DNA of 49,234 nt, taken from contig JAIPDT010000004.1 of NCBI GenBank assembly GCA_021737545.1, positions 1 to 49,234 of the forward strand, written 5' to 3'. This DNA is from Desulfobacteraceae bacterium. GTDB lineage: Bacteria > Desulfobacterota > Desulfobacteria > Desulfobacterales > Desulfosalsimonadaceae. Shown one piece after another: positions 1-49,234 of the stretch; the first letter of the stretch is position 1; each line of letters opens with the position of its first letter. The notes beneath the pieces were generated by a model. The model was not told the origin of the DNA. It saw only the letters and a program-made list of their open reading frames with translations, and searched no databases. The position numbers and the translations under genes were made by a program.

Positions 1-10
1 CCCCTCAAAA

Positions 11-1375
11 TCAATCCATACTTGTACCTTGCAGCTTGAGCCTTGAACCTTTATCTTCCTGAATCAACTCTACATACTCCCCTGACTCCTGGTGTCCGCA
101 TGCCCTTGCCGCCTCGAATTCTGTCAGGGCTTCTTCATTCATGCCGCGGTTATAATAAAGCCGCCCCAGGCGGTGGCGAGAAATTCCGTTTTCGGGAGAC
201 ATTTCAACCGCCCGCCTGCAGAACATCAAAGCGATGTCCGCGTTTCTGCCCTGGATTTCATAGAGAAGACCAAGAGCGGAAAGTGCTTCCGCGTCATCGG
301 GCCGAATCTTTAACGCGGTTTTGTAGGCTGTTGAGGCATCTCCGTCCCGGTCTGTCTCTGCATAGCAGTCGCCCAGATAACGGAAGGCTGCGCTGGAGGA
401 GTCATTGAGTTTGACAGCCTTTTCAAGGTATTTTTTTGCTTGTTCAGACCGTCCGGTTTCCATGCAGATGCGTCCGGCCTGGAATGCAGCCTCAAAGAGG
501 TTTTCGTCAATATCTGCCGCCTGTAAAAACAAGTCCAATGCCCTGTCATAATTTCCTTTCCACAGGTGGACGTAACCGGCGTTATATACCGCCATAATCT
601 CGCCCGGATCGAGTTCCATGGCTCCTTCGAAACATTGAAGAGCAAGGTCGAAATCCTCTTGAACCCCGTAGCACACCCCAAGACTGTTTAGCACGTTTAT
701 GTTTATTGCATCGAGTTCCAGAGCCTTTTTGAATTCGCCAACAGCCGCGTCCACATCTCCTGCCTGGTAATATTTGTCCCCGCTTATATTCAGACTCACC
801 GAGTCGCATACCACCCGGCTGTCAGGGCCGAAAAACTCCGCATGTTCAAGCGCCTTTTGCGCGTTTTTCAATATCTCCTCCCGGCTGTATTCCAGCATGG
901 GATATTCGGCAATACCCGCCGTCACAGTGTCGTTTCGCTGCTCGGAGAGTTTATGGCGAACCATTTGAGCTATATCAACGCATCCGGTGCTATCTGTTCC
1001 GGGCAGAAAACAGGCCAGCATATCATGGTTATACACCCCCCAGAACCCGTTTCGCTCCCGGCAAGCCGCATCCAGGATCCCGGCGGTCTCAAGCACAAAC
1101 GCCTCCGGCCCGGATGAAAGGTGCAGGTCATCAAACCTGATGATCATGACCGCAAACCGGTCCTCAGCAGAAAGACGTGAAGAAATCTCCTCAAAAAGTC
1201 GCCCGGGAGGGATTACCCCGGCAAAAACCCCGGACAGTGTTTGGATTGTCCATTCAGCGCCCCGGTCCGGCCCCGGTCCGTACTCGGGCATGGGCCCGCA
1301 GGGCTCGCTCCTGGAGAGCAGGAATGCACTGCTGGTGGTTTTACTGCGATTAACCTCCCGGCACTGTTCTCTCAT
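11..1375 (-). CDS. Degenerate GGDEF-like domain plus TPR-repeat protein
   Basis: A 454-residue protein. Residues about 65-190 resemble a GGDEF (diguanylate cyclase) fold: a loop GFWGVYNHDML (110-120) sits where the GGDEF loop would be, and TVTAGIAEYP (150-159) resembles the usual SxGia strand. The GG[D/E]EF catalytic signature itself is absent, so cyclase activity is unlikely. Residues about 195-430 form six to seven tetratricopeptide repeats (for example NVLNSLGVCYGVQEDFDLAL). No signal peptide is evident, so I infer a cytoplasmic scaffold or sensor. The ATG lies 1 base beyond the selA stop, with GAGGTG about 6 bases upstream inside the end of selA, so the two are translationally coupled. 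The exact role is unknown; the selA link could be operon convenience or functional. Confidence 0.8.
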   Translation of the reverse strand: MREQCREVNRSKTTSSAFLLSRSEPCGPMPEYGPGPDRGAEWTIQTLSGVFAGVIPPGRLFEEISSRLSAEDRFAVMIIRFDDLHLSSGPEAFVLETAGILDAACRERNGFWGVYNHDMLACFLPGTDSTGCVDIAQMVRHKLSEQRNDTVTAGIAEYPMLEYSREEILKNAQKALEHAEFFGPDSRVVCDSVSLNISGDKYYQAGDVDAAVGEFKKALELDAININVLNSLGVCYGVQEDFDLALQCFEGAMELDPGEIMAVYNAGYVHLWKGNYDRALDLFLQAADIDENLFEAAFQAGRICMETGRSEQAKKYLEKAVKLNDSSSAAFRYLGDCYAETDRDGDASTAYKTALKIRPDDAEALSALGLLYEIQGRNADIALMFCRRAVEMSPENGISRHRLGRLYYNRGMNEEALTEFEAARACGHQESGEYVELIQEDKGSRLKLQGTSMD

Positions 1376-1378
1376 AAG

Positions 1379-2818
1379 TCACACCTCGCATAGCAATTGA
1401 TTTACGGCTCTTGCTATCATGTCGATTTCATCTGCAAGCACGGTTCGAAGGTCCATTATATACTCGTCGGCTTCGATCCGGCCGACCACGGCCGGCCGGT
1501 ACCTGCGCAAAAACTGGTCGAGCCTGGACACCGAAATTCCGTCCACTGACATGGCAATGCATCTGGTGGGCAGATCCTGCAGCGGCAGAGACCCTCCACC
1601 CGCCCTGGAGACGGAATCGATCACCCGATGTTTCAACCGGTGGTCCCGTATTACGGATAGGCTTTTTTCCAGCCGGTCCGCCTTTTCTTTGATATGTTCA
1701 ACCGGACAGGTCAACATGTATAAGGTGGGTATCTTCTCCAGGGCTGTCGGCTCATCCCTGTAGGCCCGCAAGGTGCTTTCAAGGGCTGCCAGGGTAAGCT
1801 TGTCAATGCGAAGCGCCCTTGTAAGCGGATTTTTCTTAATCCGGTCCATAAGGTTTTTGGATCCCACGATAACACCGGCCTGCGGTCCGCCCAGAAGCTT
1901 GTCTCCGCTAAAAGTTATCAAATCAGCTCCAGCGGCCACAGACTCCTGCACGGTGGGTTCTTTTATCAGTCCGTAGCGGGAAAAATCCACGAAAGTCCCG
2001 CTGCCCAGGTCCTCCATGACCGGCAGACCGGAATCGGCTCCCAGTTGTACCAGTTCCCGCAGGGCAACGCTTGCGGTAAATCCCACGATTCCGTAATTGC
2101 TGGTATGCACTTTAAGCAACAGGCCTGTATTTTCACTGACAGCAGACTGGTAATCCCTGAAATGCGTTCGGTTTGTAGTCCCCACTTCTTTAAGTACCGC
2201 GCCGCTTCTTGCCATGACATCAGGAATACGGAAAGATCCCCCGATTTCAACCAGTTCACCCCTGGAAACGATTACTTCTCTATTCTTTGCCACGGTATCA
2301 AGGCACAACAGCACTGCCCCGGCATTGTTGTTGACCACCATGGCAGCTTCCGCACCGGAGATCTCACAGATAATATCTTCCACGATTTCGTAACGGGACC
2401 CCCGTCTGCCCGTCTCAAGGTCAAATTCCAGGTTGGAATATCCGGAAGCCGCTGCGACAAGATGTTCCAGGGCATAAGAGCCCAGAAGAGACCTGCCCAG
2501 GTTGGTATGAACCACTACTCCGGTGGCGTTTATTACATGGACCAGGTTGTATGCCATAGCGGATTTGACCGCGTCCTTTACAGCTTCAAATATGGAACTT
2601 CGGGAAAGACTTTGTTCGGAAGGCGATTCTCCGGTTTTCAGAATTCTTGTCCTTATGCCGTCCAGTACCTGGCGTACGCATGCTTTGAGCACCGATCCTG
2701 GGACAGCGGCAAGTTCCGGATCGGCCGCCGCTGCTTCAAGCATGGCATCAACGCCCGGCAGCCGACGCAACAGTTCATGCCGGGCGTCAACACCATTATT
2801 GTTTTCCGCCTTTTGCAT
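1379..2818 (-). CDS. selA: L-seryl-tRNA(Sec) selenium transferase SelA
   Basis: A PLP enzyme that converts seryl-tRNA(Sec) to selenocysteinyl-tRNA(Sec) using selenophosphate. At 479 residues it has the usual SelA length. The PLP lysine lies in SGDKLLGGPQAG near residue 304. Other family blocks are HVINATGVVVHTNLGRS and the C-terminal GGGSLPLQDLP. The ATG is at 2818 with only a weak GGAT-like ribosome site. It lies 39 bases after ahcY on the same strand and is followed at once by the TPR gene. selB, selC and selD are not in the window; the left edge cuts the cluster, so selB may lie just outside. Its presence implies that the organism makes selenoproteins. I saw no gene here that clearly needs in-frame UGA decoding. 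Confidence 0.95.
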   Translation of the reverse strand: MQKAENNNGVDARHELLRRLPGVDAMLEAAAADPELAAVPGSVLKACVRQVLDGIRTRILKTGESPSEQSLSRSSIFEAVKDAVKSAMAYNLVHVINATGVVVHTNLGRSLLGSYALEHLVAAASGYSNLEFDLETGRRGSRYEIVEDIICEISGAEAAMVVNNNAGAVLLCLDTVAKNREVIVSRGELVEIGGSFRIPDVMARSGAVLKEVGTTNRTHFRDYQSAVSENTGLLLKVHTSNYGIVGFTASVALRELVQLGADSGLPVMEDLGSGTFVDFSRYGLIKEPTVQESVAAGADLITFSGDKLLGGPQAGVIVGSKNLMDRIKKNPLTRALRIDKLTLAALESTLRAYRDEPTALEKIPTLYMLTCPVEHIKEKADRLEKSLSVIRDHRLKHRVIDSVSRAGGGSLPLQDLPTRCIAMSVDGISVSRLDQFLRRYRPAVVGRIEADEYIMDLRTVLADEIDMIARAVNQLLCEV

Positions 2819-2857
2819 TATCCGCGATACCCTGAAGCTCTCGCAAATATAAGAAGT

Positions 2858-4120
2858 TTAGGTGCCCTCTTCCCAGCTGTCAAGGTAATCTTTCTGTTCC
2901 TGTGTCAGTTCGTCAATTTCCACTCCCATAGCCTTTAGCTGAAGCCCTGCGATCTCGTCATCGATTTCTTCGGGCAGCTTCAGCACCCGGGCTTCGAGCT
3001 TGCCCCGATTTTTCACGCCGTACTCGCAGGCCAGGGCCTGGCCGCAGAAAGAGGTGGACATGACTTCGCTGGGGTGGCCTTCAGCAGCGGCCAGGTTGAC
3101 CAGGCGGCCCTCACCCAGCACAAAAAGTTTTTTCCCGTCCAGCACGAACTCTTCCATAAAGGGGCGTACCTGGCGTCGTGAAGAAGCAGCTTCGCGCAAA
3201 GCAGGGAGCTGAAGTTCGTTGTCAAAGTGGCCGGAATTGGCCAGAATGGCGCCGTTTTTCATCTGTTTCATGTGTTCCAGGCGTATTATGTGCTTGTTTC
3301 CGGTTACAGTGCAGAAAACATCTCCGACCTTAATGGCATCCGACATTTTCATAACCCTAAAACCGTCGTAGTGCGCCTGGAGCGCCCGGAAATTGTCCGC
3401 CTCGGTGACTATCACGTTGGAGCCAAGCCCCTTGGCTCTTTCCGCAACCCCCTTGCCGCAGCTTCCATATCCGCAAACCACAAAGGTCTTTCCTGCATAC
3501 AGAAGGTTTGTGGCCCTCAGTATCCCGTCAATGCTTGATTGGCCGGTGCCGTAGAAATTGTCCACCATGTGCTTGGTCTTGTTGTCGTTTACCGCGATCA
3601 TGGGGTATTTTAAAACATTGTCCTTTTCCATGGCTTTCAAACGGATAATGCCGGTGGTGGTTTCCTCGCATCCGCAGATAATGTCTGAAATCAGGTGAGG
3701 ATGGTTCTTGTGAATCTCTGATACAAGATCGCAGCCGTCATCAATTGTGATTTGCGGTTCGGTCTTTATAACATTGTTAATATACCGATAGTAGTCTTCG
3801 GTGGTCTCCCCCTTGTAGGCCCATACCTTGATCCCTTCTTCTGCAAGGGCGGCGGCCACGTCGTCCTGGGTGGAAAGCGGATTGCAGCCGGTGATGGCAA
3901 CGTCGGCCCCGCCGGCAATAAGGGTGCGCACCAGGATTCCGGTTTCCTTGGTGACGTGAAGAGCCAGCCCGACCCGGACGCCGTCGAGCGGCTTTTCCTG
4001 GGAAAAACGCTTGCGGACTTCAAGCAGCGCCCCCATATTGAGTTCGGCAAGTTCCATATTCTTGGCACCCTGGTCGGCAAGAGAAATGTCTTTTACTTCA
4101 TAAGTATTTCCGGTGTCCAT
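2858..4120 (-). CDS. ahcY: Adenosylhomocysteinase
   Basis: NAD-dependent S-adenosylhomocysteine hydrolase, splitting SAH to adenosine and homocysteine in the activated methyl cycle. The NAD-binding motif VVCGYGSCGKGVAERAKG lies near residue 210. The substrate-site block TIDDGCDLVSEIHKNHP and ANSGHFDNEL are also typical. I place the start at the ATG at 4118-4120 because AAGGAGGT lies just upstream; an upstream in-frame start would add 30 residues with no family resemblance. The result is 420 residues, the short form seen in many bacteria and archaea. The C-terminus ends DSWEEGT instead of the K-x-x-x-Y-R-Y tail of the long form. It is the first gene of the leftward set ahcY-selA-TPR. No SAH riboswitch was recognised in its 170-base leader. 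Confidence 0.95.
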   Translation of the reverse strand: MDTGNTYEVKDISLADQGAKNMELAELNMGALLEVRKRFSQEKPLDGVRVGLALHVTKETGILVRTLIAGGADVAITGCNPLSTQDDVAAALAEEGIKVWAYKGETTEDYYRYINNVIKTEPQITIDDGCDLVSEIHKNHPHLISDIICGCEETTTGIIRLKAMEKDNVLKYPMIAVNDNKTKHMVDNFYGTGQSSIDGILRATNLLYAGKTFVVCGYGSCGKGVAERAKGLGSNVIVTEADNFRALQAHYDGFRVMKMSDAIKVGDVFCTVTGNKHIIRLEHMKQMKNGAILANSGHFDNELQLPALREAASSRRQVRPFMEEFVLDGKKLFVLGEGRLVNLAAAEGHPSEVMSTSFCGQALACEYGVKNRGKLEARVLKLPEEIDDEIAGLQLKAMGVEIDELTQEQKDYLDSWEEGT

Positions 4121-4203
4121 TGGCACCTCCTTGGCAGTTTTTTTAAATTTTAAGGTTAGAACCGGATTATGGCAACTCCGATCATAAGAAAGCAAAGTCA
4201 TAT

Positions 4204-4231
4204 TTGACATATAAAGACGTATAAATATGTT
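4204..4231 (+). promoter_or_regulatory. Putative sigma70 promoter of uvrA
   Basis: TTGACA at 4204-4209 matches the -35 consensus. After 16 bases comes TATGTT at 4226-4231, a 4/6 match to the -10 box. It lies about 60 bases ahead of the uvrA ATG at 4291, within the AT-rich divergent region shared with ahcY. No LexA-type box was recognised here. This is a sequence match only. Confidence 0.45.
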
Positions 4232-4290
4232 AAATTACTATTTTGAGATTATTTTGTCAAATTTATAGAAAACCGGGAGTTAAAACTTTA

Positions 4291-7200
4291 ATGAACAGGG
4301 ATCGGATACAAGTTGTAAATGCGCGACAGAACAATCTGAAAAACATAACCGTAACCGTGCCGGTAGGAGCCGTGACAGTTGTGACCGGGGTTGCGGGGGC
4401 GGGAAAATCGTCTCTGGCATTCGAGGTTCTTTATGCGGAAGGATACCGCCGCTACGTTGAGACCTTTTCCCCGTATGCCAGGCAATTTCTTGAAAGGCTG
4501 GATAGGCCCGAAGCAGACAGTATTGAAGGTGTGCTGCCTGCGATTTCCATTAACAGAACCTCGCCCGTGCAGACCTCGCGCTCCACTGTCGGCACTATTA
4601 CGTCTATTGACGATTATCTTCGCTCCCTTTTTGCCAGGGAAGGCGTGCTGCACTGCGGAGGATGCGGCAGGCTGGTGCGGCGGAACACGCCTTCCACGGT
4701 ATTCGAAGAACTTTTAAAAAAGGCCCGGGGCGAAACCGTCCTTATCTGCTTTTCACGGCCCGTGGGCGGAGCGGACGCCGGGGATGTACGCGAAATTCTC
4801 GGGCAGGCTGGCTTTTCCAGGGTTATGGAAGACGGCCGGGCCTTTCGTATCGAGGAGGCGCGCCTGGATTACGGAAGTAAAGAGTCTGTATCCGTGGTGC
4901 TGGACCGGGTAAAAATAGAATCTTCACGCAGGGCCAGGATCGTGGATTCAATCGAGACCGCTCTGTCATTCGGCAGAGGGCGAATGGAGGTTTTTGTTCC
5001 CGGCAGCAGCAAGCCATTACGATTCAGCTCCGAGCTGCATTGCGCCTACTGCGGCATTGATTATTCGGAACCATTACCTGCCATGTTTTCCTTTAACAAT
5101 CCGATAGGCGCCTGCGATACCTGCAACGGTTTCGGACGCATCATAGACATTGATCCCGACCTTGTAGTTCCTGACAAGCGTTTAAGTGTCGCCGAAGGGG
5201 CTATCCGGCCCTTTCAGACCCCGAGCTATTCCGTCTGCCAGCGAGATCTCATGGCCTGGATGCGCCGCAAAAAACTGCCCACAGGTACCCCCTGGCAGGA
5301 TCTTGATGAAGAGACCAGACGCAGAATATGGCAGGGAGACGGATCCTGGTACGGTATTTCGGATTTTTTCGACTGGCTTCAAAGCCGGAGATATCGCAAA
5401 CACGCCAGGATTTTTCTTTCCCGGTTCCGGCAGTACCTGACCTGTCCGGCCTGCAAAGGGGCAAGGCTTAAGCCCGGCTCCCTGCTGTATCGTTTCATGG
5501 GCAGGGATTTTGCGGAAATCCAGCAAATGCCCATTAAAAAGGCTGAAGCCTTTTTTAAAAACCTGCATGAGAAAACCGCGGACAAAGCCTCAAAGATGCT
5601 GCTTTCAGAAATCGCAGACCGCCTTGACTTTCTTTGCAAAGTAGGACTGGGGTATTTGACTCCGGGTCGGCAGTCCAGGACCTTATCCGGCGGCGAAACC
5701 CAGCGCGTAACCCTGGCGGGCGCCCTGGGGGCCTCTTTGACCGGAACCCTGTACGTGCTGGACGAACCTTCGGTCGGACTGCACCCCAGGGACAAACGCA
5801 GGCTTGCGGAAGTGCTTTCCCGCCTGGCGTCCGCCGGAAATGCGGTGGTAGTGGTGGAGCATGATCAGGAATTTATCCAAAGCGCCGACCGCATCATCGA
5901 CCTGGGGCCCGGCCCGGGCGCGGAAGGCGGACAGGTTGTGCACCAGGGCACCCTGGCAGGACTTTTAAAGCAGCGGGACTCAAAAACCGCAATGTATTTT
6001 CAGGGAGAACTTAGCATTCCCCGGCCGGAGCAGCGGCGGTGCCCCGGCAATGACAGGCTGCGAATTGTAAAGGCTTGCGAGCATAACCTGGATGACGTCA
6101 CAGTGGATATCCCCCTGGGAATGCTGGTGTGTATAACCGGAGTAAGCGGTTCAGGCAAGTCCACCCTGGTGGATCATGTCCTTTACAGAAACCTGCGCAG
6201 GCAAAAAGGGCTGGAGGTAATGGAGCCCGGCAGATGCGGGCGTATCGAGGGCGACACCCTTATCTCCGGGGCGATTCTGGTCGACCAGTCCCCGCTTTCC
6301 AGAAACGCGCGCATGAACGCGGCTACATACATGCACGTACTGGATCCTCTGCGCACAGCGTTTGCAGCAACCCGGCAGGCAAGACAGGCCGGGCTTTCCA
6401 GGTCCGCCTTTTCATTTAACACTTCCGCGGGAGCCTGTCCTCACTGCCAGGGTGCAGGGTATGAAAGGGTGGAACTGCAGTTTCTGCCCGACGTATATGT
6501 GCGCTGTCCCGGCTGCGACGGCAGGCGATTCCGGCCCCACGTGCTCGATGTTCGGTGCAGGGGGTACAATATCGCCGAACTGCTTGATATGCCGGCCGGG
6601 GATCTTGCAGATCTGTTCTCGGACAACCGCAGGGTTGCCAAAGCCTTACAGCCGATGATCGACATAGGGATAGGTTATCTCACCCTGTCCCAGTCGGCGC
6701 CCACTCTTTCAGGAGGCGAGGCCCAAAGACTTAAGCTTGCCAGGCACCTCGCAGAAGCCGGAGGGGCGGAAAACATTCTGTTTTTGCTCGATGAGCCCAC
6801 TACAGGACTTCATCCGGATAATGTTGCGGATCTGGTCAGAGCTCTTCAAAAACTTATAGACAGTGGGCATTCAGTGGCGGTAATCGAACACGACATGGAT
6901 CTTGCAAGGTCTTCGGACTGGATCATCGATATGGGCCCTGAAGGCGGAGAGCGCGGCGGACGGATCGTGGGGGAGGGTCCGCCGGAGGTTATAGAAAAGA
7001 GTGATACGCTCACCGGGCTCGCCCTGCGCGAAATCTGTACGCAAAGGCAGAAATACCGCAAATACCGCTTTCATTCAGGCAAGGAAGGGCAGAGCATTCG
7101 AATTGAAGGCGCCAGGGAGCACAACCTGGACAACATCTCTGTTGAAATCCCGAAAAACAAACTGGTGTGCGTGACCGGGGTGAGCGGCTCGGGCAAATCA

Positions 7201-9582
7201 ACACTTGCATTCGACGTGCTGTATTCCGAGGGAAGAGAACGATTTCTGGACTGTCTGCCGGCATATGCCCGCCAGTACATGCAGCCGCTTGCCAGGGCCG
7301 AAGTGGACCGGGTTGCATCTGTGCCGCCCACTGTGGCCCTGGAACAGAAAGTATCCAGGGCCGGGGCCATGTCCACGGCGGGAACAGTATCAGAGGTGTA
7401 TCATTACCTGCGGCTGCTGTTTTCCTCTTTGGGAACGCCTTTCTGCCCCAATTGCGGAGTGCCGGGCCAAACCGCAGACGCCGCGGAAATCACCCGCAGG
7501 ATCCTACAGATGTTTACCGGGGAAAAAATCCGCATCCTGGCCCCTATTGTGCGCAAGCGCAAAGGGTTTCATGCGGATGTAATCAAGCGGGCCGCGGAGC
7601 AAGGCTTTACACGCTTGCGCATCGACGGGCGCATATACGACACAGACAATCCGCCCGCCCTGGAGCGCTACGCGATCCATGACGTGGATGCCGTGGTGGC
7701 CGAGACTATTGCAGATGACAATGATTTAAAACAGCTCGGGACGTATGTGAAAACAGGCCTTGCAGCAGGAGCGGGCACCATTATGGTGACTTTATCCGGG
7801 CAGGATAAAGGACGGGATTATTTTTATTCCACACGCAGGGCTTGTCCGGAATGCGGAGCAGGCCTTCCGCACGCCGACCCGAGGCTTTTTACCTGGAGCC
7901 AAAAATTCGGAGCATGCAACGCGTGTGAAGGAGCCGGAATCCTGGAAGACTCCGAAGGCCCGGAAAGCGGAACACCAACCGTATGTTCGGCATGCGGGGG
8001 CACACGCCTGCGGCCGGAAGCACTGGCCGTAAGAATCGGAAAAGAAAATATCGGCGATGTTTCCGCCATGACGGTTTCAGAGGTCCTTGGATGGATCGGG
8101 GATCTCGCCCCTGCACAAGACGAAATAAGCAAACGGGTTCTGCCCGAACTTCGCACACGGCTTTCGATTCTTGAAAATCTGGGCGTGGGATATCTCAGTC
8201 TCGACCGTGCCACCAAAACACTGGCCACCGGCGAGGCTCAGCGGGTGCGGATCGCAGCGGAAATTTCTTCCAACCTGCGGGGAGTTTGCTACGTGTTGGA
8301 CGAACCGACCGTAGGACTTCATCCCGCAAACGCAGAGGCCCTGATTGCGGCCCTGTTCAAGTTGCGGGACCGGGGCAATACAGTGGTGGTTGTTGAACAT
8401 GAAGAGGCGATGATCCGGGCCGCCGACAGGGTAATCGACCTGGGTCCCGGTGCGGGAGTCCACGGCGGGCAAATTGTTGCACAAGGAACCCCTAAGAGCC
8501 TGGAAAGGGCAAAGAATTCCGTGACCGGCAAATGGCTGAAAAAACCCGACATCCCTGTACAGCAACAACGGCGATCTCTGGATAATTGCCAATACCTGAC
8601 CGTATCAGGGGCGAGATGTCACAACCTTGAAGATGTTACTGTCGATTTCCCCCTGGCAAGACTAATTTGCGTGACCGGGGTCAGCGGCTCAGGCAAGTCC
8701 ACTCTGGTTCGGGATGTAACCTTTCGGGCATTGAAGGCGGCTGTTTCAGGTCAGCGGCTGCCGAATATTCTCAGAGAACTGTCCGGCGCCGCGGGGGTAA
8801 AGAGTGTCAAGGAAGTCGATGAATCACCTATTGGCCGCACTCCAAGGTCTGTGCCGGCCACCTACGTTGGTGTGATGAACGAAATCCGCAGGATTTTTGC
8901 AGGCACCGCCGAGGCCAGGGCCAGAGGATATAAAGCCGGCAGATTTTCGTTTAACGTGGCGGGCGGCAGGTGCGAGGCCTGCGGGGGGCAGGGACAGCAC
9001 AGGGTGGAGATGCCTCTTTTGCCTGTAGTGCACATCCCCTGTGACGTGTGCGGAGGGCGAAGGTATAACCCGGATACCCTTGCAGTGAGATTTAAAGAAA
9101 GGTCGATTGCCGGAGTACTGGAAATGACAGTGGATGAAGCTCTGGAGTTTTTCGAAGCTTTTCCGCAGGTAGCCCGGCCGTTGCGGTTTTTATCTGAAAT
9201 CGGCCTCGGATACGTACGGCTCGGGCAGCCGAGTCCGACTCTTTCCGGTGGCGAGGCTCAGCGAATGAAACTTGCGGCCGAACTTACCGCCAGAGCCACC
9301 GCAGGCGGATTCTACGTGTTAGACGAGCCCACCACCGGCCTGCACATGGCTGACGTTGCAAAGTTGATCCGCGTGCTTCAGCGTATGGTGGACAGGGGAG
9401 ATACCGTTGTGGTGATCGAGCACGACATGGACCTGATTGCGGCCGCGGACTGCATCATCGACATGGGACCGGGCGGCGGCCGGCAGGGCGGTTCAGTCAC
9501 GGCCCGGGGCGCTCCGGAAGATGTGGCGGTATCCGGGATATCCCGTACCGCCGGTTACCTGCGTACATACCTGGAAAGGTAA
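4291..9582 (+). CDS. uvrA: Tandem (four-ABC) excinuclease subunit UvrA
   Basis: UvrA is the damage-scanning ATPase of UvrABC nucleotide excision repair. Normal UvrA has about 940 residues and two ABC modules; this protein has 1763 residues and two complete UvrA-like halves. Walker A motifs are GVAGAGKS (K39) and GVSGSGKS near 617, 963 and 1464. Signature motifs are LSGGETQRV (~465), LSGGEAQRL (~806), LATGEAQRV (~1310, degenerate) and LSGGEAQRM (~1650). Zinc-finger CxxC pairs occur in both halves, for example ACPHCQGAG with CPGCDG, and RCEACGGQG with CDVCGG. I chose the ATG at 4291, which has GGGAG 10-15 bases upstream, over an in-frame TTG at 4243. A normal uvrA may exist elsewhere. It could act as a covalent UvrA dimer. 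Confidence 0.93.
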   Translation: MNRDRIQVVNARQNNLKNITVTVPVGAVTVVTGVAGAGKSSLAFEVLYAEGYRRYVETFSPYARQFLERLDRPEADSIEGVLPAISINRTSPVQTSRSTVGTITSIDDYLRSLFAREGVLHCGGCGRLVRRNTPSTVFEELLKKARGETVLICFSRPVGGADAGDVREILGQAGFSRVMEDGRAFRIEEARLDYGSKESVSVVLDRVKIESSRRARIVDSIETALSFGRGRMEVFVPGSSKPLRFSSELHCAYCGIDYSEPLPAMFSFNNPIGACDTCNGFGRIIDIDPDLVVPDKRLSVAEGAIRPFQTPSYSVCQRDLMAWMRRKKLPTGTPWQDLDEETRRRIWQGDGSWYGISDFFDWLQSRRYRKHARIFLSRFRQYLTCPACKGARLKPGSLLYRFMGRDFAEIQQMPIKKAEAFFKNLHEKTADKASKMLLSEIADRLDFLCKVGLGYLTPGRQSRTLSGGETQRVTLAGALGASLTGTLYVLDEPSVGLHPRDKRRLAEVLSRLASAGNAVVVVEHDQEFIQSADRIIDLGPGPGAEGGQVVHQGTLAGLLKQRDSKTAMYFQGELSIPRPEQRRCPGNDRLRIVKACEHNLDDVTVDIPLGMLVCITGVSGSGKSTLVDHVLYRNLRRQKGLEVMEPGRCGRIEGDTLISGAILVDQSPLSRNARMNAATYMHVLDPLRTAFAATRQARQAGLSRSAFSFNTSAGACPHCQGAGYERVELQFLPDVYVRCPGCDGRRFRPHVLDVRCRGYNIAELLDMPAGDLADLFSDNRRVAKALQPMIDIGIGYLTLSQSAPTLSGGEAQRLKLARHLAEAGGAENILFLLDEPTTGLHPDNVADLVRALQKLIDSGHSVAVIEHDMDLARSSDWIIDMGPEGGERGGRIVGEGPPEVIEKSDTLTGLALREICTQRQKYRKYRFHSGKEGQSIRIEGAREHNLDNISVEIPKNKLVCVTGVSGSGKSTLAFDVLYSEGRERFLDCLPAYARQYMQPLARAEVDRVASVPPTVALEQKVSRAGAMSTAGTVSEVYHYLRLLFSSLGTPFCPNCGVPGQTADAAEITRRILQMFTGEKIRILAPIVRKRKGFHADVIKRAAEQGFTRLRIDGRIYDTDNPPALERYAIHDVDAVVAETIADDNDLKQLGTYVKTGLAAGAGTIMVTLSGQDKGRDYFYSTRRACPECGAGLPHADPRLFTWSQKFGACNACEGAGILEDSEGPESGTPTVCSACGGTRLRPEALAVRIGKENIGDVSAMTVSEVLGWIGDLAPAQDEISKRVLPELRTRLSILENLGVGYLSLDRATKTLATGEAQRVRIAAEISSNLRGVCYVLDEPTVGLHPANAEALIAALFKLRDRGNTVVVVEHEEAMIRAADRVIDLGPGAGVHGGQIVAQGTPKSLERAKNSVTGKWLKKPDIPVQQQRRSLDNCQYLTVSGARCHNLEDVTVDFPLARLICVTGVSGSGKSTLVRDVTFRALKAAVSGQRLPNILRELSGAAGVKSVKEVDESPIGRTPRSVPATYVGVMNEIRRIFAGTAEARARGYKAGRFSFNVAGGRCEACGGQGQHRVEMPLLPVVHIPCDVCGGRRYNPDTLAVRFKERSIAGVLEMTVDEALEFFEAFPQVARPLRFLSEIGLGYVRLGQPSPTLSGGEAQRMKLAAELTARATAGGFYVLDEPTTGLHMADVAKLIRVLQRMVDRGDTVVVIEHDMDLIAAADCIIDMGPGGGRQGGSVTARGAPEDVAVSGISRTAGYLRTYLER

Positions 9583-9625
9583 AAAAATTACATGATTTAA
9601 TTATGCATCTTCAGAGATGAAGGAC

Positions 9626-9661
9626 CCTGCCGGCCCCAGAGGCTTATCGCGGACCGGCAGG
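9626..9661. repeat. 8-bp inverted repeat between uvrA and the lipoprotein gene
   Basis: CCTGCCGG at 9626-9633 pairs perfectly with CCGGCAGG at 9654-9661 across a 20-base loop. It lies between the convergent ends of uvrA (9582) and the lipoprotein gene (9683), so it could end transcription from either side. Neither side has a clear T-run directly after the stem, so a rho-independent terminator is only a weak reading. Confidence 0.4.
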
Positions 9662-9682
9662 ATAATGACAAAATCAAAATGG

Positions 9683-10027
9683 TTATTTTTGCATCGTTTT
9701 TTCAAATACTTTTTCGGATTTTTCCGCGGCTTTTTCAGCACGATCTGCGGCGGACTCGGAATCCATGGCTGCTGCTTTGGCACGTTGTGCAGACATTTCG
9801 GCTTCCTCTGCATACTTTTGAGAATCTTCGCAGCATTCTTCAGTCAAGGTCCGGTTGTAATCCGCCTTTGCAGAGGCCGCATCCGCCTTTTTCTCGATTG
9901 TGTCCACCCGCTCCTGCAGGTCATTTACCTGGGCGGTGGTGGCGCAGCCCGATGCCATGAGCGCTGCTGCAGCAACAAATACGGCCATGACGATCCACAA
10001 AGTTTTTCTTTTAATGCCGGTGTTCAT
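9683..10027 (-). CDS. Lpp/OprI-like coiled-coil outer-membrane lipoprotein
   Basis: A 114-residue lipoprotein. A hydrophobic signal (about residues 9-26) ends in the lipobox ASGC, giving a lipidated cysteine near residue 28. The rest is one alanine-, glutamate- and lysine-rich heptad coiled coil, as in Braun's lipoprotein and OprI. The last residue is lysine (KTMQK), the position through which E. coli Lpp is joined to peptidoglycan by L,D-transpeptidases. The gene directly upstream (25 bases) is such a transpeptidase, which supports a tether role by inference. The start is set by AAGGAGG 6 bases before the ATG at 10027. It is longer than E. coli Lpp and has two internal cysteines (TEECCED) that could form disulfides. 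Confidence 0.82.
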   Translation of the reverse strand: MNTGIKRKTLWIVMAVFVAAAALMASGCATTAQVNDLQERVDTIEKKADAASAKADYNRTLTEECCEDSQKYAEEAEMSAQRAKAAAMDSESAADRAEKAAEKSEKVFEKTMQK

Positions 10028-10052
10028 TGTTCGCCTCCTTTTTCATGTTGGG

Positions 10053-10994
10053 TTAAGGTTTTGCAATAATACCGACGGGTGCGGGCACACCGTTTTCTTC
10101 TGCAACCGCTCGGTAAAGTCTTTTATGATCAACGCCGGTCAAAAGCTCCCTTTCCTTTAAAAGCGATTCAGCATGCTTATACATATCAGGAATTATATCA
10201 TGAATGTCAGGGTGAATTTCAACAAAAATCTTGTCATCCCTAATACCTACTTTAACAGGTTTATACACGATTTCAACTCCGGTGCCGACCTCGACCTCAT
10301 AAAAAAAAGATTTTATATGCTCCGGGTACATCCTGAGGCATCCATGGCTGACCCTTCTTCCGATGCCCCAGGGGAAGTTGGTACCGTGAATGCCGATATT
10401 ATCAATCGCCAGTCCGATCCAATAGTCGCCCAGGGGATTGGCCGGGCCGGGAGGCACTATGGCGCGGCCGAGCTTCTCCCTCATATCCGGAGGGACCGTC
10501 CAATCAGGATGCCGGATCAGGGCTGCAACTCTCGTGTCAGTAAGGGGAGTTTTAAATCCCTGCCTGCCTATGCCGATCGGATAGGTTTTTACAAGCTTTT
10601 GCCGGGGTATAAAACGATACAGGCGCATTTCCGGTATATTAATCACCACGCCCTCATGCCGGGCGGGCGGAAGAATCCAAACTGAAGGAATATCGATTTT
10701 TTCACCCTTTGGGGGCGCCCAGGAATCCATGTCCGGGTAAAGAAGCGCGATTTCATTATATCCAAGTCCGTATTCCCTGGCAATATCGAGCAGGGTTTCG
10801 CTTTTTTTTATAACATGGGGCTGCATGAAGCCTATCACGTTCATTGCCGGGGCAGCCCCCTTTTCCGCACTCGCCTTCCAGTACCGGAAAGCGCCCCCGC
10901 CGGCTGCTGATGCTGCAAAAGCGCCGCAGAACAGAACAAAAAAACCGCTAAAAAGAGATAAAAAGCAGAATATAACGCTGTTTTTATACCGCAT
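10053..10994 (-). CDS. L,D-transpeptidase (YkuD/ErfK family)
   Basis: A periplasmic enzyme making peptidoglycan 3-3 crosslinks or lipoprotein-peptidoglycan links. An N-terminal signal or anchor (MRYKNSVIFCFLSLF) is followed by a LysM-like stretch (HVIKKSETLLDIAREYGLG). The catalytic YkuD domain has HGTNFPWGIGRRVSHGCLRM with the nucleophile near Cys219. I chose the ATG at 10994 (313 residues), which gives a clean signal peptide. A TTG at 11009 would overlap the upstream phosphoesterase stop and add five residues. Neither start has a strong ribosome site. It is co-oriented with the phosphoesterase upstream and the lysine-ended lipoprotein downstream, its possible substrate. The ErfK/YbiS/YcfS type is the closest functional analogy. 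Confidence 0.9.
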   Translation of the reverse strand: MRYKNSVIFCFLSLFSGFFVLFCGAFAASAAGGGAFRYWKASAEKGAAPAMNVIGFMQPHVIKKSETLLDIAREYGLGYNEIALLYPDMDSWAPPKGEKIDIPSVWILPPARHEGVVINIPEMRLYRFIPRQKLVKTYPIGIGRQGFKTPLTDTRVAALIRHPDWTVPPDMREKLGRAIVPPGPANPLGDYWIGLAIDNIGIHGTNFPWGIGRRVSHGCLRMYPEHIKSFFYEVEVGTGVEIVYKPVKVGIRDDKIFVEIHPDIHDIIPDMYKHAESLLKERELLTGVDHKRLYRAVAEENGVPAPVGIIAKP

Positions 10995-11005
10995 AGGAAA
11001 CAAAA

Positions 11006-11500
11006 TCAATCAAGGGTTAGACGGGTTACAGTTCTTTCACTGGTCTCTACTATGCAGAAACCCGGATCATCCGCCTTGCCCATTACGTCCCCTGGGTTTA
11101 GCAGAATGGTGTTGCCTGTCTGTTTCTGAGAAGGCATATGCGTATGCCCGAAGCAGACCAGGTCGTATTTGTCGGTTGCCGCCAGTCCTTCGGCGAATTG
11201 GGGCTCGTGGGTAAATGCGATGGAAAAGCCGTGGGCGTCCATTTCGCCCAGGATTCCGTAAAGGGTGATAAGCCCGTTGCTGTTGTCAGCGGTTTTCGTC
11301 AGAAGATACCTGTCACCGTCGTTGTTGCCGAACACACAGTGAACCGGTATACGGGCTTCCCGAAATTCCTTGAACATAAACGGAGCGATAACATCACCGC
11401 AATGGATTATCGCCTCGACATGTTGTCCGGCTATAAGCTCAAGCGCTTTGCGCACATTCCGAATGTTGTCGTGGGTATCGCTCAACACCGCGATTTTCAT
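11006..11500 (-). CDS. YfcE/MJ0936-type metallophosphoesterase
   Basis: A 164-residue calcineurin-like phosphoesterase of the small YfcE/MJ0936 family. The metal-binding motifs appear in order: SDTHDN (N-terminus), HCGDV, GNND, FTHEP and GHTHMP. It has the usual family length. Family members hydrolyse phosphodiesters in vitro with Mn2+; the physiological substrate is unknown, so I give no specific reaction. The ATG at 11500 has AGAGG about 7 bases upstream. Its end meets the transpeptidase start, so the two are probably cotranscribed. Confidence 0.88.
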   Translation of the reverse strand: MKIAVLSDTHDNIRNVRKALELIAGQHVEAIIHCGDVIAPFMFKEFREARIPVHCVFGNNDGDRYLLTKTADNSNGLITLYGILGEMDAHGFSIAFTHEPQFAEGLAATDKYDLVCFGHTHMPSQKQTGNTILLNPGDVMGKADDPGFCIVETSERTVTRLTLD

Positions 11501-11592
11501 AAACGCCTCTTTACAAATATTATTTCCAAAAAATCAATAGCACTGCAGAGCACCCAATATACTCTTATTTTTCGCTGGATTATTTATAATTT

Positions 11593-11639
11593 GATGGTTT
11601 CGTAAAAAGCAATCTATACCGTCGTGACGGTATTTTTGC
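11593..11639 (+). repeat. 47-base dispersed repeat, copy 1
   Basis: The copy begins gatggtttcgtaaaaagc and ends cggtatttttgc, with a central hairpin ACCGTC-GT-GACGGT. It matches the reverse complement of 27399-27445 at 43 of 47 positions. It lies in the 223-base gap between the tamA end and the phosphoesterase start, where I see no gene. Confidence 0.8.
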
Positions 11640-11723
11640 TTACCAATCTATCATAATTTATTATATTAAAATTTTCAACCATTAGAGCGATACCGATTTC
11701 GAGCAATATGAACCATCATCAAA

Positions 11724-14564
11724 TCAAAAGGTATAGCCGATTGAAAAGTGAAAAGCGCCGGGGCTTTCGCCGGGTTTGCGGTCCAGTTTCCATCCGTACA
11801 TGCCGCCGATCGGACCGATAGGGGTGATGTAGCGCAAGGCAAGGCCGGCTGATTGCCGGAATTCATCGGAGCCGGCATCAGTCTGCGGATCGCGGACAGC
11901 GCCAGTATCGTAGAAAAGGGCCGCCTCAAAATTCAGGCCCAAATCGAAACGAGCTTCCATGCTGCCCAGCAGAGCGGTTTTCCCTCCCACGGGATTGTTG
12001 TCCTCGTCTACCCGAAGCCTGTTTTCGGAAAATCCGCGCACGTCCGCCGTTCCGCCAAGAAAAAAGAGCTGATCGTCAGGTACGCGTTTGTTTCCGCCGT
12101 ACGGATCGATATGGCCCAGGCGGCCGTGGAAGGCCATGGTGAATCTATCCAGCGGAGAATGATACCAGCGGGCATCAAGCCGGTACCTGAAAAAATCGTC
12201 CAGAGCGTTGTCCAGTCCACGGGACGCATCCACTGTTATTGATGCGCGCACCCCGCGGGTGGGCCGCAGAAACGAGTCTGTGCTGTTATAGGAAAGGCCC
12301 GGCGATGCCGCCAGGATAGAACGGCGTGAATACTGGTCGGCATCCTGTTCGGGCACAGGCTGATCATCGGTACGGTACTGCTCCCTGGATTCAAATTTAA
12401 AATTAAGAGCGGCGGTCAAACGGGGGGTAAGCGGTCTGGAAAATCCAAGGGATGTCCCGTATGTACGTACCCCGAAATCCTTATTCAGTTCCTCTGTTTT
12501 TTCAGTGTACAGGTTTGTGCCTGCTGAAATCCGGGTACCCAGAAACCTCGGTTCATTTAAATCCAGCTCCGCTCTGTAGCCTATCTGGCTCCACTCCAGG
12601 CCTGCGCGCAGCTGCTTGTTCAACCCCAGCAGGTTGCTGTTGCCGGCAGCGGCATTGATGTATAACAGCCTGCGGGTATCGTATCCGGCGGCCAGTTCGA
12701 CAAAATAAGGCTTGATTTCCCGTATTTCAGCAAGCATATCAACCCGCCTGCTCTTTTGCTCCAGACCAAACGTCTTGAATCCCGCGGAATCCACGGCATT
12801 AAGACTTCGGATGTTGCGCTGGGAGGCAAGCAATTCCGAGAGGGAAAACGGAGCTCCGGACTTGATTTCCATCTCTCTGGCCAATATCCCTGGCCGGGTC
12901 TTAAAATTGCCTGCAAAATACACCTCCCCCATCATCGCTTGCGGGCCGGGCTTAATAGTGTATGTGATGTATGCCTCTGTGTCGTCCCGGCTGATATCGA
13001 TCAAAGGTTCAGCCGTAACGTGGGGATACCCCTTTTCCGATACCGCGGCCGCCAGCGCGTTTTTGTCCGCCTTTATCAGGTGACTGCGAAACGGCGTGCC
13101 CGGCTTCATTTCGAATATTTCAGCAGCCCGATCCGGGCAAAGCGGGTTTTCCCCTTTTATAGAGACACTGTTGACAATGGTTTGAGGACCTTCCTCGATC
13201 CGGATCTTCACCGAAGCCCCGACTATTCCTTCACGCTCCTGCGCCGCCCTTATTTCAACGGCTTTTTCAACTGATGCGTTCATGTAGCCGGCGTTCAGGT
13301 AAAGAGCATTTATGGCCCTTATGTCTTCTTCCAATGTTTCCGGCATATACACACCTTTGTGGAGACCCTGGGGCGGGGCGGTGAGCATCTGTTTTTTTAT
13401 TTTTTCCTTGTCAAACGCGCTGTTGCCGGAGATGGAAACCGATTCCACCAGGTAGCGCGGGCCTTCCCGGATTATAAATCGAATATTTTTCACCTTCCGT
13501 TCCTGACCGGCGGATGAAAATTTTTCTTCCCCCTTGATCTCCGCGTCCAAATATCCCGCTTTCCTGTATCGTTTTTTCATGTTGCGGATGCTTTTTCGAA
13601 GACCCTGGGCATCTTTATTGCCCTGGGTAAAAAATACAAGGTCCTTTCTTAAGGTAAAATCCCGGAAGGCCCGGTTGCCTGCAAAGCTCACCCGGTAGAG
13701 CGGGCCTTCGGATATGCGGATTCTGATCCGTACCGCCCCGGTATCCGGGTTTTTTTCAACTTCTGATTCGATTTCGGCCTCTGCGTAACCCTTTTTTCGG
13801 TAAAACTGCCGCAGCGTCTTTATGTCCCGTTCCAGATCCTCCGGGACAAATCTTGAGGCTGCTGCAAAAAGCATGGAAGACTGCCAGGTTTTGAGCCGGA
13901 TTTTGAGGCGGGCTCCTGAAAAGGCTTGATTGCCGGCAAAACTCACGGATTCCACCCTGTAAAATCGTCCTTTGTCAATTTCGACATCAACGATGCAGTG
14001 ACCGTCTTTGCCATTTTTATCGCAGGAAAGCAAAACCTGCGGGTTAATATAGCCTTGCTTTAAAAACAACGACTTAATCGATTTTTCCTGTTCAGAAAAT
14101 TTTTCCTGCACACATGGATCACCGACTTCCATACTCATGGCATTGAGGATTTCCTTTTCCAGCAAAGGGAAGCCTCCGCTGACCCTTATTTCCCGGACCC
14201 TTGCAAATGATTTTAGTCTGAAAACGATAACAATGGAGTCTTTCGACCAGTCCGGATCCGGGACCTCGATTGCTTCAAAGAGCCCGGATCGTTTGAGAGC
14301 GGACACGGACATTGAAAACCGGGCATCTGAAAATACCTCTCCTTCCTGCAGATATATAAGGCTCCGGGCGATTTGAGCCATTCTTTCCGGATTTCCGGGG
14401 CCGCGGGTGATTTCAACACGGATCTCATCAACAATTGGGGCGGGTTTTTCGGGCCGGCATATGCCCGGGGGAAAAAGCATGAGCGCTGCCGTCCAAAATA
14501 CGGCCCATAGAGCAAGACGGCCGGCAAGTCGGGCTTTGATGATTTCGGCAAGACCCCTTTTCAA
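11724..14564 (-). CDS. tamA: BamA/TamA-family outer-membrane assembly protein
   Basis: A 946-residue Omp85-superfamily protein. An N-terminal signal sequence (about residues 15-36) is followed by a long periplasmic part with repeated POTRA-type units; phrases such as GYAEAEIESEVEKNPDTG, GYLDAEI and GYMNASVE mark successive units, about six in all. The C-terminal half is a 16-strand-type barrel with FFLGGTADVRGF, the L6 region equivalent to the VRGF/Y motif. It ends in an aromatic beta-signal, FSIGYTF. Pairing with tamB suggests the TAM complex. More POTRAs than the three of E. coli TamA means a BamA-like paralogue is also possible. The start is a TTG at 14564, two bases after the tamB stop, so expression is probably coupled. 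Confidence 0.85.
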   Translation of the reverse strand: MKRGLAEIIKARLAGRLALWAVFWTAALMLFPPGICRPEKPAPIVDEIRVEITRGPGNPERMAQIARSLIYLQEGEVFSDARFSMSVSALKRSGLFEAIEVPDPDWSKDSIVIVFRLKSFARVREIRVSGGFPLLEKEILNAMSMEVGDPCVQEKFSEQEKSIKSLFLKQGYINPQVLLSCDKNGKDGHCIVDVEIDKGRFYRVESVSFAGNQAFSGARLKIRLKTWQSSMLFAAASRFVPEDLERDIKTLRQFYRKKGYAEAEIESEVEKNPDTGAVRIRIRISEGPLYRVSFAGNRAFRDFTLRKDLVFFTQGNKDAQGLRKSIRNMKKRYRKAGYLDAEIKGEEKFSSAGQERKVKNIRFIIREGPRYLVESVSISGNSAFDKEKIKKQMLTAPPQGLHKGVYMPETLEEDIRAINALYLNAGYMNASVEKAVEIRAAQEREGIVGASVKIRIEEGPQTIVNSVSIKGENPLCPDRAAEIFEMKPGTPFRSHLIKADKNALAAAVSEKGYPHVTAEPLIDISRDDTEAYITYTIKPGPQAMMGEVYFAGNFKTRPGILAREMEIKSGAPFSLSELLASQRNIRSLNAVDSAGFKTFGLEQKSRRVDMLAEIREIKPYFVELAAGYDTRRLLYINAAAGNSNLLGLNKQLRAGLEWSQIGYRAELDLNEPRFLGTRISAGTNLYTEKTEELNKDFGVRTYGTSLGFSRPLTPRLTAALNFKFESREQYRTDDQPVPEQDADQYSRRSILAASPGLSYNSTDSFLRPTRGVRASITVDASRGLDNALDDFFRYRLDARWYHSPLDRFTMAFHGRLGHIDPYGGNKRVPDDQLFFLGGTADVRGFSENRLRVDEDNNPVGGKTALLGSMEARFDLGLNFEAALFYDTGAVRDPQTDAGSDEFRQSAGLALRYITPIGPIGGMYGWKLDRKPGESPGAFHFSIGYTF

Positions 14565-14566
14565 TG

Positions 14567-17500
14567 CTACCTGAACTCCAGTCTATAACGCATTTCACCG
14601 CCAAACGCCCCTTCGGTGTCCTGATAGGCCTTTGCCGAGAGATTTTCCATAAGCTTATATACCGCAGTGCTCTGCTGAACCATCTCTCCTCCCTTTGTCG
14701 TCATGCCGTACTTGACCGTCAGCCGTCTGGACAACTCTTTTCCCAGGGTGACGCGAACCTCGTTTGAAACTTGCTCTTCATCGCCGTTCTGTTTGTATTC
14801 GAGCTCCACTATATCCAGGCCGGTACCCGCTTTAACCTGTTTTTCCAGCCTGCCTGCCAGCAGATCCGCCAGCATCTCTTCAGGCGAACGACCGGCCGTT
14901 GAAGTGCCTGCCAGCTCCCTGGTGGTTTTGCCGACTGCCAGAAGGGATAAAATATCGGCGTCTTCTTCGGGCGGATTGGACGAAAGACTGAAATCCAGGT
15001 TCTCAGGGGTTCCTGTCACCGACAGGGTGATTGTCCATTGCCGCACTAGGGATTCGGCTCTAATATCCACCTCGGGTTCTATCCGGTATGGATTGATAAA
15101 ATCAATAACCCCCTTTTTTACTTCAAATTCTGTGTTACGGTAGGCAATGGTCCCTTCGGTTATTTCCGCCCGTCCCGTAATAACCGGGCTCTCGAGCCTA
15201 CCACTGATGCTGAGCTGCGGCCGGATGGCGAGCAGGGCCAGGTTGTTGTCAAGCATGAGCGGATTGCGGTGCCCGAGGGAAATGTCTAAAGAGAGGTTTT
15301 GAAGAAAAGGCAAATCCAGGGCGGGCAGTTCCGCGCGGGGAGTTGTCTGACGATGACGCCTGCCTATATCCCCGGCTTTTTCAATCAAACTCAGATTGAC
15401 ATCCTTGAAATAATGCCCATCCACCAGTACTACAGCTCCGGTAAGAGATGCGGCCTGCGGCGTGCCGGAGAATTTCAGGTCGGTATTTATCCTCGTCTCC
15501 ATTACATCAGGTATCTGAACAGGCAGGGATTCGGCAGAAAACTCCAGGTCAGCACCGGCGGGTTTGAAATTTTCAAGATCCACGTTTCCGGCCAGATTGA
15601 AAGACCCGTTTTCAAGCTGACCCGAAATTCCGGCAATCCCGACCTGCTTTTTTGTCAGGACAATACTGCCGTTTACCCCATGCAGCCGCTGCATGGTCCG
15701 GTCAACAGTCATCTCCAGGTCCCGGAGCGCAACTTCTGCAGAAAAATCAGGGTTTTCCATCTTGCCGCGGATTCCGGCGGACAGCAAGAGCTCGCCTTTT
15801 ACGGAATGGATTTCCCCTGCGGCCATTGACTCTCCAAGCTTTGCCGGGAAAACTCCTTGTGCGGTTATGTCGATTTCCCGCTCCAGGTTGCCCGTTCCCT
15901 GGATATCTATATAACCCTGCTTTAACACGCTAATTCGGCTGCCGGGCATTAAAATTTCCCCGTTTTCCATGGAGGCGGTTAAATTCTCGGCAAATGCAAT
16001 TTCATCTCCCTGAAACATCAACCTCAGAGCTGAAACAGTCAGATGCGCCCGGGTGTTTTTGATCCGCCCCGTATTTCCCTCGGCCTCCAGGCGCCCCCTG
16101 ACCTGTCCGGTAAAATCCTGCAGGCCGGCGAGTTGAAAAAAAGGAGCAAGTTCGGTTTCCGGCAGTTTAGCTGTTACTGAAAAATCATGTTTTACCAAAT
16201 CGTATTCGGTGTGTATGGAAAAGGGGTCCTCAACTGCGACCCGCACGGCAGAACCCCGGAGATATGCATTGACGATTGTATCAGGAATTTCTTTTCCGCC
16301 CGCCGTCAGAGCCGAAAAGCGGAGATTTGCGTCCATCTCCGGGGAGTTAATGCTGCCGGCCCCTTCTGCCGATATCTTGACCCTTCCGGTCAGTTCAGTG
16401 TGTTCAAGCATTTTTAATTTTGTCAGCTCAATTGTATCCGATGTGACGGCCAGCTCATAGTTTCCGTCCGGGGAAACCCGGCCCCGTGCCTGCAGGGCCT
16501 GTCCGGGGACGAGAGAAATTTCAAGAGGTTCCAGGTAAATCTTTCCTCCGTCAATCCGGGATTTTAAATAAACCCCGGAAAGCTTCTGTACGCCGGTCTC
16601 CACCTGAGTTATCTCCGCAGTGAGGCTGCCCTGAAAATTTTTCAGGCTTCCGGCGGTCAGATCAAGATCGGCAGACAGGCCGCCGGCTGCCGCATCCCTG
16701 AATCCCGGATTCCGGGCCCGGATGTTTGCGCTTATCAAGGGCTGGAGAACAGGGCCTGATATGGTTGCCTGCAATTCTGCAGCATCCCCCCTGACGCCGG
16801 GGATTCCCAGGCTTGCTGCAAATTCTGCAAGGTCGGCTACTTTGACGGAAGTCTCCATGTTTATGGCATTTTCTGCGATATCGTATTCTCCTGCGGCCTT
16901 GAGGTTAAAACCGGTGCCGTCAATGCCGAGCGTGTCAAGCCCGAGCCTTTGCCCGGACAAATCAGCCCGCACAAGGACCCGCAGATCAAGGGGGTCGATC
17001 GATTCGGCCGCTGCGATATCATCCGTCCGGATTTCTGCATTCACCCCGGCACGCGCCGTGCCCGGAGAAATGCCGCTGCCTTCCAGGTTCAGGTTGCCCG
17101 ACAGATTGCCAGAAACGGGCGGTATCCCGGGAATCTCCGATAACCGGAGTTTGGCGGCTGCCAGATCAAATTTGTAGGAAACCGAGTCGAAATCTGCAGG
17201 CGGTGCCGTGAATCCGTCCGGAAACACTTGCTGTAAATCAATTGTCCCCGAGGATTCAATACTGCCGCCCGCCAGGGCCGCATCCATGCGCCGGACAACG
17301 GCTTTTCGATCCTTTATCCGGATTTGCCCCGCGGCTTTTCCAATTTCCATCCCTGCCAGCCGGCCGCCGTTGTAATCCAGGCTCAAAGAGACCTCGGGGT
17401 CTTCCGGCCTTCCGCTCGCCGCCGCCTTCAGGTTTATTGCGCCCGAAAGTTCCGTATCCAGCCCCAGCATCCGCCGGAGTTCAGAAAGCTCTGCGGAAAG

Positions 17501-18307
17501 CTCCATTTTGATATCCAGCAGGGGGCTGTCGAATATGTCGGATACCGAACCTGAAATCGCCAGACGCGAGTCAGGCACGCTTATTTCCAGTTTCAAAGGA
17601 TCGATGCGGCCTTTATCCAGAACTACTTGCATGGAAATATGAGTGATGGGAATATCCATTCTATAGGTGTTTATATGGCCGCCGCCGGCCGTCAGACTAA
17701 GTTTTCCGGCTTTATCCGCCAGTTCGACATCCGCGATCGTGATGCCGATATCCTTTAGCCGGGCGCGCGGGCCCGCCTTGCCCGGTTCCGATCCTTGTAA
17801 CTGAAAGGAAAAACTCCCCTCTTCCAGGACCAGTTTATTGATTCGAAGGTTTAATTCAGGGGACACCATACCGAATTCGTTTGAATTCGGTATGGTGTCC
17901 CCTGAATTCTCACGCCCGGCAAATGCCTCGATAAGATTAAGGCGCCCCTGGCGATCAACTGCCGGAAATGTCTCTGGTTTTTGGATGCGGACTGCTTCAA
18001 CCGTGATCCTGCCTGAGAACAGGTCTGTTATGCTGATGTCCGCAAACAGACTCCGGGTTGTAAGGATTGTATTTTCTTCGGCATCCAGGACTTTCAGCCC
18101 CAGGATTCTTACTTGTCCCTTAAGGATGGAGACGTGCTGTGTTTGCCAACTTACATGTCCGGCAATAGCCGGGTTTATCCGTTCCCGGAGCATGCGGCCT
18201 GCGGTGTCGGTGTTTACAAACACCTGAATCCCGGAAAAAACGGCCAGCAATAGCACCAGGAGAATGCCTGCAGTTATTGCAATTATTTTTATCAGCCAAC
18301 GTATCAT
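14567..18307 (-). CDS. tamB: TamB/AsmA-like translocation and assembly protein
   Basis: A 1246-residue envelope protein. One N-terminal membrane helix (about residues 5-28, IKIIAITAGILLVLLLAVF) is followed by a very long, repetitive beta-rich periplasmic part. The DUF490/TamB C-terminal domain has LDISLGHRNPLMLDNNLAL and FINPYRIEPEVDIRAES. TamB bridges inner and outer membranes and supports phospholipid transport and protein assembly with TamA, which is the next gene. I chose the ATG at 18307: the 53 extra residues of an upstream start have no domain and overlap a kinase remnant. A perfect 56-base palindrome (17853-17908) is read in frame as residues about 134-152, an insertion-like segment described separately. 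Confidence 0.85.
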   Translation of the reverse strand: MIRWLIKIIAITAGILLVLLLAVFSGIQVFVNTDTAGRMLRERINPAIAGHVSWQTQHVSILKGQVRILGLKVLDAEENTILTTRSLFADISITDLFSGRITVEAVRIQKPETFPAVDRQGRLNLIEAFAGRENSGDTIPNSNEFGMVSPELNLRINKLVLEEGSFSFQLQGSEPGKAGPRARLKDIGITIADVELADKAGKLSLTAGGGHINTYRMDIPITHISMQVVLDKGRIDPLKLEISVPDSRLAISGSVSDIFDSPLLDIKMELSAELSELRRMLGLDTELSGAINLKAAASGRPEDPEVSLSLDYNGGRLAGMEIGKAAGQIRIKDRKAVVRRMDAALAGGSIESSGTIDLQQVFPDGFTAPPADFDSVSYKFDLAAAKLRLSEIPGIPPVSGNLSGNLNLEGSGISPGTARAGVNAEIRTDDIAAAESIDPLDLRVLVRADLSGQRLGLDTLGIDGTGFNLKAAGEYDIAENAINMETSVKVADLAEFAASLGIPGVRGDAAELQATISGPVLQPLISANIRARNPGFRDAAAGGLSADLDLTAGSLKNFQGSLTAEITQVETGVQKLSGVYLKSRIDGGKIYLEPLEISLVPGQALQARGRVSPDGNYELAVTSDTIELTKLKMLEHTELTGRVKISAEGAGSINSPEMDANLRFSALTAGGKEIPDTIVNAYLRGSAVRVAVEDPFSIHTEYDLVKHDFSVTAKLPETELAPFFQLAGLQDFTGQVRGRLEAEGNTGRIKNTRAHLTVSALRLMFQGDEIAFAENLTASMENGEILMPGSRISVLKQGYIDIQGTGNLEREIDITAQGVFPAKLGESMAAGEIHSVKGELLLSAGIRGKMENPDFSAEVALRDLEMTVDRTMQRLHGVNGSIVLTKKQVGIAGISGQLENGSFNLAGNVDLENFKPAGADLEFSAESLPVQIPDVMETRINTDLKFSGTPQAASLTGAVVLVDGHYFKDVNLSLIEKAGDIGRRHRQTTPRAELPALDLPFLQNLSLDISLGHRNPLMLDNNLALLAIRPQLSISGRLESPVITGRAEITEGTIAYRNTEFEVKKGVIDFINPYRIEPEVDIRAESLVRQWTITLSVTGTPENLDFSLSSNPPEEDADILSLLAVGKTTRELAGTSTAGRSPEEMLADLLAGRLEKQVKAGTGLDIVELEYKQNGDEEQVSNEVRVTLGKELSRRLTVKYGMTTKGGEMVQQSTAVYKLMENLSAKAYQDTEGAFGGEMRYRLEFR
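17853..17908. repeat. Perfect 26-bp palindrome inserted in frame within tamB
   Basis: Left arm 17853-17878 and right arm 17883-17908 are exact reverse complements (26/26) around a GTTT loop. The arms contain GGGGACACCATACCG, a form resembling the ends of REP/RAYT-type palindromic elements, though no such transposase uses it here. On the minus strand it is translated as part of TamB, reading about NSGDTIPNSNEFGMVSPEL with no stop codon. Translated both ways, the two strands give nearly the same peptide because the unit is palindromic. It resembles the protein-embedded palindromic elements described in Rickettsia. Confidence 0.85.
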
Positions 18308-18480
18308 TCGGCCTGCGGGAGGTCGATTATCACGGTTGTACCTACTCCTTTCTCTGATTCCACACGGGGGTGCCCCCCTGCTACGGCATCCGGCATACTC
18401 TCTATCATGGAACGGTATTTTTGCTCGCTTTGTTTGAGAAGATAAGCGGTTTTTTCTGTTCGGCAACCGCTTTTTCCAGG
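18304..18480 (-). pseudogene. Internally deleted PAS histidine-kinase remnant
   Basis: One minus-strand frame reads YLLKQSEQKYRSMIESMPDA, the usual entry into a PAS domain of a sensor kinase. It then jumps directly to GGHPRVESEKGVGTTVIIDL-PQAE-stop, the usual C-terminal end of a histidine-kinase ATPase domain. The several hundred residues between (rest of PAS, HisKA, HATPase N, G boxes) are missing. Upstream, the phrase YLEKAVAEQKK in another frame looks like the preceding linker shifted at an A-run. The TGA stop (18304-18306) overlaps the tamB ATG as ATGA, so the kinase once ran into tamB. The rest of 18480-18615 shows only AT-rich leader sequence before nrdJ. Confidence 0.65.
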
Positions 18481-18615
18481 TAAAAAATAATCCGATACTT
18501 GCGGTATATTGTTTTTATATTATAATATTCCTTACAATTAAGGTTTACAAGTCCGTAATGGAAAGGCGTTGATAAAGTTCTCTTATTAATCGATTCTGTT
18601 ATCAGGTATTTACTT

Positions 18616-20274
18616 ATGTCGAATCTTGAGTTAACGCCCGCTGCCCGGGCGGTCATGGAAAAGCGTTATCTGGCGCGGGATAATGCCGGCAATCTCATAG
18701 AAACTGCCGGGCAACTGTTTCACAGGGTGGCAAGAGCCGTGGCAGAGGCCGACCGCATGCTTGACCCCGGTTCCTCCGTGAAAAAAACCGCGGATGATTT
18801 CGAAGCCGCCATGACCTCTTTTGCTTTCCTGCCGAACACGCCGTGCCTGGTAAATGCGGGACGGCCCATGGGGCAGCTGGCCGCATGCTTTGTCCTGCCC
18901 GTGGAAGACAACCTGGAATCCATATTCCAGACATTGAAGGACACCGCCCTGATTCATCAAAGCGGAGGCGGGACCGGTTTTTCATTTTCCAGAATACGCC
19001 CCAGGGGAGATACCATATTTCCGGCTTTCGGGGTATCCGGCGGTCCGGTATCCTTTATAGAACTTTTCGATTCCGCCACCCATATTATAGACCGCAACCA
19101 GGTCAGGCCCGGGGCCAACATGGGAGTCCTCCATGTTTCCCATCCTGACATTGAAGAGTTTATACTGGCCAAGACAGGCCAGGGGCGGCTGCAGAACTTC
19201 AACCTCTCGGTGGCGGTGGACGACCGTTTCTTAAAAAGCCTGGAAAACCGGTCGAATTATCCGCTGATCCATTCCCGCACCGGAACTAAGGTGGGAGAAA
19301 AGCCAGCCGACAGAATTATGGACATAATAGCAGAAAGCGCATGGGAATGCGGAGATCCGGGCATCCTGTTTATCGACCGAATCAACCGGGACAATCCAAC
19401 GCCCGGCATGGGCGGGATCGAGGCCACAAATCCTTGCGGAGAGCAGCCTCTTCTGCCGTTTGAGTCCTGCACCCTGGGCTCGATAAATCTTACCCGGTTT
19501 GTCTCAAACAACGGGATCGATTATTCAAGCCTTGAACAAACCGTTGAACTGGGGGTACACTTTCTTGACAATGTCATTGAAGTAAACCGCTATCCGCTCC
19601 GGCAAATCGAAGAATGGAGCCGCACCAACCGCAAGATCGGCCTCGGGGTGATGGGGTTTGCAGACGCCCTGATAATGATGGGCGTGCCCTATCAAAGCCA
19701 AAAAGCCCTGAACCTTGCAGAAGAGATCATGGACTGCATCCGGAAAACCGCGGCCGCAGCCTCGGCCCGGCTGGCGGAAAAACGCGGCAACTTCCCGGCA
19801 TTTGAGCACAGCAACATGGCCGCATCTGGTATAAAAAAGCGCAGAAACGCATCTTTAACCACCATCGCCCCCACGGGCACCATCAGCCTGCTCGCAGGGG
19901 TAAGCTCCGGGATCGAGCCGGTGTTCTCCTTTGAATTGAAACGCAGGGTGATAGACGAGGTTATAGACGAGATTCACCCCGTGTACCGGCGGTACGTGGA
20001 AGAGGGCCGCACACCGCCAAAAGAGATTTTCCAGACCGCGTGGGATGTGGCCCCTGACTGGCACCTCAAAATACAGGAGGCTTTTCAGAAGCATACCGAC
20101 AATGCGGTTTCAAAAACCGTCAATTTCCGGGCAGACGCCACTGTCAACGATATTCGGGAACTTTTTGATACCGCCTCTCACATGGAGCTAAAGGGGGTCA
20201 CGGTCTACCGGGACCGCTCGAGACCCGACCAGTCGCTTTCCGCCGATCCCGTACGGTGCGAAAAATGCGCATGA
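18616..20274 (+). CDS. nrdJ: Adenosylcobalamin-dependent ribonucleotide reductase (class II)
   Basis: Reduces ribonucleotides to deoxyribonucleotides using a cobalamin-generated thiyl radical, with no need for or sensitivity to oxygen. The catalytic NPCGEQPLL has the radical cysteine near 274. One of the redox cysteines is in LPNTPCLVNAGR, and the finger-loop region is HQSGGGTGFSF. The C-terminus ends CEKCA, the CxxC pair re-reduced by thioredoxin. At 552 residues it is a compact member without an N-terminal ATP-cone, so allosteric activity control by dATP is probably absent. The ATG at 18616 has only a weak site (CAGG). It is transcribed away from tamB. Its need for B12 fits the cobalamin genes near 27 kb. 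Confidence 0.93.
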   Translation: MSNLELTPAARAVMEKRYLARDNAGNLIETAGQLFHRVARAVAEADRMLDPGSSVKKTADDFEAAMTSFAFLPNTPCLVNAGRPMGQLAACFVLPVEDNLESIFQTLKDTALIHQSGGGTGFSFSRIRPRGDTIFPAFGVSGGPVSFIELFDSATHIIDRNQVRPGANMGVLHVSHPDIEEFILAKTGQGRLQNFNLSVAVDDRFLKSLENRSNYPLIHSRTGTKVGEKPADRIMDIIAESAWECGDPGILFIDRINRDNPTPGMGGIEATNPCGEQPLLPFESCTLGSINLTRFVSNNGIDYSSLEQTVELGVHFLDNVIEVNRYPLRQIEEWSRTNRKIGLGVMGFADALIMMGVPYQSQKALNLAEEIMDCIRKTAAAASARLAEKRGNFPAFEHSNMAASGIKKRRNASLTTIAPTGTISLLAGVSSGIEPVFSFELKRRVIDEVIDEIHPVYRRYVEEGRTPPKEIFQTAWDVAPDWHLKIQEAFQKHTDNAVSKTVNFRADATVNDIRELFDTASHMELKGVTVYRDRSRPDQSLSADPVRCEKCA

Positions 20275-20461
20275 TAACGCATTTGCAATTATTGCATGAA
20301 CTCATAAATTCAAATTCCCATTTCGCCACCTCGATCAGACAGATGTTATCGCCCCTGATGGCATGTTGTGGCATTGCCGGATGGCGGAATGCGGAAAAAT
20401 ACCGATGCTGAAAGCGGGTTCAACCGCATAAAGTTCAACCTGAGCAGAATACATATATACG

Positions 20462-21472
20462 ATGGCCGACATCCTGATACAAACCTTTACCTCAACATTG
20501 CTTTCGATGTTGAAGATTTTTCTTATCATTCCGGCCGCGGGTATTTTGATACGCAAAAACGTGCTGAGCCGGAATAATCTGCACGCTCTGTCTGTGGCCA
20601 CTGTGGACGTTTTTCTGCCCTGCCTGAGCTTTACGAGTATTTTAAAAAATTTCAGACCAGGCGAGTTCGACATCTGGTGGGTGCTGCCCACTGCGGGCAT
20701 ATTGATTACACTCACCGGCATGCTGCTGGGGTGGCTGGCTTTTTTCCGGGAATTGCCGGAAAAACGGAATATGATACCGATGACCGGGGTTCAGAATGCG
20801 GGTTTTCTAATCCTGCCGTTGGGCGCAGTCCTGTTTCCCGATCAGTTCGAGCTGTTTTCTGTCTATGTCTTCATGTTCGTCATCGGACAGTCCCTGCCCA
20901 TCTGGAGCCTGGCAAAACAGATGACCACAGCCGAACCCGGCACCCGTCTGCAATGCAAAGACATGCTAACCCCCCCTCTGGTGGCAACTCTTCTGGCAAT
21001 TGCGCTCGTCTTTGCCGGCCTGCATCCGTTTTTCTTCGCACCGCAAGGCCCCCAATCCTCCGGCATCATAAACACTGCGCTGGCTACTGTCTTTGAGGCT
21101 GTGCAACTGCTGGGACAGGCCACAGTGCCGTTGGCGATATTCATCCTGGGTGGCGTTCTGGGAAGTATTTCCTTTAAGTTGCGGCCCTATCTCTGGGATG
21201 CGATCCGTGTGTTGTCGATCAAATTTATATTGCTTCCGGTATTGACAATATTAATTGTATATTTTTCGGGCTTACGGGAATCCATCCCTCTTCTTGCTGT
21301 TTTCTTCGTTATCCAGAGTTCATCGGCCCCGGCCATTGCCCTGGTGCTCCAGGTCAAAAAATACGGGGGAAACGAGCAGAAAATAGGCAGTGTTCTGCTT
21401 TTAAGCTACATAGCGTGCCTGTTGATGATGCCCCTATGGGTTGCCGTCTGGAATCTGATCTCTCATTTTTGA
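20462..21472 (+). CDS. AEC-family (auxin efflux carrier type) transporter
   Basis: A 336-residue membrane protein with about ten hydrophobic segments. The N-terminal half has NLHALSVATVDVFLPCLSF and the C-terminal half has QSSSAPAIALVLQVKKYGG, both characteristic of the AEC/MleP family. Bacterial members export or exchange organic acids such as malate; the substrate here cannot be told. The ATG at 20462 follows 187 bases of gap after nrdJ in which I see no gene. It is followed by a hairpin at 21507-21531. Alternative: a generic permease of the same fold. Confidence 0.85.
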   Translation: MADILIQTFTSTLLSMLKIFLIIPAAGILIRKNVLSRNNLHALSVATVDVFLPCLSFTSILKNFRPGEFDIWWVLPTAGILITLTGMLLGWLAFFRELPEKRNMIPMTGVQNAGFLILPLGAVLFPDQFELFSVYVFMFVIGQSLPIWSLAKQMTTAEPGTRLQCKDMLTPPLVATLLAIALVFAGLHPFFFAPQGPQSSGIINTALATVFEAVQLLGQATVPLAIFILGGVLGSISFKLRPYLWDAIRVLSIKFILLPVLTILIVYFSGLRESIPLLAVFFVIQSSSAPAIALVLQVKKYGGNEQKIGSVLLLSYIACLLMMPLWVAVWNLISHF

Positions 21473-21506
21473 GCAGACGGCGGCCGAAAATTTTAGATAC
21501 GGTTGT

Positions 21507-21531
21507 GTGCCGGAGTTTTAACTCCCGGCAC
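21507..21531 (+). terminator. Probable terminator after the AEC transporter
   Basis: GTGCCGG-AG (from 21507) pairs with CT-CCCGGCAC (ending 21531) around a TTTTA loop. An AT-rich stretch with several T-runs follows to 21556. It lies 35 bases after the transporter stop and 38 bases ahead of the next gene. The T-run is not immediate, so efficiency is uncertain. Confidence 0.5.
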
Positions 21532-21568
21532 TTAATATTTTACTTTTTTATTTTGCAAGGGGGTTAAT

Positions 21569-22537
21569 ATGGACTCTTTTCTGCCTTACCTGCTTTTGAT
21601 CATCGGTCTGGTGCTTCTGGTAAAGGGGGCCGACCTGCTGGTGGAAGGCGCCGGTTCCATTGCCAGGAGGCTGAAGATCTCGGATCTCGTCATAGGTTTG
21701 ACGATCGTGTCTTTCGGCACATCCGCGCCCGAACTGTTTGTCAATGTGACGGCCAGCATAAACGGCAATACCGGGATTGCCATCGGAAACGTTCTGGGCA
21801 GCAACATTGCCAATATTCTTCTGATACTGGGCATATCCGCAGTAATCTATCCGCTGGGTGTGTCAAGGGGAACGGTCTGGCGGGAAATTCCGTTTTCCCT
21901 GCTGGCCGCGGTGGTGCTGGGTATTGCAGCCAACGACCGCTTTTTCGACGGCTGGATCTATTCCGACATTTCCCGCTCAGATGGGCTGATCTTTCTGATG
22001 TTTTTCGCGATTTTTCTCTATTATTCTGCAAGCATATCCCGCAATTTCGCCGGTGATGCCCAGGGCATGCCCATGCAGCAGCGCAGGGTGCCGGCTTCCC
22101 TGGCCATGGTGGCAGGCGGCCTGGTCGGCCTGTCTGCAGGCGGCAAACTGATTGTTGACGGAGCCATACACATAGCCGTATCCATGGGAATGAGCGAAGC
22201 CGTGGTGGGCCTTACCATTGTGGCCGTGGGCACCTCGCTGCCGGAGCTTGCAACCTCGGCCATGGCTGCATGGCGCAAAAACGTGGAGATCGCGGTGGGC
22301 AACGTGGTGGGCTCCAACATTTTCAACATTTTTTTCGTACTGGGCGTCAGCTCTGTGATCAAGCCGATTCCCTTCCATACAGGCGCCAATCTTGATATCG
22401 CAATGGTGATCCTGGCGGGTCTGATCCTGTTTGTCACCATGTTTACGGGCAAGCGCCGATCACTGGACCGGTGGGAAGGCGCCCTGCTTATGTTGCTTTA
22501 TGCAGCCTACCTGGGTTACCTGCTGCTTCGCGGATAA
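21569..22537 (+). CDS. Na+/Ca2+ exchanger family (CaCA, YrbG-like) transporter
   Basis: A 322-residue inner-membrane antiporter. The two alpha-repeats that form the ion path are both present: GLTIVSFGTSAPELFVNVTAS with GNVLGSNIANILLILG, and GLTIVAVGTSLPELATSAMA with GNVVGSNIFNIFFVLG. About ten transmembrane segments and the length fit the YrbG/CaCA family, which exchanges cations (Ca2+ for Na+ or H+). The ion specificity is inferred. The ATG has a good AAGGGGG site 7 bases upstream. It converges on the SLC12-like permease with only nine bases between stops. Confidence 0.93.
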   Translation: MDSFLPYLLLIIGLVLLVKGADLLVEGAGSIARRLKISDLVIGLTIVSFGTSAPELFVNVTASINGNTGIAIGNVLGSNIANILLILGISAVIYPLGVSRGTVWREIPFSLLAAVVLGIAANDRFFDGWIYSDISRSDGLIFLMFFAIFLYYSASISRNFAGDAQGMPMQQRRVPASLAMVAGGLVGLSAGGKLIVDGAIHIAVSMGMSEAVVGLTIVAVGTSLPELATSAMAAWRKNVEIAVGNVVGSNIFNIFFVLGVSSVIKPIPFHTGANLDIAMVILAGLILFVTMFTGKRRSLDRWEGALLMLLYAAYLGYLLLRG

Positions 22538-22546
22538 ATGGTCACA

Positions 22547-25075
22547 TTACTCTTTTGGTTCCTCTTGTTCTTCTTCGGCAATATCCGCTCCCAGCCTCCG
22601 CGCTTCTTCGGCAAGGTTTTCGGCGATCGCAGACTGTTTGGCTGCTTTTCTGCCTGAAGCCACGGCTTCATTTTTGGCTCTTGCGACCTCTTTGTTCAGC
22701 TCCCGGAGCTTTTCTTCAGACTCACCGGCTTTTAAAGCCTGCCTCCAGGCTTCGATCGCCTCTTCGAGTTCGCGGGAAGCTTTTTCCGCGGCTTTTTCCG
22801 CATCCCTTTCCTTTTTGCAGGCATCATGATACCTGTCTGCCGCTTCTGCGATTTCTCCGGCAGGGCCGGCCTCGGGCTCTGCTGACAGGTCGATATCCTT
22901 TGCCGCCAGTACCGCGGCTGTCACGGGCAGGCGGGACAGCAGTGCTGAAAGGTCATTGCCGAAAGGATCCCTCGGCTTATCCTGAATCAGCCTGAACGGC
23001 AGAAACACCAGGGCGGCGTCTTCGGAATAGGCCGCAACCGCATCCGGACCGGCGCTGGCAACGATTTCCGGTTCCGCCGGGATCCGGATTTCAGAAAGCG
23101 TCTGCTCCAGATCTGCCACGGTCTTTCCGCTGGCAATAACGTCTGCGCTGATGTCCAACACCCGGATTTTCGCGTCATGCCACGGCCTGTTCTGGGAGAT
23201 CATGTGTGCAAAAAGCATCATCAGACGGCTGGTGGCATCGCCCCGCCACCACACATCAATACGCCTTTTTTCTGCGGGCATTTCCTTTAGTTTTTCCCAC
23301 ACCTCTGTTTCCGCTAAAAAAAGCAGGATGTTATATCCCTGGCGAAACGCCGTGCGAAGAGAGATACCGAATCGCCTGGAGCGATAATCCGAAGTCGCAT
23401 CCGAATCCGATTTTTCGATCCAGTTGCTCATCATGGTGTTGCCCTTAAGGGGACCAATGCCGAAGGACTGGACAAGGGAGAGAAGCGCAAGCCTGACATC
23501 GGGGCCGTTTATGACCAGTGGGAACATGTCTACTTCAAGCTCTTTGATGTCTTTTGCTATTTCAGCCGCTGCTTCCTCTTTCTGTTTCCGGATTTTTGCC
23601 CCTTCTCCTTGAATAATGCGAATCACGGTGGCAAAGCCGCTGTCTCCCTGCAGCCAGTCTGCAAACCGGAGAAGAGGCCTGCGTCGCTCTGGATCATCTG
23701 AAAAAACGAGCAAATTGGGCCTCCAGTCCCTGGGATGTTCCGCGGCATCCGCCGCCTGGAGCAGGTGGCTGCGGATCTGCTGGAACCGGTAGGACCGACG
23801 GCTGTCAGCCCACCTGGCCGGCCCCGCGGTTCGGCTGAGATACTGGTAAATGGCAGATAAAAAGGCCAGAGCCACGATACCGGCCACTATGTCAATTGCG
23901 AGCATTGCACCCAGGCAGGCAAGTCCGCCTGCAAGACTCAAACGTTTGTCGTAGTATTTAAACGTCGGCCTGAAAGACGGGCTTGCGGCCCGGGCTTCAA
24001 AAAAGGTGGCATAGTTTAGCAGGCCGTAGGAAATCAAAAAAAACATGGAGACCACGGGCGCAATAAAATTGAGGTTGCCCAGTGCGATGGTGAAAAGCGC
24101 AATGGCCCCGGCAAGCAGGACCCCCCGCCTGGGGTTGTTGCTCGGACCCGCTCCTTTGGCAAAGGGCAGCAGAAAGGGAAAGATCCGGTCTGCCGAAAGC
24201 GACTGCAGTATGCGCGGTGCGCCCATGAAAGAAGCCATGCCCGATGACAATGTAGCGGCAATCACGCCGGCGAGCACCAAGGAGTCAATGGCCGCCACCC
24301 GTTTCATGGCATTATAGTCTGTGGCCAGTATGTCGCCGGGAAGAGATGCGGCAAAAACAACAGCAGAGACAAAATAGATGACAATAGAGATCCCCACTGC
24401 GGCAAATGTTCCGTTTGGAAGGCTTTTGCCCGGGTCTTTCAGATCTCCGGACATGCTCACCCCCTGTGTAAACCCTGTAACCGCCGGGAAAAAGATGGCA
24501 AAGATCAGCCAGAAAGACGGCGCGTTTTCCGGTGCGGCGAGGTTGTTTACCAGGACGGCCGTGTCCCATCGCATGGCCCCGCCCACGAAAAAAGAGACAA
24601 TGGCCGCAAACAGAATCGCCATGATAAAGGTCTGAAACCGGGCGGCCCAGTCAGCGCCCAGCCAGACAAACACAAAAAGCAGAAGCACCGCGGCCGCGGC
24701 GATCATCTGGGGCAGTCCCTTCATGGTAAAAGGCACCAGCACAGCCAGGACCTCGCCAAAGCCTATGCTGTAGAAAGCAATAGATACCGACTGGGCCAGA
24801 AAGAGGACAATACCGATTGCGCCGCCGAACTCCAGGCCCAGTGTCCGGGAGATCAGATAATAGTCGCCTCCGCCCTTGACTTTGAGATTCGTGGCCACTA
24901 CCGCCAGGGAAACGGAAGTCAGCACAGAAATAAGGTTTGCAAGGCCGATTATGACAAGGGCTTTGATCAGTCCGGCATTGCCCACCACGTAGCCCAGGCG
25001 CAGAAACAGTATAATGCCCAGGATGGTTAAAATGCTCGGAGTAAAAACCCCTGCAAACGTCCCCAGCTTTTTCAT
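22547..25075 (-). CDS. SLC12-like (APC superfamily) cation-chloride/amino-acid permease
   Basis: An 842-residue transporter. The N-terminal 420 residues contain about twelve membrane helices, with GVFTPSILTILGIILFLRLG and VVATNLKVKGGGDYYLISR as in the Na-K-Cl cotransporter family. Residues about 430-740 form a cytosolic domain like the SLC12 C-terminal domain. The last 100 residues are a highly charged alanine/glutamate coiled coil (about 740-830). Bacterial members are poorly characterised, so the substrate is open. The N-terminus is intact at MKKLGTFAGVF (ATG 25075; another ATG two codons earlier). However, the transposase-related inverted repeat begins nine bases upstream and no Shine-Dalgarno site is visible. 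The native leader seems to have been replaced. Confidence 0.85.
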   Translation of the reverse strand: MKKLGTFAGVFTPSILTILGIILFLRLGYVVGNAGLIKALVIIGLANLISVLTSVSLAVVATNLKVKGGGDYYLISRTLGLEFGGAIGIVLFLAQSVSIAFYSIGFGEVLAVLVPFTMKGLPQMIAAAAVLLLFVFVWLGADWAARFQTFIMAILFAAIVSFFVGGAMRWDTAVLVNNLAAPENAPSFWLIFAIFFPAVTGFTQGVSMSGDLKDPGKSLPNGTFAAVGISIVIYFVSAVVFAASLPGDILATDYNAMKRVAAIDSLVLAGVIAATLSSGMASFMGAPRILQSLSADRIFPFLLPFAKGAGPSNNPRRGVLLAGAIALFTIALGNLNFIAPVVSMFFLISYGLLNYATFFEARAASPSFRPTFKYYDKRLSLAGGLACLGAMLAIDIVAGIVALAFLSAIYQYLSRTAGPARWADSRRSYRFQQIRSHLLQAADAAEHPRDWRPNLLVFSDDPERRRPLLRFADWLQGDSGFATVIRIIQGEGAKIRKQKEEAAAEIAKDIKELEVDMFPLVINGPDVRLALLSLVQSFGIGPLKGNTMMSNWIEKSDSDATSDYRSRRFGISLRTAFRQGYNILLFLAETEVWEKLKEMPAEKRRIDVWWRGDATSRLMMLFAHMISQNRPWHDAKIRVLDISADVIASGKTVADLEQTLSEIRIPAEPEIVASAGPDAVAAYSEDAALVFLPFRLIQDKPRDPFGNDLSALLSRLPVTAAVLAAKDIDLSAEPEAGPAGEIAEAADRYHDACKKERDAEKAAEKASRELEEAIEAWRQALKAGESEEKLRELNKEVARAKNEAVASGRKAAKQSAIAENLAEEARRLGADIAEEEQEEPKE

Positions 25076-25083
25076 ATGCATAT

Positions 25084-25605
25084 GGGGTCAAACCTTGATT
25101 ATTGTCTTTAAAGATTGACAAAAAAATTCATTCAGGACAGACTCAGTCCATGGTAAGGCAACTGAGAAAAGATTTTTGTGGTGTATATTACCACATTCTT
25201 TCCCGGGGAAACAACCGGTCTTATATTTTTTGTTCCGACAAAGACCGGCGGGAATTTTCATATTTGCTGGCCGCCTTTTCTCAACACTTTGCCATTGAGA
25301 TATATGCTTATGTGCTGATGGACAATCATTATCATTTGCTTGTTCGCACCCTGGAACCCAATCTTTCCAAAGCCATGCAACGGCTTGGCACCGCCTACAC
25401 ACAACGCTTCAACTCCAGAAACTCAAAAAGCGGCCATCTTTTTCAGGGGAGATTTAAAAGCTTCCTGTCGGCGACTTGTTGGGCCTGACGTATTCCTCTG
25501 TGAGCCGAAAAATTCATCATGTCAGGTCAAAAATGAAAAGCAGCGGCCAAAATAGCTTGAAAAACATTTATGAGACAGTAAGGACAAAAATCAAGGTTTG
25601 ACCCC
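25084..25605. mobile_element. Deleted REP/RAYT-type element with terminal inverted repeats
   Basis: A 522-base unit bounded by inverted repeats. The left end 25084-25106 begins ggggtcaaaccttgatt, and the right end 25583-25605 is its reverse complement at 22 of 23 positions. It encloses the remnant of a Y1/REP-associated tyrosine transposase, whose last codons lie inside the right repeat. No flanking direct repeat was seen, as expected for this transposase class. The unit looks non-autonomous. Confidence 0.75.
25150..25601 (+). pseudogene. REP-associated tyrosine transposase (Y1/TnpA_REP), internally deleted
   Basis: The N-terminal part is intact: MVRQLRKDFCGVYYHILSRG, the HUH metal site in LMDNHYHLLVRT, and the probable nucleophile tyrosine in AYTQRFNSRNSKSGHLFQGR. 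Just after FKSFLS the frame shifts, and the string VGDLLGLTYSSVSRKIHHV follows in the +1 frame, ending ETVRTKIKV-stop. That is the usual C-terminal end of such transposases, after a DnaA-like helix. Roughly 100 residues that normally join the parts are absent, and the reading frame is broken at about 25467-25472. The chosen start follows the family N-terminus; upstream in-frame codons belong to the inverted repeat. Inactive as a single protein. Confidence 0.75.
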
Positions 25606-25614
25606 CCTCCTTGA

Positions 25615-26040
25615 GTAGAGACCCTCAGATTGTTGGAAGGAGTGTTTGACATTTACATGCCTGATTTCAAATTCATGGATTCCGAAATCGCCGAACGGGC
25701 CTGCGATGCACCGGATTATCCTGAAACTGCGAAAGCCGCCCTAAAGGAAATGCACCGACAGGTCGGAGATCTTGTGATAAACGATCAGGGACTCGCCGTT
25801 CGCGGCCTGCTGGTACGCCACCTGGTGCTGCCGGAAGATCTGTCCAACACCGGGGCAGCCATGGGGTTTATCGCCCGGGAAATATCGCCTGATACTTATG
25901 TCAATGTCATGGCCCAGTACCGCCCCATGGGCAGGGCTGCCAAAATCCCGGGACTTTCACGCCCTCTTTCTTTTAAAGAATACCGTTTTGCAGAGGATGC
26001 AGCCAAAAAGGAGGGAATCTTTCGTCTTGACCGACCGTAA
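25615..26040 (+). pseudogene. C-terminal half of a PflX-like radical SAM protein (COG1313)
   Basis: The sequence ETLRLLEGVFDIYMPDFKF and the blocks CDAPDYPETAKAALKEMHRQ and SPDTYVNVMAQYRPMG match the C-terminal half of PflX-type radical SAM proteins, which are usually about 300 or more residues. The N-terminal half, which should hold the CxxxCxxC cluster motif, is missing. Homology begins within ten bases of the right end of the transposase unit, and an in-frame stop lies at 25612. A TTG at 25630 could start translation, but the product could not bind the 4Fe-4S cluster. It overlaps the CbiR-like gene start by a few codons. Confidence 0.75.
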
Positions 26041-26887
26041 AGCAGACTTGTCCACAGAAGACCTGCCGTATAAGCCGCTGCCGGAATCATATAGGAACAG
26101 GTTTTCTTTTACCCTTGCGGCCCCCTCGTTTATCTACCCGGACCACGTCCTGCCCAATGTCAGGATGCTGGCGCCTTTTATAGACGAAGTCGAACTGGTG
26201 CTGTTTGAAAGCGCACCTGCAGAAAATCTGCCGTCTGAGGAAGATATCAGCGAACTGGCAAGACTTTCCGAAAGCACGGGCGTTACCTACAACGTCCACC
26301 TTCCGATCGATGTAAACATCACAGACCCGGACAAAGGGCTCAGGGCCGATGCCATAGAAAGAATTGCACTGGCTGCAAAACGTGCGAAGCAGCTTAAACC
26401 GTCAACCTGGACGCTACACCTGCCCTATTCCATGGATGAAACCGATCCCGCATCAGTGACCGGATGGCAGAACCTGGCAAAGACTTCTACTAAGACCCTG
26501 CTTGAAAAAACACGGATTGCTCCGCGCTTGGTTTCTGTTGAAACCCTTGACTACCCGCCTTTCTGGCTGAAGCCTGTGGTGGATTATCTGGATTTATCAA
26601 TATGTCTGGATATCGGCCACCTCATGGAGCACGGCCATGGAATCAAAGAGACTTTCAAAAACTTTGAAAACCGCATCTCAATACTTCATCTTTACGGCGG
26701 GGTTGCGGCGGGGCGCGGTCATGTAGGACTTGAACGCCTGCCTGAGAGCCAGGATTCGGTAGTATCTCATATTCTATTTCAATTTTCAGGAATTGTATCC
26801 CTGGAGGTCTTTTCCAAAAAAGATTTGAAACAATCCCTGAAAAGCCTGGAAAACCTGGCTTTGCCAGATGCGCCAATTAATCCTTGA
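26027..26887 (+). CDS. cbiR: Probable cobamide-remodelling TIM-barrel protein CbiR
   Basis: A 286-residue protein of the AP endonuclease 2/xylose isomerase-like TIM-barrel superfamily. Barrel-strand metal residues are visible in YNVHLPIDVNI, WTLHLPYS, VETLDYP, CLDIGHLMEHG and ILHLYGG. The location 55 bases ahead of a cobalamin riboswitch and upstream of cobT suggests CbiR. CbiR is known from Akkermansia to hydrolyse the nucleotide loop of salvaged cobamides so that the lower ligand can be exchanged. The start is inferred as the TTG at 26027, with AAGGAGGG upstream inside the PflX remnant; a TTG at 26048 is possible. Function rests on fold plus context; another sugar-phosphate isomerase-like enzyme is the alternative. 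Confidence 0.65.
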   Translation: MTDRKADLSTEDLPYKPLPESYRNRFSFTLAAPSFIYPDHVLPNVRMLAPFIDEVELVLFESAPAENLPSEEDISELARLSESTGVTYNVHLPIDVNITDPDKGLRADAIERIALAAKRAKQLKPSTWTLHLPYSMDETDPASVTGWQNLAKTSTKTLLEKTRIAPRLVSVETLDYPPFWLKPVVDYLDLSICLDIGHLMEHGHGIKETFKNFENRISILHLYGGVAAGRGHVGLERLPESQDSVVSHILFQFSGIVSLEVFSKKDLKQSLKSLENLALPDAPINP

Positions 26888-26942
26888 CCTTTTCTTTTTG
26901 CCTGGATAAGAATAAGTTTAAAATTTTTGTTATAAGCTTTTT

Positions 26943-27102
26943 TGCAAACGGAACATGGTTGAAATCCGTGACGCACCCGGCGCTGTGAACCGGAAAAACT
27001 CGGGTGGCAGAATATTTTTTGCTGCAGCCACTGGCGGCCTGAAAGCCGCTGGGAAGGCATGTCCGGGCTGAAATCCGGCAAGTCAGAAGACGTGCGAAAA
27101 GG
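26943..27102 (+). ncRNA. Cobalamin (AdoCbl-type) riboswitch
   Basis: Conserved elements occur in the right order: ACATGGTTGAAATCCGTGACG near the 5' end, GCGCTGTGAACC, GCCACTGG (27028-27035), GGGAAGGC, TCCGG, and the B12-box-like AGTCAGAAGACGTGC (27081-27095). It is followed 22 bases later by a strong terminator (27124-27169). That arrangement suggests B12-dependent premature termination upstream of cobT. The 5' boundary is approximate. Confidence 0.88.
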
Positions 27103-27123
27103 CTGACAGCGAAATCTGATGGC

Positions 27124-27169
27124 AAAGGGTTTCGGCAGGAGAAAAATCTCCGGTCGGAACCCTTTTTTT
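27124..27169 (+). terminator. Riboswitch-linked rho-independent terminator
   Basis: AAAGGGTTTCGGC pairs with GTCGGAACCCTT through two G-U pairs, with an inner GGAGA/TCTCC stem and an AAAA loop, followed by seven T residues. It lies directly after the cobalamin aptamer and is its probable off-state expression platform. Confidence 0.85.
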
Positions 27170-27196
27170 ATTGGAAATTTTAAACAATCGACTTCT

Positions 27197-27394
27197 AAGG
27201 AAGTCCACGGTCGGAGTCTGTTTTTGAAGCGACATTGAGCGTTTTCGGAAAAGATTCATTAAATACCGGAGCGATGCAAATTTCAAACTGTCTGAGGCCG
27301 CAAGGCCGAGTTTTTGAAATTTCAGCGAAGGCATTTTTATGAATCCCGAAAACGGTCAGGAACAAAAAAATTGACCCCGACCTTGGACTTCCTT
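27197..27394. repeat. 198-base nested foldback element (MITE-like)
   Basis: Three nested inverted repeats fold the whole unit into one long hairpin. The ends 27197-27218 and 27373-27394 match at 20/22. Inside, CGTTTTCGG (27240-27248) and GATTCAT (27253-27259) pair with ATGAATC (27339-27345) and CCGAAAACG (27346-27354). At the centre, AAATTTCAAA pairs with TTTGAAATTT around a GGCC-GCAA-GGCC tetraloop stem (27296-27307). It contains no gene. It sits between the riboswitch terminator and cobT, so it is within the cobT leader transcript. Confidence 0.8.
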
Positions 27395-27398
27395 TAAC

Positions 27399-27445
27399 GC
27401 AAAAATACCGCCGCGACGGTGTAGATTGCTTTTTACGAATCCATC
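27399..27445 (-). repeat. 47-base dispersed repeat, copy 2
   Basis: The reverse complement matches 11593-11639 at 43/47 positions. The differences in the central ACCGTC...GGCGGT stem keep pairing (an A to G change gives a G-U pair), suggesting structural selection. It directly adjoins the 198-base foldback and ends 18 bases before the cobT ATG. The cobT ribosome site (GGGAGG) lies just beyond it. Confidence 0.8.
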
Positions 27446-27463
27446 TTAAATTGGGAGGCAAAA

Positions 27464-28525
27464 ATGAAACTGCAAGAAGCTGTTGAAAAAATTATATTGC
27501 CGGATAATACATACGAAAAAAAAGCCGCCCGCAGACTCGATGAACAGGCCCGGCCTCAGGGAAGCCTCGGGATGCTCGAAGAAACGGCCCGTCGTCTGGC
27601 AGGCATTGCAGGAACCCTGGATGTGTGCTTAAACCGAAAGGTCATTGTCACCTGCGCAGGCGACCACGGGGTAACCGCTGAAGGCGTCAGCCTGTTTCCA
27701 CAGGAAGTCACGGCCCAAATGGTATACAACTTCATTGACGGCGGAGCCTCCATCAATGTGCTGGGGCGCCATGCCGGTGCTTTAGTGCAAGCGGCGGACC
27801 TTGGAGTAAACCACGAATTTGAACCACAGCTTCCTGTTTTTCATAAAAAGATCGCAAAAGGTACGGGCAATATCCGCAGGGAGCCCGCCATGAGCCGGGA
27901 TCAGGCCGTATCTGCAATCGAGGCCGGAATTTCGATCGTAGAGAAACTTGCCGAGGACCCCGGGGTAAATCTGCTGGGCACCGGCGACATGGGCATCGGC
28001 AATACCACGCCTTCCACTGCTGTTATAGCAGCATTTTCGGGGATAAATGTGGAAAAACTTACTGGCAGGGGAACGGGCCTGGATGACAAGGCCCTTGCCC
28101 ACAAGATAAGGGTGATAACAGACTCACTTGCTTTCCACAAACCAGACCCGAAAGACCCTGTCGGCGTCCTCGCAAAAGTTGGGGGCTTTGAAATCGGCGG
28201 TCTTGCCGGGCTTGTCATTGGTGCTGCCGCGATGGGGATACCGGTGATATGCGACGGCCTGATCGCTACTGCCGGCGCCCTTATAGCCTGTGAGATTGCG
28301 CCTCTGGCAAAATCCTACCTCTTTACCAGCCACCGATCAGTGGAGGCCGGGCACCGCTTCATGATAGAACATCTGGGAATACAGCCCCTGCTGGATCTTG
28401 GGCTCCGGCTCGGCGAAGGCACGGGCGCGGCCCTGGCCATGGAAATCATGGATGCCTCCACCCGTGTACTTGCGGAAATAAAGACTTTTGAAGAAGTGGC
28501 GATAAAAAATGCGCAGAAGAAATAA
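27464..28525 (+). CDS. cobT: Nicotinate-nucleotide:dimethylbenzimidazole phosphoribosyltransferase CobT
   Basis: Activates the lower-ligand base (classically 5,6-dimethylbenzimidazole) by transfer of phosphoribose from nicotinate mononucleotide, for cobamide nucleotide-loop assembly. Its 353 residues match the family. Characteristic blocks are DEQARPQGSLGMLEE, CAGDHGVTAEGVSLFPQEVT, GTGDMGIGNTTPSTA and GLRLGEGTGAALAM, the last with the catalytic glutamate. The ATG has GGGAGGC 6 bases upstream. It follows the cobalamin riboswitch by about 360 bases, with a terminator and two repeats between, so B12 should repress it. With CbiR upstream, the pair could strip and rebuild salvaged cobamides. Confidence 0.95.
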   Translation: MKLQEAVEKIILPDNTYEKKAARRLDEQARPQGSLGMLEETARRLAGIAGTLDVCLNRKVIVTCAGDHGVTAEGVSLFPQEVTAQMVYNFIDGGASINVLGRHAGALVQAADLGVNHEFEPQLPVFHKKIAKGTGNIRREPAMSRDQAVSAIEAGISIVEKLAEDPGVNLLGTGDMGIGNTTPSTAVIAAFSGINVEKLTGRGTGLDDKALAHKIRVITDSLAFHKPDPKDPVGVLAKVGGFEIGGLAGLVIGAAAMGIPVICDGLIATAGALIACEIAPLAKSYLFTSHRSVEAGHRFMIEHLGIQPLLDLGLRLGEGTGAALAMEIMDASTRVLAEIKTFEEVAIKNAQKK

Positions 28526-28591
28526 ACGGTTAACAGATATATAATCTCAGATCCTTTTTCCCGGATTTATCCGAACACGGCTGAATTGGGC

Positions 28592-28620
28592 TTGACAAAA
28601 GAATTTTTTCTTAATAAATA
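28592..28620 (+). promoter_or_regulatory. Putative sigma70 promoter of sat
   Basis: TTGACA at 28592-28597 is a perfect -35 box. The AT-rich run TTAATAAATA follows at a 15-18 base spacing as a loose -10 region. It lies about 116 bases ahead of the sat ATG. The long leader would contain the inverted repeat at 28688-28707. Confidence 0.45.
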
Positions 28621-28687
28621 AACCTTTTAATTTTTTGGAATATTGCAACATACCGGGTACGTATCAATGTGATAAGTATATAGCCGT

Positions 28688-28707
28688 TTTACAAGTCGAT
28701 TTGTAAA
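28688..28707. promoter_or_regulatory. Inverted repeat in the sat leader
   Basis: TTTACAA at 28688-28694 and TTGTAAA at 28701-28707 are perfect 7-base arms with a 6-base spacer. The spacing is like that of a dimeric repressor site and loosely recalls Rex sites, but the arms do not match the Rex consensus well. It lies 17 bases ahead of the sat ribosome-binding site, downstream of the proposed promoter. Confidence 0.35.
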
Positions 28708-28735
28708 GGTAAACGTCAAACAAAGGAGATTCAAT

Positions 28736-29989
28736 ATGGCCGAAATTGGACACGGCGGAAAAGAGATTAAGGAAAGGATACTTGAGCCCGGCGAAGCCAG
28801 GGAAAAAATCAAAGGGCTTACAGAAATTCCAGTGCGCAAGCAGATCGCAAATGAAATCATAGACCTGGCCTATGGCTTTTTCTCCCCGCTCGAAGGCTTC
28901 ATGTGCAAAAACGATGTCGATGGCGTAGTCAAGAATATGCGCCTGGCAGACGGCACGATCTGGTCGATTCCCATCCTGTTCGATCTTTCAGAAAAAGAAG
29001 TTGCCGATTACGGGGTGGAAGCCGGAAAATCCGTTGTCCTGACCTACCAGGGCAACCCCATGGCTCTTTTTGAGGTCGATGAGGTGTTTGAATACGACAA
29101 GGCAGCCATGTGTAAATCGGTTTTCGGCACGGACGAGGAAAAGCATCCCGGCTGCAAGAGAACCTACGAGTACAAGGACAAGTTTATCGGCGGAAAGATC
29201 ACCCTGGTAAAAGAGCCGACTATTAACGAGCCATTTGGCCCGTATTTCCTGCCCCCGCTGAAGATGCGGCAAACGATCAAGGAAAAGGGGTGGAGCAGAA
29301 CAGTGGCTCACCAGACCAGAAACGTTCCGCACACAGGCCATGAATGGCTAATGAAAGGCGCTTTTTTCCAAACCTACGCAGACCTCCCGATTGAAAAGCC
29401 GGAAGTAGGTGTTGTGGTCAATGCCATTATCGGCGAAAAAAGAGTCAAGGACTACATTGATGAAGCCATCGTGCTTTGCCAGGACGAACTGGAAAAGGCC
29501 GGCTATTTCGGTCCCCACAACCACATCACTACCCTGACCTTCTGGGACATGCGCTATGCAGGCCCCAAGGAAGCCATTTTTCATGCAATCTTAAGAACCA
29601 ACCTGGGCATTACGCATCATATGTACGGCCGTGATCATGCCGGCGTCGGAGACTACTACGGCGCTTATGAAGCCCATCACCTGCTCGACAGCGTCGGCGA
29701 CGAACTCGATATCACACCGGTATACTCGATGAACTGGCTGTATTGCCCGGTATGTGCTGAAATTACCAGTGAAGGGCTCTGCAACCACGGTGATCAGCAG
29801 CAGAAATTCAGCGGCACACTGATCCGCAGCATTGTCACAGACGGCGTCAAGCCGCCCCGCCTGATCATCCGGCCCGAAGTCTTTGACCAGATCATGGAAT
29901 GCGCCGACAAATACGGACAGGGTTCTCCCTTTGTAACCGAAGAATACCTGGAGAAGAGATCCCCGGTCTTTGATATTGAACCCTTATAG
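28736..29989 (+). CDS. sat: Sulfate adenylyltransferase (ATP sulfurylase)
   Basis: Catalyses ATP + sulfate to APS + PPi, the activation step of dissimilatory sulfate reduction in the cytoplasm. At 417 residues it is the single-domain dissimilatory form. Active-site motifs are HQTRNVPHTGHEWLMK (QxRNPxHxxHE type) and MYGRDHAGVGDYYG. A cysteine/histidine set NWLYCPVCAEI...GLCNHG looks like the metal-binding site of SRB and archaeal sulfurylases. A strong AAAGGAG site precedes the ATG. It is followed after 27 bases by a small unknown gene and then a strong terminator, forming a two-gene unit apart from aprBA-qmoABC, which lie 3 kb further on and on the other strand. Confidence 0.96.
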   Translation: MAEIGHGGKEIKERILEPGEAREKIKGLTEIPVRKQIANEIIDLAYGFFSPLEGFMCKNDVDGVVKNMRLADGTIWSIPILFDLSEKEVADYGVEAGKSVVLTYQGNPMALFEVDEVFEYDKAAMCKSVFGTDEEKHPGCKRTYEYKDKFIGGKITLVKEPTINEPFGPYFLPPLKMRQTIKEKGWSRTVAHQTRNVPHTGHEWLMKGAFFQTYADLPIEKPEVGVVVNAIIGEKRVKDYIDEAIVLCQDELEKAGYFGPHNHITTLTFWDMRYAGPKEAIFHAILRTNLGITHHMYGRDHAGVGDYYGAYEAHHLLDSVGDELDITPVYSMNWLYCPVCAEITSEGLCNHGDQQQKFSGTLIRSIVTDGVKPPRLIIRPEVFDQIMECADKYGQGSPFVTEEYLEKRSPVFDIEPL

Positions 29990-30016
29990 ACAAAAACAGC
30001 TACAGGAGGTCAACAC

Positions 30017-30310
30017 ATGGCAGGGAAAAACCCCATTTATATCTGGATAAATGAAGAACGCTACGCCGAACTGGAAAAGGCGGGCCTGGCAGACTATACC
30101 GAGGAAAGACTGGCAGGCCTCAAGGTTCTGGTGGTTCACGCAGACGACGAACAGGCCAAGCGCTGCGTCAATGAATTCGGCGCCAAGCACGACACGTCTA
30201 CAACCGGCAGCATCGAGCTGCTTCCCGCTAACGTCAAGCACAAGATCTACGAAAAGATAGTTGAAAAGCGGAGCCTGGATGTGGTGGGCGAGGCTTTGGC
30301 AGAATGCTGA
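30017..30310 (+). CDS. Unrecognised 97-residue protein downstream of sat
   Basis: I do not recognise this protein. It is soluble and slightly acidic, with an N-terminal PIYIWINEERYAELEKAGL, a central KVLVVHADDEQAKRCVNEFG that reads like a beta-alpha unit, and a C-terminus ending in cysteine (ALAEC). A second cysteine lies in AKRCVNEFG. There is no signal peptide or membrane segment. It is almost certainly translated: ACAGGAGG lies 7 bases before the ATG, only 27 bases after sat, and a strong terminator ends the unit. By context it may serve sulfate activation (a sulfurylase partner or regulator), but that is inference only. Confidence 0.8.
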   Translation: MAGKNPIYIWINEERYAELEKAGLADYTEERLAGLKVLVVHADDEQAKRCVNEFGAKHDTSTTGSIELLPANVKHKIYEKIVEKRSLDVVGEALAEC

Positions 30311-30331
30311 ACAGAAACTGACCTGAAAACA

Positions 30332-30374
30332 AAAAAAGGGGCTTTGAATACACCCGAATCAAAGCCCCTTTTTT
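30332..30374 (+). terminator. Strong rho-independent terminator of the sat unit
   Basis: AAAAAAGGGGCTTTGA (30332-30347) pairs perfectly with TCAAAGCCCCTTTTTT (30359-30374) over 16 bases, with an 11-base loop. The 3' arm ends in six T residues. It lies 21 bases after the small gene and closes the sat unit. Confidence 0.93.
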
Positions 30375-30399
30375 AATCTTCGCAATTAATGATAAGATC

Positions 30400-30418
30400 G
30401 CTTTTTTACGAAACCATC
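30400..30418 (-). repeat. Partial copy of the 47-base repeat
   Basis: gcttttttacgaaaccatc is the reverse complement of the first 18 bases of copy 1 (gatggtttcgtaaaaagc) with one extra A. It ends 8 bases before the ATG of the following TIM-barrel gene. The rest of the repeat is absent. Confidence 0.6.
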
Positions 30419-30426
30419 AATCAATA

Positions 30427-31254
30427 ATGACCCGCATATTTACCGCCGAGAAAAGCGGCATTGTGTCGCGCGTTCAGGTCAACATCCCGTTTTCCTGGCT
30501 CATGGACGAAAATGCCGACTGGCTGGAAGTTTTTATCGAAAACCGCATAAACCCTGAGATAGGGATTGACGCGGAAACTCTGGACAGCTTTACTCATGCG
30601 GACTTCTTCGATATCGCCCGGCGTTTTCATTCCCTGGGGCGCAGCATCAGCATCCACGGTCCTTTCCTGGACCTCTCTGCCGGGTCCACTGATAACGCTA
30701 TCCGCTCGGCAACCCGGCAACGCCTGGCACAGATGAGCAAAGCAGCTAAAATATTTTCTCCGGCCACCGTTGTCTGCCATGCGGGTTATGACGCCACCCG
30801 CTACGGGTTTATTAAAGATACCTGGTATAAACAAGCTGCGGAAACATGGGAGTGGATTGCCGGCGAACTTGAGAAAAAACAGATCCGCCTTATGCTGGAA
30901 AATGTGTATGAAACCCGCCCGGAAGAAATCCAACACCTATTTGCGAAGATCAAAAACCACGATCCGGGGTGCTGCCTGGATGTGGGTCACCTCGCGGTCT
31001 TCAGCCCTGTTTGCCTTAAGTCTTGGCTGGAAATACTAACTCCGTATATCGGCCAGCTTCACCTGCATGACAATCATGGCCAAAATGATGAACATTTGGG
31101 CATGGGCGAGGGGAGCATTGATTTTACTCCTCTGTTTGAATGGCTGCGCAATGTGGAACAAATGCCATTGATCACCCTCGAACCCCGTAACGAGGATGCC
31201 CTGGTCACAAGCATTTCCTATCTGGAAAAAAACTGGCTGCCGCGGTCCACGTAA
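30427..31254 (+). CDS. Sugar-phosphate isomerase/epimerase-like TIM-barrel protein
   Basis: A 275-residue xylose isomerase-like (AP endonuclease 2) TIM barrel. Metal-site and strand motifs are SISIHGPFLDL, VVCHAGYD, LMLENVYE, CLDVGHLAVF, LHLHDNHGQNDEHLGMGEG and TLEPRN. The superfamily includes isomerases, epimerases, hydrolases and endonuclease IV; the exact reaction is unknown. It is not a close copy of the CbiR-like protein at 26 kb. The ATG at 30427 has no visible ribosome site, and a partial repeat (30400-30418) sits directly upstream; a GTG a dozen codons inside the frame is an alternative start. It follows the sat terminator, so it needs its own promoter, which I did not find. It converges on the sigma54 regulator gene. 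Confidence 0.82.
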   Translation: MTRIFTAEKSGIVSRVQVNIPFSWLMDENADWLEVFIENRINPEIGIDAETLDSFTHADFFDIARRFHSLGRSISIHGPFLDLSAGSTDNAIRSATRQRLAQMSKAAKIFSPATVVCHAGYDATRYGFIKDTWYKQAAETWEWIAGELEKKQIRLMLENVYETRPEEIQHLFAKIKNHDPGCCLDVGHLAVFSPVCLKSWLEILTPYIGQLHLHDNHGQNDEHLGMGEGSIDFTPLFEWLRNVEQMPLITLEPRNEDALVTSISYLEKNWLPRST

Positions 31255-31276
31255 ACCATGGCTGCCTTAAAAATAA

Positions 31277-32767
31277 TTATTTTTTTATACCGTAGCGCGA
31301 TATCAGGCGCGAAAGATAAGTACGCTGGATATCCATAATTTCTGCGGCCCGGCTCTGGTTGCCGCCGGTATTTTTCAGATTCGCCTCTATGAACTTCTTT
31401 TTAAACTCGTTTACTGCCTTCTGCAGGGTCATGCCTACGGGCATGCTGTCAATGGAACTCTCTGACTGAAGCATGGGCAGATCTTCGGGCTTAATCTGCT
31501 TTCCTTGTCCCATTACCACGGCCCTTTCCAGGGCATTCTGCAATTCCCGGACATTTCCGGGCCAATCATAACGCATCATTTTATCCATGGCTTCATCCGT
31601 AATCTCCATGGAATCATATCCCTTTTCCTTGCGAAATATTTCAGCGAAATGCTTTGCAAGAGAAGAGAGATCGGATTTGCGCTCCCTTAGAGACGGCATG
31701 TAAATTTCCACTACGTTTAACCGGTAGTACAGGTCTTCGCGGAACCCGCCGTTTTTTACCTCTGCAAATATATCACGGTTTGTGGCTGCAATAATCCGAA
31801 TATCCACTGAAATCGGTGTATTGCTCCCAAGCCGATAAAATATTCCGTCCTGGAGCACCCGCAGCAGCTTGGCCTGCATTGAATGGCTCATCTCCGCGAT
31901 TTCGTCGAGAAATATGGTGCCCTGATCAGCCAGCTCGAACTTGCCGATCTTTGCCCCGGTGGCTCCTGTAAAGGCTCCTTTTTCATTACCAAAGAGCTCG
32001 GTTTCCAGCAGGGTCTCCGGAAAGGCGGCGCAGTTAAGTGTTACCAGATGCCGGTCCCGCCTGGGGCTGGCCTGATGGATCAGCCTTGCCAGAAGCTCCT
32101 TGCCTGTACCGCTTTCTCCGAGGATCAACGTGGTGGCCATGGAATCCGCCACCCGCAGGGCGTCTGAAACCACCCTGGAGATGGCAGGACTTTCTCCGAT
32201 TATCTCGTGGCTTACGTTTAGCTCCTGCTTTAAACCGCGGTTTTCCAGCTCTGCAAGTTTAAATTTCTGGGCATTTTCAATAGCCACGGCTGCAAGTTCC
32301 GAAAACACGGATATCAGATCAAGATCGCTTTCCTGGAAACTCTCCCCCCCTTCTTTATTGATAAACTCCACTACTCCTATGACCTTATCCCCGACCTTTA
32401 AGGGAACGCACGCAATCGAGTAGGTCTTAAATCCGATTTGCTCGCTTATTTGTCTATACCAGCGCTTGTCCCGGGAGACATCCCGGATTAACAAAGGCTC
32501 ACCCTCACGGGCCACATGGCCTGCGATGCCCTCGCCAACCCGCAGTGAAAACTGCTTGATCTCGTCTTTTTTGGCCCCGGTTGCAACCTTGAAATTAAGG
32601 TTCTGTGTTTTTGGATTCACGAGCAGCAAAGAGCTGGCCTTGGCACACATCATGCGGGCCCCGGACTCAAGGATCATCTCAAGCAAACGATGCAGATCCT
32701 CCTCGAATGAAGCGTCACGTGGCACCGGTTTTTTCTCTTTGCTCTTTTTCGGATTCCTGTTTTTCAT
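31277..32767 (-). CDS. GAF-domain sigma54-dependent transcriptional activator
   Basis: A 496-residue enhancer-binding protein. Residues about 25-170 form a GAF sensor domain (SLRVGEGIAGHVAREGEPL). Residues about 185-410 form the AAA+ domain with Walker A GESGTGKE (217-224), GAFTGA (264-269, sigma54 contact) and Walker B GTIFLDEIAEM. Residues about 455-495 form a Fis-type helix-turn-helix (NQSRAAEIMDIQRTYLSRLI). It should activate sigma54 promoters in response to a ligand bound by the GAF domain; ligand and targets are unknown. The ATG overlaps the upstream RNase H gene by ATGA, so the two are coupled. Nearby sulfate-reduction genes may or may not be targets. Confidence 0.94.
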   Translation of the reverse strand: MKNRNPKKSKEKKPVPRDASFEEDLHRLLEMILESGARMMCAKASSLLLVNPKTQNLNFKVATGAKKDEIKQFSLRVGEGIAGHVAREGEPLLIRDVSRDKRWYRQISEQIGFKTYSIACVPLKVGDKVIGVVEFINKEGGESFQESDLDLISVFSELAAVAIENAQKFKLAELENRGLKQELNVSHEIIGESPAISRVVSDALRVADSMATTLILGESGTGKELLARLIHQASPRRDRHLVTLNCAAFPETLLETELFGNEKGAFTGATGAKIGKFELADQGTIFLDEIAEMSHSMQAKLLRVLQDGIFYRLGSNTPISVDIRIIAATNRDIFAEVKNGGFREDLYYRLNVVEIYMPSLRERKSDLSSLAKHFAEIFRKEKGYDSMEITDEAMDKMMRYDWPGNVRELQNALERAVVMGQGKQIKPEDLPMLQSESSIDSMPVGMTLQKAVNEFKKKFIEANLKNTGGNQSRAAEIMDIQRTYLSRLISRYGIKK

Positions 32768-33594
32768 AAATTTCTCTTGATGCGATTAATCACTGCAGGA
32801 TCAGGCACGAACGGGACAAACGGCCTGGATGGAACACAAAGAGAAAACCGGGATACAAAAGGAGTCTGGGCAAGTTTCAGGTTATAAGCTGCATGCATAA
32901 GGTATTCAAGATTAACCACGTCTTCGATGTTATAAGCCAGCAGTGTTTCAAGCGCGCGCGGATCACCCTGTTTTTCGTATTCATGCCATAAAAGCACGGC
33001 AAAATATCCGTCCACGCCCTCAAGTGCGTTTCTCGACAACCCGAATTGCTTCTCGCATCCCTTTAACCCCCCGCTGTAGCCGAGGCTTTTTAGCACGTAC
33101 CGTAAATCCACATGCCCATGGTCTATCCGGATGTCAAAGAATCGCTCAATAAACGGCAGATCAAAACTTTTGCCGTTATAGGTGACCAGCAAATCATAAT
33201 GCCGGATATCCTCGGCAAAATGTTCCAGGTTGCGGCCGTATACGTAATAACGGATATCCGAGCCGTCGTAGAGGGCAATGGTGGTAATCCGGTTAAAGCC
33301 GCGGCTCATACCGGTAGTTTCAATATCTATGTATGCGGTTCGGTCGCAGAAATCGCCAAACAAACGCCACTGCTGATCAGGGGGCAGGCGGCGGGAAAAA
33401 TAGCCGGGTTGTCGATTTTTTAAGGCGTGTTGAGAATCCGCCAGATCATGGCGAATCCGGGAAGTTTTGGCCCGGCTCACCGGCGGATGCGTAGCGGCTG
33501 TAAAATCAGGCCAGGCATGAATGCCGGCATCCCAAAGCCGGGTTTCGGTCTTTTGCCCAATACCAGTGATATGACAAAAAGTATTTTGCAGCAT
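32764..33594 (-). CDS. RNase H-like exonuclease (YprB/RNase_H_2 family)
   Basis: A 276-residue protein with a DEDD-type 3'-5' exonuclease fold: AYIDIETTGM (DxE), TYNGKSFDLPFIERF (central D), HGHVDLRYVLKSLGYSGGLK, and AYNIEDVVNLEYL (final D). This matches RNase_H_2/YprB proteins, whose substrates are poorly defined. The N-terminal 90 residues (HITGIGQKTETRLWDAGI) resemble a small helix-hairpin-helix-like DNA-binding segment. The ATG at 33594 has AAGGCTCTGG upstream. Its stop overlaps the sigma54 activator start. Confidence 0.85.
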   Translation of the reverse strand: MLQNTFCHITGIGQKTETRLWDAGIHAWPDFTAATHPPVSRAKTSRIRHDLADSQHALKNRQPGYFSRRLPPDQQWRLFGDFCDRTAYIDIETTGMSRGFNRITTIALYDGSDIRYYVYGRNLEHFAEDIRHYDLLVTYNGKSFDLPFIERFFDIRIDHGHVDLRYVLKSLGYSGGLKGCEKQFGLSRNALEGVDGYFAVLLWHEYEKQGDPRALETLLAYNIEDVVNLEYLMHAAYNLKLAQTPFVSRFSLCVPSRPFVPFVPDPAVINRIKRNL

Positions 33595-33700
33595 CCAGAG
33601 CCTTCTGCCTTGAGCATTTTTTTATACATGTTGTATACAAATATACCCATATCAAGGATAAAATCAATCCAATTCTTTAAAAATCAGTTATCCATCCATT

Positions 33701-33732
33701 AAAAAAGGGGGAATTTTATCCCCCCCCTTTTT
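33701..33732 (-). terminator. Terminator of the apr-qmo cluster
   Basis: On the minus strand an A6-G-rich arm pairs with a CCCCC-TTTTTT arm around a short AT loop, giving a G:C stem followed by six T residues. It lies 33 bases after the qmoC stop. The A/T symmetry means it could also act on rightward transcripts. Confidence 0.85.
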
Positions 33733-33764
33733 TAATTTCATCCAAAAATTGTATCCAAAAGAAT

Positions 33765-34916
33765 TCAGGCGTTGCTCGATTCCCTGCCGGAGTATTCGTT
33801 ATAAGCCATGGCCACGGTCCGGTATACCAGATGGGCCAGTTTGGAAAAGGGCAGAAACGCGACCAGGTGAAACGCCAGCATCAGGTGGATAAAGTAAATC
33901 AGATAGGTCAGAAATGCGGCATCCGCCAGCCTGAGCAACTCGGTAAGCATACCGGTCACACCCAGTCCCAGCACCAGCCACAGCAAATACCAGTCCTTAT
34001 AGGTAGAAACCTCATCGGTCTTGTCCATCCTCTGCTTCATCAAAAGGGCGGCGCCTATAATCAGAACGATGCCGCCTACGTTTGCAAGGATCTTAACAGG
34101 ATGAAGCTGGGAATAAGGCCCGTGGATTCCGAAAACATAAAGTGTGATAAAAAATACTGCAGTTACTATAAACAGGGCTATAAAGGAAAACAGCACCATC
34201 ATGTGCGGGGTGGCCCTGTCATTATTCTCGCTGCACTCTGAGAACCTGCTGTGCTTTAAAATCGCAGGAATCACTCGTACCAGGGCCGCCAAAAAGCCCT
34301 TTGTATCAATTGTCTGCTTGTCTGTTTTTCCTTCCGCCACAGCGTTTTTATGTATATCATCCATGAAACGCTTCAATCCCATGGCAAAAATCACCACCAC
34401 CCAGATGCTCAAGGGGACGAAAACAATATCCACCAACCATTGGGAAAAAAACTCGGCCTGCACTATTTCCCCGTGCACCCGCTCGGGTGTAAAATCAAGG
34501 AATCCCGTCAGCAGACCTATCACTATGAAAATCACGGCCGGCAGTATCAGCAAAAGCGGCAGATGTTTTCCCTTGTTAATCGCATCGGCTACGAATTTGG
34601 GCCTTGCATACTCCTTGATAGCCTTCATCCTGATCGCCGCCAGAACGTCTCCGGGCTTGGCGCCCCTTGGACATTGAGCCGTGCAGTCACCGCAGTTGTG
34701 ACAAAGCCATATATCCGGGTTGCTGAGCAGCTTGTCTTTCAGCCCCCAGGAAGCCGCGATCATTTCTTTTCTGGGAAAGGGCTTACGGTCCGGCGCAATC
34801 GGGCAGGCCACCGAGCAGGTGGCGCATTGAAAGCAGCTTTTCAGTGATTCGCCCCCGGTTGCCCGGAGCTCGTTTATAAATTCAATGTCTGGTTGAACCA
34901 GGTATTTATCCGCCAT
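33765..34916 (-). CDS. qmoC: Quinone-interacting membrane-bound oxidoreductase subunit C
   Basis: QmoC is the membrane subunit of QmoABC, carrying electrons from menaquinol toward APS reductase. The N-terminal soluble part has two 4Fe-4S motifs as in HdrC: FQCATCSVACP with an earlier cysteine, and CHNCGDCTAQCP. Residues about 110-370 hold about six transmembrane helices of the NarI/HdrE-like cytochrome b type, with histidines in helices suited to heme b. I chose the ATG at 34916, 383 residues, preceded by GAGGAGG; a TTG two codons upstream is less likely. It is the last gene of the cluster, 43 bases after qmoB. Confidence 0.95.
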   Translation of the reverse strand: MADKYLVQPDIEFINELRATGGESLKSCFQCATCSVACPIAPDRKPFPRKEMIAASWGLKDKLLSNPDIWLCHNCGDCTAQCPRGAKPGDVLAAIRMKAIKEYARPKFVADAINKGKHLPLLLILPAVIFIVIGLLTGFLDFTPERVHGEIVQAEFFSQWLVDIVFVPLSIWVVVIFAMGLKRFMDDIHKNAVAEGKTDKQTIDTKGFLAALVRVIPAILKHSRFSECSENNDRATPHMMVLFSFIALFIVTAVFFITLYVFGIHGPYSQLHPVKILANVGGIVLIIGAALLMKQRMDKTDEVSTYKDWYLLWLVLGLGVTGMLTELLRLADAAFLTYLIYFIHLMLAFHLVAFLPFSKLAHLVYRTVAMAYNEYSGRESSNA

Positions 34917-34959
34917 AATCAAACCTCCTCAATTGAGCTGTTTTTTCGCATCATTGACT

Positions 34960-37296
34960 CTAGAAACCCTTAAACGGGTTGGGGCCCAGCTCCTCGATCT
35001 GTTCGACAAAGCTGTTGATGATACCCGGAATATTGTCATAATCGTCGATGGCTACCTCGTATTGGGCAACGCGTTCTTCTTCCAGCGCCAGGCTGGAAAG
35101 TGCATCCCCGATCTTCTGCATCCGGATGTTGGCCAACTCGCTACCTCTGACAAAATGACACTGATAATCGTCACCCTGCCTGCAGCCTAGCAGGAATACG
35201 CCGTCCAGGCCCTGGGAAAGCGCGTCCTTGATCCAGATCACATTGACCGAACCAAGGCATCGGACCGGAATAATTCTGACATCCGCGGAAAATGATTTTT
35301 GATGCAACCCCATAACATCCATGGCCGGGTAGGCATCGTTTTCGCAGACCAGCCCCAGGATCCTCAAAGGCGGCTCGTCATAGTCGTCTTCCGAGGGGAC
35401 CTCTATGGATTTGATCTGGGAACCGATGGTATCAATGCTGTAATCTGCAAAGTTGATGATCCGCTCGGGGCACGCACCCATACAGGTCCCGCATCTGCGG
35501 CATCTGGTGGGATTCGGTTTGGGCGTACCCTTTTCATCGTCGTCAATAGCCCCGAATGGACATTCATCAGTGCACCGCTTGCACTGGGTGCATCTCTGAA
35601 AGAAAAAGTCCGGATAGCTCATATCTCCTGACCGCGGATGTACTGATATACCGCGGTTGACACTTTCCAGGCACTGAATAGACTTTAATGCCGCGCCGCT
35701 TGCGTCCTGCATTGATTCTTCCACAGAAAGAGCCCTGCGAATGGCGCCTGCAGCATAAATTCCTGTTCTCTGGGTTTCATATGGAAAGCAGATAAAGTTG
35801 GAGTCCGCATACTGGTCAAAAATATCGTTGTCCCTGAATCCGGGCCCCTGACGATATGCCAGGTTAACTGTCGGATTGTCATAAGTAACGGGAAGCATGC
35901 CGGTCCCAAGCACAACCAGGTCGGCGTTCACGCCTATGTTTTCGCCCAGCAGCGTGTCCTTTGCAGTAACCGAAAGCCCGTTGCCGGTTTTTTCCACCGA
36001 GGTTATTTCACCTTTGCTCATGAAAATGCCGGGATCCTGTTGGGCTGAGTTGTAAAAATTTTCGGCCAGCCCGGAGGTGCGCATATGCTGGTAGAAGATG
36101 TAGGCTTTGCCGTCTTCGTAATCCTCTCGTACATACTGAGCCTGCTTTAGGGCAACCATGCTTGTTACCACACCCGTATACGGAAAATCCGAGTCAGTGC
36201 CGTTGCCCGGGCTCTGGACAAACACCACGTTTTTGGCTTCCCTGCCGTCGGAAGGCCTGGTGATTTTGCCGGCCGAAGCCATTTCCTCGAACTGGTAATT
36301 GGTTACCACGTCCGGACTCGCCCCCCATCCCAGATGCGGGAACTCGTCGTCGCCGGGCTCATATGGTCTCCATCCTGCGGCCAGCACCACCGCTCCGACT
36401 TTTTCGCCGTTGGGATCCAGGGTCAGTATATCGCGGCGGCCCTCGTTGTATTCCCGGTATTTTTCCATGAGAGCTTCATGTTCAAGCTCTTTGCCGTTTT
36501 CATCCACCCGCATTTCCGGGGGGAGGGGGTAGGGCACGTCAAATTCGATCTTTTCGCCGGGCTTTTTGAGTGTAACGGTAAAATCACCCGGCTGGCCGGC
36601 AATTCTTGCAACCACTGTCCCGGTGCGGATGTCAATTTTGGGATGGTCTTCAACCGATTTTATCTTCTCGGATACCATGGAAGGGATGAGCTCTTCATAA
36701 GGGGGCTGAATGGGCAGCTGCTTTCGCCATTTGGCTGCATTGCCTCCCATCTGTGCCTCTTTTTCCACGATGGTGACATCATATCCCGCATCCGCCGCAT
36801 CCAGGGCCGCACTCATACCGGTGATCCCCCCGCCCATGACAAGGATTTTCCTGCTCATGGTCTCCAGCAGGTAAGGTTCAGACAGTTTGACCTTCTCAAC
36901 CCGGGCCATGCCCATGCGCAGGTAATCTTCGGCCATCATCTGAACACGGTCAAAATTTTCCTCGTCCTGCTTTTCCTCTTCGGTGAGTCTGGGGAACTCA
37001 TCCCTTGGATGGGACCAGGCAACGCCTTCGCGCAGGTTAACCCGCTCTACGATGCAGCCGTCGAACTTGAAGGTGTTGTAGTTGACTCTGCGGGAACAGG
37101 CGGCGATGATCAGCGTATTCGTGCCGTTTTCCTCCATATCTTTTTTTATGAAATCAACGCCTTGTTCGCTGCAAAGAAAATCGTGGGTTTTACAGGGCAG
37201 GGCCTCTTCTTCGACCACATCGCAGATCGCCTCTATGTCCAGGGCATCGCCGATGCCGCATCCTTTACAAATATAAACGCCGTATTTTTTACTCAT
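34960..37296 (-). CDS. qmoB: Quinone-interacting membrane-bound oxidoreductase subunit B
   Basis: A 778-residue HdrA-like flavoprotein with an MvhD-like tail. The N-terminus has GVYICKGCGIGDALDI and AACSRR. The FAD site is ILVMGGGITGMSAALDAADAG, near residue 150. Two 4Fe-4S motifs are CTQCKRCTDECP and CRRCGTCMGACP (about residues 580-625). The C-terminal MvhD-like part has RCLGSVNVIWIKDAL and LLGCRQGDDYQCHF. It passes electrons between QmoC, QmoA and AprBA in the cytoplasm. TAGGAGG precedes the ATG; it starts 12 bases after the qmoA stop. Length and domain order match known QmoB. Confidence 0.95.
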   Translation of the reverse strand: MSKKYGVYICKGCGIGDALDIEAICDVVEEEALPCKTHDFLCSEQGVDFIKKDMEENGTNTLIIAACSRRVNYNTFKFDGCIVERVNLREGVAWSHPRDEFPRLTEEEKQDEENFDRVQMMAEDYLRMGMARVEKVKLSEPYLLETMSRKILVMGGGITGMSAALDAADAGYDVTIVEKEAQMGGNAAKWRKQLPIQPPYEELIPSMVSEKIKSVEDHPKIDIRTGTVVARIAGQPGDFTVTLKKPGEKIEFDVPYPLPPEMRVDENGKELEHEALMEKYREYNEGRRDILTLDPNGEKVGAVVLAAGWRPYEPGDDEFPHLGWGASPDVVTNYQFEEMASAGKITRPSDGREAKNVVFVQSPGNGTDSDFPYTGVVTSMVALKQAQYVREDYEDGKAYIFYQHMRTSGLAENFYNSAQQDPGIFMSKGEITSVEKTGNGLSVTAKDTLLGENIGVNADLVVLGTGMLPVTYDNPTVNLAYRQGPGFRDNDIFDQYADSNFICFPYETQRTGIYAAGAIRRALSVEESMQDASGAALKSIQCLESVNRGISVHPRSGDMSYPDFFFQRCTQCKRCTDECPFGAIDDDEKGTPKPNPTRCRRCGTCMGACPERIINFADYSIDTIGSQIKSIEVPSEDDYDEPPLRILGLVCENDAYPAMDVMGLHQKSFSADVRIIPVRCLGSVNVIWIKDALSQGLDGVFLLGCRQGDDYQCHFVRGSELANIRMQKIGDALSSLALEEERVAQYEVAIDDYDNIPGIINSFVEQIEELGPNPFKGF

Positions 37297-37307
37297 GATT
37301 TATCCTC

Positions 37308-38585
37308 CTACCGCTTCACCATGGTTTGAATCGCCTTTAAGGCAATGCCGGTCGCATTCTGATTCGACATCATGACATCTGCCGGCTTGTTGGCGCAGCC
37401 CGTGGCAAACATCCCGCCCTTGTCCAGTTCGTTGATGATGAAGCCCTCTTCAGTATATTTGAGGTCTGCGGCAGGAAGCTTGGCATTGACGGCCGTAGGC
37501 TGCATACCAGTGGCCAGAACCACCATATCGACGGTCTGACGAATCTTTTTCCCGCTAATCGCATCTTCGGCAATCACCGTGACCCGGCCGGTACCGCCGT
37601 CTTCGACAGCCGCGACCTTGCCTTTGACAAACTCGACGTTTTCATCCGCCTTTACTGTGTCATAAAATTTTTCATACCGGTACCCCGGAGTCCGCAAATC
37701 GATATAGAAAATATAAACCTTGGTATCCGGATACTGCTCCCTGATATAAGTGGCATGCTTTAATGAGGCCATGCAGCAAATATAGGAGCAATAGGGCAGG
37801 TGATTTTGGTCCCTGGAACCGGCGCACTGGACAAATGCCACACTCTCGGGGGGCTTGCTGTCAGAAGGCTTCAATATCTGTCCGTTTGTGGGACCGTTGG
37901 GGGCGGCCTGGCGCTCGAGCATCATATTGGTGATAATGTTGGGGTATTGACCGAATCCAAGGTTGTCGATTTTGGCTGCATCGTAGGGCTCCCAGCCTGT
38001 GGCCCACACTATGGCGCCTACGTTTAAATCCATGGTTTTCGGCTGCATTTCCAGATCTACGGCGTCATAGGGACAGGCCTCCTTGCATCGCTTTGCGTCT
38101 TCGGTGCCGATAATCTGGGGCGAAATTACATACCTGGCAGGAAACGCCATCTCATGCGGTAAAAAGGCGCCCTTGCGTTTGTCCATGTCAAAATTAAATT
38201 CATTGGGGATTTCAGTCTGGCAGGCATCTGCGCAGGCTCCGCAACAGGTACAGTTTTCATTAACATATCTGGGATTTAACTTGACGCTTACATTGTAATT
38301 GCCGGCCGAGCCTTCGACTTTTTCCACCTCTGCCAGGGTGAAAAATTTGATCCGCGGATTGTCCTTTATCCTGCGGAAATTGATTTCCAGACCGCAGGTC
38401 GGCGGACAAAGCTTGGGAAAATACTGTTTTAACTGTGCCACCCGTCCGCCCAGATAAGGGTTTTTCTCCACGATAAAGACTTCGTAGCCCACTTCCGCTG
38501 CCTCCAAAGCCGTGGTCAGGCCGCTGATGCCGCCGCCGACCACCATTATGCTTCCGCTAAACGGGGCTCCTTGCTCTTTACTCAT
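37308..38585 (-). CDS. qmoA: Quinone-interacting membrane-bound oxidoreductase subunit A
   Basis: A 425-residue HdrA-like flavoprotein subunit. The FAD-binding site is VVGGGISGLTTALEAAEVG (near residue 16). The HdrA-type cysteine set KLCPPTCGLEINFRRI and a 4Fe-4S motif CTCCGACADACQTEIP follow. The C-terminus has MVVLATGMQP, typical of pyridine-nucleotide-disulfide-like folds. It forms the soluble module with QmoB. ACGGAGGG precedes the ATG. It begins the qmo set 266 bases after aprA, with a terminator-like hairpin between. No qmoD-like gene is seen after qmoC. Confidence 0.95.
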   Translation of the reverse strand: MSKEQGAPFSGSIMVVGGGISGLTTALEAAEVGYEVFIVEKNPYLGGRVAQLKQYFPKLCPPTCGLEINFRRIKDNPRIKFFTLAEVEKVEGSAGNYNVSVKLNPRYVNENCTCCGACADACQTEIPNEFNFDMDKRKGAFLPHEMAFPARYVISPQIIGTEDAKRCKEACPYDAVDLEMQPKTMDLNVGAIVWATGWEPYDAAKIDNLGFGQYPNIITNMMLERQAAPNGPTNGQILKPSDSKPPESVAFVQCAGSRDQNHLPYCSYICCMASLKHATYIREQYPDTKVYIFYIDLRTPGYRYEKFYDTVKADENVEFVKGKVAAVEDGGTGRVTVIAEDAISGKKIRQTVDMVVLATGMQPTAVNAKLPAADLKYTEEGFIINELDKGGMFATGCANKPADVMMSNQNATGIALKAIQTMVKR

Positions 38586-38791
38586 GCTGTCCCTCCGTTC
38601 TTATAGGTTCGATTCGATTAACCGTTTATATATTCAACGACCTTCGTTTATGGTCTTTAACTGCGCCTCCACCCGACTGAAGCGGCAAACTCGATGCCGC
38701 ATATCCTCCGCTATCAGCAGGTTAACGGATTATCCGGCATCCAGTCCGCAGTTTCAGCAGCGAAAAAAACGGTTTTCTCCTTTTAATAAAA

Positions 38792-38821
38792 ACCTCCAGG
38801 TGTCTTGCGACACCCGGAGGT
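38792..38821 (-). terminator. Terminator-like hairpin between aprA and qmoA
   Basis: On the minus strand ACCTCC-GGGTGTC pairs with GACACC-TGGAGGT around a GCAA-type loop (12 pairs with one mismatch), followed by TTTTATT. It lies 31 bases after the aprA stop. It could end or attenuate aprBA transcripts and so lower qmo expression relative to apr. The other 200 bases of this gap show no convincing gene. Confidence 0.75.
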
Positions 38822-38851
38822 ATATCCTGCTAAACTCCCATCATTGCAACC

Positions 38852-40831
38852 TTATTCGCTTGGAATGATCTGAATGCAATCCCTCTTGAAGGTTTCCCAT
38901 TTCTGAGCCTGGGGATCGTACTTGGAGTTGGTGAAGCAGAACCAGTTTTCGTCATCCTGGTTCGGATAGTCCGCCTGATAGTAGAATCCCGGATAACGGG
39001 TTTCCTTGCGGAACTGAATGTGGCGCAGATGCGATTCCACTGTCCAGATCCGGTGATAAATTTCCCATGCACGCATCAGCTCATGCAGACTGCCTGCTGC
39101 GAGCTTCTCGCAGTCTTCCCGCATGACTTCCAGCATATCCATGACAATTTCAAGGTTCTTATCAGTTGTCATGTAGTAGGTAGCAGTGCCTGCGCCGTAC
39201 TCATGAGTGGCCTTCATCAACCGGTACATCATGCCTTCGGGCTTGATGTAATTCGGATTAATATCATCGGCCGTGGTATATTCACAGTTGTCCAGGTAAG
39301 TCCGGACCGGCTTGTAGATCATATCCACGATCTCGTCGTTGCTCATCGGCAACTCGGGCGTAAAGTCGGCATGATCCTTTACGTAGCGTACCATCTGTTT
39401 GGCGGCGATCCTTCCTTCGGAATGGGAACCGGAGGAGAACTTGTGCCCTGAGCAGCCCACACCGTCGCCGGCTGTGAACAGACCACTTACCGTGGTCATG
39501 CGGTTGTAAACCTTGCCGTTGTCAGCCTTGATCTTGTAGGAATCCGGCACCCAGTCATAGTCCGGGCCCGAGGTCCAAAGACCGCAGCAGCCGGAGTGCG
39601 AACCCAGCAGATACGGCTCGGTGGGCATAATCTCGGAATTTTTCTTTTCCGGCTCCGTGTCGGTTGCGCACCACAGGTTTGCCTGGCCGCAGGTCATGTC
39701 GAGGAAGTCTTCCCACGCCTCGGATTCAAGATGCTTGATTTCCTTTTTGTCCAGGGTCTTGCCGAGTTCTTCCAGAGCGGTAACCGTGTCCATGATGATC
39801 GGGCCGCGGCCTTCCTTCATCTCAAAGAGCATCAGGTGGTTACGCAGACAGGTCGGGGTGATTGCCGCATTGCCGTAAGGAGCATAGTATTCCAGCTCTT
39901 TTTTGGCCGCGTCGCTGGCCAGATAATTTTCTCCCAGGCCGTTTAGGGCCTTGGCCTTGAAAAGCAGGAACCATGCGCCGACAGGGCCGTAACCGTCCTT
40001 GAAGCGCGCCGGGGTGAAACGGTTTTCCATCATGGAGAGTTCCGCACCGACCTTCATGCACAGGGTATAGGTAGAGCCGGAATTCCATACCGGGTACCAT
40101 GCACGGCCCTTGCCTTCGCCCACCGACCGCGGCTGGTAGATGTTGACCGCGCCGCCGCAGGCAACCATCATGGTCTTTGCCTTGATTATGTAGACTTTGT
40201 TTTCGCGGACCGAGAAGCCGATCGCGCCGGAAACCTGGTTTTCTTTGTTTTTATCAAGCAGCAATTCAACGATGAAAACCCTTTCCAGAATATTGTCTTC
40301 ACCAACAGCCTTTTTAGCGGCTTCTGCAACGATCCGCTTATAGGATTCTCCGTTGATCATGATCTGCCATTTACCTGTGCGCACCGGCTGGGCGCCTTCC
40401 TTGAGAGTGCCCTGTTTCATGCCTTTCTTGCCGTCGAGGTTTTTCCCTTCAGGTGACTTCTTCCAGACCGGCAGGCCCCATTCCTCGAACAGGTGCACGG
40501 AATCGTCTACGTGGCAACCCAGATCAAAGATCAGGTCTTCACGGACAATTCCCATCAGGTCGTTTCTGACCATGCGTACATAGTCGTCAGGGGTGTTTTC
40601 ACCAAGATAAGTATTAATAGCCGACAGGCCCTGGGCCACTGCGCCGCTTCTTTCCAGTGCGGCCTTGTCCACGAGCAGAACACTTTCATTATCGGCCCAT
40701 TTCTTGACTTCAAAGGCAGCGCCGCAGGCGGCCATACCGCCGCCAACCACCAGGACATCAACTTCTTTTTCTACAATTTCCGGATCCCTTACAGCCTTGC
40801 GCTCTCCCTTGGGTTTATTCGGTAATGCCAT
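38852..40831 (-). CDS. aprA: Adenylylsulfate (APS) reductase subunit alpha
   Basis: The FAD-containing catalytic subunit reducing APS to sulfite and AMP. At 659 residues it has the usual length. The FAD site is VDVLVVGGGMAACGAAFEV (near residue 28). Further family blocks are EERGAVAQ-like ERSGAVAQGLSAINTY, MMENRFTPARFKDGYGPVGA, and GLFTAGDGVGCSGHKFSSGSH, which contain conserved APS-binding residues. AAGGAGG precedes the ATG. It follows aprB by 69 bases and shares its promoter. It works with Sat upstream in the pathway and the Qmo complex as electron donor. Confidence 0.97.
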   Translation of the reverse strand: MALPNKPKGERKAVRDPEIVEKEVDVLVVGGGMAACGAAFEVKKWADNESVLLVDKAALERSGAVAQGLSAINTYLGENTPDDYVRMVRNDLMGIVREDLIFDLGCHVDDSVHLFEEWGLPVWKKSPEGKNLDGKKGMKQGTLKEGAQPVRTGKWQIMINGESYKRIVAEAAKKAVGEDNILERVFIVELLLDKNKENQVSGAIGFSVRENKVYIIKAKTMMVACGGAVNIYQPRSVGEGKGRAWYPVWNSGSTYTLCMKVGAELSMMENRFTPARFKDGYGPVGAWFLLFKAKALNGLGENYLASDAAKKELEYYAPYGNAAITPTCLRNHLMLFEMKEGRGPIIMDTVTALEELGKTLDKKEIKHLESEAWEDFLDMTCGQANLWCATDTEPEKKNSEIMPTEPYLLGSHSGCCGLWTSGPDYDWVPDSYKIKADNGKVYNRMTTVSGLFTAGDGVGCSGHKFSSGSHSEGRIAAKQMVRYVKDHADFTPELPMSNDEIVDMIYKPVRTYLDNCEYTTADDINPNYIKPEGMMYRLMKATHEYGAGTATYYMTTDKNLEIVMDMLEVMREDCEKLAAGSLHELMRAWEIYHRIWTVESHLRHIQFRKETRYPGFYYQADYPNQDDENWFCFTNSKYDPQAQKWETFKRDCIQIIPSE

Positions 40832-40900
40832 CTTATATCCTCCTTACTTGTAAAGATCGAATCAGTTTTGGTTGGTCGTTTCCATCCGGACACAAACCGG

Positions 40901-41338
40901 CTATACGGTAGCCTGCGGTTTCGGAACCTGGTAGCCGTCGGCTTCTTCTGTAGAAAGCAGGTCGCTTTGGAGATCCTTGCCTTTCAGATCTTCATACGCA
41001 TTGGCCTCGCCTTCAGAGGTGGTGCGGATGGGGAACTTGAACCGTTTAACCGAGCCGTTGCGGAACTTGCAGGTCCACATGACGTCTTCAGTACCCAGCA
41101 AGGGATAAATGCTGCTGCCCAGGGGTACAAAGTCGGAATAACCCCTGACCTCTATGGCTTGGGTCGGACATATTTTTACGCAGGAAAAGCACTCCCAGCA
41201 CTGATCCGGTTCCTGGTTGTAGGCTTTCATTACATTCGGGTCAAGTACCATAAGGTCATTGGGACAGATGTACTCGCATGCGGTCTTTTCCCCGCCTTTG
41301 CAGCCGTCGCATTTTTCAGTAACTACGAAACTTGGCAT
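40901..41338 (-). CDS. aprB: Adenylylsulfate (APS) reductase subunit beta
   Basis: The 145-residue iron-sulfur subunit that passes electrons to AprA. Two 4Fe-4S sets are visible: CDGCKGGEKTACEYICP and CWECFSCVKICPTQAI. The C-terminal tail beyond residue 80 wraps AprA in known structures. TTAGGAGG lies 6 bases before the ATG. It is the first gene of the aprBA-qmoABC set, with a 412-base leader region upstream. Confidence 0.97.
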   Translation of the reverse strand: MPSFVVTEKCDGCKGGEKTACEYICPNDLMVLDPNVMKAYNQEPDQCWECFSCVKICPTQAIEVRGYSDFVPLGSSIYPLLGTEDVMWTCKFRNGSVKRFKFPIRTTSEGEANAYEDLKGKDLQSDLLSTEEADGYQVPKPQATV

Positions 41339-41750
41339 TCTCTACCTCCTAATTGTCAATTGTTAGTGATTTTTTTTAATCTCACTAAATTCGGGTTAAA
41401 TCGCAACAATAATCCTGTGAGCCGTGAGCACCTCCTTTCTCATCTCACAATTGTCGTATCCTGATATCTATCCTTTTTATATATATAGTCCGTTCCTTTG
41501 CATCCTATAGGATATGGCACCTCAAATCATGGGCCAAATTGTCGGCATCAATATTTACTTAAAAAATCAAAATGATATATCTTACAACACCCACATTATG
41601 CAAAGTAAGTTACTTAACACCCGACCCATTTGTTGTCAAGAAATTTCGATTCAAGATTTTCTGTGTTAGTCAGCCTGGTTAAGACTTTTTCTGAGGGTCA
41701 AAATATGGAAGTATCCGGAGGCGAGTATACAATATGATGCGGTTTCCGCT
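41339..41750 (-). promoter_or_regulatory. Upstream region of aprBA with two palindromes
   Basis: This 412-base AT-rich gap holds no supportable gene. On the minus strand TTGACA occurs at 41634-41639 (complement strand), with a weak -10 candidate. An operator-like palindrome AAGTAA-G-TTACTT lies at 41603-41615. A perfect 12-base palindrome ATCCTATAGGAT lies at 41502-41513, followed toward aprB by TATATATATA. A TTAGTGA/TCACTAA hairpin (41363-41387) sits just ahead of the aprB ribosome site. I infer the aprBA promoter and controls lie here, but cannot fix the start site. Confidence 0.4.
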
Positions 41751-42929
41751 TTATTGTATATTATGATAAATTCTGGGAATCCTGGAAGAAATCCTTGATA
41801 ATACTTCATAGTTAATGGTGCCCAGCGTGCCTGCCAGTGATTCCACCGGCATGTTCCCCCGGCTGTCTCTGCCGAAAACCAGGGCTGTATCTCCGCAAGC
41901 AACCTCCGGCACATGTCCAACGTCGAGCATGGTGTGATCCATACAGACACGCCCGAGAACAGGGGCCCTAAAGCCGCGGACCAGCATGAACCCCGAAGAT
42001 GAAAGCTGCCGAAAAAATCCGTCGGCATACCCCACCGGCACGGTGGCGATAACTGTTTTTTTACGGGTCTGATCGGTCCACCCGTAGCTTACTTTAAAGC
42101 CGGGGCCGACTTCTTTTAAATGAACTATCCTGGCTTTTACCGTCATGGCCGGCACCAGTTCTATGCGCCTACACCGATTTTCGATCTCGCCGGAAGGATA
42201 ATGACCGTATATGCTGATACCGAGGCGAACCATGTCCAGGTGGGTTTCAGGCATATCCAATGCGGCAGCGCTGTTTGCCGCGTGCTTTTCGGCAAAATCA
42301 ATGCCCCGTTCGCGGAGCCTGGCAAGAAGAGCTTTAAATATTTCAAGCTGCCCGCATGCACTGGTTTTATCCTCTAAATCTGCAGTAGCGAAATGGGTAT
42401 ACACACCTTTGACATCAAGTCCTTCCAAGCCACAAATGGCCTCGATTTCCCCTGCCGCCTCATCGACTCCGTGGCCATCATGCGCCGGCATGCAAAGCAC
42501 CCCGAGACGCCCCATACCTGTATCAATTTTGATATGCACCCGCAGAGGCCTTCCCGAGGCCTTTGCCGGGTCGGAAAGGGTGCGCGCATCCTTTAAGGAA
42601 GAAACCGTCTGAATAAGATCGTAATGGATCAGCTTCGGGGCAAGCGCCGGGGCGGTGTGCCCGAATATAAGTATGGGGCATTTAAAGCCTGCATGTCGGA
42701 GTTCAATTGCTTCGCCGATGCGCGCCACGGCCACACAGGCCGCCCCTGCGGCAAGGGCGGCGGCCGCCGCCTGCACGGCTCCGTGGCCGTAGCCGTCCGC
42801 CTTTACCACAGCCATTACCCGGGTGCCGGGACATAAGCTCGCTTTAAGATTGCGCACGTTTTGCGCAATAGCTGCCAGATCTATTTCCGCCCAAACATCA
42901 TAAGGTATCAAAAAGCGTACCCACCCCAC
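41751..42929 (-). CDS. alr: Alanine racemase
   Basis: A PLP enzyme interconverting L- and D-alanine for peptidoglycan. The PLP lysine is K43 in VVKADGYGHG. The catalytic tyrosine of the second base is in KVSYGWTDQTR (~282). Other blocks are VHIKIDTGMGRLG, MVRLGISIYG and LGRVCMDHTMLDV. The 392-residue length is typical. The start is uncertain: a GTG at 42929, or a TTG six codons later that has GGGGTGGG upstream. It lies after comM on the same strand with 123 bases between. Confidence 0.94.
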   Translation of the reverse strand: MGWVRFLIPYDVWAEIDLAAIAQNVRNLKASLCPGTRVMAVVKADGYGHGAVQAAAAALAAGAACVAVARIGEAIELRHAGFKCPILIFGHTAPALAPKLIHYDLIQTVSSLKDARTLSDPAKASGRPLRVHIKIDTGMGRLGVLCMPAHDGHGVDEAAGEIEAICGLEGLDVKGVYTHFATADLEDKTSACGQLEIFKALLARLRERGIDFAEKHAANSAAALDMPETHLDMVRLGISIYGHYPSGEIENRCRRIELVPAMTVKARIVHLKEVGPGFKVSYGWTDQTRKKTVIATVPVGYADGFFRQLSSSGFMLVRGFRAPVLGRVCMDHTMLDVGHVPEVACGDTALVFGRDSRGNMPVESLAGTLGTINYEVLSRISSRIPRIYHNIQ

Positions 42930-42997
42930 AATAAAATTGATTCAAATAAACACGCATTCAAGCAATCGCCCTAATTACGTCCTTACCTTCAGACCAT

Positions 42998-43040
42998 AAA
43001 TCCGAATATCGAAGTACGAAATTCGAAACAATTCGGATTT
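42998..43040. repeat. Inverted repeat between comM and alr
   Basis: AAATCCGAAT (42998-43007) pairs perfectly with ATTCGGATTT (43031-43040). The loop holds repeated TCGAA-type words (atcgaagtacgaaattcgaa). Such TCGAA-rich foldbacks look like dispersed intergenic repeats. There is no T-run on the minus strand, so a terminator for comM is unlikely. Confidence 0.55.
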
Positions 43041-43052
43041 TGAATTTTTTCT

Positions 43053-44585
43053 TCATAGGGGTCGGTCCATGCTCCTGTAGCCCACGGCCTCCAGAACATG
43101 CGGCGCTCGTATCCCGGGTTGTGCATCCAGGTCCGCGATGGTACGGGCGATCTTTAAAATACGGTGGCAGGCGCGGGCCGAAAGCCCCATTCGATCTGCG
43201 GCACTCTCCAGTATACGTCCAGATTCAGGGTCCAAATTACAGTATTGTTTTATGTGTCTGCTTTTCATGGCTGCATTGGTCTTTATCCGACTGCCCGCAA
43301 AACGTTTTTCCTGTATCCTGCGGGCGGCTATAACCCGTTTGCGGATATCCGCCGATGATTCGGCCGGTTTTTCGCTTACCAGATCCCCGTAAGCCACCGC
43401 CGGAACTTCCACGTGTATGTCGATCCTGTCGAGCAGAGGGCCTGACAGCCGATTGCGGTATCTGGCGATCTGCGAGGAAGTGCACCTGCATTCATGGGCC
43501 GGATCCGAGTAATAACCGCACGGACAAGGATTCAAGGCTGCTATCAGGGTGAAATCAGAAGGATAGGACAGGGAAACCGAAGCCCTGGAAATAATGACCC
43601 TGCGTTGTTCTATCGGCTGGCGCAGCACCTCCAGCACGCTTTTTTTAAATTCGGGCAGTTCATCTAAAAACAGCACACCGTTGTGGGCCAGGCTCACCTC
43701 ACCCGGCCTCGGCACACTGCCGCCCCCGATCAGACCCGCATCTGAAACGGTATGATGCGGGGCACGAAACGGCCGACTTATGACAAATGCTCTGTCTTTT
43801 TCCAGCAGGCCGGACACACTGAAAATCTTGGTGGTCTCCAGGGACTCCTCAAAAGTCATAGGAGGCACTATTCCGGCAAATCTCCTGGCCAGCATGGTCT
43901 TGCCCGACCCCGGAGGGCCGATCATAAGGAGGTTGTGTGCCCCTGCTGCCGCGATTTCCAGAGCCCGCTTTACATGAGCCTGCCCCGCCACCTCTGAAAA
44001 ATCGGCTTCCATCCCCGTTTCTGCTTCTGTTTCCGGATCATGAAAAGTCTCGTGGGGCTGGGAGGGAATATCGAGCTGCCCGCGCATAAACTCCACCGCC
44101 TCGGAAAGCCCTGAAACCGAATAGACCGGCAGTTCCTCAACAACGGCCGCCTCGCGGCGGTTTTCATGAGGCACTAAAATGCCTGAAAAACCGGCCTCCT
44201 TTGCTGCAGCCGCCACGGGCAGGCATCCGCTTACGGGCTTGATGCGGCCGTCTAAAGCCAGCTCTCCGAGCAGGAGATACGGATTTTCCGTCTGCATGGG
44301 CACAACGCCGGAGGCCGACAGAATCCCCATCGCAATGGGAAGATCAAAGCCGGTACCCTCCTTTTTGATATTGGCAGGAGCCAGATTAACCGTTATCCGA
44401 TCGTCCGGGAATTCATATCCGCAGTTGACAACCGCAGACTTCACTCTTTCCCGGCTTTCTCGAACCGCGGCTTCCGGCAGGCCTACCGTGGAAAAAGCCG
44501 GCAGCCCCCTTGCTATATCGACCTCGACTTCCATTATCAAGCCGTCTATACCCATCACGGCCCCGGTGAAAACCTTGGATAACAC
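43053..44585 (-). CDS. comM: YifB/ComM-family Mg-chelatase-like AAA+ ATPase
   Basis: A 510-residue protein. The N-terminal part (MGIDGLIMEVEVDIARGLPAF, about residues 10-120) resembles a Lon-type S16 domain. A central Mg-chelatase AAA+ module has Walker A IGPPGSGKTMLARR (about 215-230) and sensor parts GVLFLDELPEF. The C-terminal domain has ARACHRILKIARTIADL. ComM is known to be a branch-migration helicase that widens homologous joints during natural transformation; presence does not prove competence. A GTG at 44585 with GGGAG upstream is the likely start. It is divergent from lpxC. Confidence 0.93.
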   Translation of the reverse strand: MLSKVFTGAVMGIDGLIMEVEVDIARGLPAFSTVGLPEAAVRESRERVKSAVVNCGYEFPDDRITVNLAPANIKKEGTGFDLPIAMGILSASGVVPMQTENPYLLLGELALDGRIKPVSGCLPVAAAAKEAGFSGILVPHENRREAAVVEELPVYSVSGLSEAVEFMRGQLDIPSQPHETFHDPETEAETGMEADFSEVAGQAHVKRALEIAAAGAHNLLMIGPPGSGKTMLARRFAGIVPPMTFEESLETTKIFSVSGLLEKDRAFVISRPFRAPHHTVSDAGLIGGGSVPRPGEVSLAHNGVLFLDELPEFKKSVLEVLRQPIEQRRVIISRASVSLSYPSDFTLIAALNPCPCGYYSDPAHECRCTSSQIARYRNRLSGPLLDRIDIHVEVPAVAYGDLVSEKPAESSADIRKRVIAARRIQEKRFAGSRIKTNAAMKSRHIKQYCNLDPESGRILESAADRMGLSARACHRILKIARTIADLDAQPGIRAPHVLEAVGYRSMDRPL

Positions 44586-44733
44586 GTATCTCCCACGTCC
44601 CGTTTATGGTGCGAACAGTATTTAGATTGCCGGATTGACTCCGTGTCCTTAAAATTATTTTTACGTACCATAGCAAAGCGCTGCTGCCGGAACAATTGAA
44701 AAATCGATTTGTTCTCCGCATTGCAATTTGATT

Positions 44734-44739
44734 TATAAT
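44734..44739 (+). promoter_or_regulatory. Candidate -10 box ahead of lpxC
   Basis: A perfect TATAAT lies 95 bases before the lpxC ATG in the 248-base divergent gap with comM. The best -35 candidate (TTGTTC) has a 19-base spacer, which is long, so this is tentative. Confidence 0.3.
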
Positions 44740-44833
44740 CCGTTATATGAAATATTAAGTAAAAGTATACATGCACGCAGAACCATCAGATTTTTTGTGA
44801 TATTCATATAATTCAACAGGACGACAGATCCCT

Positions 44834-45727
44834 ATGGGACTATATAAAAGACAGCGGACACTGGCGGCACCGGCTTCTTTTGCCGGCCGGGGTCTGCATT
44901 CGGGTAAAACAGTAGAACTTACAGTACATCCTGCAGCTCCTAACTTCGGCATAAGGTTCAAACGCGTGGACCTTCCGGCAAAACCTATGGTGGCGGGTCA
45001 CTTCAACCGGGTGGTTGACACCAGCCTTGCCACTGTTATAGGGGAAAACGGGTGCATCGTCTCCACCATTGAACACCTGATGGCCGCTCTTGCGGGGCTT
45101 TCCATCGACAACGCCCTTGTGGAAATCGATGATTATGAGCTGCCCATCATGGACGGCAGCGCCGCGATGTTTACCAGGACCATCCGGGAAAAGGGCATTG
45201 TGGAACAGGACGCGCCGAGATTCTACTTTGTAATCAGGGAACCTATTATTCTGGAAAACGGAGACAAATCGGTCTGCCTCTATCCAGATAACCGCAGGAT
45301 AATTTCATGTATTATCGAGTTCGATCACCCGATCATCGGCCGCCAGAGCTATGAATTCGAACTGGACGACGAGCAGTTCGAAACCGAGATTTCCGGGGCC
45401 CGGACATTCGGATTCATGCAGGAGCTCGAGCTTTTAAAATTTTATGGACTGGCAAAAGGCGGCTCATTGGAAAACGCTGTGGCAATAGACGAAAACGGGG
45501 TAATCAACGAAGAGGGGCTGCGCTGGCCCGACGAATTCGTCCGGCACAAGACCCTGGACTGCATAGGGGACTTTTCCCTGCTGGGCATGCCCATTCTCGG
45601 CCGCATAGTTCTCTACAAATCCGGGCACAACTTCAACCACGAGTTTTTAAAAACATTTTTCAAGAAAAAAAAATGCTGGCAAACTGCAACCATTGAGACA
45701 ATGGACGCCGCAGCGGTTTGCCGTTAA
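44834..45727 (+). CDS. lpxC: UDP-3-O-acyl-N-acetylglucosamine deacetylase LpxC
   Basis: The committed step of lipid A synthesis, removing acetate from UDP-3-O-acyl-GlcNAc; a cytoplasmic zinc enzyme. The metal and catalytic residues are all visible: STIEHLMAAL (E80, H81), RHKTLDCIGD (H238, D242) and KSGHNFNHEF (general-acid histidine). Its 297 residues match the family. The ATG at 44834 has AGGA about 13 bases upstream. It begins a rightward set continuing with a DUF4390 protein and an NtrYX-like pair. Presence shows a true LPS outer membrane. Confidence 0.96.
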   Translation: MGLYKRQRTLAAPASFAGRGLHSGKTVELTVHPAAPNFGIRFKRVDLPAKPMVAGHFNRVVDTSLATVIGENGCIVSTIEHLMAALAGLSIDNALVEIDDYELPIMDGSAAMFTRTIREKGIVEQDAPRFYFVIREPIILENGDKSVCLYPDNRRIISCIIEFDHPIIGRQSYEFELDDEQFETEISGARTFGFMQELELLKFYGLAKGGSLENAVAIDENGVINEEGLRWPDEFVRHKTLDCIGDFSLLGMPILGRIVLYKSGHNFNHEFLKTFFKKKKCWQTATIETMDAAAVCR

Positions 45728-45780
45728 ACCGCGAGACAGGCATACCTTATATACGTCCCGATCCGCTTTCCGGAGAAAAA

Positions 45781-46359
45781 ATGGCGAAACGTTGCCTTAT
45801 GATAAAATTATTTGCGGTATTTTTGCTGCTGGCAGCCGCAGCTCCGGCCGGGCTTTATGCCCAGCAGGCCCGGCTTACCGACATGGTGGCGGGAAGCAGC
45901 CACGGCAAACTGCTTTTCTTCGTCAAGGTCGAGGGCGCCTTTACCGAAAAGATGAGGCAGGCGATATTAAACGGTATTCCGACATCCTTTTCATTCATAA
46001 TTGTTTTGGAAAAAATAAACCCCCTGTTTCTGCCGAATAATACCCTGGCGGAAAAGAGGGTCACCCACACCGTTAAGTATGAAACATTAAAAAAACAATT
46101 CACTGTAAAACGTTCCCGGCAGGATGACAATCAGACCCTGACCACAGACTCCTTTGAAGAAGTTCGACAATGGATGTCGGAGATTAAAAGCCTGCCTATC
46201 GCCCCTATCAAAATTCTGGAAAAGAACAATCGCTACCGGATCAGGGCCAGAGCGGAACTCGACAAGGTGGAACTGCCTTTTTACCTGGATTATATTTTCT
46301 TTTTTGTTTCCCTGTGGGATTTTAAAACCGACTGGCACAACATTGAATTCGTTTATTGA
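45781..46359 (+). CDS. DUF4390-family exported protein
   Basis: A 192-residue protein with a signal peptide (MAKRCLMIKLFAVFLLL, ending near LYAQQ). The mature part is beta-rich: LLFFVKVEGAFTEKMRQAI, TVKYETLKKQFTVKR and RIRARAELDKVELPFYLDY. This matches the DUF4390 family, commonly found directly upstream of NtrY-like sensor kinases; its function is unknown. I chose the ATG at 45781, preceded by GGAGAAAA, over an upstream ATG overlapping lpxC. It lies 51 bases ahead of the kinase. I infer a periplasmic partner or ligand-side component of that kinase. Confidence 0.82.
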   Translation: MAKRCLMIKLFAVFLLLAAAAPAGLYAQQARLTDMVAGSSHGKLLFFVKVEGAFTEKMRQAILNGIPTSFSFIIVLEKINPLFLPNNTLAEKRVTHTVKYETLKKQFTVKRSRQDDNQTLTTDSFEEVRQWMSEIKSLPIAPIKILEKNNRYRIRARAELDKVELPFYLDYIFFFVSLWDFKTDWHNIEFVY

Positions 46360-46410
46360 TGAAACCCGGCAGAAACGACCGGAAATGTTTTTTATGCAAA
46401 ACGTGCGTAA

Positions 46411-48648
46411 ATGAAATCGAATCGCTATATCATTCCCAAGCCTCCTGACTCCGCGTCCGACCGGATTCGAAGAAAAAGGGACTTCGTACTCATTGGCATT
46501 GTGATGGTTGCGGTCGGTCTGCTATCCTATCTGACCATCAGGCCCATGATGAGCGGCATGCATATCCCGATATCCAACATGATAATGATGTTCATCCTGA
46601 TCAACATCAACATGCTGCTCATCATTTTGCTGATATTTCTGGTTTTCCGCAATATAGTCAAGCTGTTCTACGAAAGGCGCAGCAGGGTTCCGGGCACCAA
46701 ACTGCGCACAAAGCTGGTGGCGGCCTTTATATCTCTTAGCCTGCTGCCTGCAGGCGTGCTTTTTGCCTTTTCGCTGCATTTTATCACCACCAGCATAGAG
46801 TTCTGGTTCCAGGTCCCCATTGAACAGGCCCTGGACGACTCGCTTGCTGTGGGAAGGAGTATGTACCAGCATGTTGAGAACAACAACCGGTTTTTCCTGG
46901 AAAAAGCAGCCTACCAGATCGAGACCCGCAATCTGCTGGAGCCTGAAAAAAAATCCGATCTGGACAATTATATCCAGATCGTCCAGCGGGAATTCAACCT
47001 TGATGCAGTGGAAGCCTACAACCACGATTTCAAACGCCTAACCAGCTCCACAGCCGAACGGCTGCCGGAAAAAGTCCTCTCGGAAGTGGACGCCAACCAT
47101 TTAAAAAAGGCCTTGACAGGGTCGGCAAAAACTTCTTCCACTTCGGAACTGCTTTCGCACGGCGAGCTGATCCGCAACATATCCGCGGTGCCTTTTGGTG
47201 CAAAGGAAAAAAGTGCCGAAGGCTTCGTGGTAATCAGCGTTCTTTTGCCGGCGGACATGGCCGAACATCTTCAGTCCATATCAAGGGGGCTGGAAGAATA
47301 CAAACAGACCAAGATGTTAAAACAGCCCATACGTATGACCTATTACATCACCCTTTCAGTTGTGGCCATGCTGGTGGTGTTCTGCGCAATATGGGTTGGA
47401 ATGTATCTATCTCGCTCCATTACCATACCCATCATGGAATTGGCCGAAGGGACCCGGAAAGTAGCGGAAGGCGACCTTACCTATAACATAAACGTGGTAG
47501 CTGACGATGAAATGAAAGCCCTTGTTGATTCATTCAACAAAATGACCCGGCAACTGCGGTTTAACCGCAGGGAACTGGAATATTCAGCCAGAAAGCTCTA
47601 TGAACAGAACATGGAAATCGAGGATCGGCGGCGCTACATGGAAATTGTTCTAAACAATGTTTCCACAGGCGTAATTTCCATTGACGCAAACGGCATGATC
47701 ACAACAATAAATGCCTCGGCCGAGCAAATGCTTCGGATCGACGCCGCGGATGTGATCAAAAAAAACTACAGAAACCTGTTCGAAGAGCCGCACCCCAAAC
47801 TGGCGGCGGAAATAACGGAGCGGTTTTCAAAACATTCCGAAGACAGTGTTTCCAAATCTCTTAATCTCTCGGTCGATGGCCAGCGCAGAAGCTTCAAGGT
47901 CAACTTCAACTCTCTTAAGGACGAATCAGGCCGCCACATGGGTATAGTCATGGTTTTCGATGATTTGACCGAACTGGAAAAAGCCCAGCGAATGGCAGCC
48001 TGGCGTGAAGTGGCAAGACGGATCGCCCACGAAGTGAAAAATCCGCTGACCCCTATTTCCCTGTCCGCCCAGCGCCTGAAACGGAAGTACCAGAAAGAGA
48101 TCAAAGACCCGGTTTTCGAGGAATGCACCCAGACCATAATCGATCACACAGATATGATAAGAAACCTGGTAAACGAATTTTCATCCTTTGCCAGATTCCC
48201 CACCGCAGAACCCGTCCCCTGCGAGTTGAGCCCCATCATTCATGAATCAGTAGCCCTCTATCGGGAGGGGCACCCGGAAATTGAATTTTCAGTGCGAATC
48301 GCCGATAATCTGCCACAGCTAAACATTGACAGGCAGCAGATAAAGCAGAGCATGATCAACCTAATCGACAATGGCATTGCCGCCATCCAGGACCGCGGCA
48401 GAATCAGCATAACAGCAGACAAGGACGAAACCGGCGAGAATGTCCGCATCACGGTAGCTGACACCGGCTCCGGGGTCTCTGCGGAAGATAAGCCCTACCT
48501 GTTCGACCCGGATTTCACCACCAAAAAATCCGGGATGGGGCTGGGACTCGCTATTGTCAGTACCATCGTGGCGGATCATCACGGAAGAATCATCACGGAA
48601 AGCAACGATCCGCAGGGGACAAAATTCATAATTGAGCTACCGGTATAA
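46411..48648 (+). CDS. NtrY-like membrane sensor histidine kinase
   Basis: A 745-residue kinase. N-terminal helices lie at about 25-45 and 58-80, a third at about 107-125, then an extracytoplasmic sensor region (about 130-310) and a fourth helix near 312-335. HAMP follows (SRSITIPIMELAEGT, 335-390), then PAS (VSTGVISIDANGMITTINAS, about 420-520). The HisKA H-box RRIAHEVKNPLTPI has the phosphorylated histidine at 540. The ATPase domain has NLIDNGIAAI (N box, ~650), VADTGSGV and GMGLGLAIV. Domain order matches NtrY. The ligand is unknown. Its partner is the regulator starting at 48787. Confidence 0.94.
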   Translation: MKSNRYIIPKPPDSASDRIRRKRDFVLIGIVMVAVGLLSYLTIRPMMSGMHIPISNMIMMFILININMLLIILLIFLVFRNIVKLFYERRSRVPGTKLRTKLVAAFISLSLLPAGVLFAFSLHFITTSIEFWFQVPIEQALDDSLAVGRSMYQHVENNNRFFLEKAAYQIETRNLLEPEKKSDLDNYIQIVQREFNLDAVEAYNHDFKRLTSSTAERLPEKVLSEVDANHLKKALTGSAKTSSTSELLSHGELIRNISAVPFGAKEKSAEGFVVISVLLPADMAEHLQSISRGLEEYKQTKMLKQPIRMTYYITLSVVAMLVVFCAIWVGMYLSRSITIPIMELAEGTRKVAEGDLTYNINVVADDEMKALVDSFNKMTRQLRFNRRELEYSARKLYEQNMEIEDRRRYMEIVLNNVSTGVISIDANGMITTINASAEQMLRIDAADVIKKNYRNLFEEPHPKLAAEITERFSKHSEDSVSKSLNLSVDGQRRSFKVNFNSLKDESGRHMGIVMVFDDLTELEKAQRMAAWREVARRIAHEVKNPLTPISLSAQRLKRKYQKEIKDPVFEECTQTIIDHTDMIRNLVNEFSSFARFPTAEPVPCELSPIIHESVALYREGHPEIEFSVRIADNLPQLNIDRQQIKQSMINLIDNGIAAIQDRGRISITADKDETGENVRITVADTGSGVSAEDKPYLFDPDFTTKKSGMGLGLAIVSTIVADHHGRIITESNDPQGTKFIIELPV

Positions 48649-48786
48649 GAAAATGGCAAGTGAGGAGCGGCAAGTGTTATGGGGGGCGGGGGATAGGGCA
48701 TGGAATTAACGTTCAGATTAATATTATTTATTTGCAATTTGAAAGGCGGATCCAAACAAACTTTAAAAAAATAAGGAAAGCGGTGT

Positions 48787-49234
48787 ATGTTCCCAACCAT
48801 TTTAATAGTTGATGACGAGGAATCCATTTTAAAATCATTGAGCGGTATCCTTATGGATGAAGGATTTGAAACCATTACCGCCACAAACGGATATGAAGCA
48901 CTCCAGCGCATAGAAGAACAGGCCCCGGATCTAGTGCTGCTCGATATATGGATGCCCGGACTTGACGGAATCGACACCTTAAAGGAGATAAAAAACCAGC
49001 ACCCCCATGTCCAGGTAGTTATGATAACAGGACACGGCACCATTGAAACAGCGGTCAATGCCACGAAAATGGGGGCATACGATTTTATCGAAAAGCCTCT
49101 TAATATCGACCGGGTAATTGTAGCCATAAACAACGCCTTAAACTTCCGGCGTTTGGAGGAGGAAAACCGGTTTCTGCGGAAAAGAACCATTGAAAAATAT
49201 GCCATTACCGGTCATTGCCCCGCTACGGTGGAGC
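48787..49234 (+). CDS. NtrX-like response regulator, N-terminal part (cut by the window edge)
   Basis: Open to the right edge, with 149 codons visible. Residues 1-120 are a receiver domain: ILIVDDEESILKSL (acidic pair), the phospho-acceptor D53 in LVLLDIWMPG, MITGHGTIE, and YDFIEKPL with the conserved lysine. The following RRLEEENRFLRKR is the usual linker into a sigma54 AAA+ domain, and YAITGH resembles the start of that domain's entry. A full NtrX-like activator is inferred beyond the window. AAGGAAAG precedes the ATG. The 138-base gap from the kinase gene holds a G-rich tract. Confidence 0.88.
   Translation, partial: MFPTILIVDDEESILKSLSGILMDEGFETITATNGYEALQRIEEQAPDLVLLDIWMPGLDGIDTLKEIKNQHPHVQVVMITGHGTIETAVNATKMGAYDFIEKPLNIDRVIVAINNALNFRRLEEENRFLRKRTIEKYAITGHCPATVE

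Follow-up and report, generated by a model that had tools for sequence, protein, structure and literature searches.

REPINs consist of two inverted REP half-units that form one hairpin and depend on a RAYT in trans, and they are mostly extragenic and high-copy. Palindromes embedded in proteins have reportedly been known since work on Rickettsia in 2000, and we know of no transposase assigned to the best-known cases, the Rickettsia palindromic elements (RPEs) and the CGTC repeats. RPEs are 105-146 bp long and confined to Rickettsia, with in-frame palindromes known in both Rickettsia and Wolbachia (PMC2229807). Intragenic GTAG/CGTC REPs are reported from many bacteria in PMC3733652, which gives no transposase for the CGTC repeats. 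A further class comprises the TIR repeats and TIRtrons of the TIR-associated tyrosine transposases (TIRYTs; Di Nocera et al., 2013, PMC3733652; discussed in PMC6006769). According to these two papers, GGGGWSAS is a motif common to the inverted repeats around 'TIRYT' Y1 transposase genes, and most published TIRYTs belong to TnpA-Y1 subclass 2.1, with a C-terminal HTH tail. The parts of them consulted make no mention of intragenic TIR repeats, and no report of intragenic GGGGWSAS repeats, or of the arm sequence described here, was found in the literature searched (covering few subscription journals and excluding supplements).

The window analysed here, a 49,234-nt stretch from a 2.6-Mb MAG of a Desulfobacteraceae bacterium (185 contigs, 93% complete), contains a perfect 56-base palindrome (17853-17908), as the initial annotation had claimed, in which two 26-nt arms (17853-17878 on the plus strand and 17883-17908 on the minus strand) are 100% complementary around the 4-nt spacer GTTT. 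This is the strongest close inverted repeat in the window, with about 1e-11 such arm pairs expected by chance in 49 kb, and its minus-strand RNA has a folding energy of -51.7 kcal/mol (z = -10.6). The unit is REP/TIR-like, being made of two inverted GGGGACACCATACC half-units with the GTTT loop between them and AATTC/GAATT at the outer ends. The left arm, AATTCAGGGGACACCATACCGAATTC, of which the right arm is an exact inverted copy, includes GGGGACAC, which is present in both arms and fits the GGGGWSAS motif given in PMC3733652, and neither a GTAG nor a CGTC tag occurs in the palindrome sequence.

The palindrome lies in tamB (14567-18307, minus strand, start ATG at 18307), an intact reading frame for a 1246-aa protein with a Pfam TamB match at residues 895-1245 (4e-45), i.e. 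a full TamB. The proposed in-frame read-through is confirmed by an open minus-strand frame, with positions 17852-17908 encoding NSGDTIPNSNEFGMVSPEL without a stop as residues 134-152, inside a Pfam DUF748 match (residues 3-251) that spans the insert; the tryptic peptide expected from the translated palindrome is ENSGDTIPNSNEFGMVSPELNLR. The site is a linker in the N-terminal AsmA-like region of TamB, between conserved 'AF' and 'N(L/V/I)RI' stretches. The suggestion that residues 134-152 are a lineage-specific insertion held in part: NSGDTIPNSNEFGMVSPEL is absent from the aligned TamB orthologues of the same family, whose identity in this stretch is no more than about 30-43%, but these have a linker of similar length instead, with 15-23 unrelated and often proline/glutamate-rich residues (lengths counted by hand) corresponding to the 23 residues of the 'AF...NLRI' linker, 19 of which are palindrome-encoded.

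A search of the same MAG allowing up to two mismatches returned one further palindrome (C96:8256-8315), with the other matches at the level of the reversed-pattern control, giving two palindromic copies in this genome, both in genes. The second copy is likewise read in frame, as NSGDTSNSGDTILNSSELSMVSPEL, in the C-terminal portion of a protein of the CxxCxxC zinc/iron-chelating family; the segment is missing from aligned orthologues of the family and is also a gap in DNA alignments with three relatives. The supposition that other genes of this organism carry the same peptide is borne out by this gene. In G005, a genome of the same genus, a WecA/MraY-like glycosyltransferase has a GGGGACACAATAC version in frame close to its C-terminus, encoding NSGDTILNSCELSIVSPEL. 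The frame shared by the three in-gene copies of the genus was considered as a sign of frame selection and rejected, being mostly forced by stops, since the arm TTAA (two of the three copies) puts stops in the other frames. The GTPY frame is also used in other phyla and, over all 83 units described below, a single open frame is commonest (39 units), with no open frame in 13.

A scan of 84,980 species genomes for the core GGGGACACCATACY...RGTATGGTGTCCCC found it in records labelled as Deltaproteobacteria/Desulfobacterota, Nitrospirae, Armatimonadetes, Rhodospirillales, Magnetococcales, planctomycetes, Bacillota, Actinomycetes and others. The exact 56-base palindrome, with any 4-nt loop, had no match in these genomes, and a plasmid search gave matches at chance level only. 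The resulting 83 non-redundant units, including the two of the MAG itself, are 41-78 bp long and come, with few exceptions, from uncultured bacteria belonging to many phyla, the majority lying in no recognisable gene. The expected further copies, in-gene and intergenic, were found in many other genomes, but the MAG itself has only its two. Two deltaproteobacterial MAGs share orthologous copies between genes at two sites (about 2780-3085 in L056 and about 7140-7430 in L131), with diverged loops and one copy decayed in L056.

Counting tamB and the CxxCxxC gene, there are at least eight in-frame sites in real genes. Those in Nitrospirae MAGs are nuoG, where the Pfam molybdopterin domain spans the palindrome, prmC, where an alignment to a solved structure places the peptide at a gap with in-frame homology on both sides, and a GT1 glycosyltransferase. 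In Armatimonadetes MAGs, copies are found in frame in a mandelate racemase-family dehydratase of the ManD type, where solved-structure alignment places the peptide in a variable loop, again with in-frame homology on both sides, and in a gene with an HZS-alpha middle domain. The cobQ gene of a Rhodospirillales MAG has the palindrome in frame between its two Pfam domains, with no solved-structure match past the first domain. Several genes with in-frame copies also occur in other MAGs. Where a long frame spans the palindrome in a GC-rich genome (L075, L121, L126, L108, L084, L063, L076 and L125), it was not counted as in-gene, because either no family matched the frame or the palindrome preceded the first domain and probably the start codon as well. 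A secretin-like protein (L088, 1396-3543, minus strand) has a palindrome of uncertain in-gene placement, read in the GHHT frame, close to what looks like its N-terminal signal region. The Nitrospirae nuoG (L058, 1443-1500) has a GGGGACACC palindrome plus an in-frame GGGGACAGAATTAAATTCTGTCCCC palindrome (…GTELNSVPEKGGKGGF…) and then a G-rich repeat, i.e. several repeat kinds within one essential-type gene. A separate dispersed repeat like AAGGGGGGATGGGGGGATTTGA, with dozens of matches in the Nitrospirae MAGs G146, G148 and G163, is also translated inside prmC (L070) as SPHPPLSKGGMGERGG.

In at least five genomes (G005, G001, L223, L226 and L237), two of them in the same genus, the repeat is found next to or on both sides of genes belonging to a single Y1-transposase subfamily. 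A 255-aa Y1_Tnp frame of G005 is bordered by a GTAATTCCGGGGACACAATACT doublet and, at its opposite end, by an inverted copy. In G001 a GGTATGGTGTCCCCGGAATTAC doublet comes after a Y1_Tnp fragment, and in L223, L226 and L237 the core or a one-base variant is present on both sides of the Y1_Tnp genes. A tree of 31 Y1 proteins placed all the repeat-adjacent genes in one branch of 10 entries (support 81/99), separate from Y1s with other ends; the members of this branch have in common a sequence like AHRRYTRxxNFREGWRGHLWQGRF. Using Pfam, only Y1_Tnp and no C-terminal HTH was found in L203, L222, L223, L228 and L237, and the same scan detected a DnaA-type HTH in other Y1 proteins. Neither of the two Y1 genes in the 93% complete MAG carries the tamB-type repeat; their ends differ, and the cognate enzyme would therefore have been lost or not assembled. 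The window also holds a second, unrelated transposase unit, of GGGG type (25084-25605), in which a truncated Y1_Tnp frame (25102-25488, plus strand) lies between exact inverted repeats GGGGTCAAACCTTGATT (25084-25100 and 25589-25605), the only two copies of that repeat in the genome.

The tamB palindrome is very probably a copy of a short, non-autonomous mobile REP/TIR family, likely spread by a Y1 transposase, that gives rise to a tolerated passenger peptide in a linker, and the idea of a mobile palindrome put forward in the initial annotation is supported and largely right. Units of the family would be built of two inverted GGGGACACMATAC half-units and would most likely have been spread by the Y1 (HUH) transposase subfamily of RAYT/TIRYT type whose genes are adjoined or flanked by this repeat; from the sequences we infer that this protein moved them in the past, acting in trans on single-stranded hairpins. 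One copy would have landed in the variable TamB linker, of which it is now nearly the whole, and could be fixed and translated there because the site is a tolerant linker or loop and one frame is stop-free. Presumably the 19-residue peptide is translated in the cell and persists as a passenger that is neutral or nearly so. Weighing against this reading, the MAG has only two copies and the repeat accompanies neither of its two Y1 genes, the TamB relatives compared reach no more than about 30-43% identity around the site, and the Y1 subfamily is without the HTH tail of most published TIRYTs.

How the units entered their host genes can be approached from filled and empty orthologous sites, which were seen in the ManD-type, HZS-like, prmC and CxxCxxC genes, with DNA flanks about 80-87% identical in the ManD-type and HZS-like pairs. 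In the best pair, from two related Armatimonadetes MAGs (flank DNA identity 85-87%), the ManD-type gene has a 70-nt palindrome encoding KMGTPYSFRETSCEMSMVSPFS in one, with homology on both sides, versus 36 nt of different sequence encoding RGSDAPRPEGAL in the relative. The HZS-like gene has, at a second site of its own, a 64-nt palindrome that is slightly degenerate (GAGGGACACC), against about 24 nt in the relative, and prmC shows a similar exchange pattern. Because of these three pairs and the similar TamB linker lengths, the unit seems to stand in for a host loop (24-36 nt in the close pairs) and not to lengthen it. The earlier proposal of an insertion adding a tolerated peptide is borne out by the in-frame peptide in several genes, but the peptide occupies the position of a host loop or linker and is no plain extra insertion. 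It is a serious, if not the favoured, possibility that the same mobile family enters by substitution, with a copy replacing a host segment in one step, for example by a single-stranded copy annealing at short homologies, so that loops are exchanged and not lengthened. The three pairs argue for such a route, as does the TamB linker with its 23 residues against 15-23 in orthologues; however, such loops change quickly, so that an insertion later trimmed or diverged would look the same, and the closest pair compared is only about 87% identical. Slightly more tentatively, the Y1-linked palindrome family may swap variable loops and linkers for its own peptide across several phyla, as a transposase-driven loop exchange. 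Two Armatimonadetes MAGs (L085, 1-900, and L100) are 100% identical over the first ~350 nt of the HZS-like gene, palindrome included, past which identity falls to about 70-90%, indicating recombination or a chimeric contig.

The very stable hairpin could also point to a palindrome retained for function, either as an mRNA or DNA hairpin controlling tamB expression or as a peptide useful to TamB, but this is unlikely given that the unit is also found in unrelated genes and intergenic DNA and that TamB relatives are without it. It is highly improbable that the palindrome arose by chance, belongs to ordinary TamB sequence or is an assembly artefact (inverted repeats can be such artefacts, and the MAG is in 185 contigs), in view of the chance expectation given above, the orthologues without the peptide and the presence of the core both in a second, unrelated gene of this MAG and in numerous other assemblies.

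REPs inside genes were known before; what is new here is the tamB palindrome family, its likely transposase and the replacement pattern. With the mobile family as the preferred reading, the spread of protein-embedded palindromes becomes testable, since the family comes with a recognisable Y1 subfamily, with filled/empty pairs and with copies inside genes for conserved enzymes in several phyla; the replacement pattern suggests a route for exchanging protein loops.

The tamB-type unit resembles REPINs in having two inverted half-units that form one hairpin and in its probable dependence on a RAYT in trans, but REPINs are mostly extragenic and high-copy whereas the two copies of the tamB family in its own genome are both in genes. 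The likeness to RPEs (PMC2229807) drawn in the initial annotation holds for behaviour, the family being a palindromic mobile unit in frame in many unrelated genes with a tolerated peptide, and two of these genes, tamB and the one for the CxxCxxC protein, belong to a single genome; it differs from RPEs in its size of 41-78 bp, its occurrence in many phyla and its linked transposase subfamily. With the GTAG/CGTC REPs, as described in PMC3733652, it has in common short palindromes in genes, translated and probably in tolerant linkers or loops, but it has neither tag, is a different sequence family with a candidate transposase, and is present in only two palindromic copies in its own genome where those REPs are high-copy. 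The suspected REP-type resemblance stands in that the units are REP-like and flank REP-type Y1 genes, and among described classes the GGGGWSAS TIR/TIRYT group comes closest. As far as that group is described in the text available to us, the likeness extends to the GGGGWSAS motif, to inverted copies around Y1_Tnp genes and to dispersed single and doublet copies elsewhere, whereas the Y1 proteins linked to the tamB family are without the HTH tail of subclass 2.1 and its units are complete palindromes in frame inside genes. Given the GGGGWSAS fit and the repeats beside Y1 genes, the tamB palindrome is, as judged from sequence, a REP-like, RAYT-type palindrome that is RPE-like in behaviour but is no RPE.
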